Assembly: GCA_017852835.1 (NCBI GenBank)
Contig: JAFMKS010000007.1
Coordinates: 1-58,583, forward strand
Reading direction: 5' to 3'
Source of the DNA: Paracoccaceae bacterium
Lineage (GTDB): Bacteria > Pseudomonadota > Alphaproteobacteria > Rhodobacterales > Rhodobacteraceae
Length of the DNA: 58,583 bases
The number at the start of each line of letters is the position of its first letter. Position 1 is the stretch's first letter. The notes under the pieces are model-generated. The model saw only the letters and a list, made by a program, of their open reading frames with translations, made no database searches and had not been told where the DNA came from. Below are positions 1 to 58,583 of this stretch, piece after piece. The translations under genes were made by a program, and so were the position numbers.

Positions 1-1173
1 GGTGCGTTGCGCATGCTTGTGTTGTTGCACTTTCACACTTTGGGTTTTTCGCCCGTGCAATTGGCCTATTTGTTCTTGCTGTATGAAATTGCGGGCATCA
101 TCACAAACCTCAGCGCTGGGTGGATTGCCGCGCGTTTTGGATTGTCCTCAACGCTTTATGCGGGTTTGGCTTTGCAAATCCTTGCATTGATCGCGCTTCT
201 GCAACTGTCACCAGATTGGACGATTTGGGCCTCGGTCGCCTATGTTATGTTTGCGCAAGGCTTATCAGGTGTCGCCAAAGATCTGTCCAAGATGAGTGCC
301 AAGTCCGCGGTGAAGCTCTTGGCGCCGAAGACTGAGGGCGGTTTATTCCGCTGGGTCGCTATTTTGACGGGTTCCAAGAATGCAGTGAAAGGGTTGGGAT
401 TTTTTGTAGGTGCCGTGGCGCTGGGAACATTCGGGTTTCACGCGGTAATCCAAGGGATGGCCATATTTTTGGGGGTCATTTTATTGGTTTTGATCCTGCG
501 CATGCCAGCGGGCTTACCCACAGGCCGTAAGGACGTAAAATTCAAAGACGTCCTGTCCAAAAATACGAATGTAAATTGGCTATCGCTGGCGCGTGTATTT
601 TTGTTTGGGGCGCGAGATGTGTGGTTTGTCGTTGGGATCCCAATCTATTTTTATGCGTTTTTATCGGATGGCAGCACCGAGGGAAATCGCAATGCCTTTT
701 TCTTAATCGGTGGGTTTATGGCGATCTGGATCATCCTTTATGGGTTGGTGCAGGGCAATGCACATAGAATTTTGCGCGCAACCATGCGCGGTTCAAGTGC
801 GCTTATTCAGGACGCCGCACGGTGGGCTTGGATACTGCTGATTATACCAATCTGCTTATCGGTATTTTTGTATATGCGTCCCGATGCAACAACGCTAAAC
901 GCCACTGTTGTTGTGACCGGTTTATTGGTGTTTGGCGCGATCTTTGCCATAAACTCCTCCCTACACTCCTACCTTATCCTTGAATTCAGCACAGGATCGC
1001 GCGTCACCCTGGATGTGGGTTTCTATTACATGGCGAATGCATCAGGTCGTCTGCTGGGAACGCTTTTGTCCGGGATAAGTTATCAATTGGGGGGCGTGAT
1101 TGCGTGTTTAAGCATAGCCGCATTCATGTTGGCCCTGTCGGCATTTGCGGCTGGGCGATTAAAATCTTCCTAA
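1..1173 (+). CDS. arsJ: ArsJ-type organoarsenical efflux MFS transporter (5' end off window)
   Basis: The reading frame is open from the first base, so the start lies outside the window; about 390 codons are visible and roughly 25-30 N-terminal residues are probably missing. The protein is a multi-spanning membrane carrier. Its N-terminal block GALRMLVLLHFHTLGFSP and the later blocks SGVAKDLSKMSAKSA and LFGARDVWFVV match what I remember of ArsJ, which exports 1-arseno-3-phosphoglycerate. ArsJ normally works with a glyceraldehyde-3-phosphate dehydrogenase gene encoded beside it, which would lie to the left, out of view. The family call rests on remembered motifs, not on a search; a general MFS exporter is the fallback. 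Confidence 0.8.
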   Translation, partial: GALRMLVLLHFHTLGFSPVQLAYLFLLYEIAGIITNLSAGWIAARFGLSSTLYAGLALQILALIALLQLSPDWTIWASVAYVMFAQGLSGVAKDLSKMSAKSAVKLLAPKTEGGLFRWVAILTGSKNAVKGLGFFVGAVALGTFGFHAVIQGMAIFLGVILLVLILRMPAGLPTGRKDVKFKDVLSKNTNVNWLSLARVFLFGARDVWFVVGIPIYFYAFLSDGSTEGNRNAFFLIGGFMAIWIILYGLVQGNAHRILRATMRGSSALIQDAARWAWILLIIPICLSVFLYMRPDATTLNATVVVTGLLVFGAIFAINSSLHSYLILEFSTGSRVTLDVGFYYMANASGRLLGTLLSGISYQLGGVIACLSIAAFMLALSAFAAGRLKSS

Positions 1174-1180
1174 CCCTGCC

Positions 1181-1208
1181 ATTGCCCATGTCGTTTATCT
1201 ATGGCAAT
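1181..1208. other. Stem-loop between arsJ and pcm
   Basis: Arms 1181-1189 (ATTGCCCAT) and 1201-1208 (ATGGCAAT) pair with a single bulged C. No U-tract follows, so this is not a standard intrinsic terminator. It may be a 3'-end hairpin of arsJ or nothing. Confidence 0.25.
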
Positions 1209-1243
1209 AAGCAAGCGATACGACGCTTTCATGAGAGTTTTAC

Positions 1244-1897
1244 ATGACAGATTACGCAACCCGCCGCACAATGATGGTTGATACGCAAATTCGCCCATCA
1301 GACGTGACCAAATTCCCAATCATCTCAGCAATGCTTTCCGTTCCACGCGAAAATTTTGTCCCGCGTAATAAACGCGAGGCGGCCTATATGGGGGACAACA
1401 TTGATTTGGGCGGCAATCGTACGATCCTGGAACCGCGTACATTTGCGAAAATGTTGGATGCATTGGATATCCAGCCGACTGATTTTGTTTTGGATATCGG
1501 CATGGGGCTTGGATATTCAGCTGCGGTTTTATCGCAACTGGGCGAAGCCGTTGTTGCGGTTGAGGATGATCAGACTCGTTTTGATGAAGCAAGCGAAGCA
1601 TTGGGCGATTTCGGCGCCGACAATGTCATCCCGCATTTGGGAGAGTTGGCAGAGGGTGCCGCAGAACACGGACCCTATGACGTGATACTGATCCAAGGCG
1701 CGGTTGAACACGTATCCGATACGGTGTTGGCACAGCTAAAAGATGATGGCAAAATCGCATGCCTTTTCGCAGAAGGCGCGCTTGGGACCGTTAAAATTGG
1801 ATACAAGCTTGACGGACGAATGGATTGGCGCGCATCTTTTAATGCAGGGGCCCCAACATTAGATGGGTTTCAACGTCATCGGGCGTTTACATTGTAA
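1244..1897 (+). CDS. pcm: Protein-L-isoaspartate O-methyltransferase family protein
   Basis: This cytosolic SAM-dependent methyltransferase of 217 aa belongs to the family that repairs isoaspartyl residues. The SAM-binding motif I lies at about residues 82-95 (VLDIGMGLGYSAAV), followed by an acidic motif VVAVEDD near 103-109. The N-terminal QIRPSDV segment is typical of the alphaproteobacterial branch, which often lies just upstream of tolC, as here; that branch may not all be true isoaspartyl repair enzymes. The ATG follows a GAGAG ribosome site. The gap to tolC is 48 nt, so co-transcription is likely. Confidence 0.85.
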   Translation: MTDYATRRTMMVDTQIRPSDVTKFPIISAMLSVPRENFVPRNKREAAYMGDNIDLGGNRTILEPRTFAKMLDALDIQPTDFVLDIGMGLGYSAAVLSQLGEAVVAVEDDQTRFDEASEALGDFGADNVIPHLGELAEGAAEHGPYDVILIQGAVEHVSDTVLAQLKDDGKIACLFAEGALGTVKIGYKLDGRMDWRASFNAGAPTLDGFQRHRAFTL

Positions 1898-1945
1898 AGA
1901 GAGGCTTGGCGCATTTCTGTCAGGTGATTTTGAAAAAGGTTTGAA

Positions 1946-3352
1946 ATGATGCGAATGCGTTTTGGAATGAAATTATCTGTACTAGCGGTATCCGCGTTGA
2001 TCGTTGGGGCAGGGGCCGTTTCCGCAGATACGCTTCGTCAGGCATTGACCAAAGCCTACAATAATTCTGGCCTGCTGGAACAAAATCGCGCTGTTTTGCG
2101 CGCCGCGAATGAAGATGTTGCACAAGCTGTGACAACCCTGCGTCCCGTATTCAATTGGAGCGCTGGGATCACGCATAACTTCGGTAGATCGCTATCACCC
2201 GGAACGGGTGCCTTGGTAAATACGGATAGCACCTCGCAGTCTTTGGCGTTGTCTGCTGAGATGACAATTTATGACGGTGGTTCGAATAAGTTCGCAATCG
2301 AAGCTGCAAAAGAAACCGTTTTGGCGACGCGTCAATCGTTGATTTCCGTTGAACAAAACGTTTTGCTTGACGCTGTGCAGGCCTATATGGATGTGCGTCG
2401 CGAAACGGAAACAGTTACTCTTCGTCAAAATAACTTGCGTGTCATTCAAGAAGAACTACGGGCAGCGCAAGACCGTTTTGATGTGGGCGAAGTCACAAAA
2501 ACCGATGTGGCCTTGGCAGAGGCGCGATTTGCGTCATCCCTTGCGCAGCTCGAGGCCGCTAAAGGTGCGTTACAACAAGCGAAAGCTCGATATATGCAAG
2601 CGGTTGGTGTTACTGCCAATGGTTTATCTACACCGCCCAGCCTGCCGAACCTGCCCGACTCTGTTGCTGCAGCGCAGTCTGTTGCTGTGCGCAATCATCC
2701 AGCGATGCGCCAAATTCAGCATGCGATCAAAGCCGCAGATCTGAACATTGCACGTGCTAAAACAGCGAGTGGACCAACCGCGACGATCGGTGGGTCCTAT
2801 GGTATTGCCCGCACCAACAATTCGAAAGCAACAGAGCCTGGATCGTTTTCACTCAATATCCGTGGTCCGATCTATACGGGTGGAAATATCCCGTCTGTCA
2901 TTCGCAAAGCGCAAGCACAGAAAGAAGCACAGGTTGCGAACCTACACGTTAGCAAGCGCCAGATTGAGCAGGCAGCCGCAACCTCATACGCCCTGTTGGA
3001 CATGGCACGTGCCAGTCGCAAGGCAACAGAAGAGCAAATTCGCGCCTCACAAGTTGCCTTTGAGGGCACGAAAGAAGAGGCAACATTGGGCGCACGTACC
3101 ACATTGGATGTGTTGAATGCGGAACAAGACCTGTTGAACGCCAAAGCTAGCCTTATTTCTGCCTTGGCTGATGAACAGGTTGCGGCCTACCGTCTATTGG
3201 CGCAAATGGGGCAATTGACCGTGGACCATCTGAATTTGCCTGTGCAAAAATATGATCCCGACGCATATTATAACCATGTGAAAAACGCCCCAGCGGCCAG
3301 CGACCAAGGCAAAGCCTTAGACCGCGTTTTAAAAGCATTGGGCCAGGAATAA
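1946..3352 (+). CDS. tolC: TolC family outer membrane efflux channel
   Basis: The product is an outer-membrane trimeric channel subunit that connects to inner-membrane exporters (RND, ABC or type I secretion). It is 468 aa, usual for TolC. A signal peptide covers about residues 1-27, ending VSA before DTLRQALTKAY. The two duplicated OEP repeats are visible, with long alpha-helical stretches rich in Ala, Gln and Glu and the repeat pattern of DVALAEARFASS and LDVLNAEQDLLNA before the turns. The start is the first of two adjacent ATGs, after AAAGG. It follows pcm, as in related genomes. Sequence alone does not say which exporter it serves. Confidence 0.9.
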   Translation: MMRMRFGMKLSVLAVSALIVGAGAVSADTLRQALTKAYNNSGLLEQNRAVLRAANEDVAQAVTTLRPVFNWSAGITHNFGRSLSPGTGALVNTDSTSQSLALSAEMTIYDGGSNKFAIEAAKETVLATRQSLISVEQNVLLDAVQAYMDVRRETETVTLRQNNLRVIQEELRAAQDRFDVGEVTKTDVALAEARFASSLAQLEAAKGALQQAKARYMQAVGVTANGLSTPPSLPNLPDSVAAAQSVAVRNHPAMRQIQHAIKAADLNIARAKTASGPTATIGGSYGIARTNNSKATEPGSFSLNIRGPIYTGGNIPSVIRKAQAQKEAQVANLHVSKRQIEQAAATSYALLDMARASRKATEEQIRASQVAFEGTKEEATLGARTTLDVLNAEQDLLNAKASLISALADEQVAAYRLLAQMGQLTVDHLNLPVQKYDPDAYYNHVKNAPAASDQGKALDRVLKALGQE

Positions 3353-3417
3353 CCTTGTGTTTGTGAAAACCCGCGTTGAAAAGTATCCTAATGCTTGAAA
3401 GTTGGGTTAATCACTGA

Positions 3418-3940
3418 ATGTCTGGATCAACAGAACAAAAAGCGGCAGACAGAACTTCTGTCATATCTTAAACGCATCGTGTCAGAAGAACCCGCGCAAA
3501 AAGAAGGCGCGAAATTGGTTTTGACACCATCGCAACGCGTCGGGCTTGACCCAAAGCCACGTGCACCGCGACCTTAAGTGTTGTCCCATTCGCTTGAGGC
3601 CAAAGTTACCCAACTGGAAGAGATCATTGCACGCAGTGATTATGAATGGGAACCAGATGGCGATTACGCGGGGAGTGTCACAGCAACCCTTGATTGGGAG
3701 CGTGTTGCGGATGCTGCGCGAGATGAGTTAGACAAGACAGTGTTGCAGGTCATCGACGAACCCGTAGCGCGGACGGATGTTGAACACTTAAACGACGAAG
3801 AAATGGACGCATTGCGATAGATTGTTGCCAAGATTGTCCGCGAAGAATTAAAGGGACATCTGTGCGACCAGATAACCGCAAAAATACGCCAGATGGTTCA
3901 GCGTGAGATTAAAGCGTAACTGGACGAACACCAAAAATAA
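3418..3940 (+). pseudogene. Decayed DUF2497 / PopZ-like protein gene
   Basis: In this position relatives carry a DUF2497 (PopZ-type polar organising) gene. Remnants are clear. ATG 3418 opens MSGSTEQKAAD in frame 1. The sequence then shifts near 3455-3470 to frame 2 (YLKRIVSEEP, then KLVLTPSQRVG), with LEAKVTQLEEIIARSDYEWEPDGD further on. After an in-frame TAG the conserved C-terminal helix block follows (IVAKIVREELKGHL, then QITAKIRQMVQREIKA). Frame 2 is broken by TAA 3575-3577, TAG 3818-3820 and TAA 3917-3919 before the natural-looking TAA 3938-3940. One frameshift plus three nonsense codons argue for a pseudogene. The family name comes from remembered motifs. Confidence 0.75.
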
Positions 3941-3963
3941 AAAGCGCGGACCGAAGTCCGCGC
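3930..3963 (-). terminator. Intrinsic terminator of the leftward small gene
   Basis: A perfect 8-bp stem (3944-3951 GCGCGGAC with 3956-3963 GTCCGCGC) closes a CGAA loop. Read leftward it is followed by a U-rich tract from the A-run at 3930-3943. It ends transcription of the gene at 3989-4309 and overlaps the end of the decayed DUF2497 gene. Confidence 0.8.
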
Positions 3964-3988
3964 CCATTAACTCTGTTGTGTTGCGTGC

Positions 3989-4309
3989 TTATGCAGCTTC
4001 GGCTTGTTGTGCCGCGTGACGGCGTTCGCTCTCTTCGCGTGACAGCGCGACAGATGTGCGGACACCTTTTTCCACAAACTCCATCAATCCTGCAACAACC
4101 CGCTCATTCGGATCAATGCCTGCACAGGACAACACTTCACGCCCGTCGCGTGATCTCGCCCAACGCGCAATTTGGTCTGGGCCATTGCCGTATTTCTTAT
4201 CATCCGCAATTGCATCGTCCAATGCTGCCAATACCACTGCCGCAAACAGTTTGCGGGCGCGGTTACCTTGTTCAGCGTTAAATGCAGTTGCATCAACGAA
4301 ATCAACCAT
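3989..4309 (-). CDS. Conserved hypothetical protein, DUF6280-like
   Basis: A small soluble 106-aa protein with no signal peptide or membrane segment. It has a compact alpha-helical look (ARKLFAAVVLAALDDAIAD) and a conserved-looking middle (DQIARWARSRDGREVLSCAGIDPNERVV). I recall this pattern from Rhodobacterales proteins labelled DUF6280, whose function is unknown. It is transcribed divergently from efp and ends at a strong terminator. The N-terminal MVDFVDATAFNAEQGNRARK supports the ATG at 4309. No function is assigned. Confidence 0.75.
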   Translation of the reverse strand: MVDFVDATAFNAEQGNRARKLFAAVVLAALDDAIADDKKYGNGPDQIARWARSRDGREVLSCAGIDPNERVVAGLMEFVEKGVRTSVALSREESERRHAAQQAEAA

Positions 4310-4438
4310 CTCGTCGTCCTTTTTTATCTTGTCATTTTGGCGTAGCGATGCTTATGCCCGAAAAAAAACGATTCGGGTAGACTTATTTTGCATAACTGTC
4401 ATGCTGAAAATGCATGCCTTGTCCGCAGATAAGCGCGC

Positions 4439-4467
4439 TTGCCAACTATTGGTCTACAAGATATAGG
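4439..4467 (+). promoter_or_regulatory. Candidate sigma-70-type promoter of efp
   Basis: TTGCCA (4439-4444), a 17-nt spacer and TATAGG (4462-4467) match the -35 and -10 consensus at five and four of six positions. The predicted start is near 4475, giving a leader of about 33 nt to the efp ATG. This was found by eye. Confidence 0.4.
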
Positions 4468-4507
4468 GGCCAAAGATTTAAATTCAACGTTTGAAGGAGA
4501 CCTTCGA

Positions 4508-5071
4508 ATGCCAAAAATCAACGGAAACGAAATTCGTCCAGGTAATGTGTTAGAGCATGATGGTGGCCTATGGGCCGCAGTAAAAGTTGATCACGTAAAA
4601 CCAGGCAAAGGCGGTGCCTTTGCGCAGGTTGAATTGCGCAATTTGCGCAATGGTTCCAAACTCAATGAACGCTTCCGCAGCGCCGATAAAGTTGAGCGTG
4701 TTCGTCTTGAGCAAAAAGACCAACAGTTCCTTTATGAATCCGATGGCATGTTGGTGTTCATGGACACTGAAACGTACGAACAAATCGAACTTCCCGCTGA
4801 TCTGTTGGGCGAACGTCGTCCGTTCCTTCAAGATGGGATGACAATTGTTGTTGAATTTTACGATGAGGAAGCACTGAACGCGACCCTTCCCCAAAAAGTT
4901 ACATGCAAAGTGGTTGAAACAGAGCCAGTGGTCAAAGGTCAAACGGCCGCCAACAGCTTTAAACCGGCGATCTTGGACAACGGTGTCAAGGTTATGGTTC
5001 CACCCTTTATCGCGCAGGACGAAGACATCGTCGTAAACACAGAAACGATGGATTATTCAGAGCGCGCTTAG
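4508..5071 (+). CDS. efp: Translation elongation factor P
   Basis: EF-P (187 aa) binds ribosomes stalled at proline runs and restores peptide-bond formation. The three-domain layout is intact: an N-terminal KOW-like domain ([14 protein letters not shown]), an OB domain ([15 protein letters not shown]) and a C-terminal OB domain ([14 protein letters not shown]). The modified tip is [10 protein letters not shown] near residues 30-39, where a lysine is the usual modification site. The ATG at 4508 has a near-perfect GAAGGAGA ribosome site; the longer open frame upstream lacks one. The gene is divergent from the DUF6280-like gene. Confidence 0.97.
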
Positions 5072-5082
5072 GCGACATAGTT

Positions 5083-5108
5083 GTGGGCCGAAAGGCCCAC
5101 GTTTATTT
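5083..5108 (+). terminator. Intrinsic terminator after efp
   Basis: A 7-bp stem GTGGGCC/GGCCCAC with a GAAA tetraloop (5083-5100) is followed by GTTTATTT. The tract overlaps the stop codon of the convergent ygfZ, so the two genes share this end. Confidence 0.7.
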
Positions 5109-5837
5109 CTGCCAGGTGACAGGAATGTCGTTAACGCTGATGTCACCGTCCACACGATCATACCTCAAATAGGCAAGGGCGCGTTTCCCCGCGCTGGTAT
5201 GTGTGCGCCCAATGACCTTACCATTGGAAACGACGTCAGCGTTTTCAGGAATGTCAGCGTCAGAAACCAATCTCACCAAACCCTTTCGTAGTTCGGTTTT
5301 GTGCTTCATGCGCGCGGTCACCTCTTGGCCGACATAGCAGCCTTTTCTAAAATCAACGCCATTTAATCCTTCGAACCCCATTTCAAGGATATAGCTTTCA
5401 GCATCAAGTTCACGACCCATTTCGGGAATTTTATGGTCAACGCGCAAGACATCCCAATCGACCGTATCGGTATTGTGATCTTCAGCGCCATAATAACGCC
5501 ACCCAAGGTTGGCATCTCTTGGATCTGCAACTGCGCCTTCTGGTGCATCGTTTAGGCCGCGGGATACGATTAAATTGGTTTCTGAAATTGTGACGTCTGC
5601 CCGCAGTTTGTACATATTTAAACGTGGGATCAAAGGGGCCGCCGCGTCCGTATCAACATCCATCAAGATATCGTTGCCGTCAGGGATCAGAAAAAAATCA
5701 GCAATAAATTTGCCCTGCGGTGTCAAAAGTGCGGAATAAACAGGACCTGTATCCAGGCGTTTGATGTCGTTCGTGATCAAGTTTTGCAGGAACTTTCGGG
5801 CATCTGTGCCAGAAAATCGAAACACCTTGCGTTGCAT
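5103..5837 (-). CDS. ygfZ: YgfZ/GcvT-like folate-binding protein
   Basis: A tetrahydrofolate-dependent protein that supports Fe-S cluster enzymes, related to aminomethyltransferase GcvT. It is 244 aa, at the short end of the family. The signature KGCYVGQE lies at residues 165-172 and carries the invariant cysteine; the N-terminal SGTDARKFLQNLITND is also typical. It acts in the cytosol. It is convergent with efp and divergent from the glycosyltransferase, with about 65 nt between the starts. Confidence 0.9.
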   Translation of the reverse strand: MQRKVFRFSGTDARKFLQNLITNDIKRLDTGPVYSALLTPQGKFIADFFLIPDGNDILMDVDTDAAAPLIPRLNMYKLRADVTISETNLIVSRGLNDAPEGAVADPRDANLGWRYYGAEDHNTDTVDWDVLRVDHKIPEMGRELDAESYILEMGFEGLNGVDFRKGCYVGQEVTARMKHKTELRKGLVRLVSDADIPENADVVSNGKVIGRTHTSAGKRALAYLRYDRVDGDISVNDIPVTWQK

Positions 5838-5902
5838 TTTTCTACCATTCTTGTGCTAATTGGTTCATCACATATAAGGACCAACCATTTGATTGGAAAG
5901 AG

Positions 5903-6580
5903 ATGTCACAAAAACTTAGTGTGGTTATCCCAACTCTGAATGCACAACAGGTCCTGCCATCAACGCTTGAAAAGTTGATGGAGGGCGTATTCGCGGGCGT
6001 GATCGGTGACTTGGTGATTGTGGATGGTGGGTCAAGTGATGCGACCAATACAATCGCCAAAGAGGTTGGTGCGACATTTTTGGAGGTAACGCCATCGCGG
6101 GGGGGGCAGATTTTCGCAGGTGTATCCGCATGCAAATGCGATTGGGTTTTGATCCTGCATGCAGACTCGCGTTTATCCCAAGGATGGGCGGAATTGATCC
6201 CGACGGCACCAGATTCTGAACGGGCCTACTATTTTCAACTGCAATTCGATGCAGTTGGTATTGCCGCATGCTGGGTGGCGAAATGGGCCAATCTACGTTC
6301 CAAAATTTTCGCGCTACCTTACGGGGATCAGGGCATCCTGATACATAAAAGTCTACTTATCTCTTTAGGGGGTTACCCAACTGCGCCCTTGATGGAGGAT
6401 GTGATCCTTGCCCGCACATTGGGGCGCCGTTTGACCGCCCTGCCAATCACGATCACGACCAGTGCCGAAAAATACATTGCGCAGGGATGGCTGCGCCGCG
6501 GGTTTCTCAACGTTGCATTGCTGTTGCAATTTTTGTTGGGGAAGACACCCGAAGCACTTTACAAAAAATACTATTCCTGA
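5903..6580 (+). CDS. Family 2 glycosyltransferase, TIGR04283-like
   Basis: A 225-aa GT-A fold glycosyltransferase. The N-terminal strand SVVIPTLNA, the nucleotide-binding DGGSSDAT at 41-48, RGGQ at 66-69, HADS at 86-89 (metal/donor region), the YGDQGIL block and PLMEDV are visible. RGGQ plus HADSRL plus GDQG is the pattern of the TIGR04283 group, which databases label arsenosugar biosynthesis glycosyltransferase. That label is interesting beside ArsJ, but the two genes are 5 kb apart and the substrate is not shown. The 3' end overlaps convergent lolD by 10 nt. Confidence 0.8.
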   Translation: MSQKLSVVIPTLNAQQVLPSTLEKLMEGVFAGVIGDLVIVDGGSSDATNTIAKEVGATFLEVTPSRGGQIFAGVSACKCDWVLILHADSRLSQGWAELIPTAPDSERAYYFQLQFDAVGIAACWVAKWANLRSKIFALPYGDQGILIHKSLLISLGGYPTAPLMEDVILARTLGRRLTALPITITTSAEKYIAQGWLRRGFLNVALLLQFLLGKTPEALYKKYYS

Positions 6581-7254
6581 TGCAGGCGTCGGCCCTGAAG
6601 GCGTAGGGTTCTGTCCATTTTCGCGGCCAGGTTGGGATTATGTGTAGCGATCAATGCACATAGGCCCGTTTCCCGCGCAATTTCAAGGATCAGGTCAAAC
6701 ACCTGATTTGATGTCGCCTCATCCAAGTTTCCTGTAGGTTCGTCTGCAAGTAACGTGCTTGGATTATTTGCCAAGGCACGACACAGCGCCACACGTTGCT
6801 GTTCGCCTCCTGATAATTGCGAGGGGCGATGGTCTGCTCGCGCGCCCAATCCGACCATGTCCAACAAATCCCCCGCCCGCTTTTTCGCAGCAGCGGAATT
6901 CGCGCCATCTGCCAATTGCGGTAGGATGATATTTTCCAACGCGCTGAATTCGGGCAATAGATGATGAAATTGATAGACAAATCCAATGTCCTGACGTCTG
7001 GCTGCGGTGCGCCGTCGATCGCTTGCCGTACCAATCGCAGTGCCGTGCAAATAAACGTCACCCTGATCGGTGGTATCTAAGAGGCCCGCGATGTGCAGCA
7101 ATGTGGACTTGCCTGCACCAGATGGCGCAACCAGTGCACTGATCTGCCCCTTGTGTAGGGTAACGTTCACATCTTCTAGAACGCGAAGCGCGTTCGGTGC
7201 GCCGTAGTTATAGGATTTGTGGATCCCCCGTAGTTCTAGCACAACATCACTCAT
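6571..7254 (-). CDS. lolD: Lipoprotein-releasing ABC transporter ATPase LolD
   Basis: The ATPase (227 aa) powers extraction of outer-membrane lipoproteins from the inner membrane to LolA. The Walker A region is APSGAGKST at about 43-51, the signature LSGGEQQ at 147-153 and Walker B ending LLADEPT near 168-174. I place the start at ATG 7254 (MSDVVLEL). It overlaps the upstream permease stop by 8 nt, so translation is coupled. A longer open frame begins at 7269 but intrudes further into the permease gene. The 3' end overlaps the convergent glycosyltransferase by 10 nt. Confidence 0.92.
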   Translation of the reverse strand: MSDVVLELRGIHKSYNYGAPNALRVLEDVNVTLHKGQISALVAPSGAGKSTLLHIAGLLDTTDQGDVYLHGTAIGTASDRRRTAARRQDIGFVYQFHHLLPEFSALENIILPQLADGANSAAAKKRAGDLLDMVGLGARADHRPSQLSGGEQQRVALCRALANNPSTLLADEPTGNLDEATSNQVFDLILEIARETGLCALIATHNPNLAAKMDRTLRLQGRRLHQE

Positions 7255-8533
7255 AGCGGAGCGCCTCAACTGGGTTCATGCGTGCTGCGCGACGCGCTGG
7301 AAAATAGGTGACCCCAAAGCTAAGCCCAAGGGACAGGGTGACCGCCGTGATCACATCGTCCAATTTCAATTCCGCAGGAATTTCATATATCCCGCGAATG
7401 GATGGATCCCAAACACCGCCGCCTGACACATAGTTTACAAAGGCGAAAATTGTATCGACGTAGATTGCAAAAAGGCATCCCAAAATAGTTCCAAAAAATG
7501 TGCCCAGAACCCCAGTGAACGCGCCGCATAGGAAAAATACACGCAAAACGGCGCCTTCGCTTAATCCCATTGTGCGTAAGATACCGATATCACGCCCCTT
7601 ATTTTTAACCAGCATGATCAAACCCGACACGATGTTCATAGACGCGATGGTGACAAGTATCGACATGATGATGAACATCACGTTGTCCTCAATCGTCAAT
7701 GCGCGCAGATAATTGCCAGAGGCATCTTTCCAACTCCAAAATTGGATGTAAGGCGGTACCGATGGTGCCATGCGTGCAACCACGTCTTCGACCTGATCAG
7801 GTTGTGTCACCAATACTTCGATTTCATCGGCGCGATCTGCGCGGTTAAAATAGTCCTGCGCCGCCGTGAAGGGCATGTAAACGCGCACCTTATCCATGTC
7901 ATGTCGACCAGCGGAAAAGATAAATGAAACAGGAAACGATTTCACACGGGGGCTGGTTCCGAATGCTGTTTTTACACCATCTGGACTGATTAATTTGATT
8001 TGATCGCCCACGCCAACGCCCAAAGCGCGTGCAACGCCTGATCCGATTGCAACACCATTTGCAAAGTCATCCACGCGCCCGATCACTGTTTCAGGGTCCA
8101 CAATGCGGCGCAGGTCCATCAAATTGCCCTGCGATATTCCAAACACCTCGACCCCTGCGTTGGTGCTGTTTGCATTGGCCATGACCTGACCTTTGATCAA
8201 GGGCGCAGCGCGCTTTACACCCTCGACAGATCGCAGGATATCAGCCAACTGTTCATAATTTTGAATGCTTCTATTGACTTGGTTCTGCCCTGTTGTCTGG
8301 GGCAGGCGATAAATGGTCACATGGGCGTTGGCTCCAAGCACCGTATCCACGATTTCTGTGCGAAATCCCGACCGCACAGCCAGCGTCGCAATCAATGCAA
8401 AAACCGCCAGCGTAATCCCAATCAAGCTGATCCACGTCATCGTGCTTACACCGCCCTCGGTGCGCTTGGAACGCAGATACCGCCAGGCAATCATAAATTC
8501 GTATTTTGAAAATGGATGGGGTGTACCCTTCAC
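7247..8533 (-). CDS. lolC: Lipoprotein-releasing ABC transporter permease (LolC/LolE family)
   Basis: An inner-membrane permease (428 aa) of the lipoprotein release complex. A cytoplasmic N-terminus (YEFMIAWRYLRSKR) precedes TM1 (WISLIGITLAVFALIATLAV), a large periplasmic domain follows, and three C-terminal membrane segments end at ARRAARMNPVEALRYE, the FtsX-type C-terminus. Only one permease gene is present, as in many alphaproteobacteria where one LolC/E hybrid forms a homodimer. I chose GTG 8533 because GGAG sits 6 nt upstream; the ATG at 8560 has no ribosome site. It is operonic with lolD. Confidence 0.9.
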   Translation of the reverse strand: MKGTPHPFSKYEFMIAWRYLRSKRTEGGVSTMTWISLIGITLAVFALIATLAVRSGFRTEIVDTVLGANAHVTIYRLPQTTGQNQVNRSIQNYEQLADILRSVEGVKRAAPLIKGQVMANANSTNAGVEVFGISQGNLMDLRRIVDPETVIGRVDDFANGVAIGSGVARALGVGVGDQIKLISPDGVKTAFGTSPRVKSFPVSFIFSAGRHDMDKVRVYMPFTAAQDYFNRADRADEIEVLVTQPDQVEDVVARMAPSVPPYIQFWSWKDASGNYLRALTIEDNVMFIIMSILVTIASMNIVSGLIMLVKNKGRDIGILRTMGLSEGAVLRVFFLCGAFTGVLGTFFGTILGCLFAIYVDTIFAFVNYVSGGGVWDPSIRGIYEIPAELKLDDVITAVTLSLGLSFGVTYFPARRAARMNPVEALRYE

Positions 8534-8649
8534 ATTCTGCTCCTTCCATGGTGGGTTCAACTTGCGCAGATCAGTTCAGATGGTCAAGCCGCCTTGGCAG
8601 ATTTTCTCTGATGTCCTATGATTTCGAGGAAATAGTGAGAGGCCAGAAA

Positions 8650-9750
8650 ATGAGCAACCCAAGATACGCAAAATTGGTTCAAGGATTACCTGCAACCGTT
8701 CCGTTTATTGGCCCCGAAACCCAAGAACGTGATCGTGGATCTGCGTTTGATGCGCGTCTTGGGGCGAATGAAAATATTTTTGGTCCCTCTCCCAAGGCAA
8801 TTGCGGCCCTGAACACTGCGGCGTCTGATATTTGGATGTATGGTGATCCAACCAGTTTTGATTTGCGTCAGGCACTCAGCACACATTTGGGCTGCGCGAT
8901 GGGCAATGTTGTCGTCGGCGAAGGCATCGACGGATTGTTGGGGTATTTGGTGCGTTTACTAGTGGATGCAGGTGATCATGTTGTAACATCTGATGGGGCC
9001 TACCCAACCTTTAACTATCATGTGGCGGGCTATGGCGGCACATTGCACAAAGTCTCATACAAAGATGACAAAGAGGATTTGCCCGCATTGCTGGCTAAAG
9101 CGGCAGAGGTTGATGCAAAACTTGTGTATTTCGCAAACCCAGATAATCCCATGGGCAGTTGGACAACGGGTGCCGAAATTGAAGCCGCGTTAAATGATAT
9201 CCCATCTGGAACTGTGTTGCTACTGGATGAAGCCTATGTGGAATTTGCGCCCACAGATGCCGTGCCATCCATCGATATTGAAGACCCGCGTGTTATTCGG
9301 ATGCGCACGTTTTCCAAAGCCTATGGGATGGCAGGGGCCCGTGTTGGTTACGCCTTTGGGGCCACTGAGTTGATCACAAGCTTTGAAAAAATTCGCAACC
9401 ATTTCGGCATGAACCGCGCGGCGCAAACGGCAGCGATTGCGGCCTTGCATGATGTGAGTTGGTTGCGCAAAACGATTGCTGATGTCGAAGCCTCGCGGCA
9501 GGCGATTGCCCAAATTGCCGCTGATAATGATTTGGTGGCTCTGCCCTCTGCGACGAACTTTGTTACAATACACTGTGGTCGTGACGGGGATTACGCGCGG
9601 CGCATCATGGACAGTTTGGTGACGCAGGGCGTTTTTGTGCGCATGCCATTCGTCGCCCCCCAAGATCGCTGTATTCGCATCAGCGCGGGTCGTGAACAAG
9701 ATTTAGAATTCGTTGCAGCAGCACTGCCAAAGGCGCTTGCAGACGCTTAG
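8650..9750 (+). CDS. HisC-like PLP-dependent aminotransferase
   Basis: A class I/II aminotransferase (366 aa) related to histidinol-phosphate aminotransferase. Visible residues are ARLGANENIFGPSP near the N-terminus, ANPDNP at 162-167 (cofactor Asn), DEAY at 193-196 and the Schiff-base lysine K223 in RTFSKAYGMAGARVGYAF. It stands away from other his genes, so it may act on aromatic or other amino acids instead. The start is ATG 8650 (MSNPRYAKL); the open frame extends upstream without a good ribosome site. The stop codon overlaps that of the convergent class V aminotransferase. Confidence 0.85.
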   Translation: MSNPRYAKLVQGLPATVPFIGPETQERDRGSAFDARLGANENIFGPSPKAIAALNTAASDIWMYGDPTSFDLRQALSTHLGCAMGNVVVGEGIDGLLGYLVRLLVDAGDHVVTSDGAYPTFNYHVAGYGGTLHKVSYKDDKEDLPALLAKAAEVDAKLVYFANPDNPMGSWTTGAEIEAALNDIPSGTVLLLDEAYVEFAPTDAVPSIDIEDPRVIRMRTFSKAYGMAGARVGYAFGATELITSFEKIRNHFGMNRAAQTAAIAALHDVSWLRKTIADVEASRQAIAQIAADNDLVALPSATNFVTIHCGRDGDYARRIMDSLVTQGVFVRMPFVAPQDRCIRISAGREQDLEFVAAALPKALADA

Positions 9751-10943
9751 GCGCCTGCAATCACATGCGCGGCTGCGTCGATTGCACCTGTTCCGTGGGG
9801 AATGTTGTTCGCGATCAAACCCGCCTGAACGGTTGAGAGCATCCCCAAAATCATTTGCGCGTTCACGTGCCCCATGTGACCAAATCGGAAAAAACCATCG
9901 CCCTTGGGATCCTCGGGTGTTGACATGCCAAGTCCGATACCCAGTGTCAGGCCCGCGGTATGCTGCGTCCAATTGCGTAAATTTTTCGCGTGCGGAATGC
10001 CCATGTGCAAGGCCGTGACCGCGGTACTGCGCAGGGATTTGTCTTGAATATTCATACGCATGGGCCCATCCGTCCCCCAAGATTCAACAGCGGCCCAAAT
10101 GGCCTTGGCCAATGTTGCATGACGTGTCCAAATATTTTCGATGCCCTCGGCCCGGATCATATCCAGCGCAACGCGCAACCCATACAAATGATGCGTAGGG
10201 GCCGTTCCACAGAAATAGTGCGCTAAAATTTCGGGATTGGCGCGTTGCCCCCATTCCCAATACGAACTGATGTATGGCAACTGTTTCTGACGCTGTGCCG
10301 CTTTGTCATTGAAATAGACAAAGGCCATGCCCGCGGGGACCATCAAACCCTTTTGACACGCAGCAACCATGACATCCGCCCCCCAAGCATCCATTTTAAA
10401 TTCATCGCACCCCAATGAGGCCACGCAATCCACCGCCAGCAACGCATGAGACCCCAAATCATCCAATAACGCGCGAACCGCCGCGATATCATTTTTCACA
10501 GATGTTGAGGTGTCGACATGTGTGACCAAAACGGCTTTGTAATAATCGATGGGGTGCGCATGTAGCGCTTTTGCCAGTGCGTTTAAATCAATTGTGGACT
10601 GGGTGCCGTATTCAACGATATCTGCCTCAATCCCCATGGCACGTGCCATCTTGGCCCAACCGTGTGCGAACCACCCTGTTGAGGCAACCAAAACGCGATC
10701 GCCGTGGCAGGCCATGTTTGCCAATGCCGCTTCCCATGCGCCGTGTCCATTTGCGATATAGAGCGCGACGTTGCCTTCGGTTTGGGCCACATAACGCAGA
10801 TCGGGAACTAGTGTATGCGTAAGCTCAACAAGCTCACCTTCATAGATGTTTGGCGATGCGCGGTGCATGGCACGCAATACGGCCTCTGGAATGACAGAGG
10901 GCCCTGGGATCGCAAGATATGTTTGACCACTTGAAAGGTTCAT
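9747..10943 (-). CDS. Class V aminotransferase (serine/alanine-glyoxylate type)
   Basis: A 398-aa fold-type I PLP enzyme. IPGPSVIPEAV at the N-terminus, NGHGAWEAALANM (cofactor phosphate region), VDCVASLG and the PLP lysine K198 in ACQKGL mark the alanine/serine-glyoxylate aminotransferase family. Members move amino groups onto glyoxylate or related oxoacids. The C-terminal FRFGHMGHVN block is also typical. The exact substrate cannot be read from sequence. It has its own promoter region of about 115 nt shared with the divergent phosphatase gene. Confidence 0.87.
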   Translation of the reverse strand: MNLSSGQTYLAIPGPSVIPEAVLRAMHRASPNIYEGELVELTHTLVPDLRYVAQTEGNVALYIANGHGAWEAALANMACHGDRVLVASTGWFAHGWAKMARAMGIEADIVEYGTQSTIDLNALAKALHAHPIDYYKAVLVTHVDTSTSVKNDIAAVRALLDDLGSHALLAVDCVASLGCDEFKMDAWGADVMVAACQKGLMVPAGMAFVYFNDKAAQRQKQLPYISSYWEWGQRANPEILAHYFCGTAPTHHLYGLRVALDMIRAEGIENIWTRHATLAKAIWAAVESWGTDGPMRMNIQDKSLRSTAVTALHMGIPHAKNLRNWTQHTAGLTLGIGLGMSTPEDPKGDGFFRFGHMGHVNAQMILGMLSTVQAGLIANNIPHGTGAIDAAAHVIAGA

Positions 10944-11060
10944 TGGAATTCCTTTTATTTATGCCATCAATCAATAGTCGGGATTTGTGCGACGTCAACA
11001 TGGCTTGCGTTTGGAGTGACGAAACCTTACCTAGGCCATAGGCCGCGCACAGGGACCCTT

Positions 11061-11785
11061 ATGTTTAAGAAAATCGCAGATCGCTATTTTGCTTGGGAAC
11101 GCTATCTGCGTGATTCATTTGGGGACGACATTGAAACCCCTAAAGGGCGGTTTTGGGCCTATGTCCATTTTCATTTGATGGATCACGCATTTTTTCGGGT
11201 GTTGTGGACAAATATGCGCGAAATTGCGCCCGATGTGTACCGATCAAATCAACCCTCGCCACGCAGGATAGCAAAGTGGAAGTCGAAGGGCATCCAAACG
11301 GTTGTTAATCTACGTGGCGCGCCAATCCAATCGCATGGGTTGCTTGAGGAAGAAGCCTGTAAAGCCGCAGGGATTGATATGGTGTGTCTGAAATTTGGGG
11401 CACGTCACGCGCCTGATAGGACACTGTTGCTTGAGCTGTTCGAGATATTTGATGACCTTAAGGTACCGACTGTGTTTCATTGTAAATCAGGGGCAGATCG
11501 CGCAGGTTTTTTTCCGCCCTCTATCTGAATATGGTTGCAGGCCACCCGATGGAGAAAGCGGCAAAACAACTAAGCCTGCGTCACCTGCATGTTGATTTCA
11601 CACCTACAGGTATCCTTGATTATGTTTTGCGTGTGTATATGGAACGCAACCGACGATCGCCCATTTCGTTTCGCGACTGGGTTATTTCAGAGTATGATGC
11701 GCCGACCGTGCATCACGGATATCAAGATCGCATTATGTGGTCAGAAACAGTGGATAAATTGCAGGGCCTTACGCCTGCTGTGTAA
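11061..11785 (+). pseudogene. Tyrosine-phosphatase-family gene with frameshift at a T7 run
   Basis: The first part (from ATG 11061, AGGG upstream) encodes a dual-specificity-like phosphatase: DVYRSNQPSPRRI, then the catalytic CX5R loop C141-KSGAD-R147. The frame then hits a stop at 11526-11528. Directly after the catalytic arginine lies a run of seven T (11507-11513). Shifting frame there gives FSALYLNMVAGHPM and runs on through KQLSLRHLHVDFT to 11785. The two halves together make one family-length protein of about 240 aa. The cause could be a one-base indel in the chromosome, a sequencing error or slippage. The 3' end overlaps the convergent YdcZ-type gene by 17 nt. Confidence 0.75.
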
Positions 11786-12203
11786 TCCAAACACCAAGCG
11801 CCATAACGGCAATGCCACTGGCACGAACAAGGTTCAGAGAATTTTGCGCAGCCCCAAAAAGGGCAAAATGATCGATTGCCGCAGCGCTGACCAACTGTCC
11901 CAACAAAACGAAGAAGACTGCGTTCCCAATACCAAATTTTGGCGCAATAAATGTGATTGAAAGAACGTAAAACGCAATAAGTACGCCGGCAAAAAACAGA
12001 TGCTTTGGCGCCTGATTAACAGTTTTCAATGGATTCAGGCCCGTTGCAAATGCCAGTGCCCATGTGACAAGGCCCGCGATCGTGAACAGAATTGCGGCGG
12101 CAACGATTGGAGATAAGATAAAACGACCAAGGGCTGCATTCAACGCGGCTAGGATGGGAATTCCGATCCCCGCCAGAAACATGATCGCCGCGTAATGGTG
12201 CAT
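11769..12203 (-). CDS. DMT-superfamily membrane protein, YdcZ (DUF606) family
   Basis: A 144-aa inner-membrane protein with four to five hydrophobic segments: IMFLAGIGIPILAALNAALG, AAAILFTIAGLVTWALAFA, LFFAGVLIAFYVLSITFIA, FFVLLGQLVSAAAI and ASGIAVMALGVWI. The motifs GIGIPILAALNA and GNAVFFVLLGQLVSAAAIDHF fit the DUF606/YdcZ branch of drug/metabolite transporters. Substrate unknown. It lies 9 nt downstream of parE on the same strand and may be co-transcribed with it. Confidence 0.8.
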   Translation of the reverse strand: MHHYAAIMFLAGIGIPILAALNAALGRFILSPIVAAAILFTIAGLVTWALAFATGLNPLKTVNQAPKHLFFAGVLIAFYVLSITFIAPKFGIGNAVFFVLLGQLVSAAAIDHFALFGAAQNSLNLVRASGIAVMALGVWITQQA

Positions 12204-12212
12204 GTCGGGGTC

Positions 12213-14168
12213 CTACACGTCCAACTCTTCTACGAAACGCGCATTTTCCTGAATGTACTGGAAACGCAATTCGGGTTTTTTGCCCATCAGCCTTTCGACC
12301 AAATCCGTTGTTTCGCCTGGCTCGTCTTCGTCAATGGTCACGCGGATCAATTTGCGCGTCTTGGGATCCATTGTTGTTTCTTTTAGGTCTTTGGCATCCA
12401 TTTCGCCTAAACCCTTAAATCGTTGGACGTCAATCTTGCCTTTGCCGCCAATCCCTTTGGTCAGATAGGTGTCCTTTTCCAAATCGTTTGAAACGTACAA
12501 ACGCTTGGCGCCTTGGGTCAAACGATAGAGTGGGGGGCAGGCCAAGAATAGGTGACCGTTATCAATTAAAGGGCGCATTTGGGTATAAAAGAATGTCATC
12601 AACAATGAGGCAATATGCGCGCCGTCAACATCCGCATCGGTCATGATGATGATTTTGTCATACCGTAAATCGTCAAGATTAAAGCGTGTCCCCATGCCAA
12701 CGCCCAACGCCTCGCACAGATCGTTGATTTCCGCGTTTTGCCCAAGCTTATTTGATGCGGCTCCTAGGACGTTAAGAATCTTACCCTTTAGGGGAAGCAA
12801 GGCTTGGTTTTCACGGTTTCGCGCGCCCTTGGCCGATCCTCCCGCACTGTCACCCTCAACGATGAAAAGCTCGGTACCCTCGCGGTTTTTGGCGGTACAA
12901 TCGGTTAGCTTACCTGGCAGGCGCAGTTTTTTCGTGGCAGATTTACGGGCGGTTTCTTTTTCCTGACGACGGCGCATGCGTTCTTCTGCGCGCAAAACAA
13001 GGAAGTCTAGGATTGCACCCGCTGATTTTGTATCGGCTGCCAACCAATTGTCGAAATGGTCCCGCACGGAATTTTCAACCAATCGCGCCGCTTCGTTGGT
13101 TGCAAGACGATCTTTTGTCTGACCCACAAATTCGGGTTCGCGAATAAAGCAGCTGACCAATGCGCATCCACCAGTGATCAAATCTTCGCGCGTAATGTCC
13201 TTGGCCTTGCGATTATTGATCCGTTCGCCATAGGCACGAATGCCTTTCAGAATGGCGGCCCAAAAACCGCTTTCGTGCGTCCCGCCTTCGGGTGTTGGAA
13301 CGGTGTTACAATAGGATTGAATAAAACCATCGCGTGATGGGGTCCAGTTGATGGCCCATTCCACCTTGCCGGGTGTTTGAAAACGCTCTTGAAAATCAAC
13401 GACACCCGCAAATGGATTTTCAGAATAGGTCGTCGCGCCATTCAATGTTTCGCGAAGATAGTCAGCTAGCCCACCTGGGAAATGAAAGGTGGCCTCGGTT
13501 GGTGTCGTGCCATCATCAATTTCAGATTTCCAACGAATTTCTACGCCACTGAACAAATACGCTTTGGACCGAATGGATTTGAATAGACGCGCGGGTTTAA
13601 AGCGGTTCGCGCCGAAAATCTGCTCATCTGCGTGAAATGTCACCGATGTTCCGCGACGATTTGGGGCCGCGCCAATCTTCTCAACGCGTGTCTGTGGAAT
13701 GCCGCGGGAAAAGCGTTGTTCAAACAGCTCCTTATTGCGCGCAACTTGTACCACCATTGTGTCCGATAGGGCGTTTACAACCGATGCACCCACACCGTGC
13801 AAGCCGCCCGAGGTCTGATAGGCTTTGCCACTAAACTTGCCGCCCGCATGCAGGGTACACAAAATAACTTCTAGCGCGGATTTGTCTGGAAATTTGGGGT
13901 GTGGATCAATGGGAATGCCTCGTCCGTTGTCCCGAACCGTCAGCGAATAATCAGTGTGCAATTCAACCTCAATGCGGTTCGCATGCCCTGCAACGGCTTC
14001 GTCCATCGAGTTATCAAGGATTTCAGCGACCATATGATGTAATGCACGTTCATCGGTGCCACCGATATACATGCCTGGGCGTTTTCGGACAGGTTCCAGA
14101 CCCTCCAAAACCTCAATGGACGATGCGCTATAATCGTCAGCTTGGCTGTTATCCAAAAGATCAGTCAT
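12213..14168 (-). CDS. parE: DNA topoisomerase IV subunit B
   Basis: The ATPase subunit of topoisomerase IV (651 aa), which unlinks daughter chromosomes with ParC. The GHKL ATPase motifs are visible: EILDNSMDEAVAG, DNGRGIP and GGLHGVGASVVNALS. The TOPRIM metal site shows EGDSAGGSAK and DADVDGAHI. ALLPLKGKILNVLGAASNKLG distinguishes ParE from GyrB. I start at ATG 14168 (MTDLLDNSQ); the open frame extends 29 codons further into AT-rich DNA with a non-conserved sequence. The ribosome site is weak. Confidence 0.93.
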   Translation of the reverse strand: MTDLLDNSQADDYSASSIEVLEGLEPVRKRPGMYIGGTDERALHHMVAEILDNSMDEAVAGHANRIEVELHTDYSLTVRDNGRGIPIDPHPKFPDKSALEVILCTLHAGGKFSGKAYQTSGGLHGVGASVVNALSDTMVVQVARNKELFEQRFSRGIPQTRVEKIGAAPNRRGTSVTFHADEQIFGANRFKPARLFKSIRSKAYLFSGVEIRWKSEIDDGTTPTEATFHFPGGLADYLRETLNGATTYSENPFAGVVDFQERFQTPGKVEWAINWTPSRDGFIQSYCNTVPTPEGGTHESGFWAAILKGIRAYGERINNRKAKDITREDLITGGCALVSCFIREPEFVGQTKDRLATNEAARLVENSVRDHFDNWLAADTKSAGAILDFLVLRAEERMRRRQEKETARKSATKKLRLPGKLTDCTAKNREGTELFIVEGDSAGGSAKGARNRENQALLPLKGKILNVLGAASNKLGQNAEINDLCEALGVGMGTRFNLDDLRYDKIIIMTDADVDGAHIASLLMTFFYTQMRPLIDNGHLFLACPPLYRLTQGAKRLYVSNDLEKDTYLTKGIGGKGKIDVQRFKGLGEMDAKDLKETTMDPKTRKLIRVTIDEDEPGETTDLVERLMGKKPELRFQYIQENARFVEELDV

Positions 14169-14731
14169 GTGAAGTGCTCGATTTATGTTTATAAATATTA
14201 TGACAGCAAGTCCGCCAAAGGAAAAGAGCAGATTGAGAAAACGGCGAGTAGTCAACTCACGCGGTGATTAGTCCTCTGTCCACAGGAATGGACATACACG
14301 CTTAGGACGATTAATGATTTTGTTTTCAGGAAAATTGATATTAACAAAATTGTGGATGATGTTGGTTTTTATGGTTCAAATAAATTCTCAAAAAGATTTA
14401 TTAATTTTGAGAGGATTTTTTGTTAATTATGGATAGCATTCTGAAAAATCTGAATAATATTAAATGAAGGTGAATTTTTGATCATTACATGAAGTTTTTT
14501 GGTATTTAATTATTGAGGCATTTGATGAGTTCTATCATTTATTTGGTACACCAAGTTAATCGCTCTTTGGTTGTGTAAATAAAGTGTTTAGATCGTGATG
14601 AGCGGTCAAATGGTTCCAACGGGTTCCGATAGGGTGCTGGCTTCGGGTAACTTAAGCAGTATTGCATCCCCCACTCCCCTCCAGCTCAAGTGACCCGCCC
14701 AACTTTCCCGAAAAAGAAAATCCTTGTTTGA
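14169..14731. other. AT-rich intergenic region, no gene seen
   Basis: This is about 560 nt between divergent parE and the MATE gene. The stretch 14309-14580 is strikingly AT-rich. It holds two inverted repeats: TGTCCA/TGGACA (14277-14282 and 14289-14294), and TCTCAAAA/TTTTGAGA (14386-14393 and 14405-14412) followed by GGA and six T, which resembles a rightward terminator. The last 150 nt are GC-richer and contain CCCCACTCCCCTCC. No tRNA fold and no convincing open frame was found. Confidence 0.6.
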
Positions 14732-17379
<2,648 letters not shown>

Positions 17380-17399
17380 TCACATAAATTGAGAAAAAG

Positions 17400-17792
17400 A
17401 TGCCAGATAACGAATTTGATTGGTATGGGCCTGAAACCTCGACGTTCGGCGATCGCGTATGCGCGGCGCGCGAACAGGCAGGAATGACGCAAAAACAATT
17501 GGCCAAACGATTGGGTGTGAAACATTCGACCATCATTTCGTGGGAACAGGATTTATCTGAACCGCGTGCGAACCGACTTTCTATGTTGGCGGGCATTCTA
17601 AATGTGTCGTTTAGTTGGTTGCTAACGGGTGAGGGCGAGGGCATAGAGTCCCCAGATGAGCATTCTGAATTAACACCAGAAATTTCAGAAATCTTGATTG
17701 AAATTCGCGATCTAAAAGCCTCATTGGTTAAAAGCGCAGATCGTTTAGGACGTCTGGAAAAGAAACTTCGCACCAAACTGAAAGAAAGCTGA
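17400..17792 (+). CDS. XRE-family helix-turn-helix regulator
   Basis: A 130-aa DNA-binding protein. The HTH occupies about residues 16-75 (FGDRVCAAREQAGMTQKQLA, then GVKHSTIISWEQDLSEPR). A C-terminal helix (EILIEIRDLKASLVKSADRLGRLEKKL) looks like a coiled-coil dimerisation segment. It overlaps sdhE by 1 nt, so the two are translated together. GAGAAAAAG precedes the ATG. The target genes are unknown; a regulator fused to an sdhE operon suggests control of respiration, but that is inference. Confidence 0.85.
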   Translation: MPDNEFDWYGPETSTFGDRVCAAREQAGMTQKQLAKRLGVKHSTIISWEQDLSEPRANRLSMLAGILNVSFSWLLTGEGEGIESPDEHSELTPEISEILIEIRDLKASLVKSADRLGRLEKKLRTKLKES

Positions 17793-18052
17793 TGGAAACG
17801 CGCGAACATAAAATCAAACGTTTGACCATGCGATCTATGCGCCGTGGGATCAAAGAAATGGATTTGATTTTGATGCACTATGCTCAGGACAAATTGTCAG
17901 GCATGAGTGATGACGCATTGGATCATTATGATGCGCTGCTGAATGAAAATGACCAGGACCTATATCAATGGTGTTCGGGACAGCTTCCACCAGCGAGTGA
18001 GTTCACGGATCTGATTGCGGATATCAAGGTGCACATCGCTGAACGTTTTTAA
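17792..18052 (+). CDS. sdhE: Succinate dehydrogenase assembly factor SdhE
   Basis: An 86-aa soluble protein that promotes covalent attachment of FAD to SdhA. The family signature SMRRGIKEMDLIL (an RGxxE-type motif) is at about residues 14-26, followed by helical ALDHYDALLNENDQDLYQW. The start ATG overlaps the stop of the XRE gene (TGATG). The sdh operon itself is not in the window. Confidence 0.9.
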   Translation: METREHKIKRLTMRSMRRGIKEMDLILMHYAQDKLSGMSDDALDHYDALLNENDQDLYQWCSGQLPPASEFTDLIADIKVHIAERF

Positions 18053-18123
18053 CGTTCAAATTTTTAACTTTATCTTCGGAAATATTGCGCAGTTTCGGCA
18101 CAGTAATTGTGTCGGAGGTGACG

Positions 18124-18621
18124 ATGAATAGTATTAACCCGTTCTGGCAAAACACCGACACCTCGGTGGCCCAGCAGTATTTAGATGCTCTGTCTTTGAT
18201 TGAACGTCTGCACCGTTTGCTGTTGGATGTGATCAAGGATGAATTTGAACTTTTGGGTGTTTTGGAAATCAACGCAGTTCAGGCGTTGCGATTGTTCAAT
18301 ATTGGTGAAAACGAGGTAACGGCGGGTGAGCTGAAGTCGCGCGAATATTATCAGGGTGGTAACGTAAGCTATAATTTAAAAAAGCTAGTCGATTTGGGAT
18401 ATATGCATCATCAGCGTTGTGAAATGGATCGGCGGTCCGTTCGCGTTAAATTAACCGCCAAGGGGCGGGATATTAAAGATACACTATCGCAGTTATTTGT
18501 GAAACACGCCGAAATTTTGCAAACCCGCGCGGATTTGTCATCTCAGCATGTGGATACGATTACCAAGGGTCTAAAATCGTTAGAGCGTTTTTGGACCGAT
18601 CAAATTAGATATATCTACTAA
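18124..18621 (+). CDS. MarR-family winged-helix regulator, LdtR-like
   Basis: A 165-aa regulator. It has N-terminal dimerisation helices, then the winged HTH (ITAGELKSRE-type recognition: VTAGELKSREYYQGGNVSYN, then LKKLVDLGYM) and the wing DRRSVRVKLTAKG. NVSYNLKKLVDLGYMHHQRCEMDRRS is the pattern I associate with LdtR, which controls L,D-transpeptidase and stress genes in alphaproteobacteria. ATG 18124 follows a strong GGAGG. It is monocistronic, with a terminator right after it. Confidence 0.82.
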   Translation: MNSINPFWQNTDTSVAQQYLDALSLIERLHRLLLDVIKDEFELLGVLEINAVQALRLFNIGENEVTAGELKSREYYQGGNVSYNLKKLVDLGYMHHQRCEMDRRSVRVKLTAKGRDIKDTLSQLFVKHAEILQTRADLSSQHVDTITKGLKSLERFWTDQIRYIY

Positions 18622-18630
18622 AGTTTGTTT

Positions 18631-18659
18631 GGCTGGCCAATGGGGCCAGCCTTATTTTT
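18631..18659 (+). terminator. Intrinsic terminator after the LdtR-like gene
   Basis: An 8-bp perfect stem GGCTGGCC (18631-18638)/GGCCAGCC (18644-18651) with a 5-nt loop is followed by TTATTTTT. It also separates the convergent gloA. Confidence 0.85.
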
Positions 18660-18665
18660 ACGGCC

Positions 18666-19094
18666 TTACCAGTGCCCAATATTTTCCATTGATGTCCAAG
18701 GTTCTTTAGGTTCAAGCGCGCTGCCCATCTGCAAAAGTTCGATTGAAATGTTGTCAGGTGAACGCACAAAGGCCATGCGACCATCCCGCGGCGGGCGGTT
18801 GATGGTCACGCCATTGTCCATCAAGTGTTGGCACATATCATAGATATTTTCGACCTCATAGGCCAAGTGGCCGAAATGACGGCTGTCACTTGGTAACCCA
18901 TCATCACCGTCCCAATTATAGGTCAGCTCAACTGGACAATCCTCGTGCCCTTCGGGAGCCATAAAGATCAATGTGAAACGGCCTTGTTCACTATCGTAAT
19001 GGCGTGTTTTCTTAAGCCCCAAAAGTTCAAAGAAGGCTTGTGATTTTTCAAGATCCTTCACGCGGACCATGGTGTGTAAATATCGAATTTGCAT
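18666..19094 (-). CDS. gloA: Lactoylglutathione lyase (glyoxalase I)
   Basis: Converts the methylglyoxal-glutathione hemithioacetal to S-lactoylglutathione in the cytosol. The 142-aa VOC-fold protein has two beta-alpha-beta modules. Metal-ligand regions are YLHTMVRV (His), VELTYNWD (Glu), HFGHLAYEV (His) and ISIELLQ (Glu). The start follows GGGGA at 5 nt. It lies 25 nt downstream of the lipoprotein-like gene on the same strand, so read-through transcription is likely. Confidence 0.93.
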   Translation of the reverse strand: MQIRYLHTMVRVKDLEKSQAFFELLGLKKTRHYDSEQGRFTLIFMAPEGHEDCPVELTYNWDGDDGLPSDSRHFGHLAYEVENIYDMCQHLMDNGVTINRPPRDGRMAFVRSPDNISIELLQMGSALEPKEPWTSMENIGHW

Positions 19095-19119
19095 AAAATT
19101 CCCCGTGTGTTTTCGGAAT

Positions 19120-20217
19120 TTATGGCAGGTTCCGATCTAAAATAAAACCACCAGCTTCTTCGTATTGATCGATTTCTCTATCATAAGTGCCGTTTTGTGA
19201 ATTCATGAACTGTGTTGGATCTTGCGATGTCAATGTGATGACGCCCGCACCTTCGGGAATGAGCCCCTCTGCATTTGTGGACAATATTCCGTAAACAGAC
19301 CCAGTTTCAAAAGTGCTTTCGCCAAGGTCAGTGTCGAATTCCGTCGTGAACTCTCCGTTTAAATCCATCTCGCTTTCTACAACAAAACGTATTGTGTCTG
19401 GATGGTTAAGTTCATAACCGGGGTCACCTTTCAAAGACAGTCCCGTCACCATTGAGTATCTGGTTCTGTTGTTCATCCTGAATTGTGTCGAGCGCGAGAC
19501 ATTTGGATCTTGAATGTCAACTTGAAAAAAGAGTTCCGCGATTACATATTCTCCGCCTGTTGTTCCCTTTTTGGTACGTAGACCAAGATATTCGCCCGTC
19601 CTCGCAATCTCACCGTCTTCTCCAGGTGAAAATGTAACCAGAACATTATTTTCATCGAATTGCTCTCGTTGGTACTTATATCCCTTCAACGTGTCGGTAA
19701 CCTTGAACACATGGTGAACGACGACATACCCAATAGCGCCTGATGTTGACGTTCCCGCAATCGCAAAAGACCCGTTTTGCGGAATGCTTTGAGAATTTTG
19801 AGGGTCAGTGACGGTGAATGGTGCGGCATAGACATCTTGTGTGCCAAAACCACCGAAATTTGTGACCTTCGTGTGCGGATCACTCGTGGTACAATCAAAC
19901 CCGAGATTGTCGATATAAAGAACTTCGTTTCTATTTTCGACGGCATAATGCACATCCCCAGCCCCACCGAAAGTGCGGATGATTGAATTATTTTCGGGCG
20001 TGACGTTCACAACGGAATTACCATCCGGCGGCGTAGCACCGCCAAATGAAATGGATGTTACAGTATTTTCCGATGTGTCTGAGTTCCCTGAACCATCGGT
20101 GTTATCTGTCGTACCAATGTTATTGTAGGATGTTTCGTCAGTCGTCGCTGTGTTTGAGTCGGCTGCATTGTCAAAGGGATTGGTGCCCGCACCACCGCCA
20201 CAGGATGCGACAAACAT
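19120..20217 (-). CDS. Lipoprotein-like hypothetical protein with truncated signal peptide
   Basis: A 365-aa protein of unknown function. It opens MFVASCGGG, a lipobox-like VASC with glycines, then a long Asn/Thr/Asp/Ser-rich linker (to about residue 55) and a beta-rich domain of repeated FGG, GDVHYAVENRNEVLY and similar strands. A lipoprotein should have a basic n-region and about 15 hydrophobic residues before the cysteine; only five residues are present and an in-frame TAA lies just upstream. A hydrophobic stretch (YVYFYILINISAL) is encoded one frame away, ending at the same place, which suggests a recent frameshift near 20218-20225. It lies upstream of gloA. Confidence 0.7.
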   Translation of the reverse strand: MFVASCGGGAGTNPFDNAADSNTATTDETSYNNIGTTDNTDGSGNSDTSENTVTSISFGGATPPDGNSVVNVTPENNSIIRTFGGAGDVHYAVENRNEVLYIDNLGFDCTTSDPHTKVTNFGGFGTQDVYAAPFTVTDPQNSQSIPQNGSFAIAGTSTSGAIGYVVVHHVFKVTDTLKGYKYQREQFDENNVLVTFSPGEDGEIARTGEYLGLRTKKGTTGGEYVIAELFFQVDIQDPNVSRSTQFRMNNRTRYSMVTGLSLKGDPGYELNHPDTIRFVVESEMDLNGEFTTEFDTDLGESTFETGSVYGILSTNAEGLIPEGAGVITLTSQDPTQFMNSQNGTYDREIDQYEEAGGFILDRNLP

Positions 20218-20297
20218 CGCAATGCGGAAATATTAATAAGTATATAAAAATATACATAAGTATTGATCAATTTGTGGTGGATTGGTGCATATCGCGG

Positions 20298-20326
20298 TTT
20301 GCATGCTGATCATCCCAAGATATAGT
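20298..20326 (+). promoter_or_regulatory. Candidate sigma-70-type promoter of thyX
   Basis: TTTGCA (20298-20303), a 17-nt spacer and TATAGT (20321-20326) form a good -35/-10 pair. The predicted start is near 20333, giving a short leader to the ATG at 20359. Confidence 0.45.
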
Positions 20327-20358
20327 GACAACACTAATCCCAAATGGAGTCGCCCAAT

Positions 20359-21267
20359 ATGTCCCTTACCCCCGAACAACTGGCCGAAATCGAACAACTG
20401 CGCGAGCAGCGTTCATCAACTCTTCGCGCAGTAAGTGAGGGGATGGAGGGTCATCTTTACACCGCCTATCCCGTTTTGGATCACGGGTTTGTTCGTGTCA
20501 TCGACTACATGGGCGATGATGCTGCAATTTGCCAAGCTGCGCGCGTAAGCTATGGCAAGGGTACCAAGTCGGTTCAAAATGACGAAGGTTTGATCCGCTA
20601 TTTGATGCGGCATTGGCATTCTACACCGTTTGAGATGTGCGAAATTAAACTGCATGTAAAATTGCCCGTTTTCGTTGCGCGTCAGTGGATCCGCCACCGC
20701 ACCGCGAATGTAAACGAGTATTCTGCGCGCTACTCAATCTTGGATCGTGAATTTTATATTCCGGCCCCTGAACACGTCGCAGCGCAGTCTGTGGTGAACA
20801 ATCAGGGACGCGGCGATATTCTTACAGGGGAAGAGGCGGCGCGTGTTTTGGAAATCCTAAAAGCGGACAGCGCGCGCGCCTATGACAACTATGAAAACAT
20901 GATTTCACAGGATGGACAGCAGGGGTTGGCGCGTGAATTGGCGCGGATGAACCTGCCTGCCAACATCTATACACAGTGGTATTGGAAGGTGGATTTGCAC
21001 AACCTGCTGCATTTCCTGCGCTTGCGTGCCGATGCCCACGCCCAGTACGAAATCCGCGTTTACGCAGAAGAGATGTGCAAAATCGTGGCCGATTGGGTGC
21101 CTTTCGCTTATCGCGCGTTTGAAGATTACCGTATGGGCGGCGCCACCCTGTCCAGCGGCGCGTTGGATTGTGTTCGTCGTATGATCAAGGGCGAAGAGGT
21201 CACACAAGAAAACTCTGGCATGTCCGCGGGGGAATGGCGCGAATTCCAAGCCGTTTTGAACGGTTAA
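20359..21267 (+). CDS. thyX: FAD-dependent thymidylate synthase ThyX
   Basis: Makes dTMP from dUMP with methylenetetrahydrofolate, using FAD and NADPH. The diagnostic ThyX motif [15 protein letters not shown] is present in the first half. The 302-aa length is usual for alphaproteobacteria. I chose ATG 20359 ([10 protein letters not shown]), which has GGAG 9 nt upstream; another ATG lies at 20344. The stop overlaps that of the convergent DUF6476-like gene by 4 nt. Confidence 0.96.
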
Positions 21268-21575
21268 TCGATTTTTACGTCAACTTCTTGGATCAACTGA
21301 CCGTTTAAATCAAAGATCAGGATTTTGTTTTCATCGGTCACCACCGCAAACCAATCTTGGCTTTGGGTGTAAGACACGACTACTGTTCCAGCGGGCAGAG
21401 TGATCTGATCTGGGATCGCAAGAGCAGGCTGATTTAATCTAATGACAAGCAGTGCTGCGATGAGTACAACACCAACAATCATGACCACGGTCAATACAGT
21501 CACCAGTTGACGCAAAAAACGCAAACCGGGCGGAAGTTCAATGTCTTCCATAGGGGATTTCATGTCGTCATTCAT
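21264..21575 (-). CDS. Small single-pass membrane protein, DUF6476-like
   Basis: A 103-aa protein with one membrane segment ([22 protein letters not shown], about residues 23-45) and a C-terminal domain of beta strands ([33 protein letters not shown]). I recall the pattern [10 protein letters not shown] plus one TM from Rhodobacterales proteins called DUF6476, of unknown function. Its start overlaps the divergent rluD start by 14 nt, so each promoter lies within the other gene. Downstream ATGs at 21563 and 21551 are alternatives. Confidence 0.75.
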
Positions 21576-22584
21576 TGTTTCGTTCCAAATTCAAGCTGAC
21601 CCGCCTAAACGTCTTGATAAAGCGCTTTCGCGCGATGTTCCAGAGGACGCTGATATTTCGCGATCACAGATTGTGCGCTTTCTTGAAAAGGGCGCGGTGC
21701 GTGTAGACGGTGTGGTCCAATCAGATGTGAAAGCCAAAGTTGCAGAAGGGCAATTGGTTGAAATCACCATACCAGAGGCGGTTGCAACCGAAACGCTAGC
21801 CCAAAACATCCCGTTGGATGTAATTTATGAAGATGCTGATTTGATTGTGGTGGATAAACCTGCGGGCATGGTGGTGCATCCCGCGCCTGGTTCGCCCGAT
21901 CAAACCTTGGTCAATGCGTTGTTGTATCATTGCGCGGACACATTGTCGGGCATCGGTGGAGAACGCCGCCCGGGTATCGTGCATCGCATTGATAAGGATA
22001 CCAGCGGGCTGTTGGTTGTCGCCAAAAACGATCAGGCACATCATGGACTTGCCGCCCAGTTTGAGGCGCATTCGGTAGAACGCTATTACCGCGCTTTATG
22101 TTACGGGATCCCTGGTGCAAATGATCCGCGCCTGCGGGGCGTCCGCGGGGTCAGTTTTGAACAAGGCAATATTATGAAGGTGTCAACGCACCTTGCGCGG
22201 CACAAAACCGACCGGCAACGTCAGGCCGTGTTATTCGAAGGGGGGCGCCACGCAGTAACGCGCCTGCGGATCGTGCAGTGTTATGGAACGCCTGAAACAT
22301 TGGCACAGGTTGAATGTTGGCTGGAAACGGGGCGTACCCATCAGATCCGTGTGCACATGGCGCATGCGGGGCATGGATTAATTGGCGATCCAGTTTACGG
22401 TGGCCGTCGCAAATTGGCCCAAAAATCATTTTCACCAAAGGCATTGGATGCAATTTCTGGGTTCAATCGACAGGCATTGCATGCAGCAGTTTTAGGATTT
22501 GAACACCCTGTAACTGGCGAAAGTTTACGGTTTGAAGCGCCACTGCCTGAGGATTTTGAAACATTAATCACTCACATTTCATAA
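21562..22584 (+). CDS. rluD: RluA-family 23S rRNA pseudouridine synthase (RluD type)
   Basis: Isomerises specific uridines in 23S rRNA. The 340-aa protein has an N-terminal S4 RNA-binding domain (about 18-80) and the catalytic domain with HRIDKDTSGLLVVAK at 141-155, where D144 is the nucleophile. GRTHQIRVHMAHAGHGLIGDPVYG near the C-terminus is the second conserved block. ATG 21562 has AGGGGA upstream; the frame extends 7 codons further. The gene is divergent from the DUF6476-like gene, with overlapping 5' ends. Confidence 0.92.
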   Translation: MSSFIVSFQIQADPPKRLDKALSRDVPEDADISRSQIVRFLEKGAVRVDGVVQSDVKAKVAEGQLVEITIPEAVATETLAQNIPLDVIYEDADLIVVDKPAGMVVHPAPGSPDQTLVNALLYHCADTLSGIGGERRPGIVHRIDKDTSGLLVVAKNDQAHHGLAAQFEAHSVERYYRALCYGIPGANDPRLRGVRGVSFEQGNIMKVSTHLARHKTDRQRQAVLFEGGRHAVTRLRIVQCYGTPETLAQVECWLETGRTHQIRVHMAHAGHGLIGDPVYGGRRKLAQKSFSPKALDAISGFNRQALHAAVLGFEHPVTGESLRFEAPLPEDFETLITHIS

Positions 22585-22634
22585 TCTTAAATAGCGTCCA
22601 CACTAAAAAGTGAACTTTTCAGTACAGTATCATC

Positions 22635-22663
22635 TTGAAATGGATCCTATGAGTTCTTAACTT
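22635..22663 (+). promoter_or_regulatory. Weak candidate promoter of rpoH
   Basis: TTGAAA (22635-22640), a 17-nt spacer and TAACTT (22658-22663). The -10 match is poor. The preceding C makes CTTGAAA, which looks like a sigma-32 -35 element, but no CCCCAT-type -10 follows at a proper distance. Confidence 0.3.
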
Positions 22664-22694
22664 GCTGCTAACAATGTAAATATCAGGGAATGTG

Positions 22695-23591
22695 ATGAGC
22701 AATTATGCAAATCTACCAGCACCAACGCCCGAAGGGGGGTTGAGCCGTTATATGCAGGAAATTCGTAAATTTCCAATGCTGGATCCAGAAGAAGAATATA
22801 TGTTGGCTAAGCGCTGGGTGGAAGAACAAGACACCCAAGCGGCACATAAAATGGTAACATCCCACCTGCGATTGGCGGCCAAAATTGCGATGGGATATCG
22901 CGGATATGGACTGCCTCAGGCTGAGGTTATTTCCGAGGCAAACGTTGGCCTAATGCAGGCTGTCAAACGCTTTGACCCTGAAAAGGGGTTCCGTTTGGCA
23001 ACCTATGCCATGTGGTGGATCCGCGCGAGCATTCAGGAATATATCCTACGCAGCTGGTCCTTGGTGAAGATGGGAACAACTAGCGCACAGAAAAAGTTGT
23101 TCTTTAACCTGCGCAAGGCAAAGTCACGGATCGGTGCATTAGAAGAAGGTGACTTACGTCCAGAAAACGTCGCGCAAATCGCAAATGATTTGGGCGTGAC
23201 AGAGGATGAAGTCATTTCGATGAATCGCCGCATGTCTGGCGGTGATGCATCCTTAAATGCGATGGTGTCAAACGATGGCGAAGGGGCGATGGAATGGCAG
23301 GATTGGTTAGAGGATGAAGATGCAGACCAAGCCGGCGATTACGAAGAGCGCAATGAAATGGAATTGCGTCGTGAGTTACTGTTTGCGGCAATGTCGGCTC
23401 TAAATGATCGTGAACGCGATATTTTGACCAAACGCCGGCTGTCTGAACCTGTGTCCACACTAGAGGACCTGAGTGCGGAATATAGCGTTTCGCGCGAACG
23501 GATCCGCCAAATTGAAGTGCGCGCATTTGAAAAACTACAATTCCGCATGCGTGAATTGGCGGTTGAACGTGGCATGCTGAACGCCGCTTAA
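22695..23591 (+). CDS. rpoH: RNA polymerase sigma-32 factor
   Basis: The heat-shock sigma factor, 298 aa. Region 1.2/2.1 (LSRYMQEIRKFPMLDPEEEYML), the core region 2 block (RLATYAMWWIRASIQEYILRSWSLVK), the RpoH box QKKLFFNLRKAK, and region 4 with the helix-turn-helix ERDILTKRRL through SVSRERIRQIEVRAFEKLQ are all present. The start is ATG 22695 with AGGGA upstream; a GTG lies one codon earlier. Rhodobacterales often have two RpoH paralogues; this window shows one. It ends at a terminator that also covers the ribosome site of the next gene. Confidence 0.96.
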   Translation: MSNYANLPAPTPEGGLSRYMQEIRKFPMLDPEEEYMLAKRWVEEQDTQAAHKMVTSHLRLAAKIAMGYRGYGLPQAEVISEANVGLMQAVKRFDPEKGFRLATYAMWWIRASIQEYILRSWSLVKMGTTSAQKKLFFNLRKAKSRIGALEEGDLRPENVAQIANDLGVTEDEVISMNRRMSGGDASLNAMVSNDGEGAMEWQDWLEDEDADQAGDYEERNEMELRRELLFAAMSALNDRERDILTKRRLSEPVSTLEDLSAEYSVSRERIRQIEVRAFEKLQFRMRELAVERGMLNAA

Positions 23592-23619
23592 TCCATCTTG
23601 GAAAAATTGATCGCTCAGG

Positions 23620-23652
23620 ATACCCTTTCGAAAAAATTGAAAGGGTATTTTT
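23620..23652 (+). terminator. Terminator after rpoH that overlaps the next gene's ribosome site
   Basis: A perfect 10-bp stem ATACCCTTTC (23620-23629)/GAAAGGGTAT (23639-23648) is followed by T5. The ATG of the oxidoreductase gene starts at 23653, directly after the T-tract, and the only AAAGGG ribosome site (23640-23645) is buried in the 3' arm. Confidence 0.8.
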
Positions 23653-24624
23653 ATGACTAAACCGTTACGCTGGGGTATTCTGGGTGCTGCAAAATTTGCA
23701 CGCGAGCATATGGCACCTGCGATGATGTTGGCCAAAAATACGGAATTGGCGGCCCTTGCAACATCTTCTGCGGATAAGGCTGCCGCATTTACGTCGCTTC
23801 ACCCATCGTTGCAGATACACAGTGATTATGATGATTTGCTGAACAATCCGGCGATTGGTGCCGTTTACATTCCTTTGCCTAACCACCTGCATGTTGAATG
23901 GGTCAAACGTGCAGTGGAAGCAGGAAAACATGTTCTATGTGAAAAACCAATTGCGATGCAGGCGGACGAAATTGACGAACTGATCACTTTGCGCGACCGC
24001 GCTGGAGTCTTGGTGGCCGAGGCGTATATGATTGTTCACCACCCCCAATGGCATTATGCGAAAGAGTTGGTTGATGCGGGGGAAATCGGGACCGTCCAGC
24101 AAATTGATACAGTGTTTTCCTATAACAATGCTGCAGACACGGGGAATATCCGCAACCGTGCTGAAACAGGGGGCGGGGGACTGCGTGACATCGGGGTCTA
24201 TACCATTGGGTGCGCACGTTATGTGATGGGGGCCGAGTTTGATGCGTTTCACCACGTTGATGTGCGGTTAGAAAACGATGTGGATGTTTGGGCGAGTGTT
24301 ACAGGACGCATCGCAGATGTGCGCTATCAAGGCGTCACATCCATGCGGATGGCATTGCGACAATCTGTTAATATTCAAGGCGATCTGGGTGTTATCACAT
24401 TGTCGGCCCCGTTTAATCCAGGCGTCTATTCCCAAGCTGAAGTTCATGTGTCCAAGGGTGATATGACCGTGAAAACCAAACGCTTTCCAACGGCCAATCA
24501 CTATGTGCATCAGTTGGAAAATTTCCAAAATTCCGTAACACAAGGTATTGCATATCCATGTCCGCTTGAATTTTCGCGCGGAACCCAATCAGCGTTGGAC
24601 AGAATTTTTGAAATGGCCAAATAA
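23653..24624 (+). CDS. Gfo/Idh/MocA family NAD(P)-dependent oxidoreductase
   Basis: A 323-aa dehydrogenase of the glucose-fructose oxidoreductase family, typically acting on sugars, cyclitols or their derivatives. The Rossmann motif is GILGAAKFAREH near the N-terminus (GxGxxx, here with AAK in place of the third glycine region). CEKPIAMQADEIDEL and GGGGLRDIGVYTIGCARYVMG follow; the lysine of EKP is the usual catalytic residue. Substrate unknown. The start codon abuts the rpoH terminator hairpin. Confidence 0.88.
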   Translation: MTKPLRWGILGAAKFAREHMAPAMMLAKNTELAALATSSADKAAAFTSLHPSLQIHSDYDDLLNNPAIGAVYIPLPNHLHVEWVKRAVEAGKHVLCEKPIAMQADEIDELITLRDRAGVLVAEAYMIVHHPQWHYAKELVDAGEIGTVQQIDTVFSYNNAADTGNIRNRAETGGGGLRDIGVYTIGCARYVMGAEFDAFHHVDVRLENDVDVWASVTGRIADVRYQGVTSMRMALRQSVNIQGDLGVITLSAPFNPGVYSQAEVHVSKGDMTVKTKRFPTANHYVHQLENFQNSVTQGIAYPCPLEFSRGTQSALDRIFEMAK

Positions 24625-24651
24625 GGGCGTGGACCCTTATTTGTTATTTTT
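24619..24651. terminator. Bidirectional terminator between the oxidoreductase gene and phaZ
   Basis: A 9-bp perfect stem AAATAAGGG (24619-24627)/CCCTTATTT (24634-24642) with a 6-nt loop is followed by TTGTTATTTTT on the right. It contains the stop codons of both convergent genes. Confidence 0.7.
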
Positions 24652-25869
24652 GTCGATGAACTTAAGAACAAGCGGGCGGATGTTGTTCCGCCAGCTTTTC
24701 CCAGCAAAAATACCATAGTGTCCGGCACCCGGCTCTAGGTAGTGGGATTTTTTGTTTTTGGCCAAGCCCGTGCACAAATCCAATGCTGCCACGCATTGTC
24801 CTGGTGCCGAGATATCATCCTCTTCCCCTTCCACAGTCATCACAGCGACGGTGGTGATTTTTGAAATATCGACTTTGTGACCGTCCACGGTAAATTTGTT
24901 TAAGGCAATTTCGCGATTTTTGAAAACGCGATTCACAGTTGATAGATAAAATTCGGCCGTCATATCCATCACAGCCAAATATTCATCATAAAATTCGTTA
25001 TGTTTGTCGTGATCACTTGCCTCACCACGTGCAACGCGCATGATCTGTTCGTTAAACGCTTTGGAATGGGTTTCAGCGTTCATCGACATGAAAGATGTGA
25101 GCTGCAACAGACCGGGATAAACCGACCGCCCAACCCCAGCGTATTTAAATCCAACGCGTTGGATCATGGTTTGTTCCAACTGGCCCATCGTCACCCGATG
25201 CCCAAAATCCGTGACATCTGTGGGTGCCGCATCTGGGTCAATTGGCCCACCGATGAGTGTTAGGCTGCGCGGTTGCGCCTCTGGATGCAGTTCCGCTAAA
25301 TAGGCTGTGGCGGCCAATGTCAGCGGCGCGGGTTGGCAGACGGCGATCACATGCGTATCAGGACCGAGTTCCATCATGAAATCCATTAGGTATCGGGTAT
25401 AATCCTCAACGTCAAATTTGCCTGCGGAAACGGGTATCTCGCGTGCATTGTGCCAATCTGTTACGTAGACTTCGCAATCTGGAATCAGGCTTTTGACGGT
25501 TTTGCGCAACAAGGTTGCATAGTGCCCCGACATCGGGGCGACCAACATAACCTTACGCGGGGCAGTTTCTCGCTCGGCAACCTCAAAATGTATCAAATCT
25601 CCGAATGGGCGTTCGATAATCGTTTTGACGTTCACAACGTGATCGCGCCCATCCTGACAGGTGAAGGAATCTAATCCCCAGTCAGGTTTGACAACCATGC
25701 GTTCAAAGGAACGTTCAGTCACTTCGCCCCATGCTGCCACCCATTGCACGAACGGGTTTGGAACCAGTGCGAATGCGGGATATGAGGCGAAACTTTTCGC
25801 GGTTGCCCCCATCCATTGATTTGTATTTCGCATCGTTTCCATGATGTCATAGCTTGCCATATGGCGCAT
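24637..25869 (-). CDS. phaZ: Intracellular polyhydroxyalkanoate depolymerase
   Basis: Degrades stored PHA granules to hydroxyacids. The 410-aa alpha/beta-hydrolase matches the PhaZ1 type of intracellular depolymerase: N-terminal RNTNQWMGATAKSFASYP, MLVAPMSGHYATLLR, VYVTDWHNAREIPVSAG, the region HVIAVCQPAP with the catalytic Cys in place of Ser, and the C-terminal His in EPGAGHYGIFAGKSWR. GAGG sits 8 nt before the ATG at 25869. It is divergent from phaC; the PhaR-type operator in the shared spacer could control both. Confidence 0.93.
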   Translation of the reverse strand: MRHMASYDIMETMRNTNQWMGATAKSFASYPAFALVPNPFVQWVAAWGEVTERSFERMVVKPDWGLDSFTCQDGRDHVVNVKTIIERPFGDLIHFEVAERETAPRKVMLVAPMSGHYATLLRKTVKSLIPDCEVYVTDWHNAREIPVSAGKFDVEDYTRYLMDFMMELGPDTHVIAVCQPAPLTLAATAYLAELHPEAQPRSLTLIGGPIDPDAAPTDVTDFGHRVTMGQLEQTMIQRVGFKYAGVGRSVYPGLLQLTSFMSMNAETHSKAFNEQIMRVARGEASDHDKHNEFYDEYLAVMDMTAEFYLSTVNRVFKNREIALNKFTVDGHKVDISKITTVAVMTVEGEEDDISAPGQCVAALDLCTGLAKNKKSHYLEPGAGHYGIFAGKSWRNNIRPLVLKFIDKNNK

Positions 25870-25918
25870 GGGATCGTCCTCGTTCCTGCCTCTTTACGTC
25901 GCACATATTGAACGAGTC

Positions 25919-25956
25919 TTGGACAACGCGATCAAAATTGTTATGCTGCACAGCAG
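25919..25956 (+). promoter_or_regulatory. phaC promoter with overlapping PhaR-type operator
   Basis: TTGGAC (25919-25924), a 17-nt spacer and TATGCT (25942-25947) form a candidate promoter. The box CTGC-ACA-GCAG (25946-25956) overlaps the -10 element. CTGC-N3-GCAG is the known PhaR recognition pattern in Paracoccus and relatives, so repression by occlusion is expected. Confidence 0.55.
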
Positions 25957-25980
25957 AAAGAATAAGTGGAAATTTTTGAA

Positions 25981-27774
25981 ATGACAACCGAAGATAACGA
26001 AAGTGCTGTTATCCCAGAGGTATTAAAGCAGAATATTGAAACACTTGAAGAGCTTAACCAGCGCTTTGTTTCTGTGCTGCAGAATAAAAAACAAATCAAT
26101 CCTTCTTTGAACGGCCCTGGCCAAGATTTAATGGTCAAAGCATCACATGCCTATTGGTCAAATTTCATGGAAAACCCAGCGAATCTGATGGAAAAGCAGA
26201 TTTCGTATTGGGGTAAAACGCTGGAATATTTTGTCGAGGCACAACATGCGTTTACTCAGGGACAGTTTCAACTCCCAAAAGCGGATGGAAAACCAGATCG
26301 TCGATTTACGCATGAAATGTGGTCCTCAAACCCCTATTTCAATTTTGTAAAAGAACATTATTTGCGCACCGCTGACCTGATCAATTCGGCGATCTCTGAA
26401 TTGGATGGGATGGAGCCAAAGGAAAAGCGTCGCCTGGAATTTTTCACACGTCAAATCGTCGATATGATGTCGCCGACAAATTTCTTGGCAACAAATCCAG
26501 ATGCGCTTGAACGTGCGATGGAAACCCAAGGGCAATCATTGATCGACGGCATGCAAAATTTAATCGCCGATCTTGAGGCGAATGAAGGTGAACTGGTTGT
26601 TCGCTTGGCTGATGAATCCGCGTTCGAAGTTGGCGGCAACATTGCAACCGCAAAGGGTAGTGTGGTTTTTCGCAACGAAATGTTGGAGTTAATCCAATAT
26701 GCCTCCGCGACAGAAACGGTATATGAAACCCCGATTATTATGTTCCCGCCTTGGATCAATAAATATTATATTCTTGATTTAAAGGAACAAAACAGCTTGA
26801 TCCGTTGGGTCGTTGATCAGGGGTATACATTATTCGTGGTGTCATGGGTGAACCCCGACGCCAGCTATGCTGACATTGGCATGGAAGATTATATTGAACA
26901 TGGCTACCTAAAGTCGATTGAAGTCGTGAAAGAGATCACGAATCAAACCCAAGTCAATGCCATTGGATATTGTATTGCGGGGACAACCCTTGCGCTGACG
27001 CTATCACTGTTGAAGCAGCGCAAAGACGACAGCGTGAAGTCAGCAACCTTTTTCACAGCGCTTACAGACTTTTCTGAACAGCGTGAATTTACCCCATTTT
27101 TGCAGAACGATTTCATTGATGCGATCGAAGATGAAATCAATGACAAAGGCATATTGGAAAGCTTTATCATGGCGCGCACTTTTAGTTTCTTGCGTGCCAA
27201 TGATCTGGTTTATGGTCCCGCCGTCAAAAGTTACATGATGGGCGAAGCCCCCCCTGCATTTGATTTGCTATATTGGAACGGCGATGGGTCGAGTTTGCCC
27301 GGAAAGATGGCCATCCAATATTTACGTGGACTGTGTCAGGACAATAAATTTGCTACTGGTGAATTTGAACTGTTGGGGCATACGTTGAAACTCTCGGACG
27401 TCGATGTACCCTTGTGCTCAGTCGCCTGTGAAACGGATCACATTGCTTCGTGGCCAGATTGCTACCGCGGGGTGCAAAACATGGGCAGCAGCGATAAGAC
27501 ATTCATTTTGTCCGAGTCTGGCCATATTGCAGGCATTGTGAACCCACCCAGTAAGAAAAAGTATGGTCACTACACTTTGAACGATTTGGGATTGGATGCA
27601 GATGACTGGAAAGAGGGTGCATCTTTTTACGAAGGCAGTTGGTGGCCACGTTGGAATGATTGGATTTCACCGCGGTCTGGCGACCAAGTCCTCGCGCGGA
27701 TCCCCGGAAGCGGATCGTTCAAAGCGATTTGTGATGCACCAGGGACCTATGTTTTACGCAGATCGCATGTGTAA
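25981..27774 (+). CDS. phaC: Class I poly(3-hydroxyalkanoate) synthase
   Basis: Polymerises (R)-3-hydroxyacyl-CoA to PHA on granules. The 597-aa length fits class I enzymes. The lipase-like box GYCIAG carries the catalytic cysteine C331; the aspartate is in ACETDHIASW and the histidine in SESGHIAGI. The N-terminal domain (about 1-200) is helical, and FPPWINKYYILDL is a strong family block. I prefer ATG 25981 to GTG 25966. phaP and phaR follow on the same strand but each has its own control region. Confidence 0.96.
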   Translation: MTTEDNESAVIPEVLKQNIETLEELNQRFVSVLQNKKQINPSLNGPGQDLMVKASHAYWSNFMENPANLMEKQISYWGKTLEYFVEAQHAFTQGQFQLPKADGKPDRRFTHEMWSSNPYFNFVKEHYLRTADLINSAISELDGMEPKEKRRLEFFTRQIVDMMSPTNFLATNPDALERAMETQGQSLIDGMQNLIADLEANEGELVVRLADESAFEVGGNIATAKGSVVFRNEMLELIQYASATETVYETPIIMFPPWINKYYILDLKEQNSLIRWVVDQGYTLFVVSWVNPDASYADIGMEDYIEHGYLKSIEVVKEITNQTQVNAIGYCIAGTTLALTLSLLKQRKDDSVKSATFFTALTDFSEQREFTPFLQNDFIDAIEDEINDKGILESFIMARTFSFLRANDLVYGPAVKSYMMGEAPPAFDLLYWNGDGSSLPGKMAIQYLRGLCQDNKFATGEFELLGHTLKLSDVDVPLCSVACETDHIASWPDCYRGVQNMGSSDKTFILSESGHIAGIVNPPSKKKYGHYTLNDLGLDADDWKEGASFYEGSWWPRWNDWISPRSGDQVLARIPGSGSFKAICDAPGTYVLRRSHV

Positions 27775-27795
27775 TGTGAATTTTTGTAAATTATG

Positions 27796-27845
27796 CTGCA
27801 GTGCAGAAAAAATAGCTTGCAATGCTGCGTTGCAGCATGTATACG
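27796..27845 (+). promoter_or_regulatory. phaP promoter with two PhaR-type operators
   Basis: Box 1 is CTGC-AGT-GCAG (27796-27806). Box 2 is a perfect 17-nt palindrome ATGCTGC-GTT-GCAGCAT (27822-27838). It fills the 17-nt spacer between -35 TTGCAA (27817-27822) and -10 TATACG (27840-27845). A repressor bound there would block RNA polymerase fully, the classic phasin control where PhaR leaves when granules form. Confidence 0.7.
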
Positions 27846-27891
27846 TTGCTCAAACGTAAGATGGTCTTGCGTAACGTGAAAGGAATTTCCG

Positions 27892-28341
27892 ATGACCAAA
27901 GTAGAAGATATGACAAAAGCACTTAAAGACATGATGGGGTCATTCCCAGTGGACATGAGCGCATTTGACGACGCATTCAAAAACACAGCTTCAATGAACG
28001 AAAAGCTCGCAAACGTTGCAGTTGAAGCAGCAGAAAAATCTGCTGAAATTTCATCAAAGTGGACAAAAGACACATTGGCGAAAATCGCAGACGTTTCAAA
28101 AGCAAAAGCGGACCCAGCTGATTACGCCAAAGCGGCAGCTGATTTCGCAACAGCACAAGCAGAAGTCGCAGCAGAAAACATGGCAGCATTTGCAGAAGTT
28201 GCAAAGAAAGTTCAAATGGACACAGTTGAATTGCTAATGTCGACTGGCAAAAACATGTCAGAAGAAGCGACAGCAGCAGTCAAAAAAGCAACTGCTGACG
28301 TAACTGCGGCAACACGCAAGGCGACAGCAGCAGCGAAATAA
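27892..28341 (+). CDS. phaP: Phasin (PHA granule-associated protein)
   Basis: Coats PHA granules and controls their size. The 149-aa protein is almost wholly alpha-helical and rich in Ala, Lys and Glu, with the TIGR01841-type core (FKNTASMNEKLANVAVEAAE, then SAEISSKWTKDTLAKIADV). The C-terminus is an Ala/Lys/Thr-rich tail (AAVKKATADVTAATRKATAAAK-like). Its codon use looks strongly biased, as expected for an abundant protein. AAAGGA precedes the ATG and a strong terminator follows. Confidence 0.93.
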   Translation: MTKVEDMTKALKDMMGSFPVDMSAFDDAFKNTASMNEKLANVAVEAAEKSAEISSKWTKDTLAKIADVSKAKADPADYAKAAADFATAQAEVAAENMAAFAEVAKKVQMDTVELLMSTGKNMSEEATAAVKKATADVTAATRKATAAAK

Positions 28342-28363
28342 TTCGCTACCATATACGATTATT

Positions 28364-28398
28364 GAAAGGGTGCGCATGATCGCACCCTTTCTTTTTTT
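28364..28398 (+). terminator. Strong intrinsic terminator after phaP
   Basis: A perfect 11-bp stem GAAAGGGTGCG (28364-28374)/CGCACCCTTTC (28381-28391) with a 6-nt loop is followed by seven T. Confidence 0.93.
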
Positions 28399-28415
28399 GC
28401 TGCAATCGCTAATCT

Positions 28416-28432
28416 ATGCTGCAACGCTGCAT
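28416..28432 (+). promoter_or_regulatory. Imperfect PhaR-type operator upstream of phaR
   Basis: ATGCTGC-AAC-GCTGCAT is the same spacing as the phaP box with one symmetric mismatch in the arms. It lies 18 nt before the phaR start and suggests weak autoregulation. Confidence 0.45.
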
Positions 28433-28449
28433 TTTTAGGGAGAATCGTT

Positions 28450-28995
28450 GTGGCAAACGCAAAAGAAAAACTGCTGATCAAACGTTATGCGAGCCGCCGT
28501 CTCTATAATACGGAAACCAGCGATTACGTCACGCTTGAGGATATCTCGGGGTTCATTCGCGACGGTCGCGATGTGCAAATCATGGATTTGAAATCTGGTG
28601 ATGATCTTACGCGTCAGTATTTGTTGCAAATCATCGCAGAACATGAAAGCCGCGGTGAAAATGTCCTGCCCGTTGATGTTTTGACCGATCTTGTCAGAAG
28701 CTATACCAATCAGGCTGCATCTGTTGTTCCGCAATTCCTGTCGATGTCATTTGAAATGCTGCGCGATGGACAGAACAAGATGATGGAAAATATGGGGATG
28801 AATTCTATGAATTCGATGCCTAGTTTCGAAGCGATGAAGGCCCAACAAGAGGCATTTATGAAAGCCTTTGGATGGCCATCTGCAGATCAAACATCATCTG
28901 AACCTGCAAAAGACGCAGGCGGCATTGACGATCTGGATGCGATAAAGGCGCAGCTTAGCGCACTTCAAGATCAACTCTCAAAAATGAGCAAATAG
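28450..28995 (+). CDS. phaR: Polyhydroxyalkanoate synthesis repressor PhaR
   Basis: DNA- and PHA-binding repressor of phasin and other PHA genes. The 181-aa protein has the PHB/PHA accumulation regulator DNA-binding domain (IKRYASRRLYNTETSDYVTL at about 9-28) and the following domain (DVLTDLVRSYTNQAASVVPQFLS). The variable C-terminus is Met/Gln-rich and ends in a helix (DLDAIKAQLSALQDQLSKM). The start is GTG 28450 with AGGGAGA upstream. Boxes matching its known site lie before phaC, phaP, phaR itself and pccB. Confidence 0.95.
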   Translation: MANAKEKLLIKRYASRRLYNTETSDYVTLEDISGFIRDGRDVQIMDLKSGDDLTRQYLLQIIAEHESRGENVLPVDVLTDLVRSYTNQAASVVPQFLSMSFEMLRDGQNKMMENMGMNSMNSMPSFEAMKAQQEAFMKAFGWPSADQTSSEPAKDAGGIDDLDAIKAQLSALQDQLSKMSK

Positions 28996-29005
28996 GGGCC
29001 AGTTT

Positions 29006-29485
29006 ATTTCTGCGTCCTTTGATCAGACCTCTCATTACCTTGGTGGATGTCAGTGCGGAAACATCCGCTATGCTATTTCGGCGGATTCTATTGTAGCCTA
29101 TTGTTTTCATTGCTTAGATTGTCAGGCTAAAAGCAATAGTGCATTTGGCATATCTGTTTGGTTTTCCACGTCGCAATTTAAGATCATGCAAGGCCAGTTG
29201 GCCCAGTACACTTTTACGCTTGATAGTGGCGAAGAAAAGCTTTGCGCTTTCTGTCCCGATTGCGGTTCACGCATCTATAACACGGTTACCGATTAGAGTG
29301 ATATTTTAAGTATCAAAGGTGGTTCGCTGGACATGATACATCGCACTAATCCTGTTGGACATATATGGACAGACAGCGCGCTTGAATGGATCAAACAGGT
29401 AAATTTGCAAGGGTACATTTACACACATCAACCCGTCAGTTTTGGTGATATGATTGCGAAATTTGTACCGCCAGTGTTGGATTAA
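29006..29485 (+). pseudogene. Decayed GFA-family (glutathione-dependent formaldehyde-activating type) gene
   Basis: One frame reads through a complete GFA protein: HYLGGCQCGNIRY, CFHCLDCQ, then FCPDCGSRIYNT carry the zinc-binding cysteines of this family (structural CxC and CxxC sets). Translation is broken by an in-frame TAG at 29294-29296, after which the frame goes on (ILSIKGGSLDM, then WTDSALEWIKQ) to TAA 29483-29485. No ATG is present; where a start is expected, AGGGG (28994-28998) is followed 7 nt later by ATT (29006), as if ATG had mutated. The cysteines are still intact, so decay looks recent. Confidence 0.8.
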
Positions 29486-30789
29486 ACTCCGAAACGATCA
29501 CGCAACCCATACCATGTCATAGCCAGTACCAATAGGGGAGAACGTAGCAATGTGCCCCCAGGAAAGCGCTGACTTGGTACAGATGCCATGGCGTCAAAGC
29601 CCGTGCTGTCACCATGAATCGCTTGCGCAATCAACTGACCCGCATGCGTGGCTGTTCCAACGCCATGGCCTGAATACCCTGTCGCTGCCCAACTGTTTTT
29701 CGAGGGTCGCGCGAAATAGGGCATCCGCCGAATGGTGATCCCCAATGTTCCCCCCCACGCGTAATCGATTTTGACATCGCGTAACTGTGGGAAAATTTCC
29801 AACATTGGTTTGCGCACAGTGGCTGCGATATCCTTGGGAAATTGATACCCATAATTTTCACCACCCCCAAACAGCAATCTGTTGTCTGGTGATTTGCGGA
29901 AATAATTGACAACAAATTTACTGTCGGCGACGGCAATGTTGTCGTTTGGGATCACGTCCAGATCATTGTCGAGTGGTTCGGTTGCAACGATGAAATTGTT
30001 GATGGGCATGATCCGCGCAGCAAGATTGGGTTCCAAATCACCCAAATATCCATTGCAGGCATAAACAACGTGATCGCAGGATACTGACCCATGTTCCGTT
30101 ATCACTTGAATTTTGTGTGGCTCGTGTTTGATCTGCGTGACCAGGGATTGTTCAAAAAATTGAACACCCAAATGCTGCGCAGCATTGGCCAATCCCAAAA
30201 CGTATTTCAGCGGGTGCAGATGCGCAGAATTCCAATCAATGAAACCACCGTGATAGGCCTCTGAAACACATAGCCTGCGCCCCTCAGCCACACTCAGCGA
30301 TTGGACATGTGCCGCATGGTAGGTTTGACGCAAGAAATCAGCATACTGACGCATCTGATCCCCAAGTCTTGGGGTGTGACCCAGATTTGCAACACCTGGC
30401 GTTAGGTCGCAATCAATGTCAAACTTGTTAATCAGTGATTTAACCAATGCTTGTGCGTCTAGCGCCATTTTCCACAACACACGTGCAGCATCACCACCCA
30501 GCAAATCAATCAGGTCATCCTGATCCATCCGTTGGCCCATGCCCAACTGACCACCATTGCGTCCTGATGCACCAAAACCTATGCGCTGTGCCTCAAGAAT
30601 TGTTACGGAATACCCCAATTCGGCCAAATGAAGCGCCGTTGAAATACCCGTAAATCCTGCGCCAATTACACAAACATCCGCCCGTTCTGAACCCATCAGT
30701 GCTGGGCAGGGTGCCAGAGGCTTGGCGACGGCGGCATACCAACTTTTGGGGTATTCGCCACGACGATCATTTGCATACAGCAGGTTCAT
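29482..30789 (-). CDS. FAD-dependent amine oxidoreductase (PuuB/DAO family)
   Basis: A 435-aa flavoprotein of the D-amino-acid oxidase fold. The dinucleotide motif VCVIGAGFTGISTALHLAELG and the following E (ILEA) are at the N-terminus; GASGRNGGQL and the C-terminal GYSGHGVGTATHAGQLIA complete the pattern of gamma-glutamylputrescine oxidase-like enzymes. It probably oxidises a gamma-glutamylated amine to an aldehyde. ATG 30789 overlaps the stop of the upstream ligase as ATGA, so it is translationally coupled and the last gene of the leftward cluster. Confidence 0.85.
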   Translation of the reverse strand: MNLLYANDRRGEYPKSWYAAVAKPLAPCPALMGSERADVCVIGAGFTGISTALHLAELGYSVTILEAQRIGFGASGRNGGQLGMGQRMDQDDLIDLLGGDAARVLWKMALDAQALVKSLINKFDIDCDLTPGVANLGHTPRLGDQMRQYADFLRQTYHAAHVQSLSVAEGRRLCVSEAYHGGFIDWNSAHLHPLKYVLGLANAAQHLGVQFFEQSLVTQIKHEPHKIQVITEHGSVSCDHVVYACNGYLGDLEPNLAARIMPINNFIVATEPLDNDLDVIPNDNIAVADSKFVVNYFRKSPDNRLLFGGGENYGYQFPKDIAATVRKPMLEIFPQLRDVKIDYAWGGTLGITIRRMPYFARPSKNSWAATGYSGHGVGTATHAGQLIAQAIHGDSTGFDAMASVPSQRFPGGTLLRSPLLVLAMTWYGLRDRFGV

Positions 30790-32156
30790 ACGTTTAACAG
30801 CAGATGTTCGCGTTCCCACGGGCTGATCACTTGCAAAAACTCTTCGTATTCCGTGCGTTTTACTATGGAATAAACACGTGCAAATTCGGGTCCTAAAATT
30901 TCGTGAAGCTCCTCAGATGTTTCGAATAAATCCAGCGCCTCACCCATGACACGCGGTATATCCTCATCCCCTTCATAGGCATCACCTTTGAATTGTTTGG
31001 TCGGGCGAATTTCGTTGACCATGCCCAAATACCCGCACGCCAGCGATGCCGCGATCCCCAAGTAGGGATTGCAATCCATACCCGCCAAACGATTTTCCAC
31101 GCGCCGTCCTTTGGCATCAGACAATGGAATGCGAATACCAGTCGTGCGATTGTCGCGCGCCCATTCCAAATTGATGGGGGCTGCATGATCTTTCACATAA
31201 CGCCGATATGAATTTACATAGGGCGCTAAGACCGCAATGGCCGCGGGCAAGTATTTCTGCAGGCCGCCGATGAAATAGAAAAACAGATCTGTTTCGCCAC
31301 CTTGCGGACCAGCAAAAATATTCTGCCCAGTTTCCGTATCGATGATCGAATGGTGGATATGCATTGCGCTGCCAGGCTCATCCTCGATCGGTTTTGCCAT
31401 AAAGGTTGCAAAACAATCGTGACGCAGTGCGGCCTCTCGGATTAATCGTTTGAAATAAAATACCTCGTCCGCAAGGCGAACGGGATCACCGTGGCGTAGG
31501 TTGATCTCCAATTGGCCTGCACCGCCTTCTTGGGTGATGCCATCAATTTCAAATCCCTGCGCTTCTGCAAAATCATAAATATCGTCGATCACAGGTCCAA
31601 ATTCATCCACCGCGGTCATGGAATAGGCCTGTCGCGCGGCCGCTGGTCGGCCCGAACGTCCCATCATGGGTTGGATTGATTTCGCTGGATCGATGTTGCG
31701 AGCAACCAAAAAGAATTCCATTTCTGGCGCAACAACAGGCATCCATCCCTTTTTTTGATAGAGCTCAACAACACGTTTCAAAACGTTGCGGGGGGCAAAG
31801 GGAACGGGTTCCCCTTTGCGATCAAAGGCATCGTGAATGACCTGAAGCGTCCAATCCCCCGTCCATGGTGCCGCTGATGTCGTGGAATGATCGGGCCGCA
31901 TAATCATATCCCGCTCAATAAACCCCTCTGCACCTGCGGCTTCGCCCCAATCGCCTGTGATCGTTTGGTAAAATATCGAATCTGGCAAATGAAACGAACC
32001 TTGGCGGGCGTATTTCGCCGCAGGCACGGCCTTGCCGCGCGCGATGCCCGGCAAATCGGCGATGACGCACTCAACTTCGTCGAGTTTTCGCCCCGTTAGA
32101 TAGTCTTGGGCGTGCTGAGGGAGTGAAGATATAAGGGTTTCAAGGTCATTGGACAT
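30786..32156 (-). CDS. Glutamine-synthetase-like ligase (PuuA-type)
   Basis: A 456-aa member of the glutamine synthetase superfamily. It has the catalytic blocks EMEFFLVARN, GGAGQLEINLRHGDPVRLADE, FMAKPIEDEPGSAMHIHHS and NLEWARDNRTTGIRIP, with RVENRLAGMDCNPYL. The replacement of canonical GlnA motifs and the neighbours (amidotransferase, amine oxidase) suggest ATP-dependent gamma-glutamylation of an amine, as in PuuA. Its ATG shares a base with the upstream stop (TAATG) and its stop overlaps the oxidase start. Substrate not shown. Confidence 0.87.
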   Translation of the reverse strand: MSNDLETLISSLPQHAQDYLTGRKLDEVECVIADLPGIARGKAVPAAKYARQGSFHLPDSIFYQTITGDWGEAAGAEGFIERDMIMRPDHSTTSAAPWTGDWTLQVIHDAFDRKGEPVPFAPRNVLKRVVELYQKKGWMPVVAPEMEFFLVARNIDPAKSIQPMMGRSGRPAAARQAYSMTAVDEFGPVIDDIYDFAEAQGFEIDGITQEGGAGQLEINLRHGDPVRLADEVFYFKRLIREAALRHDCFATFMAKPIEDEPGSAMHIHHSIIDTETGQNIFAGPQGGETDLFFYFIGGLQKYLPAAIAVLAPYVNSYRRYVKDHAAPINLEWARDNRTTGIRIPLSDAKGRRVENRLAGMDCNPYLGIAASLACGYLGMVNEIRPTKQFKGDAYEGDEDIPRVMGEALDLFETSEELHEILGPEFARVYSIVKRTEYEEFLQVISPWEREHLLLNV

Positions 32157-32842
32157 TACGTCCTCTTTTCTTGTTGGAAATGACGCGCAATTTTGTCGGC
32201 CATTTCGGGTTGTGCAGCCTGCTCTTGCAGTCGCGATTTTGCTGAGTTTAGCAGATCATCTGGAACTACACCCTGACCACGGTGATCAATCAAACCCTTG
32301 GTAAAAGAGGCGTCAAATTCAGGATGGGGTTGAAATGTTAAAATGTGATCGCCGTAGCTTAGAACAGCGTTCGCGCAAAAATCGGATTGCCCAATCACCT
32401 GCGCGTCTTCTGGAAGCGCAACAACTTGATCCTGATGCCAGGCGTTTAGGGAATAAGTTTGACCATCGATTTCATAATCCGTCAGGCCAACACTCCAACC
32501 GCCTTTGAATTTTTCGACGCGGCCACCAAGGGCCTGTGCGATGATCTGATGTCCAAAGCAAATGCCGACCAATGGGCGTTTGTCGTGACGAATTTTGCGG
32601 ATCAAATCCTCTAAGGGGGGGATCCAATCGTGGGGTTCATACGCGCCATGTTTTGACCCCGTAATTAACCAGCCATCGGCCGCCTCTGGCCCATTAGGAA
32701 AAACGCCATCTACGACGGCGTATGTTTCGAATTCAAAATCATATGACCCAAGCAATTTTTTGAACAGGGCATCATAATCGCCCAAATCATTGATAAGGGC
32801 ATCCGGTGAATGGCCAGTGGCAAGAATGCCAATTTTCATCAT
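32156..32842 (-). CDS. Class I glutamine amidotransferase-like hydrolase
   Basis: A 228-aa GATase-1 domain protein. The nucleophile elbow GICFGHQIIAQALGG has the catalytic Cys, and FQPHPEF has the His and Glu of the triad. It resembles GMP-synthase-like stand-alone amidotransferases. In this cluster it could hydrolyse a gamma-glutamyl amide (a PuuD-like role), though PuuD proper belongs to another branch. The start is the first of two ATGs, with AGG 6 nt upstream. Confidence 0.85.
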   Translation of the reverse strand: MMKIGILATGHSPDALINDLGDYDALFKKLLGSYDFEFETYAVVDGVFPNGPEAADGWLITGSKHGAYEPHDWIPPLEDLIRKIRHDKRPLVGICFGHQIIAQALGGRVEKFKGGWSVGLTDYEIDGQTYSLNAWHQDQVVALPEDAQVIGQSDFCANAVLSYGDHILTFQPHPEFDASFTKGLIDHRGQGVVPDDLLNSAKSRLQEQAAQPEMADKIARHFQQEKRT

Positions 32843-32867
32843 CTTAAACCTACTTTAATTCAGGGTA

Positions 32868-34184
32868 TCATACGGTTTCTAAATATGATTTCCAATGTTC
32901 GGACACATCGATTTCTGCCAAGAGCGACAGCTCTTGTTGTTTTGTCAGGCACAGGTTTTCGATCAATGCCTGAGGCAAAATGCGTGCGATCAGCGGATCG
33001 CTTTCGAATGCGTCAATTGCATCCTGCCACGTTGGGGCAAGTTGGGGTAAATCCAGATCATAGGCGTTTCCTGTGATCGGATCAGGTGGAACCATCTCAT
33101 CTTCAATACCTGCAAATGCCGCTCCTAGGATCACAGACAGGACTAGGTATGGATTGATATCCCCACCTGCAACACGGTGTTCGATACGTCGTGCTTTTGG
33201 ATGGCTTTCTGGAATACGAAGGGCCGAAGTGCGATTTTCATAAGCCCAGCTTGCGCCTGTCGGAGCGTGCGTGTCGGGCACCAGACGTTCGTAACTATTG
33301 CCATGTGGGGCAAAGACCAAGGTGGATGCGGCCATCGCCTCAAGGCACCCTGCAACAGCATGGCGCAGCATTGCGGTCCCATCGGCTCCGCCATTGTCAA
33401 ATATGTTGTTCCCCTCTTCATCCAAGACTGAGAAATGCACATGCATTCCATTTCCAGCCTCTTGGGCAAAGGGTTTGGCCATAAAGGTCGCTGCCATTCT
33501 GTGTTTTCGCGCAAGTCCCCGAACAAGCGATTTGAATAGCCAAGTGTCATCGGCTGCGCGCATTGCATCGGAATGTGTCAGGTTCACTTCGAATTGGCCC
33601 AAGCCTGCCTCGGAAATGGCGGTTTGTGCATCGATCCCCATAAGTTCGCAGGCATCGTAAAGTTCCGAAAAATAGGCATCAAAACTGTCCAACTGGCGAA
33701 GTGACATATAGGCCCGTCCGACAAGGGGACGCCCACTTTGCGGATTGATGGGTGGGCTTAGGTTTTCGTGACTATCGTCAACCAAATAAAATTCTAATTC
33801 GGTTGCTGCCACAACCTGCCAACCGCGGGTGGCATAGCGGTCCAATACCCGTGCGAGTGCGTGACGGGGATCCCCCGCAAAAGGTGTGCGATCAACCTCA
33901 TACGTCCACATGGGGACAAAGAATGTCGGCACGTCCAGCCAAGGCATTGGAACCGGTCCGCGGTCCGTTGGCAGAAGAATTCCGTCCGCATCCCCTGTTT
34001 CAAACACGAGTGGGCTGTTTTTGATGTCCGATCCCCAAACGTCCAGGTTTAGGGCAGACAAGGGCAGTTTGATCGCCCCTTTATCAACAGTGTCATAATC
34101 GGAGATGGGTAGACGTTTTCCCCGCATCTGACCATTCAGGTCGCATGTTGCAACCCTGAACGTCCGGAATTGGTTCAAATCCAT
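32868..34184 (-). CDS. Second glutamine-synthetase-like ligase
   Basis: A 438-aa paralogue of the GS-like ligase at 30786-32156. It shows the same blocks: TELEFYLVDDS, GLGQFEVNLTHSDAMRAADD, FMAKPFAQEAGNGMHVHFS, SWAYENRTSALRIP and RIEHRVAGGDINPYL. It is clearly diverged from its partner, so the two may act on different amines or on the two ends of a diamine. ATG 34184 has GAGG 5 nt upstream; the frame is open 9 codons further. It is the first catabolic gene after the transporter. Confidence 0.87.
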   Translation of the reverse strand: MDLNQFRTFRVATCDLNGQMRGKRLPISDYDTVDKGAIKLPLSALNLDVWGSDIKNSPLVFETGDADGILLPTDRGPVPMPWLDVPTFFVPMWTYEVDRTPFAGDPRHALARVLDRYATRGWQVVAATELEFYLVDDSHENLSPPINPQSGRPLVGRAYMSLRQLDSFDAYFSELYDACELMGIDAQTAISEAGLGQFEVNLTHSDAMRAADDTWLFKSLVRGLARKHRMAATFMAKPFAQEAGNGMHVHFSVLDEEGNNIFDNGGADGTAMLRHAVAGCLEAMAASTLVFAPHGNSYERLVPDTHAPTGASWAYENRTSALRIPESHPKARRIEHRVAGGDINPYLVLSVILGAAFAGIEDEMVPPDPITGNAYDLDLPQLAPTWQDAIDAFESDPLIARILPQALIENLCLTKQQELSLLAEIDVSEHWKSYLETV

Positions 34185-34267
34185 GAGAGCCTCATTCAAA
34201 AATTTGATCAAATTATTTCACCACCATTGTCTTTTGTCTAGTAGAGAGGTGAAATTTTTTAGTTTGC

Positions 34268-35074
34268 TTAACGGATGATATTCATCCGCAGTGTAATTTT
34301 GCCACGATCTGAGGTGGGCAAATGGCGGTTCAATCGTTTATTAACAAGGCCATAGAGGCCAATCACGATCAATGTCAGGACAATAAAATATCCCGCTAAA
34401 ATCGGATAAGGGACAAAGGGATTGAAAGTTTTGTCCGCAAAATAGTTTGCGTAATAAAGCGCATCACCGCGTTGACGTGTTGTGGGAAAGCCTGAAAAAA
34501 ACACCAGTGTTGTCGCGTGAAACAAAAAGATAGCTTCATTGGTATAGGCAGGCCAGGCCAGCCGCAGCATCGTTGGCCAAGTGATCCGTCGAAACCGTTT
34601 CCATCCCGTCAGGCCATAGGCATCGGCGGCCTCAATATCGCTCTTGGGAATGGATTGAAGCGCACCATAAAAAATTTCGCCCGTGTAGGCAGATGTATTG
34701 AGAAATAGGACAACAAGCGCACCAATCCATGCCGAGGTGAACGGTCCAAATACTGGGAAACTTTGTTTCAGAGACAGGAATAGGAAATAGGCGAAGAAGA
34801 ACTGGATAAAGAGTGGGGAGCCGCGAAAGATGAATATCGTCCATTCAGCACTGCGTCGAAAGATTGGATTGGTGGACATCTTACCAAGCGCAAGAAACGT
34901 CGCAAAGAAAAATCCAGAAAGCAGGGCCAGCACACCAAAATAAATGTTCCAGATCATGCCCGATCCGATCAGCGTAAATTGGTGGCAGAGCGTGAATTCA
35001 TTGCGCGGCAATAAACGTTCCCCAATTCCAATGGAACGCAGGCCATAATCTGCGATGATGTCCCAACAACTCAT
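34268..35074 (-). CDS. Polar amino acid ABC transporter permease (HisM-like)
   Basis: An inner-membrane permease of 268 aa with about five hydrophobic segments and the ABC coupling motif AADAYGLTGWKRFRRITWP (EAA loop). It forms the translocation pore with the permease encoded just upstream, overlapping it by 4 nt. N-terminal residues before IWNIYFGVLALLSGFFFATFL suggest the first helix starts near residue 42; the exact start is uncertain, but ATG 35074 overlaps the upstream stop as expected. Confidence 0.87.
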   Translation of the reverse strand: MSCWDIIADYGLRSIGIGERLLPRNEFTLCHQFTLIGSGMIWNIYFGVLALLSGFFFATFLALGKMSTNPIFRRSAEWTIFIFRGSPLFIQFFFAYFLFLSLKQSFPVFGPFTSAWIGALVVLFLNTSAYTGEIFYGALQSIPKSDIEAADAYGLTGWKRFRRITWPTMLRLAWPAYTNEAIFLFHATTLVFFSGFPTTRQRGDALYYANYFADKTFNPFVPYPILAGYFIVLTLIVIGLYGLVNKRLNRHLPTSDRGKITLRMNIIR

Positions 35075-35955
35075 ACTTCGGCCCTCCGCTGCGCTTCGCC
35101 TGCGGCTGTCGCCTGTCCATGTGTCAAACGTTTCATAAGTCGGTCTAATACGACTTCAGACACCTTTGTGAACATCAGGTAAAATACCAATAGGGCGAGG
35201 AAATACCACATGCGCCAATCGGGATGCGGATAATCGGTAAAGCGTGCGGTTTTGGACCCACCCAGTTCGCGCGCCCAATATACAATATCCTCAACCCCCA
35301 AAAGGAACAAAAGCGGCGTGGCCTTGATCAAGACCATCCATAAATTCCCAAGTCCAGGAAGCGCATAGACCCACATTTGTGGCACTGTGATACGCCAAAA
35401 CACCTGCGATGATGTCATACCGTAGGCATATGCTGTTTCCTGTTGCGCATAGGGCACGGCACGCATGGCGCCAAACAAAACATTGGCTGAAAACGCCCCA
35501 AACACAATTGCAAAGGTAAAGACCGCAAGCGCAAATCCATAGGTTTCATGTATCCATTGCGGAGCGCTGCTCAGGGGGAGTTTTGCGGCCTGACACACCA
35601 CGAAATCATTCCCTTGTCTGATCGGTTCACTCCAATCTGGGCAGAATATTTTATGACGTGACCATTCCAGAAATTGGTCCAACGCGATGACGAAGAACAT
35701 AAAAAACGCAATATCAGGGACACCACGCACGATGGAGATATAGGCGCGACCAAACAGACTGAACAAGAGAATTTTTGAGCGTGCGGCCGTGGCACCCACA
35801 AATCCAAATCCCAAGGCACATGGTGCCGTAATTCCAAGTAATAAAAGCACCGTCAAAAAGGACCAATAAAATCCCATGTGTTTTGGTGTTGTGAGGTAAC
35901 ACAACATCCATTGGAATTGGCCTAGGCTGTCAGGATCGGTGCAAAATTCGAACAT
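35071..35955 (-). CDS. Polar amino acid ABC transporter permease (HisQ-like)
   Basis: The partner inner-membrane permease, 294 aa. The EAA loop is TAYAYGMTSSQVFWRITVPQM. It has a long periplasmic insertion between helices (SRHKIFCPDWSEPIRQGNDF), as in some roseobacter amino-acid importers. I start at ATG 35955 (MFEFCTDPDSL); the frame is open 31 codons upstream but runs through the hairpin after the binding-protein gene. It overlaps the next permease by 4 nt. Confidence 0.87.
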   Translation of the reverse strand: MFEFCTDPDSLGQFQWMLCYLTTPKHMGFYWSFLTVLLLLGITAPCALGFGFVGATAARSKILLFSLFGRAYISIVRGVPDIAFFMFFVIALDQFLEWSRHKIFCPDWSEPIRQGNDFVVCQAAKLPLSSAPQWIHETYGFALAVFTFAIVFGAFSANVLFGAMRAVPYAQQETAYAYGMTSSQVFWRITVPQMWVYALPGLGNLWMVLIKATPLLFLLGVEDIVYWARELGGSKTARFTDYPHPDWRMWYFLALLVFYLMFTKVSEVVLDRLMKRLTHGQATAAGEAQRRAEV

Positions 35956-35959
35956 ATTG

Positions 35960-36000
35960 TGGATCAAATAAAATTGCGGCACGCCGATCGCGTGCCGCAA
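35960..36000 (-). terminator. Attenuator-like hairpin between binding protein and permease genes
   Basis: An 11-bp perfect stem (35974-35984 with 35990-36000, arms TTGCGGCACGC/GCGTGCCGCAA) with a 5-nt loop is followed, read leftward, by TTTTATTTG. It lies inside the operon. It probably ends most transcripts after the binding protein and protects that mRNA, giving more binding protein than permease. Confidence 0.75.
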
Positions 36001-36013
36001 AAACGTGTTGTGA

Positions 36014-36742
36014 TTAGAACTGGCCTGATGTTGGCAACCATTCGCCAATCAGAACGTTCAATGTACCATCCGCTTTCATTTCACGGATCGCTGCTGAGAA
36101 CTTTTCACGCAGTTCCGCATCAGATTTGCGGAAGCCCATGCCGATGCCGCCGCCGATGTAGACATCATCACCTGAGAAGGACATGTCGCTGCTTTCAACG
36201 ACGATTGGCTCCAAGTACGCTTTGTCCGCCAAAACCGCGTCTGCTTCGCCTGAACGCACGGCTGCGATTGTTTCTTCTGGTGTTGCGAATTCAAGCAATG
36301 TCGCACCGCTTGACGCGATGTATGATGCTTGGATTGTGCTTGATTGTGCGGCGACAACGGCGCCAGATAAATCACCCGAGAAGCCTGACAATGTTGCGTA
36401 GGCTGATGCATCTGGCAATGTGTATTGCTCAGAGAAATCAATTACTTCCATACGCTCTGCAGTTACTGACATACCTGCGATGATTGTATCATAGTTACCT
36501 GATAGCAGGTTTGGAATGATGCTGTCCCATTCGTTTGTGACCCACTCGCACTTCAACTCTGCGCGTGCGCACAATTCGTCGCCCAATTCGCGTTCAAAGC
36601 CTGCAACTTCACCATTATCGTCAATGAAGTTGTAGGGAGGGTAGGCGCCCTCGGTTCCCATGCGAACGACCGAGTGGCCCGCCGCCATTGCAAATGTTGC
36701 GCTTAGGACCAGCGCGGTCGTACCCAAAACGATTGCTTTCAT
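36014..36742 (-). CDS. Polar amino acid/amine ABC transporter substrate-binding protein
   Basis: A periplasmic binding protein (242 aa) of the HisJ/ArtJ family. The signal peptide spans about 1-20 (MKAIVLGTTALVLSATFAMA). The family signature GAYPPYNFIDDNGEVAGFERELGDEL follows, with the second lobe DTIIAGMSVTAERMEVIDFS. Ligands are typically basic amino acids, opines or polyamine-like cations; here the cluster hints at an amine. ATG 36742 has GGGAGA 6 nt upstream. Confidence 0.9.
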   Translation of the reverse strand: MKAIVLGTTALVLSATFAMAAGHSVVRMGTEGAYPPYNFIDDNGEVAGFERELGDELCARAELKCEWVTNEWDSIIPNLLSGNYDTIIAGMSVTAERMEVIDFSEQYTLPDASAYATLSGFSGDLSGAVVAAQSSTIQASYIASSGATLLEFATPEETIAAVRSGEADAVLADKAYLEPIVVESSDMSFSGDDVYIGGGIGMGFRKSDAELREKFSAAIREMKADGTLNVLIGEWLPTSGQF

Positions 36743-36767
36743 TTTCTGTCTCCCAGTTTGTTTGAGT

Positions 36768-37535
36768 TTAATCAATTGACCCCAAGAACTCTTTCAGGCG
36801 TTCTGATTCAGGCGCACCAAACAGTTCTTTTGGATTTCCTTCTTCTTCGATGCGGCCCTGATGCAAAAAGATAACGTGATCTGATACATCCCGGGCCATA
36901 TTCATATCGTGCGTTACGATCATCATTGTGCGCCCTTCGTCGGCCAATCCTTTGATAACACGGATCACCTCTTGTTCCAATTCAGGATCAAGTGCTGATG
37001 TCGGTTCATCAAACAACAGTGCCTCTGGCTCCATACACAATGCACGTGCGATGGCGGCGCGCTGTTGCTGTCCACCTGACAGCTGGGCAGGATAGACATC
37101 ACATTTGTCGCCGATGCCAACTTGGGCCAAATACTTTCGCGCCGAGGCCTCAACTTCCCCCTTTTCGCGCTTTAGAACGCTGACAGGGGCTTCCATCACA
37201 TTTTCCAAAATTGTCATATGTGACCACAGATTGAATTGTTGGAACACCATGGACAGGTTTGTGCGAATCCGTGTGATTTGCTTTTGATCTGCGGGACGTC
37301 GTGCCGATCCTGATGTCCATTTTACAGGTTCACCCTTGAATGAAATCTCGCCCTCTTGGCTGTCTTCCAACAGGTTGCAACACCGCAGCAACGTCGATTT
37401 GCCAGAGCCTGATGAACCAATTAGGGAAATCACATCGCCGCGATGGGCCGAGACATCGACGCCTTTCAAAACCTTTAGATCACCATAGGCTTTGTGCAAA
37501 TTTGTAATTTGAATGACAGGGGTAGGCGGGTTCAC
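36768..37535 (-). CDS. Polar amino acid ABC transporter ATPase (HisP-like)
   Basis: The 255-aa ATPase of the importer. Walker [11 protein letters not shown]-loop MVFQQFNLW, signature LSGGQQQR and Walker [14 protein letters not shown] are intact, with H-loop VTHDM. I favour GTG 37535 (VNPPTPVIQ) because AGAGA lies 5 nt upstream; a TTG further up also fits. It is the first gene of the leftward cluster. Confidence 0.92.
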
Positions 37536-37633
37536 GTGATTCTCTATTGTATATTTGATCAAATCTTAGGACAGGATATTCCGCGCAACAACACCCATAC
37601 ACCAACAACGGTTGCGAAATAATTCCAGGATCA

Positions 37634-38392
37634 TTAGGGGTGTTCAAATAAATTGCAAGGCGAACTTGAGGTAAGCACGGCAAGATAGTCCTGTTTCGCG
37701 ATTTTGATAATACTGCGTATCCCAAGGGTTTCAAAGTCTGAGAGTGGCAATGCGTTCAGGGCATTTTGCACTGCATGAAAAATAGCCTGCGCATCAAAAC
37801 GCGTTGCACAAATATACGGCAAAGCTGGGGTTGGGGATGTCCAGTGGACAACGCGCAAACTGCGGGTGAGATCGGTTTGATATCTGCACATAAGCGCCCA
37901 AGTATGCGCATCAATGGCGGCAAAATCAGCCAGTTTTTTCGAAACAGCCTGCGCCGAATTGATATGGGCATGTGTTTGCAACCCGCTGCTTGGGCGCATG
38001 TCTGCGTATTCCATTTCGGCGATGATCGCGGCCCAACCTGATTGCGATAAGGCTTCATTATACGCGATTCGTTTTTCGGCCAGGTCACCAAATTCGCCTA
38101 TTTCGCTATCCGCATGGACGATCACGGCGCTTCGATAATACCCTGGGGGACATCCCTCTAATCCATAATCGGGTGTGCCCACCAACTGTACGCGATCATG
38201 AAGGAATGTGCGATAGGGCATGCCGCATGTCTGCCCAAATAGCAAATCATCAGATTGCCAAAACGATGCCATGTCAGTGGGGCTGCTCAGACTTTCTGGA
38301 CCAAATCCCAAATTCGCACGAAGTGCGGCCCAAAGCCGATTATGCGCGTCCCGTAATTCGGGGCGATCATACATCGGCAGGCCTGCAATCAA
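37634..38392 (-). CDS. PhnD-like phosphate/phosphonate-type binding protein
   Basis: A 252-aa protein related to PhnD substrate-binding proteins: LPMYDRPELRDAHNRLW at the start, QTCGMPYRTFLHDRVQLVGTPDY, and SAQAVSKKLADFAAIDAHTWALM (the loop that holds the anion in PhnD). No signal peptide is visible, so it is probably cytoplasmic, as usual for this stand-alone branch. I choose TTG 38392 (MIAGLPMYD) with AAAGG 9 nt upstream; ATG 38374 is an alternative. It follows the TerB gene by one base. Confidence 0.78.
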   Translation of the reverse strand: MIAGLPMYDRPELRDAHNRLWAALRANLGFGPESLSSPTDMASFWQSDDLLFGQTCGMPYRTFLHDRVQLVGTPDYGLEGCPPGYYRSAVIVHADSEIGEFGDLAEKRIAYNEALSQSGWAAIIAEMEYADMRPSSGLQTHAHINSAQAVSKKLADFAAIDAHTWALMCRYQTDLTRSLRVVHWTSPTPALPYICATRFDAQAIFHAVQNALNALPLSDFETLGIRSIIKIAKQDYLAVLTSSSPCNLFEHP

Positions 38393-38393
38393 A

Positions 38394-38825
38394 TCAGTCA
38401 ACCTTTTGACGCGCTTTGGCGCTGTCCACGTCTGTAATGCCCAGCAGACTTGCAACCAGTCGGATCAATGCATCTTCTTCTGCATTCCGCTCTCCGTCGG
38501 CAAGCGCAATTTTCCACAGCGCTTCAATTACTGCCAGACGCTCTTCATAAGCCACGCATTCTTTGATCGCGCGGGTGAAACGCACGGTGTCGGGCGCTTC
38601 GGCCTCTAAAGATTCGCCTTCTTTGCGTAATGCGTCTGCATCAGCATCGGCAAGGGCGTAGCGTGTCGCCAGGACGCGATCAATGTTGGCAATCTCGACA
38701 CTTGCATAATCTCCATCGGATCGGGCCACGCGCACCAGTAGGGCGGCGATCGCCAAACGCGCGTCCGTATCACTGAGTGGTTCTGGTGCGGGCGAAAGTA
38801 GACGGTTTAAAAAATCACCAATCAT
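38394..38825 (-). CDS. TerB-family tellurite-resistance-like protein
   Basis: A 143-aa all-helical protein. The core ARLAIAALLVRVARSDGDYASVEIANIDRVL and the repeat EALWKIALADGERNAEEDALIRLVASLLGI fit the TerB (DUF533-like) fold with its acidic metal-binding positions. Its role in tellurite resistance is unproven for this branch. ATG 38825 overlaps the upstream DUF1330 stop as ATGA. Confidence 0.85.
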   Translation of the reverse strand: MIGDFLNRLLSPAPEPLSDTDARLAIAALLVRVARSDGDYASVEIANIDRVLATRYALADADADALRKEGESLEAEAPDTVRFTRAIKECVAYEERLAVIEALWKIALADGERNAEEDALIRLVASLLGITDVDSAKARQKVD

Positions 38826-39118
38826 TCGCCGCCATACCCTTCGACAATGACCATATCGCCTGCAGAAACCTTGGCGCGGATTTCGAATGCCGCGCGATAC
38901 TCGGGGCTTTCGTAACAAGCGCGCGCTGTTTGGATATCGTCAAACTCTAGGACGACAGTGCGGGGACGCACGGTACCTTCTTCCACGGTTTGTTCGCCGC
39001 CGCGCACCAAAAACCGCGCCCCAAATTTTTCAAACGCTACTGCGTTTGCTTTTCTATATTCTTCGTACACCACGGGGTCCTCGACAGTGACGTGGCCAAT
39101 CCAATATCCCTTTGGCAT
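38822..39118 (-). CDS. DUF1330 domain protein
   Basis: A 98-aa ferredoxin-like alpha/beta-barrel protein. KGYWIGHVTVEDPVVYEEYRKAN, RFLVRGGEQTVEEG and FDDIQTARACYESPEY are family blocks. Function unknown. AAGGAAA sits 4 nt before the ATG at 39118. It starts 11 nt after the rlmJ stop, so it belongs to the pyrG-rlmJ-DUF1330-terB-phnD-like transcription unit. Confidence 0.88.
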   Translation of the reverse strand: MPKGYWIGHVTVEDPVVYEEYRKANAVAFEKFGARFLVRGGEQTVEEGTVRPRTVVLEFDDIQTARACYESPEYRAAFEIRAKVSAGDMVIVEGYGGE

Positions 39119-39129
39119 TGCGTTTCCTT

Positions 39130-39912
39130 TCAAGTCAGTTTGCCGAAGATATCAGCAATACGGTTCAACTCATCTGATAAACCAAATGGGGGGTTCACAA
39201 TGAAAAGTCCAGAACCCACCATTCTGTGCCCTTCACGCGCAGGTGGAAAAGTCACCTCGGCACGCAGCCCATCAGGATGATTTTTGATCAATGCTGTTAA
39301 CATGGGGTCATGCACCCCAGAGGTTAAAACAGGGTACCACAGCATGATAATCCCCACGTTCCACTTTTTGTGCAGTTTCGCGATCAGCGGCGGGATCGTG
39401 GCATAATCACTTTTGATTTCGTAGCTCGGGTCAATCAACAGCAGTCCACGTCGAGGGGTCGGGGGGCACAAACTTTGCGCAAGTTGATAGCCGTCTTGTT
39501 GGTACACTTTGGCCTTCTTGCCTATCGCGTCCCGTAGGGCGCTGGCTTCTTGCGGGTGCAGTTCTGCCAAATGCATATGATCCGTGTTTCGCAGTAAATC
39601 GCCTCCGATCCAGGGTGAACCTGGGTAATGGCGCGGTCCAAATGCGTCGCGCACCCTATTCAACGCGCGCAAATAGGGATGATCCGATCCCAATCCCGCT
39701 TGGATCAGTTCATTTTCGATACCCTTCGCAGCCTCGCCCGTTTTTTGCGCCGCATCAGAGGCAAGATCATAAAGCGCGCGCCCCGAATGCGTTTCGATGT
39801 AGCTGATCGGTTTATCCTTGACTGTTAAATAGGCCAACACCCACGCAAGGGCCGCATGTTTTTGCACATCGGCCAAATTGCCCGCGTGAAAGATATGTTG
39901 ATAGGACAGCAT
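39130..39912 (-). CDS. rlmJ: 23S rRNA (adenine-2030-N6) methyltransferase RlmJ
   Basis: The 260-aa SAM-dependent enzyme methylates A2030 of 23S rRNA. The N-terminal MLSYQHIFHAGNLADVQKHA is highly characteristic. The catalytic motif is LLLIDPSYE (DPPY-type with S), near the middle, and IMLWYPVL follows. It lies 27 nt downstream of pyrG. Confidence 0.93.
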   Translation of the reverse strand: MLSYQHIFHAGNLADVQKHAALAWVLAYLTVKDKPISYIETHSGRALYDLASDAAQKTGEAAKGIENELIQAGLGSDHPYLRALNRVRDAFGPRHYPGSPWIGGDLLRNTDHMHLAELHPQEASALRDAIGKKAKVYQQDGYQLAQSLCPPTPRRGLLLIDPSYEIKSDYATIPPLIAKLHKKWNVGIIMLWYPVLTSGVHDPMLTALIKNHPDGLRAEVTFPPAREGHRMVGSGLFIVNPPFGLSDELNRIADIFGKLT

Positions 39913-39939
39913 CCCTAAGATGTGCCAGCGATTAGCGCA

Positions 39940-41583
39940 TTAAACAAGTCGGCTGGTATCTTTGGCAGCGCGGACAAAATCCGCGAATAAGGGATGTGGT
40001 TCAAATGGTTTGGATTTCAGCTCTGGATGGAACTGAACGCCAATGAACCAAGGATGATCTTCCCATTCAACAATTTCTGGCAGGCGACCATCTGGGGACA
40101 TGCCTGAAAATTTCAGGCCTGCTTTTTCCAACTGTTCACGGTAGCGGATGTCAACTTCGTATCTGTGGCGATGGCGTTCCTCGATTGAGGTTGTGCCATA
40201 GACCTCTGCAACCTTTGTTCCTTCGCCCAATGACGCGGAGTAGGCACCCAAACGCATTGTGCCGCCTTTATCATCGGTGACCTTGCGGGCCACTGTGCGA
40301 TTTCCTTGGACCCATTCTTTCAGATGGTAAACCACAGGTTCAAACCGTTTTTCGCCCGCTTCGTGATCAAATTCTTCTGATCCCGCATCTTTTAGCCCCG
40401 CAACATTCCGCGCCGCTTCGATCACGGCCATCTGCATGCCCAAACAAATCCCAAGGTATGGAATTTTATGTTCGCGCGCAAATGTAGCAGCTTTGATTTT
40501 GCCTTCGGTGCCGCGTTCGCCAAATCCGCCTGGTACCAAAATCGCATGGAACCCTTGCAGGTAGGGTGCTGGATCTTCTTTATCGAAAATCTCTGCATCT
40601 ACCCATTCCACATTCACCTTCACACGGTTTGCCATGCCGCCGTGCGTCAAGGCCTCGGCAATGGATTTATACGCATCCTCAAGCTGTGTATATTTCCCAA
40701 CAATGGCAACTTTGACTTCACCCTCTGGGTTGTAAATGCGGTCTGCCACGTCGTTCCAGCGCACCAAATCAGGTTTTGGGGCAGGGGCAATACCAAAGGC
40801 GTCCAAGACGGCCTGATCTAAACCTTCACGGTGATAGGCCAGCGGCGCCTCGTAAATAGATTTCAGGTCCTGCGCTGCAATCACGCTGTCTTTGCGCACA
40901 TTACAGAATAGCGCCAATTTTTCGCGTTCTTTTTCAGGAATTGGTCCCTCCGAACGACAAACCAGAATATCTGGTGCCAAGCCGATTGATCGGAGTTCTT
41001 TGACCGAGTGCTGTGTTGGTTTTGTTTTCAACTCGCCTGATGCGTTGATAAACGGCAACAGGGTAAGGTGCATGAAAATACACTGACCGCGCGGTTTATC
41101 TTGTGAAAACTGGCGGATCGCTTCGAAAAATGGCAATCCTTCGATGTCACCAACTGTGCCGCCGATTTCACATAACATGAAATCCACTTCGTCTTCACCT
41201 ATTGAGATGAAGTCTTTGATCTCATTCGTAACGTGTGGGATCACCTGAATGGTTTTTCCCAAATAATCACCACGACGTTCCTTTTCCAATACGTTGGAAT
41301 AGATACGCCCGGATGAGATCGAGTCGGTGTTACGCGCGGCTACTCCTGTGAAGCGCTCATAGTGGCCAAGGTCCAAATCTGTTTCCGCGCCATCGTCGGT
41401 TACGAAAACTTCGCCGTGTTCAAACGGGCTCATCGTTCCTGGATCAACGTTTAGATAGGGGTCCAATTTGCGAAGACGTACGCTATACCCACGCGCTTGT
41501 AACAATGCACCAAGGGCCGCAGAGGCAAGGCCCTTTCCAAGCGAAGACACCACACCACCAGTGATAAAAACAAAACGCGCCAT
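39940..41583 (-). CDS. pyrG: CTP synthase
   Basis: Aminates UTP to CTP with glutamine. The 547-aa protein has the N-terminal synthase domain ([22 protein letters not shown], then [21 protein letters not shown]) and a C-terminal GATase domain with the nucleophile elbow GICLGMQ and FHPELKS. ATG 41583 gives the universal [10 protein letters not shown] start; GGGAGAG lies about 9 nt upstream. It follows secG with two stem-loops between them. Confidence 0.97.
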
Positions 41584-41686
41584 ATATTGAAACTCTCCCG
41601 TAGTGTTGGGCATGGATGCCATCATGAATCGGTCCCATAGGCGCAAAGTGTGCCATGTACCACGGGTCTTAAGATATAAAGGATTC

Positions 41687-41726
41687 GCAAAATTTTGCAA
41701 GCGAACCGCAACATTATGTTGCGGTT
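41687..41726 (-). promoter_or_regulatory. Two stem-loops in the pyrG leader
   Basis: A 10-bp perfect hairpin AACCGCAACA (41704-41713)/TGTTGCGGTT (41717-41726) with a 3-nt loop lies next to the 12-nt palindrome GCAAAATTTTGC (41687-41698). They sit between the secG stop and the pyrG start. There is no clean U-tract; they could be a weak terminator of secG or a leader element. Confidence 0.4.
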
Positions 41727-41751
41727 ATATTCCTACCCCCAAGGGATAGTA

Positions 41752-42111
41752 TTAATCAGCACTCGGTAGAAGTGGGGCCGTTCCATCGCTGCTGGGCGGC
41801 AATAATTCATCTACGTTCAGGTCAGGTACACCACCTTCTTGTTCCGCAGGGGCAACGCCCAAACGGTCCAATACGGATCCGTCGGATGAATTCTGTGCGG
41901 CAATGATCGTCAGTGTGATCGACGTAATGATGAACGCAATCGCCAAGATCCATGTCGCCTTAGACATTGCGGTGGCTGCACCACGGCTTGACATAACGTT
42001 GTCCCCACCACTGCCCATTCCAAGGCCACCGCCCTCTGAACGCTGAAGCAAAACAATTCCTACCAGCCCCAAGGCTAGCAACAGATGGATGGTGAGTACG
42101 ACGTTTTCCAT
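41752..42111 (-). CDS. secG: Preprotein translocase subunit SecG
   Basis: A 119-aa inner-membrane protein that assists SecYEG. Two membrane segments (VVLTIHLLLALGLVGIVLL and TWILAIAFIITSITLTIIA) flank the conserved QRSEGGGLGMGSG loop. The C-terminal tail is Pro/Asp-rich, as in alphaproteobacteria. ATG 42111 has GGGG 4 nt upstream; the frame stays open far upstream without conservation. It is divergent from purA. Confidence 0.93.
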   Translation of the reverse strand: MENVVLTIHLLLALGLVGIVLLQRSEGGGLGMGSGGDNVMSSRGAATAMSKATWILAIAFIITSITLTIIAAQNSSDGSVLDRLGVAPAEQEGGVPDLNVDELLPPSSDGTAPLLPSAD

Positions 42112-42299
42112 TCTACCCCGCAGGTTTTCGACTTGCAGGCGTAGATAGTCATGTTTTGCCCCATGAGCAAGGGGAGAATGTGCCAGAAGTGCGAAGTGAA
42201 TCATATGACTTTTGCCACCTGCGGCAATTTCGTGGTTTCCATGAACAGATTCCCTCTGTATATCAGCGCGGGTTTGATAGCGCATGAGAAAGGCGAGAC

Positions 42300-43592
42300 A
42301 TGGCAAACGTTGTGGTTGTGGGTGCTCAGTGGGGCGATGAAGGCAAGGGCAAAATTGTTGATTGGCTAAGTGAGCGCGCAGATGTGATCGCGCGTTTCCA
42401 AGGGGGCCATAATGCGGGCCACACATTGGTTGTTGATGGCGTGACCTATAAACTGCATGCGTTGCCCAGTGGGGTTGTCCGTGGCGGCAAATTGTCGGTC
42501 ATTGGGAATGGCGTTGTTTTGGATCCATGGCATTTGGTCAAAGAGATTGAAACAGTGCGTGCCCAGGGCGTTGAAATCAGCCCAGCGACATTGATGATTG
42601 CGGAAAATACGCCGCTAATCCTGCCCGTTCATGGCGAATTGGATCGCGCACGAGAGGCCCAGATTAGCGTTGCAAAAATCGGAACAACAGGCCGTGGCAT
42701 TGGCCCAGCTTATGAAGATAAAGTTGGCCGTCGTGCTATTCGTGTGGCGGATTTGGCAGATCCCGCAACGCTTGAGGCGCGTGTTGATCGCCTGCTGCTG
42801 CACCACAACACATTGCGCCGTGGCTTGGGCATGGAAGAAGTGGACCGTGCGGGTTTGATCGCAAAGCTGCAGGAAATTGCACCGGAAATTTTGAAATACG
42901 CAGCGCCTGTTTGGAAAGTGCTGAACGAAAAACGCAAAGCCGGAAAACGTATTCTGTTCGAAGGGGCGCAAGGCGCACTTTTGGATATTGATTTTGGTAC
43001 TTACCCGTTTGTGACCTCGTCCAATGTTTTGGCAGGTCAGGCCTCGGCCGGGACAGGCATTGGGCCAAACTCAATTGATTTCGTACTTGGGATCGTTAAG
43101 GCCTACACAACCCGCGTAGGCGAGGGGCCCTTCCCGACAGAATTATTTGATGCTGATGGTCAGCGTTTGGGTGAACGCGGCCATGAATTTGGAACCACGA
43201 CGGGGCGTAAACGTCGTTGTGGTTGGTTTGATGCGGTTTTGGTCCGTCAAACCTGTGCAACATCGGGTGTTACAGGAATTTCATTGACCAAATTGGATGT
43301 TCTGGACGGATTTGAAACCCTAAAAATTTGTGTCGGATACGAATTGGACGGGGAACGGTTGGAGTATCTACCCACCGCTGCCGACCAACAAGCACGCTGC
43401 ACCCCGATTTACGAAGAAATGCAAGGTTGGAGCGAAAGCACCGAGGGCGCCAAAAGCTGGAACGATTTACCTGCGAATGCGATCAAATACGTGAAACGCA
43501 TTGAAGAGTTGATTGAATGCCCTGTCGCGCTACTCTCTACTTCACCCAAGCGTGAAGACACGATTTTGGTCACCGATCCATTTCAGGACTAA
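42300..43592 (+). CDS. purA: Adenylosuccinate synthetase
   Basis: Makes adenylosuccinate from IMP, aspartate and GTP. The 430-aa protein begins [23 protein letters not shown] (GTP-binding GDEGKG and catalytic Asp/His; [10 protein letters not shown] follows). [20 protein letters not shown] and [12 protein letters not shown] are also present. It is divergent from secG and 2 nt ahead of the DUF2842 gene. Confidence 0.97.
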
Positions 43593-43594
43593 AC

Positions 43595-43810
43595 ATGCTA
43601 AGTTACAAATCACGTCGCAGATTATCTTTGTTGATCCTATTGGTGGGATTACCGCTGTATATCGTCGTGGCAGTGAATGTGATTGCCTTGTTTGACAGAC
43701 CTTCGATCTTGGTCGAAGTGCTTGTCTATGTCTCACTTGGCGTGCTTTGGGCGTTTCCGTTTAAGTATGTGTTCCGCGGCGTGGGTCAGGCAGATCCTGA
43801 CCCAGATTAA
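43595..43810 (+). CDS. DUF2842 small membrane protein
   Basis: A 71-aa protein with two membrane segments (LLILLVGLPLYIVVAVNVIALF and VLVYVSLGVLWAFPFKYVF). The FPFKYVFRGVG-type C-terminus is the DUF2842 hallmark. Function unknown; commonly found after purA in this group. It begins 2 nt after the purA stop, so it is co-transcribed. Confidence 0.9.
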   Translation: MLSYKSRRRLSLLILLVGLPLYIVVAVNVIALFDRPSILVEVLVYVSLGVLWAFPFKYVFRGVGQADPDPD

Positions 43811-43813
43811 TCC

Positions 43814-44410
43814 CTAGTTTGAACCTCCAACTTTGCCGGACAGCACCAATTCAATAAGGGAGCGTGCCTCTTGTCGTGCGTGGCGGGGGTCAATGTCCCG
43901 ATCTGCTTGCGCAACGCTTAGCCAAACACCATCCAAATATGACTGCAAAATGCGGCGCATGGTTTCGCGGAATGGGGCAGGAACCAGAGGGGCAAGTTCC
44001 GCGCGGAAATGTGATTTTACCCTCGATTGGTTGATCCGATGTAACCGCTCTAGATGCGCAGAGTAGGGAGCTGCAGACCAGAATTGCACCCAAAAACTGC
44101 AATGTTGAGGTGTGAAAAATCTGGGGTCAAAATGTGCATCAAAAATCGCATGTAGTCGATCCTTGGGATCCAGTGCGACGTCCAGATATTGTTTGTGCGT
44201 CGCCCCCAAAATGCGCAGCAAGTGTCGCATCGTTTCAAACATCAGTTGGTCCTTGGATCCGAAATAGTAATTGATGCTGGCCGCCGTTGCGCCAATTTCG
44301 GCCGCGATTTCGGACATCGTGACGGCGTGAAATCCCCGTTTGTGTGTTGCTTCAAGTGCTGCAACTATGAACTCTTCATGCCTGATATCGCGGATTTTTT
44401 TTCTAGTCAT
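43814..44410 (-). CDS. betI: TetR-family choline-responsive repressor BetI
   Basis: A 198-aa repressor of the choline-to-betaine genes. The N-terminal HTH (HEEFIVAALEATHKRGFHAV, then MSEIAAEIGATAASINYYFGSKDQLM) and the BetI C-terminal domain (LDVALDPKDRLHAIFDAHF, then FWSAAPYSAHLERLHRINQ) are clear. It is divergent from betB across a 278-nt AT-rich region that carries palindromes. Confidence 0.92.
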   Translation of the reverse strand: MTRKKIRDIRHEEFIVAALEATHKRGFHAVTMSEIAAEIGATAASINYYFGSKDQLMFETMRHLLRILGATHKQYLDVALDPKDRLHAIFDAHFDPRFFTPQHCSFWVQFWSAAPYSAHLERLHRINQSRVKSHFRAELAPLVPAPFRETMRRILQSYLDGVWLSVAQADRDIDPRHARQEARSLIELVLSGKVGGSN

Positions 44411-44468
44411 GGGTTCATGTTATCATAATTTAAATAACAATAGCAAAATTTAAATATTCATATAATAA

Positions 44469-44520
44469 TTAAATGATCATTTAAAAAATGATTTTACTTT
44501 TAAATCATATTGTTCGAACA
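44469..44520. promoter_or_regulatory. Palindromes in the betI-betB spacer (candidate BetI operators)
   Basis: Three elements are visible: the perfect 16-nt palindrome TTAAATGATCATTTAA (44469-44484), the inverted repeat ATGATTT/AAATCAT (44488-44494 and 44502-44508) and the perfect palindrome TGTTCGAACA (44511-44520). They lie just upstream of betI, in a spacer shared with betB. BetI binding is inferred from position. Confidence 0.5.
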
Positions 44521-44688
44521 TTATCAACAAAGGCGTGATTTCACGATTGTGTCCGTTCTGCGCGGAACAGCTAAATTGTGAATGAGCGTCGTGGCAGTGT
44601 CGGTTTTGTTGTGGCAATAGCGGGGCAGCCTCGTCAGCATGTGGGATGTCAACTGGCCCAAAGTGCGCAATGCAAAAGGAAAGACGAA

Positions 44689-46140
44689 ATGCAAATTCAA
44701 CCCGTCGCAAGTCACTTTATCAATGGTGAATATGTCGAAGATACGAATGGGACGCCCATCGATATTGTTTATCCCGCTACAGGTGAAATTATCGGACGTG
44801 TCTATGGGGCGACAGAGGCTGTGATTGAACAGGCGATCACATCAGCGAAGCACGCGCAAAAAGAATGGGCAACAACCTCGGGAACGGAACGTGGTCGCAT
44901 CTTGCGCCGTGCCGCTGATATCCTTCGCGCGCGCAACCGTGATCTGTCTATTTTAGAGACATATGACACGGGCAAACCATTATCAGAAACGCTATATGTG
45001 GATGCCACTAGTGCTGCAGATGCTTTAGAATATTTTGGCGGATTGGCTGGGTCGCTGACAGGTGAACACATCCCTATGGGCGAAAACTGGGCCTATACAA
45101 TCCGCGAGCCATTGGGGCTCTGCGTTGGGATTGGGGCATGGAACTACCCGACACAAATTTCGTGCTGGAAGGGTGCGCCTGCGCTCGCATGCGGAAACGC
45201 CATGATCTTTAAACCATCAGAGACAACACCACTCTGTGCTCTAAAGGTTGCGGAAATCTTGATCGAGGCGGGGTTGCCCAAAGGTCTATACAACGTGATC
45301 CAAGGCTTGGGGGACGTTGGTGCGAAATTGGTCGGCGATACCCGCGTGGACAAAGTATCCTTAACAGGGTCCGTCCCCACAGGTCGCAAGGTTTACGCAG
45401 CCGCGGCTGAGGGTATCAAGCATGTGACTATGGAATTAGGCGGGAAATCTCCGCTGATCATTTTTGATGATGCAGATATTGAAAACGCAGTGGGCGGGGC
45501 GATTTTGGGGAATTTCTATTCCTCAGGGCAGGTTTGTTCAAACGGGACACGTGTTTTTGTGCATGAGGCGATCAAAGACAAATTCCTAGAGCGATTAAGC
45601 GCGCGTTTGCGCGAAGCGATCATTGGTGATCCGCTGGATGAGGCCACAAATTTCGGGCCAATGGTCAGTGAACGTCAGATGAAGATTGTGCAAGATTATA
45701 TTGAGATCGGAAAATCCGAAGGCGCGCGCCTGATTTGTGGCGGGGGACGTTTGGATCGCGACGGATTTTACCTTGAACCGACGGTCTTTGCAGACGTGCG
45801 TGATGACATGACCATTGCACGCGAAGAAATCTTTGGTCCCGTGATGGCGGTGTTGGATTTTACGGATGAAACAGATGTCATCGCGCGGGCAAACGATACT
45901 GAGTTTGGCTTGTCCGCAGGTGTGTTCACAAATGATTTGTCACGCGCACATCGTGTTATTGCTGAATTGGAGGCGGGGAGCTGTTTTATCAATTCCTACA
46001 ACGATGCCCCTGTTGAGGCGCCTTTTGGCGGAGCCAAGTTGTCAGGTGTAGGCCGTGAAAATTCAAAAGCAGCGGTGGAGCATTATTCGCAAATGAAATC
46101 TGTTTTTGTCCGTATGGGAGATGTTGAGGCGCCATTCTAG
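44689..46140 (+). CDS. betB: Betaine-aldehyde dehydrogenase
   Basis: Oxidises betaine aldehyde to glycine betaine with NAD+. The 483-aa length is typical. Motifs: catalytic Glu in [11 protein letters not shown], catalytic Cys in [14 protein letters not shown], and [32 protein letters not shown] 44689 has AAGGAAAG upstream and gives the family N-terminus; the frame is open 37 codons more. It is followed 60 nt later by betA. Confidence 0.94.
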
Positions 46141-46143
46141 GTC

Positions 46144-46184
46144 CATTGGACCGCCGCCCACCCACCCACCCCGTGGCTCCAATG
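46144..46184. other. G-quadruplex-forming run within a hairpin, between betB and betA
   Basis: The top strand reads CCCACCCACCCACCCC (46157-46172), so the bottom strand has GGGGTGGGTGGGTGGG, four G-tracts with one-base loops, an ideal quadruplex motif. It is flanked by the inverted repeat CATTGGA (46144-46150)/TCCAATG (46178-46184). The G-rich strand is the template for betBA transcription. Confidence 0.7.
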
Positions 46185-46200
46185 TACCCAGGAGGAAAGC

Positions 46201-47859
46201 ATGCAAGCAGATTACGTGATCGTCGGTGCGGGAAGCGCCGGATGTGCTATGGCCTATCGGTTAAGCGAGGCGGGCCACAGTGTGATCGTAATTGAATTCG
46301 GTGGCAGTGATGCAGGCCCCCTAATTCAAATGCCGGGTGCCTTAAGTTATCCAATGAATATGTCGCGGTATGATTGGGGGTATTGGTCCGAGCCAGAACC
46401 CTATTTGGGGGGGCGCCAGTTGGCCTGCCCAAGGGGTAAGGTGATTGGTGGATCATCCAGTATTAATGGCATGGTCTACGTGCGCGGGCATGCGCGCGAT
46501 TTTGATACGTGGTCGGAAATGGGTGCGCATGGTTGGTCTTATGCCGATGTGCTTCCCTATTATTTGCGCCAAGAAAGCTGGACATCTGCGGGACATGGCG
46601 GTGATCCCGAATGGCGTGGGGAAAACGGCCCACTGCATGTGACACGGGGCAAGCGTGACAATCCGTTGGTTACAGCCTTTGTCGAGGCGGGTGTACAAGC
46701 GGGGTACGAAGCAACCGCAGATTATAACGGGCAAAAGCAAGAGGGCTTTGGCCCTATGGAGCAGACCATCCACCACGGGGAACGATGGTCCGCGGCCAAG
46801 GCTTATCTGCGCCCAGCTCTGAAAACAGGCCGCGTGAAGTTGATCAAAGGACTGGCGGAAAAAATTGAAATCACAGAGGGTCAAGCACATGGGGTCCGTG
46901 CCCGCATTAAGGGTGCGAGCCAAGTCATTTCTGCCAATGTGGAAGTGATTATTGCGGCCTCGGCGATTAATTCACCCAAACTCTTGATGCTGTCGGGCAT
47001 TGGTGATGCAGATCATCTGCAAGCGCACGACATACCTGTTGTGGCCGATCGCAAAGGGGTTGGGCAAAATCTTCAGGACCATTTGGAGCTATATATTCAA
47101 ATGGCGGCCAGCCAGCCTGTGTCGCTCTACAAATATTGGAACCTACTTGGCAAGGCTTGGGTCGGCCTGCAGTGGTTGCTGAATAAATCTGGCCCAGGTG
47201 CGTCAAACCAATTTGAAAGTGCTGCCTTCATAAGATCACGCGCAGGTGTCGAATACCCAGACATTCAATATCATTTCCTACCGATAGCTGTGCGATATGA
47301 TGGACAAGCCGCGGCCGAGGGACACGGGTTTCAGGCGCACGTTGGTCCCATGCGAAGCCCATCACGCGGGAGTGTAACCCTGCGATCATCAGATCCCGCA
47401 GAGGCCCCGAAAATTTTGTTCAATTACATGTCCCATGAAAAAGACTGGGAAGATTTCCGCAGGTGCATCCGTTTAACCCGCGAAATTTTCGCGCAAGAGG
47501 CATTTGCTCCATTCGTGTGTCATGAAATTCAACCAGGCGCAGATGTCCAAAGCGATGACGCGTTAAATGCGTTTATCAAGGATCATGTGGAAAGCGCCTA
47601 TCACCCCTGTGGTACCTGTAAAATGGGTGACGCGACTGATACAATGGCCGTGGTTGACCCTGAATGTCGTGTGATTGGGGTTTCTGGCCTGCGTGTCGCA
47701 GATAGCAGTATTTTTCCACAAATCACTAACGGCAATTTGAATGGTCCGTCGATTATGGTGGGCGAAAAGGCATCAGACCACATTTTGGGGCGTCCACCAC
47801 TGCCTGCATCGAACCAAGAACCGTGGATTCACCCAAATTGGGAATCATACCAACGCTAA
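46201..47859 (+). CDS. betA: Choline dehydrogenase
   Basis: A membrane-associated GMC flavoprotein (552 aa) that oxidises choline to betaine aldehyde. The FAD motif [18 protein letters not shown] is at the N-terminus. [15 protein letters not shown] and the C-terminal catalytic region [12 protein letters not shown] (His) and [18 protein letters not shown] are typical of BetA. GGAGGAA precedes the ATG. No choline transporter is seen nearby. Confidence 0.94.
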
Positions 47860-47886
47860 AAAACAAAACGTGTATCCCCTTTAGGG

Positions 47887-47917
47887 GGGGTTTGGGCCAT
47901 CAAAACCCCGCATTTTT
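47887..47917 (+). terminator. Terminator after betA
   Basis: A 7-bp stem GGGGTTT (47887-47893)/AAACCCC (47903-47909) with a 9-nt loop is followed three bases later by five T (47913-47917). A smaller CCCC/GGGG hairpin overlaps its 5' side. Confidence 0.5.
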
Positions 47918-48007
47918 CGCTGATTTGGTCAGGTTTTCCATGTTGCATTTATAAAATGCCGCGTTTGCAAAATTGTTCTCTAAACGTTCCAGTCTGATTT
48001 TGTTAGT

Positions 48008-48295
48008 GTGCTTACAGTATGTCAACTTTGGGACTTTGAAAGAGTGCTACAGGTTGAACAATCCAATGTTTATCGGCTCTCTGCGCATGCAGAGCGTCAT
48101 TGTGTTGCTGACGAAGTCAGCTATTTGGAACGTTTGGTCCAGGCGCGAAAACTGCTTATGGAGCAGCGCAGTGATATGCGTTGCGAATTGCAGCGTTGCC
48201 AGAAGTCCATCGAGCAACTGGGTGATGCGATTAATCTATTGGATGCGATTTTGAACGACGAAGCGCAGCTTAACGAACCCGATAGGGAAGCATAG
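48008..48295 (+). CDS. Possible small coiled-coil protein
   Basis: An open frame of 95 codons with GTG starts at 48008 and 48044. The product would be helical with heptad-like spacing (SYLERLVQARKLLMEQRSDM, then LQRCQKSIEQLGDAINLLDAIL). I do not recognise it. A TTTGCAAA octamer lies upstream at 47964-47971. It overlaps the convergent pccR by 26 nt. The lack of a clear ribosome site keeps confidence low. Confidence 0.4.
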   Translation: MLTVCQLWDFERVLQVEQSNVYRLSAHAERHCVADEVSYLERLVQARKLLMEQRSDMRCELQRCQKSIEQLGDAINLLDAILNDEAQLNEPDREA

Positions 48296-49670
48296 CACGC
48301 TCATTCTCATCAATGATCAACTGTCGCTCTAACGGGGGGACAGAGCGTTGATGGCAGGATCTGCGTTCACACAATCGACAGGAAATGCCGATGGGTTCAA
48401 ATGCATCTGGTCTTGCCATATCAAGGCCGTCTGCATAAACTAACTGTTCGGCGTGTTTTATCTCGCACCCCAAGGCGATTGCGAACCTGCGCAAAGGCGC
48501 ATTGAACGAACCGCCCCCTTTGGTTACGTCCCGTGCAATGGATAGGTATCGAATGCCATCGGGTGTTTCGGCAAGTTGTCGCAAAAACTGCCCAGGTGTT
48601 TCGAAGGCACGGTGCACATTCCAAAGTGGGCATGCCCCCCCAAAACGCGCAAATTGAAGCCGTGTCGCAGAATGGCGTTTTGTGATGGTGCCTGCCTGAT
48701 CCACGCGGACGAAGAAGAATGGAATGCCATTTTTTCCAGGTCGTTGCAACGTGGACAAGCGATGGGCCACTTGTTCTATCGAGACACCAAAGTGGCTCGA
48801 CAAACGCTCTAGATCGTGGCGTTCCATGCGCGCCGTTTCCAAAAATTCTTTATATGGCATCAGGGCTGCGCCCGCGAAATAATTGGCCAAACCGATCTTG
48901 GCGATTGCGCGTGCTTCTGGGCTTTGGAAGCGTGCAAGATCAAGCGTGGCTTCCAAGAGTTTCTCATGACTTATCAAGGCCAGCTGTAAAAGGATTTGAA
49001 ACCGCGCTGTTTCTGTTGAAATGCGATTGCTGATGGTTAATATTTTGGTGTTTGGATCATAAATGCGTATTGCGTCTTGATCGCCATTTTGCACGGATAT
49101 CCCAAGCTCATGAAGCGTTTTGATGGCTTTATCATGTATCCAATCTGGGCTTTGGCGTCCTTTGGCAAATCCTTCTGCTACACGATCAACGGCGTCAATG
49201 TAATTGTCGCAGTAGTGAAAGAAATCGCGCACCTCTTCCCATGGGCTAGGTTGAAGGCGTGCATCGTCGCGCCCCAGGGCCTCATCAAGTGATGCAAGGC
49301 GTTCCTGTGTCTGTCGATAGGCGCGGTGCAAATCCAGAAATGCACGTGCAATCGACGGTGCATTTGATGCGGTTAATCGCATATCGGCTAATTGCGGTGG
49401 CGTGTCGCCAAAAATTGGATCGCTAAAGGCTTCTCTCATATCCGAAAACAGGCGTTCGTTCTCGCTTGATGAAAGTTCGGTAACATCAAAACCGAACTCT
49501 TGCGCCAATGCCAGAATAACGGTGCCAGACAGTGGGCGGTTGTTATTTTCCATCTGGTTCAGATACGGAAGAGATACGCCAAGTTTGGATGCAAAATCCT
49601 TTTGCGTTAACCCTAAGCGTTGCCGCATGTCACGCAATTTTGCGCCCGAATATAGTTTTCGATTTGCCAT
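48270..49670 (-). CDS. pccR: ScfR-family short-chain fatty acyl-CoA regulator (PccR-like)
   Basis: A 466-aa regulator. The N-terminal XRE helix-turn-helix (GAKLRDMRQRLGLTQKDFAS, then SLPYLNQMENNNRPLSG, about residues 8-65) is followed by an IrrE/ImmA-like middle and a C-terminal DUF2083 domain with a cysteine cluster (CRLCERRSC). This is the layout of ScfR proteins. In Rhodobacter sphaeroides PccR activates pccB when propionyl-CoA builds up. I start at ATG 49670 (MANRKLYSG). TTTGCAAA octamers lie just upstream of it and before pccB. Confidence 0.88.
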   Translation of the reverse strand: MANRKLYSGAKLRDMRQRLGLTQKDFASKLGVSLPYLNQMENNNRPLSGTVILALAQEFGFDVTELSSSENERLFSDMREAFSDPIFGDTPPQLADMRLTASNAPSIARAFLDLHRAYRQTQERLASLDEALGRDDARLQPSPWEEVRDFFHYCDNYIDAVDRVAEGFAKGRQSPDWIHDKAIKTLHELGISVQNGDQDAIRIYDPNTKILTISNRISTETARFQILLQLALISHEKLLEATLDLARFQSPEARAIAKIGLANYFAGAALMPYKEFLETARMERHDLERLSSHFGVSIEQVAHRLSTLQRPGKNGIPFFFVRVDQAGTITKRHSATRLQFARFGGACPLWNVHRAFETPGQFLRQLAETPDGIRYLSIARDVTKGGGSFNAPLRRFAIALGCEIKHAEQLVYADGLDMARPDAFEPIGISCRLCERRSCHQRSVPPLERQLIIDENERAMLPYRVR

Positions 49671-49678
49671 GTTCGCAG

Positions 49679-49718
49679 TTTGCACGATTTGCAAACCAAT
49701 GTCAGCAAAGTTTGCAAA
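49679..49718 (-). promoter_or_regulatory. TTTGCAAA-type operators upstream of pccR
   Basis: TTTGCACG (49679-49686), TTTGCAAA (49688-49695) and TTTGCAAA (49711-49718) lie within 50 nt of the pccR start. These match the octamer bound by PccR, so autoregulation is likely. The last octamer abuts the stop of the upstream MFS gene. Confidence 0.6.
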
Positions 49719-49719
49719 C

Positions 49720-50937
49720 TTAATCCGCTGTTAGTGTTTGGTTGCGTTTTATCACCAGCAGGATCAGTAAAATACCAATAAAAACGGACAGCCACATAAG
49801 CGCGATTAAGGCAAGGTCCCCTGAACCCATGTGCAATACGGGGCCTGCCAATGCCGATAATGCGGCCCCACCACCAATCATCATCGCACTGCCAAGTCCT
49901 GATGCAGTGCCGGCCAACTCTGGTTTAATTGCTAACATGCCGGCGGTTGCGTTTGGAATGCTCATCCCGTTACCAAGGCCGACAAATGTCATAAATCCAA
50001 AAAAGCTAAGCGCGCTGCCGTATCCCAGTGCGCTGATTGCGAACGATAGGGACATGCCAAAAAGTGCAAGCGCCAGGCCATAAAGGACCATCAAATCAAT
50101 CCCAATCGACTTGGAATAGCGACCCGCAATAAAGTTGCCAAAGAAATAACCAAAGGCAGGTGCGCCCAGAAATAATCCAACGCTTTGCGGATCAAGGGCA
50201 TAGACCTCGGCGCCGACTGCGGGTGCCCCGCCAAGGTATACAAAAAACGCCCCAGATCCAAATGCCGAAGCAAGGCAATATCCCCAGAACCGTTTTGACG
50301 TCAGAAGGATTGGATAATTTTGAAACTGCCCCAAAATGGATTTATCACTGACCGGTGCGGTTTCACCCTGATCAAAATAGCTCAGCATCAGCATGATCAA
50401 CCCAAGGCCAGCCAAAACAAAAAATGTGCCCTCCCAGCCAAAGTTTGTGTCAATGAAACCGCCCAAGGCGGGGCTGAACATTGGAACAACGGCCATGCCC
50501 ATGGTGACATAGGCAATGCGCGATCCAGAGCTGGCAGTGTCCGTTGTGTCGCGAACAATCGCGCGCGAGACTATCATACAGGTCGCGGCAACAGATTGGA
50601 TTGCGCGATACATCAAAAACGTTTCAAAGCTCTGCGCATAGGCGCAACTGATGGATGCAATCACAAAGATAATCAACGAAACTTGGACAATTTTGCGCCG
50701 ACCCATACGATCGGAAATGGGGCCAGCAAACACTTGGAAAAGAGCGCTGGTGCCAAGGTAAACACCGACAGACAAACCCATCGCAGCAGGTGTTGTCGAA
50801 AACTCTATCGCCATCAGCGGAAGACTAGGCAAATAAATATTCATCGCCAGCGCCGAGATTGAGGCCAGCAAAACAAGGGTCAGCATTGTTGGTTGTGTGG
50901 TGCGATCAAAGAAACGCGCGGCTGGAAAATTGTCCAT
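49720..50937 (-). CDS. Bcr/CflA-type multidrug efflux MFS transporter
   Basis: A 405-aa carrier with 12 predicted membrane segments. NIYLPSLPLMAIEFSTTPAAMGLSVGVYL and the loop GPISDRMGRRKIVQVSL (MFS motif A) match the Bcr/CflA drug-H+ antiporter family. The physiological substrate is unknown. It is divergent from pccB and upstream of pccR on the same strand, so the PccR octamers between 50988 and 51043 could affect it too. Confidence 0.87.
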   Translation of the reverse strand: MDNFPAARFFDRTTQPTMLTLVLLASISALAMNIYLPSLPLMAIEFSTTPAAMGLSVGVYLGTSALFQVFAGPISDRMGRRKIVQVSLIIFVIASISCAYAQSFETFLMYRAIQSVAATCMIVSRAIVRDTTDTASSGSRIAYVTMGMAVVPMFSPALGGFIDTNFGWEGTFFVLAGLGLIMLMLSYFDQGETAPVSDKSILGQFQNYPILLTSKRFWGYCLASAFGSGAFFVYLGGAPAVGAEVYALDPQSVGLFLGAPAFGYFFGNFIAGRYSKSIGIDLMVLYGLALALFGMSLSFAISALGYGSALSFFGFMTFVGLGNGMSIPNATAGMLAIKPELAGTASGLGSAMMIGGGAALSALAGPVLHMGSGDLALIALMWLSVFIGILLILLVIKRNQTLTAD

Positions 50938-50987
50938 ACGAAACAGCTAGAACCTTCGTTCTGGGTTGTCCATGTGAAAACACAATA

Positions 50988-51043
50988 TTTGCAAATTCGC
51001 AAATTAGCAAAAAATGATTTACATAAATTTGCAAATTTGCCGA
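50988..51043 (+). promoter_or_regulatory. PccR-type octamer arrays upstream of pccB
   Basis: Cluster 1 has three octamers head to tail with no spacing: TTTGCAAA (50988-50995), TTCGCAAA (50996-51003) and TTAGCAAA (51004-51011). Cluster 2 is TTTGCAAA (51028-51035) followed by TTTGCCGA (51036-51043). The known motif is paired TTTGCAAA. The -35/-10 elements nearby are poor, which fits an activated promoter. Confidence 0.65.
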
Positions 51044-51059
51044 AAAAGCCTTGGTAATG

Positions 51060-51071
51060 CTGCAGGTGCAG
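51060..51071 (+). promoter_or_regulatory. PhaR-like box in the pccB leader
   Basis: CTGC-AGGT-GCAG has the CTGC-N3/4-GCAG form of PhaR sites, 34 nt before the pccB start and 17 nt after the PccR octamers. Binding by PhaR is inference. Confidence 0.4.
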
Positions 51072-51104
51072 TGTAAGCAGGCTGAAACGAAAAAAGAGGT
51101 TGCT

Positions 51105-52637
51105 ATGAAAGATATTTTGCAAGAGCTGGAAGATCGCCGTGGTGCCGCGCGTGTGGGCGGTGGTCAAAAGCGCATTGATGCACAGCATTCAAAAGGCAAA
51201 CTAACCGCGCGTGAGCGTATCGAACTTTTGCTCGACGAAGGCAGCTTTGAAGAGTTTGACATGTTTGTTGCACACCGCTGCACCGATTTTGGCATGGAAA
51301 ATCAACGCCCTGCTGGCGATGGTGTTGTGACGGGATGGGGCACCATCAATGGTCGCATGGTTTATGTGTTCTCTCAGGACTTTACAGTTCTGGGCGGTTC
51401 CGTATCTGCGACGCATGCGCAAAAGATTTGCAAAATTATGGATATGGCCGTCGAAAATGGCGCACCTGTGATTGGTTTGAACGATTCTGGGGGCGCGCGT
51501 ATTCAAGAGGGCGTGGACAGCCTTGCGGGGTATGGCGAAGTCTTTAAACGCAACATTCAGGCCTCTGGCGTTGTGCCACAGATTTCTGTGATTATGGGCC
51601 CATGTGCGGGTGGTGCAGTATATTCACCTGCGATGACGGACTTTATCTTTATGGTCAAGGACAGCTCTTACATGTTTGTGACGGGTCCTGATGTTGTTAA
51701 AACAGTGACAAACGAAGTTGTCACGGCAGAAGAGCTGGGCGGTGCGTCCACGCACACAAAAAAATCATCTGTTGCAGATGGTGCATTTGAAAACGAAGTT
51801 GAAGCGCTAAGCGAAGTGCGCCGTTTGGTTGATTTCCTGCCACTGAACAACCGCGATAAAGCGCCTGTGCGCCCTTTCTTTGATGAACCTGGCCGTGTTG
51901 AGGCGTCATTGGATACATTGGTTCCTGACAACCCCAACACGCCATATGACATGAAAGAGCTGATCACAAAATTGGCGGATGAAGGTGACTTTTACGAAAT
52001 CCAAGAGGAGTTTGCGAAAAACATCATCACAGGTTTTGTGCGCCTAGAGGGACAAACAGTGGGCGTCGTTGCCAACCAACCAATGGTTTTGGCGGGATGC
52101 TTGGACATCGACAGCGCTCGTAAGGCTGCGCGCTTTGTGCGTTTCTGTGATGCGTTTGAAATTCCAATCCTGACATTGATTGACGTTCCTGGTTTCTTGC
52201 CTGGTAAATCACAGGAATATGATGGGATTATCAAACACGGTGCAAAACTGCTGTTCGCTTATGGTGAAGCAACCGTTCCAAAAGTGACCGTAATCACGCG
52301 TAAAGCATACGGTGGTGCCTATGTTGTGATGTCCTCTAAACATCTGCGGGGTGATTTCAACTACGCGTGGCCAACTGCGGAAATCGCGGTAATGGGTGCC
52401 AAAGGCGCGACTGAAATTATCCACCGTGCGGATTTGGGCGATGCCGATAAAATTGCACAGTACACAGCGGATTATGAAGATCGCTTTGCAAACCCATTTG
52501 TTGCTGCCGAACGCGGTTTCGTGGACGAGGTTATTCAACCCCGTTCAACACGCAAACGGGTGGCACGTGCCTTTGCATCTTTGCGCAACAAAAAGGCGCA
52601 AAACCCGTGGAAAAAGCACGACAACATTCCGCTATAA
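51105..52637 (+). CDS. pccB: Propionyl-CoA carboxylase beta subunit
   Basis: The carboxyltransferase (510 aa) that turns propionyl-CoA into (S)-methylmalonyl-CoA with PccA. The biotin-binding/acyl-CoA domains show [46 protein letters not shown] and, in the second half, [20 protein letters not shown] and [19 protein letters not shown] 51105 has AGAGG 5 nt upstream. It starts the gene set pccB, two small genes, pccA. Confidence 0.94.
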
Positions 52638-52677
52638 AATGACTTGGATGACTAGCGACATAAACGGTGAATACATC

Positions 52678-52983
52678 ATGGCGCGGCGCTTGCCGGCGCG
52701 CTTTGATCTCTGTGTAGAAACGACACTGCCGTTGATGTCACGTCGCAAATTGGCCTTGCAAATCCGTCAGGATATGTGGCGCGTTTTGCAAAATCTGCGG
52801 GGCTTTTTACCCGCGGTATCGGTGACGCGTTTGGGTGATGGGGTGCAGGTGCGTGCAGGTGGTCAATTCACCTGTCCTGTCCATATTCCCTCTGCCGAGG
52901 CGAAATTGCGCGACATGCTGAATGACGCTGCGCGTCGTCAGCGTTGGTCAAACTTTGCAAAACGAAAGGGTGCATCATGCTAA
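52678..52983 (+). CDS. Small conserved protein between pccB and pccA (1)
   Basis: A 101-aa basic protein (ARRLPARFDLCVETTLPLMSRRKLALQIRQD) of unknown function. Relatives carry a similar frame at this site. It has no signal peptide or membrane segment. I prefer ATG 52678 (GGTGA upstream) over 52639. Its stop overlaps the next start by 7 nt, so the two are co-translated. Its place in the operon suggests a role with propionyl-CoA carboxylase, but nothing shows it. Confidence 0.75.
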   Translation: MARRLPARFDLCVETTLPLMSRRKLALQIRQDMWRVLQNLRGFLPAVSVTRLGDGVQVRAGGQFTCPVHIPSAEAKLRDMLNDAARRQRWSNFAKRKGASC

Positions 52984-53327
52984 AGCATCGCGGATTTCCA
53001 GGACGCCTTCCGGGGACGGATTTTCAATTCACGATCCGTCGTCCAAACCCAAAAGGTGTCACGCCGATCGCTGCACGTGAACGTTTCCGCGATCGCAAAC
53101 CTGCGGACCGCCGTGCAGATGCAGGTTTTGTAACCGCCCTTGTGCAACATTTTTGGGATCAACCGTTTAAGCGCGGCAATTTAGATGCAGGGCGGCTTAG
53201 CTGGCTTTTTGGTCGCGAAGTCAAACCCTACGACGATCCCTTTGATCCAGAAGATTACGAAGCGCTTCTGATTTTGGATTTGAACTTAATCAAAGCCAAT
53301 TTCCCAGACGCCTTCGAACCCGAATAA
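52977..53327 (+). CDS. Small conserved protein between pccB and pccA (2)
   Basis: A 116-aa soluble protein of unknown function. It has an N-terminal basic part (RGFPGRLPGTDFQFTIRRPNPKG) and an acidic C-terminus (YDDPFDPEDYEALLILDLNLIKANFPDAFEPE). AAAGGGTG lies 4 nt before the ATG. It ends 15 nt before pccA, so it is in the same transcript. Confidence 0.78.
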   Translation: MLKHRGFPGRLPGTDFQFTIRRPNPKGVTPIAARERFRDRKPADRRADAGFVTALVQHFWDQPFKRGNLDAGRLSWLFGREVKPYDDPFDPEDYEALLILDLNLIKANFPDAFEPE

Positions 53328-53342
53328 GAAAGGAACAGAGAC

Positions 53343-55343
53343 ATGTTCGATAAAATTTTGATTGCTAACCGTGGCGAAATCGCCTGCCGCGTGATTAAGA
53401 CAGCCCGCAAAATGGGCATCAAAACCGTTGCAATTTATTCTGATGCTGACCGCAATGCATTGCACGTTGAAATGGCAGACGAAGCGGTCCACATCGGCCC
53501 ACCACCTGCGAACCAATCTTATATCGTGATTGATAAAGTGATGGAGGCGATCAAGGCGACAGGCGCCCAGGCGGTACATCCAGGTTACGGGTTCCTCTCC
53601 GAAAACCCAAAATTTGCAGAAGCCTTGGCCGCCGCAAATGTTGCATTCATCGGCCCACCTGTTGGTGCGATTGAAAGCATGGGTGACAAAATCACATCCA
53701 AAAAGATCGCCCAAGAGGCAGGCGTTTCAACCGTGCCTGGTTATATGGGATTGATCGAGGATGCAGATGAGGCCGTGAAAATCAGCCAACAAATCGGATA
53801 TCCTGTCATGATCAAGGCATCTGCCGGTGGTGGTGGTAAAGGCATGCGGATTGCGTGGAATGATGAGGAAGCGCGCGAAGGCTTCCAATCCTCTAAAAAC
53901 GAGGCGGCAAACAGCTTTGGCGATGATCGTATCTTTATCGAAAAATTCGTGACACAGCCGCGCCACATCGAAATTCAGGTTTTGGCTGATGCGCATGGAA
54001 ATTGTATTTACCTAAACGAACGCGAGTGTTCGATCCAGCGTCGGAACCAAAAGGTTGTTGAAGAAGCGCCAAGCCCATTTTTGGATGAGGCAACGCGTAA
54101 AGCGATGGGTGAACAATCCTGTGCGTTGGCCAAGGCCGTTGGATATGCATCCGCTGGTACGGTTGAATTTATCGTTGATGGGGATCGCAATTTTTACTTC
54201 CTAGAAATGAACACACGTTTGCAGGTGGAACACCCTGTGACCGAATTGATCACGGGTGTTGATTTGGTTGAACAGATGATCCGCGTTGCAAATGGCGAAC
54301 CGCTGTCAATCACGCAGGATGATGTGAAAATCAACGGCTGGGCGATTGAAAACCGTCTTTATGCCGAAGACCCTTATCGTAACTTCCTGCCATCCATTGG
54401 GCGCCTGACACGTTACCGTCCCCCTGCGGAAGAGGCGACAGAAACGGCAGTTGTGCGCAACGACACCGGCGTGTTTGAGGGGGGCGAAATCAGCATGTAT
54501 TACGATCCAATGATTGCAAAACTATGTACATGGGCCCCAACCCGTGCAGATGCAATCGAGGAAATGCGCATCGCCCTTGATCGGTTCGAGCTTGAGGGGA
54601 TCGGTCATAACCTACCATTCTTGGCCGCTGTGATGGATCATTCGAAATTTACATCGGGTGACATGACGACAGCCTTCATTGCCGAAGAATATCCAGACGG
54701 GTTCCAAGGCGTTGAATTGAATGAGGCTGAGTTGCGTCGAATCGCGGCCTCTGCCGCTGCGATGAACCGCGTTGCGGAAATTCGTCGTACGAAAATTTCG
54801 GGCCGCATGGACAACCACGAACGTCGCGTGGGCGACAATTGGGTGGTGAGTCTGCAGGGTGAAAAATTTGCCGTATCCGTTGCCGCCGATACGGATGGGT
54901 CAACCGTCACCTTCGAGGACGGTGCATCACTGCGTGTCGAGGGGGATTGGACGCCTGGCATGATGCTGGCCGATATGACAGTTGATGGCGCACCATTGGT
55001 TATGAAGGTGGGCAAAATCACGGGCGGTTTCCGTATCCGCAATCGTGGCGCCGATCTAAAGGTGCATGTGCGTTCACCACGTCAGGCGGAATTGGCCCTG
55101 CATATGATCGAAAAATTACCACCAGACACATCCAAAATGTTGCTCTGCCCCATGCCGGGTCTGATCGTCAAAGTTGACGTTGAAGTTGGACAAGAGGTGC
55201 AAGAGGGGCAGGCGCTTTGTACAGTTGAGGCGATGAAAATGGAAAACATTTTGCGCGCTGAACGCAAAGGTGTTGTTTCCAAAATCAACGCAGCTGCAGG
55301 CGATAGTTTAGCAGTTGACGACATTATCATGGAATTTGAGTGA
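53343..55343 (+). CDS. pccA: Propionyl-CoA carboxylase alpha subunit (biotin carboxylase/BCCP)
   Basis: A 666-aa fusion. An ATP-grasp biotin carboxylase (LIANRGEIACRVIKTARKMG, KASAGGGGKGMRIAW, MNTRLQVEHPVTE) precedes a BT linker and a C-terminal biotinyl domain with the biotinylated lysine in VEAMKMENIL. It carboxylates biotin for transfer to propionyl-CoA by PccB. AAAGGAACAGAG precedes the ATG. Confidence 0.96.
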   Translation: MFDKILIANRGEIACRVIKTARKMGIKTVAIYSDADRNALHVEMADEAVHIGPPPANQSYIVIDKVMEAIKATGAQAVHPGYGFLSENPKFAEALAAANVAFIGPPVGAIESMGDKITSKKIAQEAGVSTVPGYMGLIEDADEAVKISQQIGYPVMIKASAGGGGKGMRIAWNDEEAREGFQSSKNEAANSFGDDRIFIEKFVTQPRHIEIQVLADAHGNCIYLNERECSIQRRNQKVVEEAPSPFLDEATRKAMGEQSCALAKAVGYASAGTVEFIVDGDRNFYFLEMNTRLQVEHPVTELITGVDLVEQMIRVANGEPLSITQDDVKINGWAIENRLYAEDPYRNFLPSIGRLTRYRPPAEEATETAVVRNDTGVFEGGEISMYYDPMIAKLCTWAPTRADAIEEMRIALDRFELEGIGHNLPFLAAVMDHSKFTSGDMTTAFIAEEYPDGFQGVELNEAELRRIAASAAAMNRVAEIRRTKISGRMDNHERRVGDNWVVSLQGEKFAVSVAADTDGSTVTFEDGASLRVEGDWTPGMMLADMTVDGAPLVMKVGKITGGFRIRNRGADLKVHVRSPRQAELALHMIEKLPPDTSKMLLCPMPGLIVKVDVEVGQEVQEGQALCTVEAMKMENILRAERKGVVSKINAAAGDSLAVDDIIMEFE

Positions 55344-55374
55344 TCACATCACGTGACATAAGTGCGGGAATGCG

Positions 55375-55800
55375 TCAGTTATCTTGGCGCATTTCCTGCT
55401 GTCGCATCGGCATTTTGTCGATGGTGCGTGAAATTTCGCGAATGTCCCATGGAAATGGTTTGCGCAAGGCCTTGTGCCCGTCTTTTCCGATCAGCAATAT
55501 CATAAAGCCATGGGGCCGAAATGTTGTGCGCAGCTTTGATTTCATCGCAGGATTGGTATCGATTGCAACCACCACATCACGGTCCCGCAATGCCTCAACT
55601 TCTTCGTTGATCATGGCCAATTGGTCTTGGAACCGTGGATCACGGTCGGAATTTGCAAAAACCACCAGGACACGGTTTTGCCATTCATATGCGCCGATAT
55701 CGGTGCTTGGCGTAACATCAAGGAATATCGTGTCAGCGTCGCTTGCAACAACTTGGCTTGCACAAAAGGCGGCAAATAAGATGGATGTAACGAATTTCAT
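55375..55800 (-). CDS. Exported DUF4174-like protein
   Basis: A 141-aa secreted protein. The signal peptide is about 1-18 (MKFVTSILFAAFCASQVVA). The mature part (YEWQNRVLVVFANSDRDPRFQDQLAM, then PHGFMILLIGKDGHKALRKPFPW) fits DUF4174, which has a thioredoxin-like look without a CxxC. Function unknown. ATG 55800 has GGAG 5 nt upstream. It is convergent with pccA and divergent from the mutase gene. Confidence 0.8.
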   Translation of the reverse strand: MKFVTSILFAAFCASQVVASDADTIFLDVTPSTDIGAYEWQNRVLVVFANSDRDPRFQDQLAMINEEVEALRDRDVVVAIDTNPAMKSKLRTTFRPHGFMILLIGKDGHKALRKPFPWDIREISRTIDKMPMRQQEMRQDN

Positions 55801-55927
55801 GGCTGCTCCCTTTCTCTCAAAGATAGGGGGTGCAGATACGAATGCAAAGAGGGCACAGAGTTTTTGTGCCTGATAATTGACTGCGCTGAGCGAGATGTTT
55901 CGAACGCCGCGCAAAAAGGAGAGCGAT

Positions 55928-58057
55928 ATGACGCAAGATAAAGACACATGGCGCAAACAAGCCGAGAAAGAGCTTCGCGGGCGCCCGCTTGATGATCTTA
56001 CATGGAACACGCTTGAGGGTATCCCTGTATCGCCGCTTTATACCGCCGATGATGTGGCGGGGCTGGATCATATGAATACGATGCCCGGGATCGAACCCTT
56101 TACCCGCGGCGTGCGCGCCACGATGTATACAGGGCGTCCATGGACCATCCGTCAATACGCGGGCTTTTCCACGGCTGAAGAATCAAACGCGTTTTATCGG
56201 CGCGCCTTGGCTGCGGGTCAGCAGGGTGTTTCCGTGGCCTTTGATTTGGCGACACACCGTGGATACGACAGCGATCATGAACGTGTGATTGGGGATGTCG
56301 GCAAAGCGGGCGTTGCAATCGACAGTATTGAAGACATGAAGATCCTATTCGACGGAATCCCGTTGGATAAGGTGTCTGTGTCTATGACAATGAACGGCGC
56401 TGTGATCCCCGTATTGGCGAATTTCATCGTTACTGGCGAAGAGCAGGGGCATGATCGTTCCGTCCTATCAGGCACCATTCAAAACGACATTTTGAAAGAG
56501 TTCATGGTGCGTAACACCTATGTCTATCCACCTGAACCATCGATGCGTATCATCGCGGATATCATCGAATATACGTCCAATGAAATGCCGAAATTCAACT
56601 CAATCTCGATCTCGGGCTACCACATGCAAGAGGCGGGCGCGAACCTGGTTCAGGAATTGGCCTATACCCTTGCAGACGGTAAAGAATACGTCAAAACCGC
56701 CATGGCGCGCGGTATGGATATTGATAAATTTGCAGGCCGCTTGTCCTTTTTCTTCGCCATTGGCATGAACTTCTTTATGGAGGCTGCGAAACTGCGCGCG
56801 GCGCGTTTGTTGTGGCATCGCATCATGGATGATTTGGGTGCGAAAGATCCACGTTCAAAAATGTTGCGCACACACTGCCAAACATCTGGTGTATCGCTGC
56901 AGGAACAGGACCCCTACAACAACGTTATCCGCACCGCGTATGAGGCGATGTCTGCGGTTTTGGGGGGCACACAGTCACTGCACACAAATGCGTTGGACGA
57001 GGCGATCGCCCTGCCCACTGATTTTTCAGCGCGTATTGCCCGCAACACCCAGTTGATCTTGCAAGAGGAAACAGGCGTGACGAATGTGGTCGATCCATTG
57101 GCAGGGTCGTATTACGTTGAAAAACTGACGGCTGATTTGGCGGATGCTGCATGGAAATTGATCGAAGAGGTCGATGAAATGGGCGGCATGACCAAGGCCG
57201 TGGCCAGCGGTATGCCAAAACTGCGGATCGAGGAAACCGCCGCGCGTCGTCAGGCGGACATTGACCGCGGTGATCAAGTGATTGTGGGTGTGAATAAATA
57301 CCGTCTGGAAAAAGAGGACGAGATTGACATTCTGGACGTTGATAACGTGGCGGTTCGCGAGGCGCAGATTGCGCGTCTGGAAAACATCCGCCGCACACGC
57401 GATCAAGCAAAATGCGAGGCTGCGTTGGCCGAACTTAGCCGCCGCGCCGCTGAAGGTGGAAACCTATTGGAAGCCGCGGTCGAAGCGGCCCGCGCACGTG
57501 CCTCTGTAGGAGAGATTTCAATGGCAATGGAAAATGTATTCGGACGTCATCGAGCCGAAGTAAAAACGCTTGCCGGGGTTTATGGTGCCGCATACGAAGG
57601 TGATGAAGATTTCGCAGCGATCCAAAAATCGGTCGAAAATTTTGCCGAGGAGGAAGGCCGCCGTCCCCGTATGTTGGTTGTGAAAATGGGTCAGGACGGT
57701 CATGACCGTGGCGCCAAAGTCATTGCAACGGCCTTTGCGGATATCGGATTTGACGTGGATGTTGGACCCTTGTTCCAAACTCCAGAAGAAGCCGCACAAG
57801 ATGCCATTGACAACGATGTGCATGTGATTGGCATTTCATCACAAGCCGCAGGTCACAAAACACTGGCCCCACGTTTGATTGAAGTTCTTAAGGAACGCGA
57901 TGCAGGTGACATTTTGGTGATCTGTGGCGGTGTGATACCGCAGCAGGATTATGATTTCCTCAAATCCGCAGGGGTGAAGGCGATTTTTGGACCTGGAACG
58001 AATATTCCAAATGCCGCCCAAGAAATTCTGGATCTGATCCGCGAAGCGCACGATTAA
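55928..58057 (+). CDS. mcm: Methylmalonyl-CoA mutase (adenosylcobalamin-dependent)
   Basis: Converts (R)-methylmalonyl-CoA to succinyl-CoA, the last step of propionyl-CoA assimilation. The 709-aa single-chain enzyme has the substrate barrel ([21 protein letters not shown], then [18 protein letters not shown]) and a C-terminal B12 domain with the cobalt-ligand motif DGHDRGAKV at about 590-598. ATG 55928 has AAAGGAGAG upstream. No epimerase is visible here. Confidence 0.96.
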
Positions 58058-58062
58058 AACGA

Positions 58063-58092
58063 AAAACCCCGCCAATTGGCGGGGTTTTGTTT
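58063..58092. terminator. Strong terminator after the mutase gene
   Basis: An 11-bp perfect stem (58063-58073 with 58078-58088, core CCCCGCC/GGCGGGG) with an AATT loop runs into TTTTGTTT. The A-run on the left makes it usable for the convergent gene at the right edge too. Confidence 0.93.
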
Positions 58093-58583
58093 ATCCGGCT
58101 TTTGGCATCACTTGATAGCCCATCTCGTCGGTGTCTTCAGACGGCGCAGCCATATCTGTCGTCGCAAATGTTTCCTCAGCGGTTGCGCCATGCTTAGTGG
58201 TTACATCGTTCGAATGTTCGTCTTCGTTATAAATCGTAGGCACTGTGTTCGCGATTGTTACGGTCTTGATGCGATCAATGCTTTCGTCATTGGAAAGCGC
58301 AGGGGGGCTGACAGGAGTGGTAGGTTCGGTTACGGGTGCATACGCTTCTTCACTTGTCTCCTAGTCATAAGACTGGGACGGTCTCAAAACGATGAATGTG
58401 TCCCCCGATTGTCGCGTGTTGATCCCCAACCGTTTTCCGCGCTGTTCCAAAATGCTCAAAATTTCGGCATCAAGTTTTGGCGGCTCTGCCCCAAAACACC
58501 GATCTTCTGCGGCAAGATCGCGAAACTCCTCGGCCACCGTTTTCATCATGTCGAAAGAATTTTCAAATCCTTCCAACGTGCAT
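58091..58583 (-). pseudogene. Hypothetical gene with in-frame amber codon, cut by the window edge
   Basis: One leftward frame is open from the right edge to TAA at 58091-58093, interrupted only by TAG at 58361-58363. The first part (EGFENSFDMMKTVAEEFRDL, then SGDTFIVLRPSQSYD) looks like a soluble protein. The part after the stop is acidic and Thr/Pro-rich (EEAYAPVTEPTTPVSPPA, then DTDEMGYQVMPKAG). The second half has no start codon of its own for many codons, so a nonsense mutation in one gene is the simplest reading. I do not recognise the family. Confidence 0.6.

Follow-up and report, generated by a model that had tools for sequence, protein, structure and literature searches.

We analysed a window of 58,583 nucleotides, by which we mean the whole stretch studied here (positions 1 to 58,583 of contig JAFMKS010000007.1). 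Beside a TolC-type efflux gene it carries a broken gene. This is very probably a recently inactivated pseudogene from the PopZ-like family of the Rhodobacteraceae, which by its place next to tolC is the positional orthologue of popZ. In the Alphaproteobacteria studied in most detail, PopZ holds chromosome origins and cell-cycle regulators at the cell pole. The source of the window is a MAG of 2.36 Mb (128 contigs, 82.5% complete), the one genome that represents its species. It belongs to an uncultured marine roseobacter of the same genus as the isolate Rhodobacteraceae bacterium HIMB11 (G002), whose genome is 99% complete and whose contig AVDB01000003.1 served for comparison. HIMB11 is described in the excerpted text of PMC4148974 as short irregular rods, likely motile judging from its genes.

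The window is collinear with HIMB11 over nearly its full length, at 91-94% identity. Alignment with close relatives, which the initial annotation had proposed, bears out the break. At the same place HIMB11 has an intact ORF of 173 aa that aligns along its whole length, and its protein matched the window with residues 7-173 (E 7.5e-82, 85% identity), with one TAG and two TAA codons inside the match. Two other congeners are draft genomes in which the gene is interrupted, by a run of N in G001 and by a contig end in G003; the readable N-terminal part of G001 is open, and so are residues 1-60 and 90-173, the readable parts of G003. The protein match, the synteny and a dN/dS of 0.134 together place the resemblance beyond chance.

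The locus starts with the ATG at 3418 and has one extra base near 3451 relative to its relatives. It then runs into in-frame stops at 3575-3577 (TAA), 3818-3820 (TAG) and 3917-3919 (TAA), which in the HIMB11 frame of 173 codons fall at codons 53, 138 and 171 (Table 1). Because the last of these lies at codon 171, it is a trim and not a serious lesion; it shortens the protein by three residues compared with HIMB11 and by seven compared with G003, whose tail is longer (the G003 count was made by eye). What disables the gene is the frame change together with the stops at codons 53 and 138. The initial annotation had described a gene whose translation is blocked by a frameshift and three stops: the gene is indeed broken and all of these lesions are present, but as a block to translation the stop at 3917 is trivial. 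Between the lesions one can still read the LVLTP block, an EPDGD segment and the helix region of the C-terminus, much as described before, except that the middle segment, given as ESxxEPDGD, actually reads EWEPDGD. The end of tolC is separated from position 3418 by 65 bases. A known RNA gene was ruled out as an explanation of the locus, as Rfam at gathering thresholds matched zero families over 2900-4600.

Table 1. The broken locus, its lesions and remnants, and its two neighbours (positions in the window)
Feature	Position	Strand	Basis or remark
TolC-type outer membrane efflux gene (PF02321)	1946..3352	+	intact, upstream neighbour
Probable PopZ-like pseudogene, whose HIMB11 counterpart is intact (173 aa)	3418..3919	+	protein match, alignment to congeners
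Frameshift: length differs by one base from that in three congeners, outside any homopolymer run	3446..3456	+	alignment
Remnant with N-terminal helix (LLSYLKRIVSEE) and KLVLTPSQRV block, ended by the 3575-3577 stop	3459..3577	+	
Middle fragment (LEAKVTQLEEIIAR, EWEPDGD, LDWE), an 80-codon open frame, ended by the 3818-3820 stop	3578..3820	+	
C-terminal helix region (IVAKIVREELKGHL...IRQMVQREIK), past the second stop; the 3917-3919 stop trims the last residues only	3821..3919	+	
DUF6280 gene (PF19796)	3989..4309	-	intact, downstream neighbour

The relationship to PopZ was examined with an alignment of 19 Rhodobacteraceae sequences, made up of HIMB11 and 18 of 21 homologues (two incomplete or unusual sequences and one divergent one were left out), and with a canonical set drawn from 12 of 18 PF10691 loci of the same class. 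All 19 have the motif IEDVLSSIRRLVSED at the N-terminus, the blocks LVLTPALRV and EWEPDG, and a conserved C-terminal region that accounts for 12 of the alignment's 16 invariant columns. In an hhalign comparison of the 19 rows with the 12 canonical ones, the C-terminal parts matched over 43 columns (probability 96.5%, E 8.6e-10). The canonical sequences all match NCBIfam PopZ_fam (12/12), and their profile matches PopZ 6XRY with an E of 6.3e-14. Positions 1-41 of the Rhodobacteraceae profile match residues 1-41 of Caulobacter PopZ 6XRY (E 0.0012), which is the sole PDB match. Linker makes up most of the protein, and the match to 6XRY is confined to the N-terminal part; the N-terminal helix motif is degraded in HIMB11, and in the window the frameshift runs through it. 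The HIMB11 copy stays under the curated cut-offs, with 17.2 vs 27 bits for PF10691 and 24.3 vs 125 bits for NF052660. PopZ_fam is nevertheless its best NCBIfam match, running from residue 11 to 169 over model positions 5-163 of 167. At E<=0.1, PF10691 matches 15 of the 19 members (best E 2.6e-5) and NF052660 PopZ_fam matches 17 (best E 1.7e-6).

Gene order points the same way. A tolC gene lies upstream of the PF10691 gene at 15 of 18 same-class loci and at 3 of 5 same-family loci (flanks were at most 1.5 kb, and misses prove nothing). Outside the family, the next ORF after the PF10691 gene is often valyl-tRNA synthetase-like (by eye). The family members G018, G036 and G117 also have tolC, PopZ-like ORF and valS-like ORF (the last recognised by eye) in the arrangement of the other orders. 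On these profile matches and this gene order, we read the family as a remote PopZ homologue and positional orthologue of popZ, though the curated scores place it outside the PopZ family. The DUF2497/PopZ-like label of the initial annotation holds in this sense.

The family thus shares with PopZ (PF10691, DUF2497; NF052660; 6XRY) an N-terminal helix motif, with the consensus IEDVLSSIRRLVSED vs MEEILASIRRIISED, a variable middle, a C-terminal helix region with an REI-type ending, and a position after tolC. In contrast, its C-terminal consensus is ELQGxLGERITRNVRKLVRREI (Rhodobacteraceae set) where the canonical one is LRPMLKEWLDxNLPxLVERxVxREI. The next gene in the window is DUF6280 and not valS-like, the HIMB11 copy is short (173 aa) and fast-evolving, and the window copy is broken.

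The gene could instead be unrelated to PopZ, a roseobacter-specific protein merely resembling DUF2497, a reading that we consider improbable. The missed Pfam and NCBIfam cut-offs speak for it, and so do two papers in their excerpted text: R. sphaeroides is stated to contain no PopZ (PMC6414705), and many Rhodobacterales are described as being without a conspicuous PopZ orthologue. However, the N-terminal and C-terminal matches to PopZ are separate and in the right order, the best NCBIfam match covers residues 11-169 of the HIMB11 protein, and the site beside tolC is common to the family and PopZ, down to the valS-like ORF in the three genomes named above. The excerpted text of PMC8116508 contains no discussion of a Rhodobacterales PopZ, and among the open-licence papers listed by literature searches, none describes the divergent Rhodobacteraceae form in its title or the opening of its abstract.

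As a control for sequencing error, HIMB11 ORFs of at least 90 codons were mapped onto the window (n=58). Forty-seven of the 58 mapped without a frame lesion, some of them spurious, such as an ORF antisense to DUF6280, and 11 were flagged, the PopZ-like gene among them. Also flagged were three over-extended starts (at 4491, 24637 and 27817), ORFs judged spurious or antisense (14185, 28943, 38777 and 47753, with dN/dS of 0.68-1.20), two whose frame is open in the window but shorter in HIMB11 (18107 and 19380), and a phosphatase-like gene (11395), which both genomes have in broken form, the window with one frameshift. Among the 58 mapped ORFs, several lesions in a conserved gene were found only in the PopZ-like gene. 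Error is therefore unlikely as the sole cause, as had been argued from the number of lesions. A MAG of this fragmentation and completeness does leave room for the idea that the true gene is intact and that errors of sequencing or assembly, or a consensus drawn from co-occurring strains, produced the lesions. The same gene is interrupted in the drafts G003 (contig end) and G001 (N run, either a gap or masking), and a strain-variable locus would be expected to assemble badly. We nevertheless hold this to be very unlikely: the lesions are concentrated in about 500 bases of one gene, other conserved mapped genes have at most a single frameshift, the length change lies outside a homopolymer run, and in one stop codon two bases differ from those of the relatives.

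A split gene, with its fragments still made as short proteins in their own right and part of the function kept, is the least probable of these explanations. In its favour, a GTG right after the first stop opens the 80-codon frame at 3578-3820, the N-terminal helix is encoded in a 60-codon frame that begins with a TTG at 3395, identity to HIMB11 is still 85%, and other genomes of the family have short PopZ-like forms. Against it, the C-terminal region with most of the invariant columns lies behind the second stop, where no start is evident; a recent break would itself leave identity high; and there are no split copies among the matches listed in the family survey.

Recent inactivation of a PopZ-like gene is thus the reading that we prefer. 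The locus is like recent bacterial pseudogenes in its few lesions, high remaining identity, intact neighbours and intact orthologue in a close relative; it is unlike them in that the gene hit presumably coded for a cell-pole scaffold. The dN/dS of 0.134, measured between the window and HIMB11 over comparable codons, is within the range of the neighbours (TolC 0.094, a glycosyltransferase 0.212), which indicates that most of the divergence accrued under constraint. Changes private to the window were counted over 137 codons, wherever HIMB11 and G003 agree, and comprised 14 synonymous, 9 non-synonymous and 4 stop-making changes, that is, an altering:synonymous ratio of 13:14. For nine neighbouring genes, the corresponding ratio was 75:194. 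The rise is marginal, with p values of 0.044 when stop-making base changes are counted, 0.070 when each stop codon is counted once and 0.34 without stops. The gene would accordingly have been constrained for most of its divergence and broken late, and later relaxation is only hinted at. An excess of stops was considered as a mark of selected inactivation and was dropped, since three stops arise under simulated pure drift with a P of 0.05 at 24 and 0.08 at 30 substitutions, and the gene had been picked for its stops.

The gene seems to have been eroding already before it broke. In a leave-one-out comparison, the intact HIMB11 copy departs from the family at 20 of 53 conserved columns, the most of the 19 members; G022, with a genome of 2.3 Mb, departs at 16 of 52, and the remaining 17 members at 11 or fewer. 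The 20 departures of an intact copy suggest that constraint had already weakened in the genus.

No second copy was found, as would be needed for the loss to be of little note by the initial annotation's own reasoning. The PF10691 search of the window's genome (82.5% complete) gave zero matches, and the HIMB11 protein matched one place only in that genome and one only in HIMB11. The family profile, run on the four genomes of the genus, gave several pieces in each, all at this locus (on two contigs in G003). A paralogue may lie in the missing part of the MAG, but the 99%-complete HIMB11 is without one.

As a survey tool, PF10691 alone was rejected, for it has no match in HIMB11 and most same-family genomes, and the family alignment was therefore used. 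At least 172 of 198 family genomes match it, the window's genome and HIMB11 included, in keeping with the description of the gene as widely kept. This count is a lower bound, with up to 11 candidates scored per genome, and some unmatched genomes do carry the gene. There were no internal stops among the matches listed, which are the stronger ones.

Twenty of the 26 unmatched genomes are named. Three of these are without a tolC match, and in the other 17 the stretch after the matched tolC was viewed, mostly by eye; this view replaced one anchored on DUF6280, in which tolC mostly fell outside the viewed stretch. A full or diverged gene was seen in 7 of the 17 (G087, G018, G026, G027, G004 and the canonical-type G011 and G020). 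Four of the 17 have short PopZ-like ORFs only, of 115 aa in G121 and G072, 133 aa in G036 and 130 aa in G117, the latter two measured stop to stop and with weak profile support (E 0.0045 and 0.037, respectively). The 115-aa ORFs follow tolC at 2916-3263 of L112 (G072) and at 1083-1430 of L100 (G121; L100 turned), and in both the N-terminal helix and LVL block are recognisable and the C-terminus is degraded. In G036 (L123, genome 1.9 Mb) and G117 (L125, 2.5 Mb), the short ORF stands between tolC and the valS-like ORF. In two, the gene is absent from this place although the neighbours are conserved: in G033, 49 bases separate tolC from DUF6280, and in G136 (L111, 2880-2939), 58 bases separate tolC from a cobyric-acid-synthase-like ORF (by eye), a place at which G016 has the gene. 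G032, G120, G081 and G086 have no such gene after the matched tolC, which may be another tolC; G081 has a PF10691 match elsewhere in its genome.

A tree of efp and DUF6280 from 25 genomes, mostly weak, groups G033 with the gene-bearing G024 and G031 (support 99 and 100), and its loss is therefore separate from that in the window; support for G121 and G136 is 54 and 25. Five of the 20 named unmatched genomes are of 2.6 Mb or less. A link between small genome size and absence of the gene is a lead only, as completeness confounds the two. Taken together, we lean towards the view that PopZ is not simply missing from the Rhodobacteraceae, and that a fast-evolving positional orthologue stands beside tolC in most genera and has repeatedly been worn away. 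The series would lead from the long forms of most genera through the 173 aa of HIMB11 and the 115-133 aa of G121, G072, G036 and G117 to the pseudogene of the window and to an empty place between conserved neighbours in G033 and G136. The loss, called notable by the initial annotation unless a paralogue exists, has parallels, with loss or shrinkage also in other genomes.

The intact protein would be a PopZ-type polar scaffold with an N-terminal client-binding helix, a variable acidic linker and C-terminal self-assembling helices. Constraint on it may have slackened in the genus before the break, and the window's lineage would then have lost the gene without replacement from the same family. 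Positioning of origins and of division would thereafter depend on the remaining machinery, MipZ included. MipZ has a full-length match in all four genomes of the genus, at 391-393 bits; the model also matches 14 of 14 control genomes, and it is thus the score and not the match itself that counts as evidence. As a pseudogene the locus is ordinary, and the divergent PopZ orthologue with its proposed repeated erosion in the family is the more interesting part. If this is true, a polar hub has been knocked down or knocked out naturally in these genomes, with MipZ kept in this genus. Most genera of a family said to lack a conspicuous PopZ would have a divergent orthologue, and the window would have caught it shortly after a break. 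This gives a gene to study in culturable roseobacters and natural losses for comparison.

Elsewhere in the window, a tyrosine-phosphatase-like gene at 11016-11785 (+), with weak PF13350 and PTP-type matches, has a single frameshift near 11510; its HIMB11 counterpart is broken too, at different places, as in a second gene decaying in parallel. A MarR-type regulator at 18085-18621 (+) is open in the window (178 aa) and has a different end in HIMB11, where it is shorter (154 aa). At 19120-20217 (-) lies a protein of 365 aa that matches nothing in Pfam at E<=0.01; its HIMB11 version stops early, at 300 aa.
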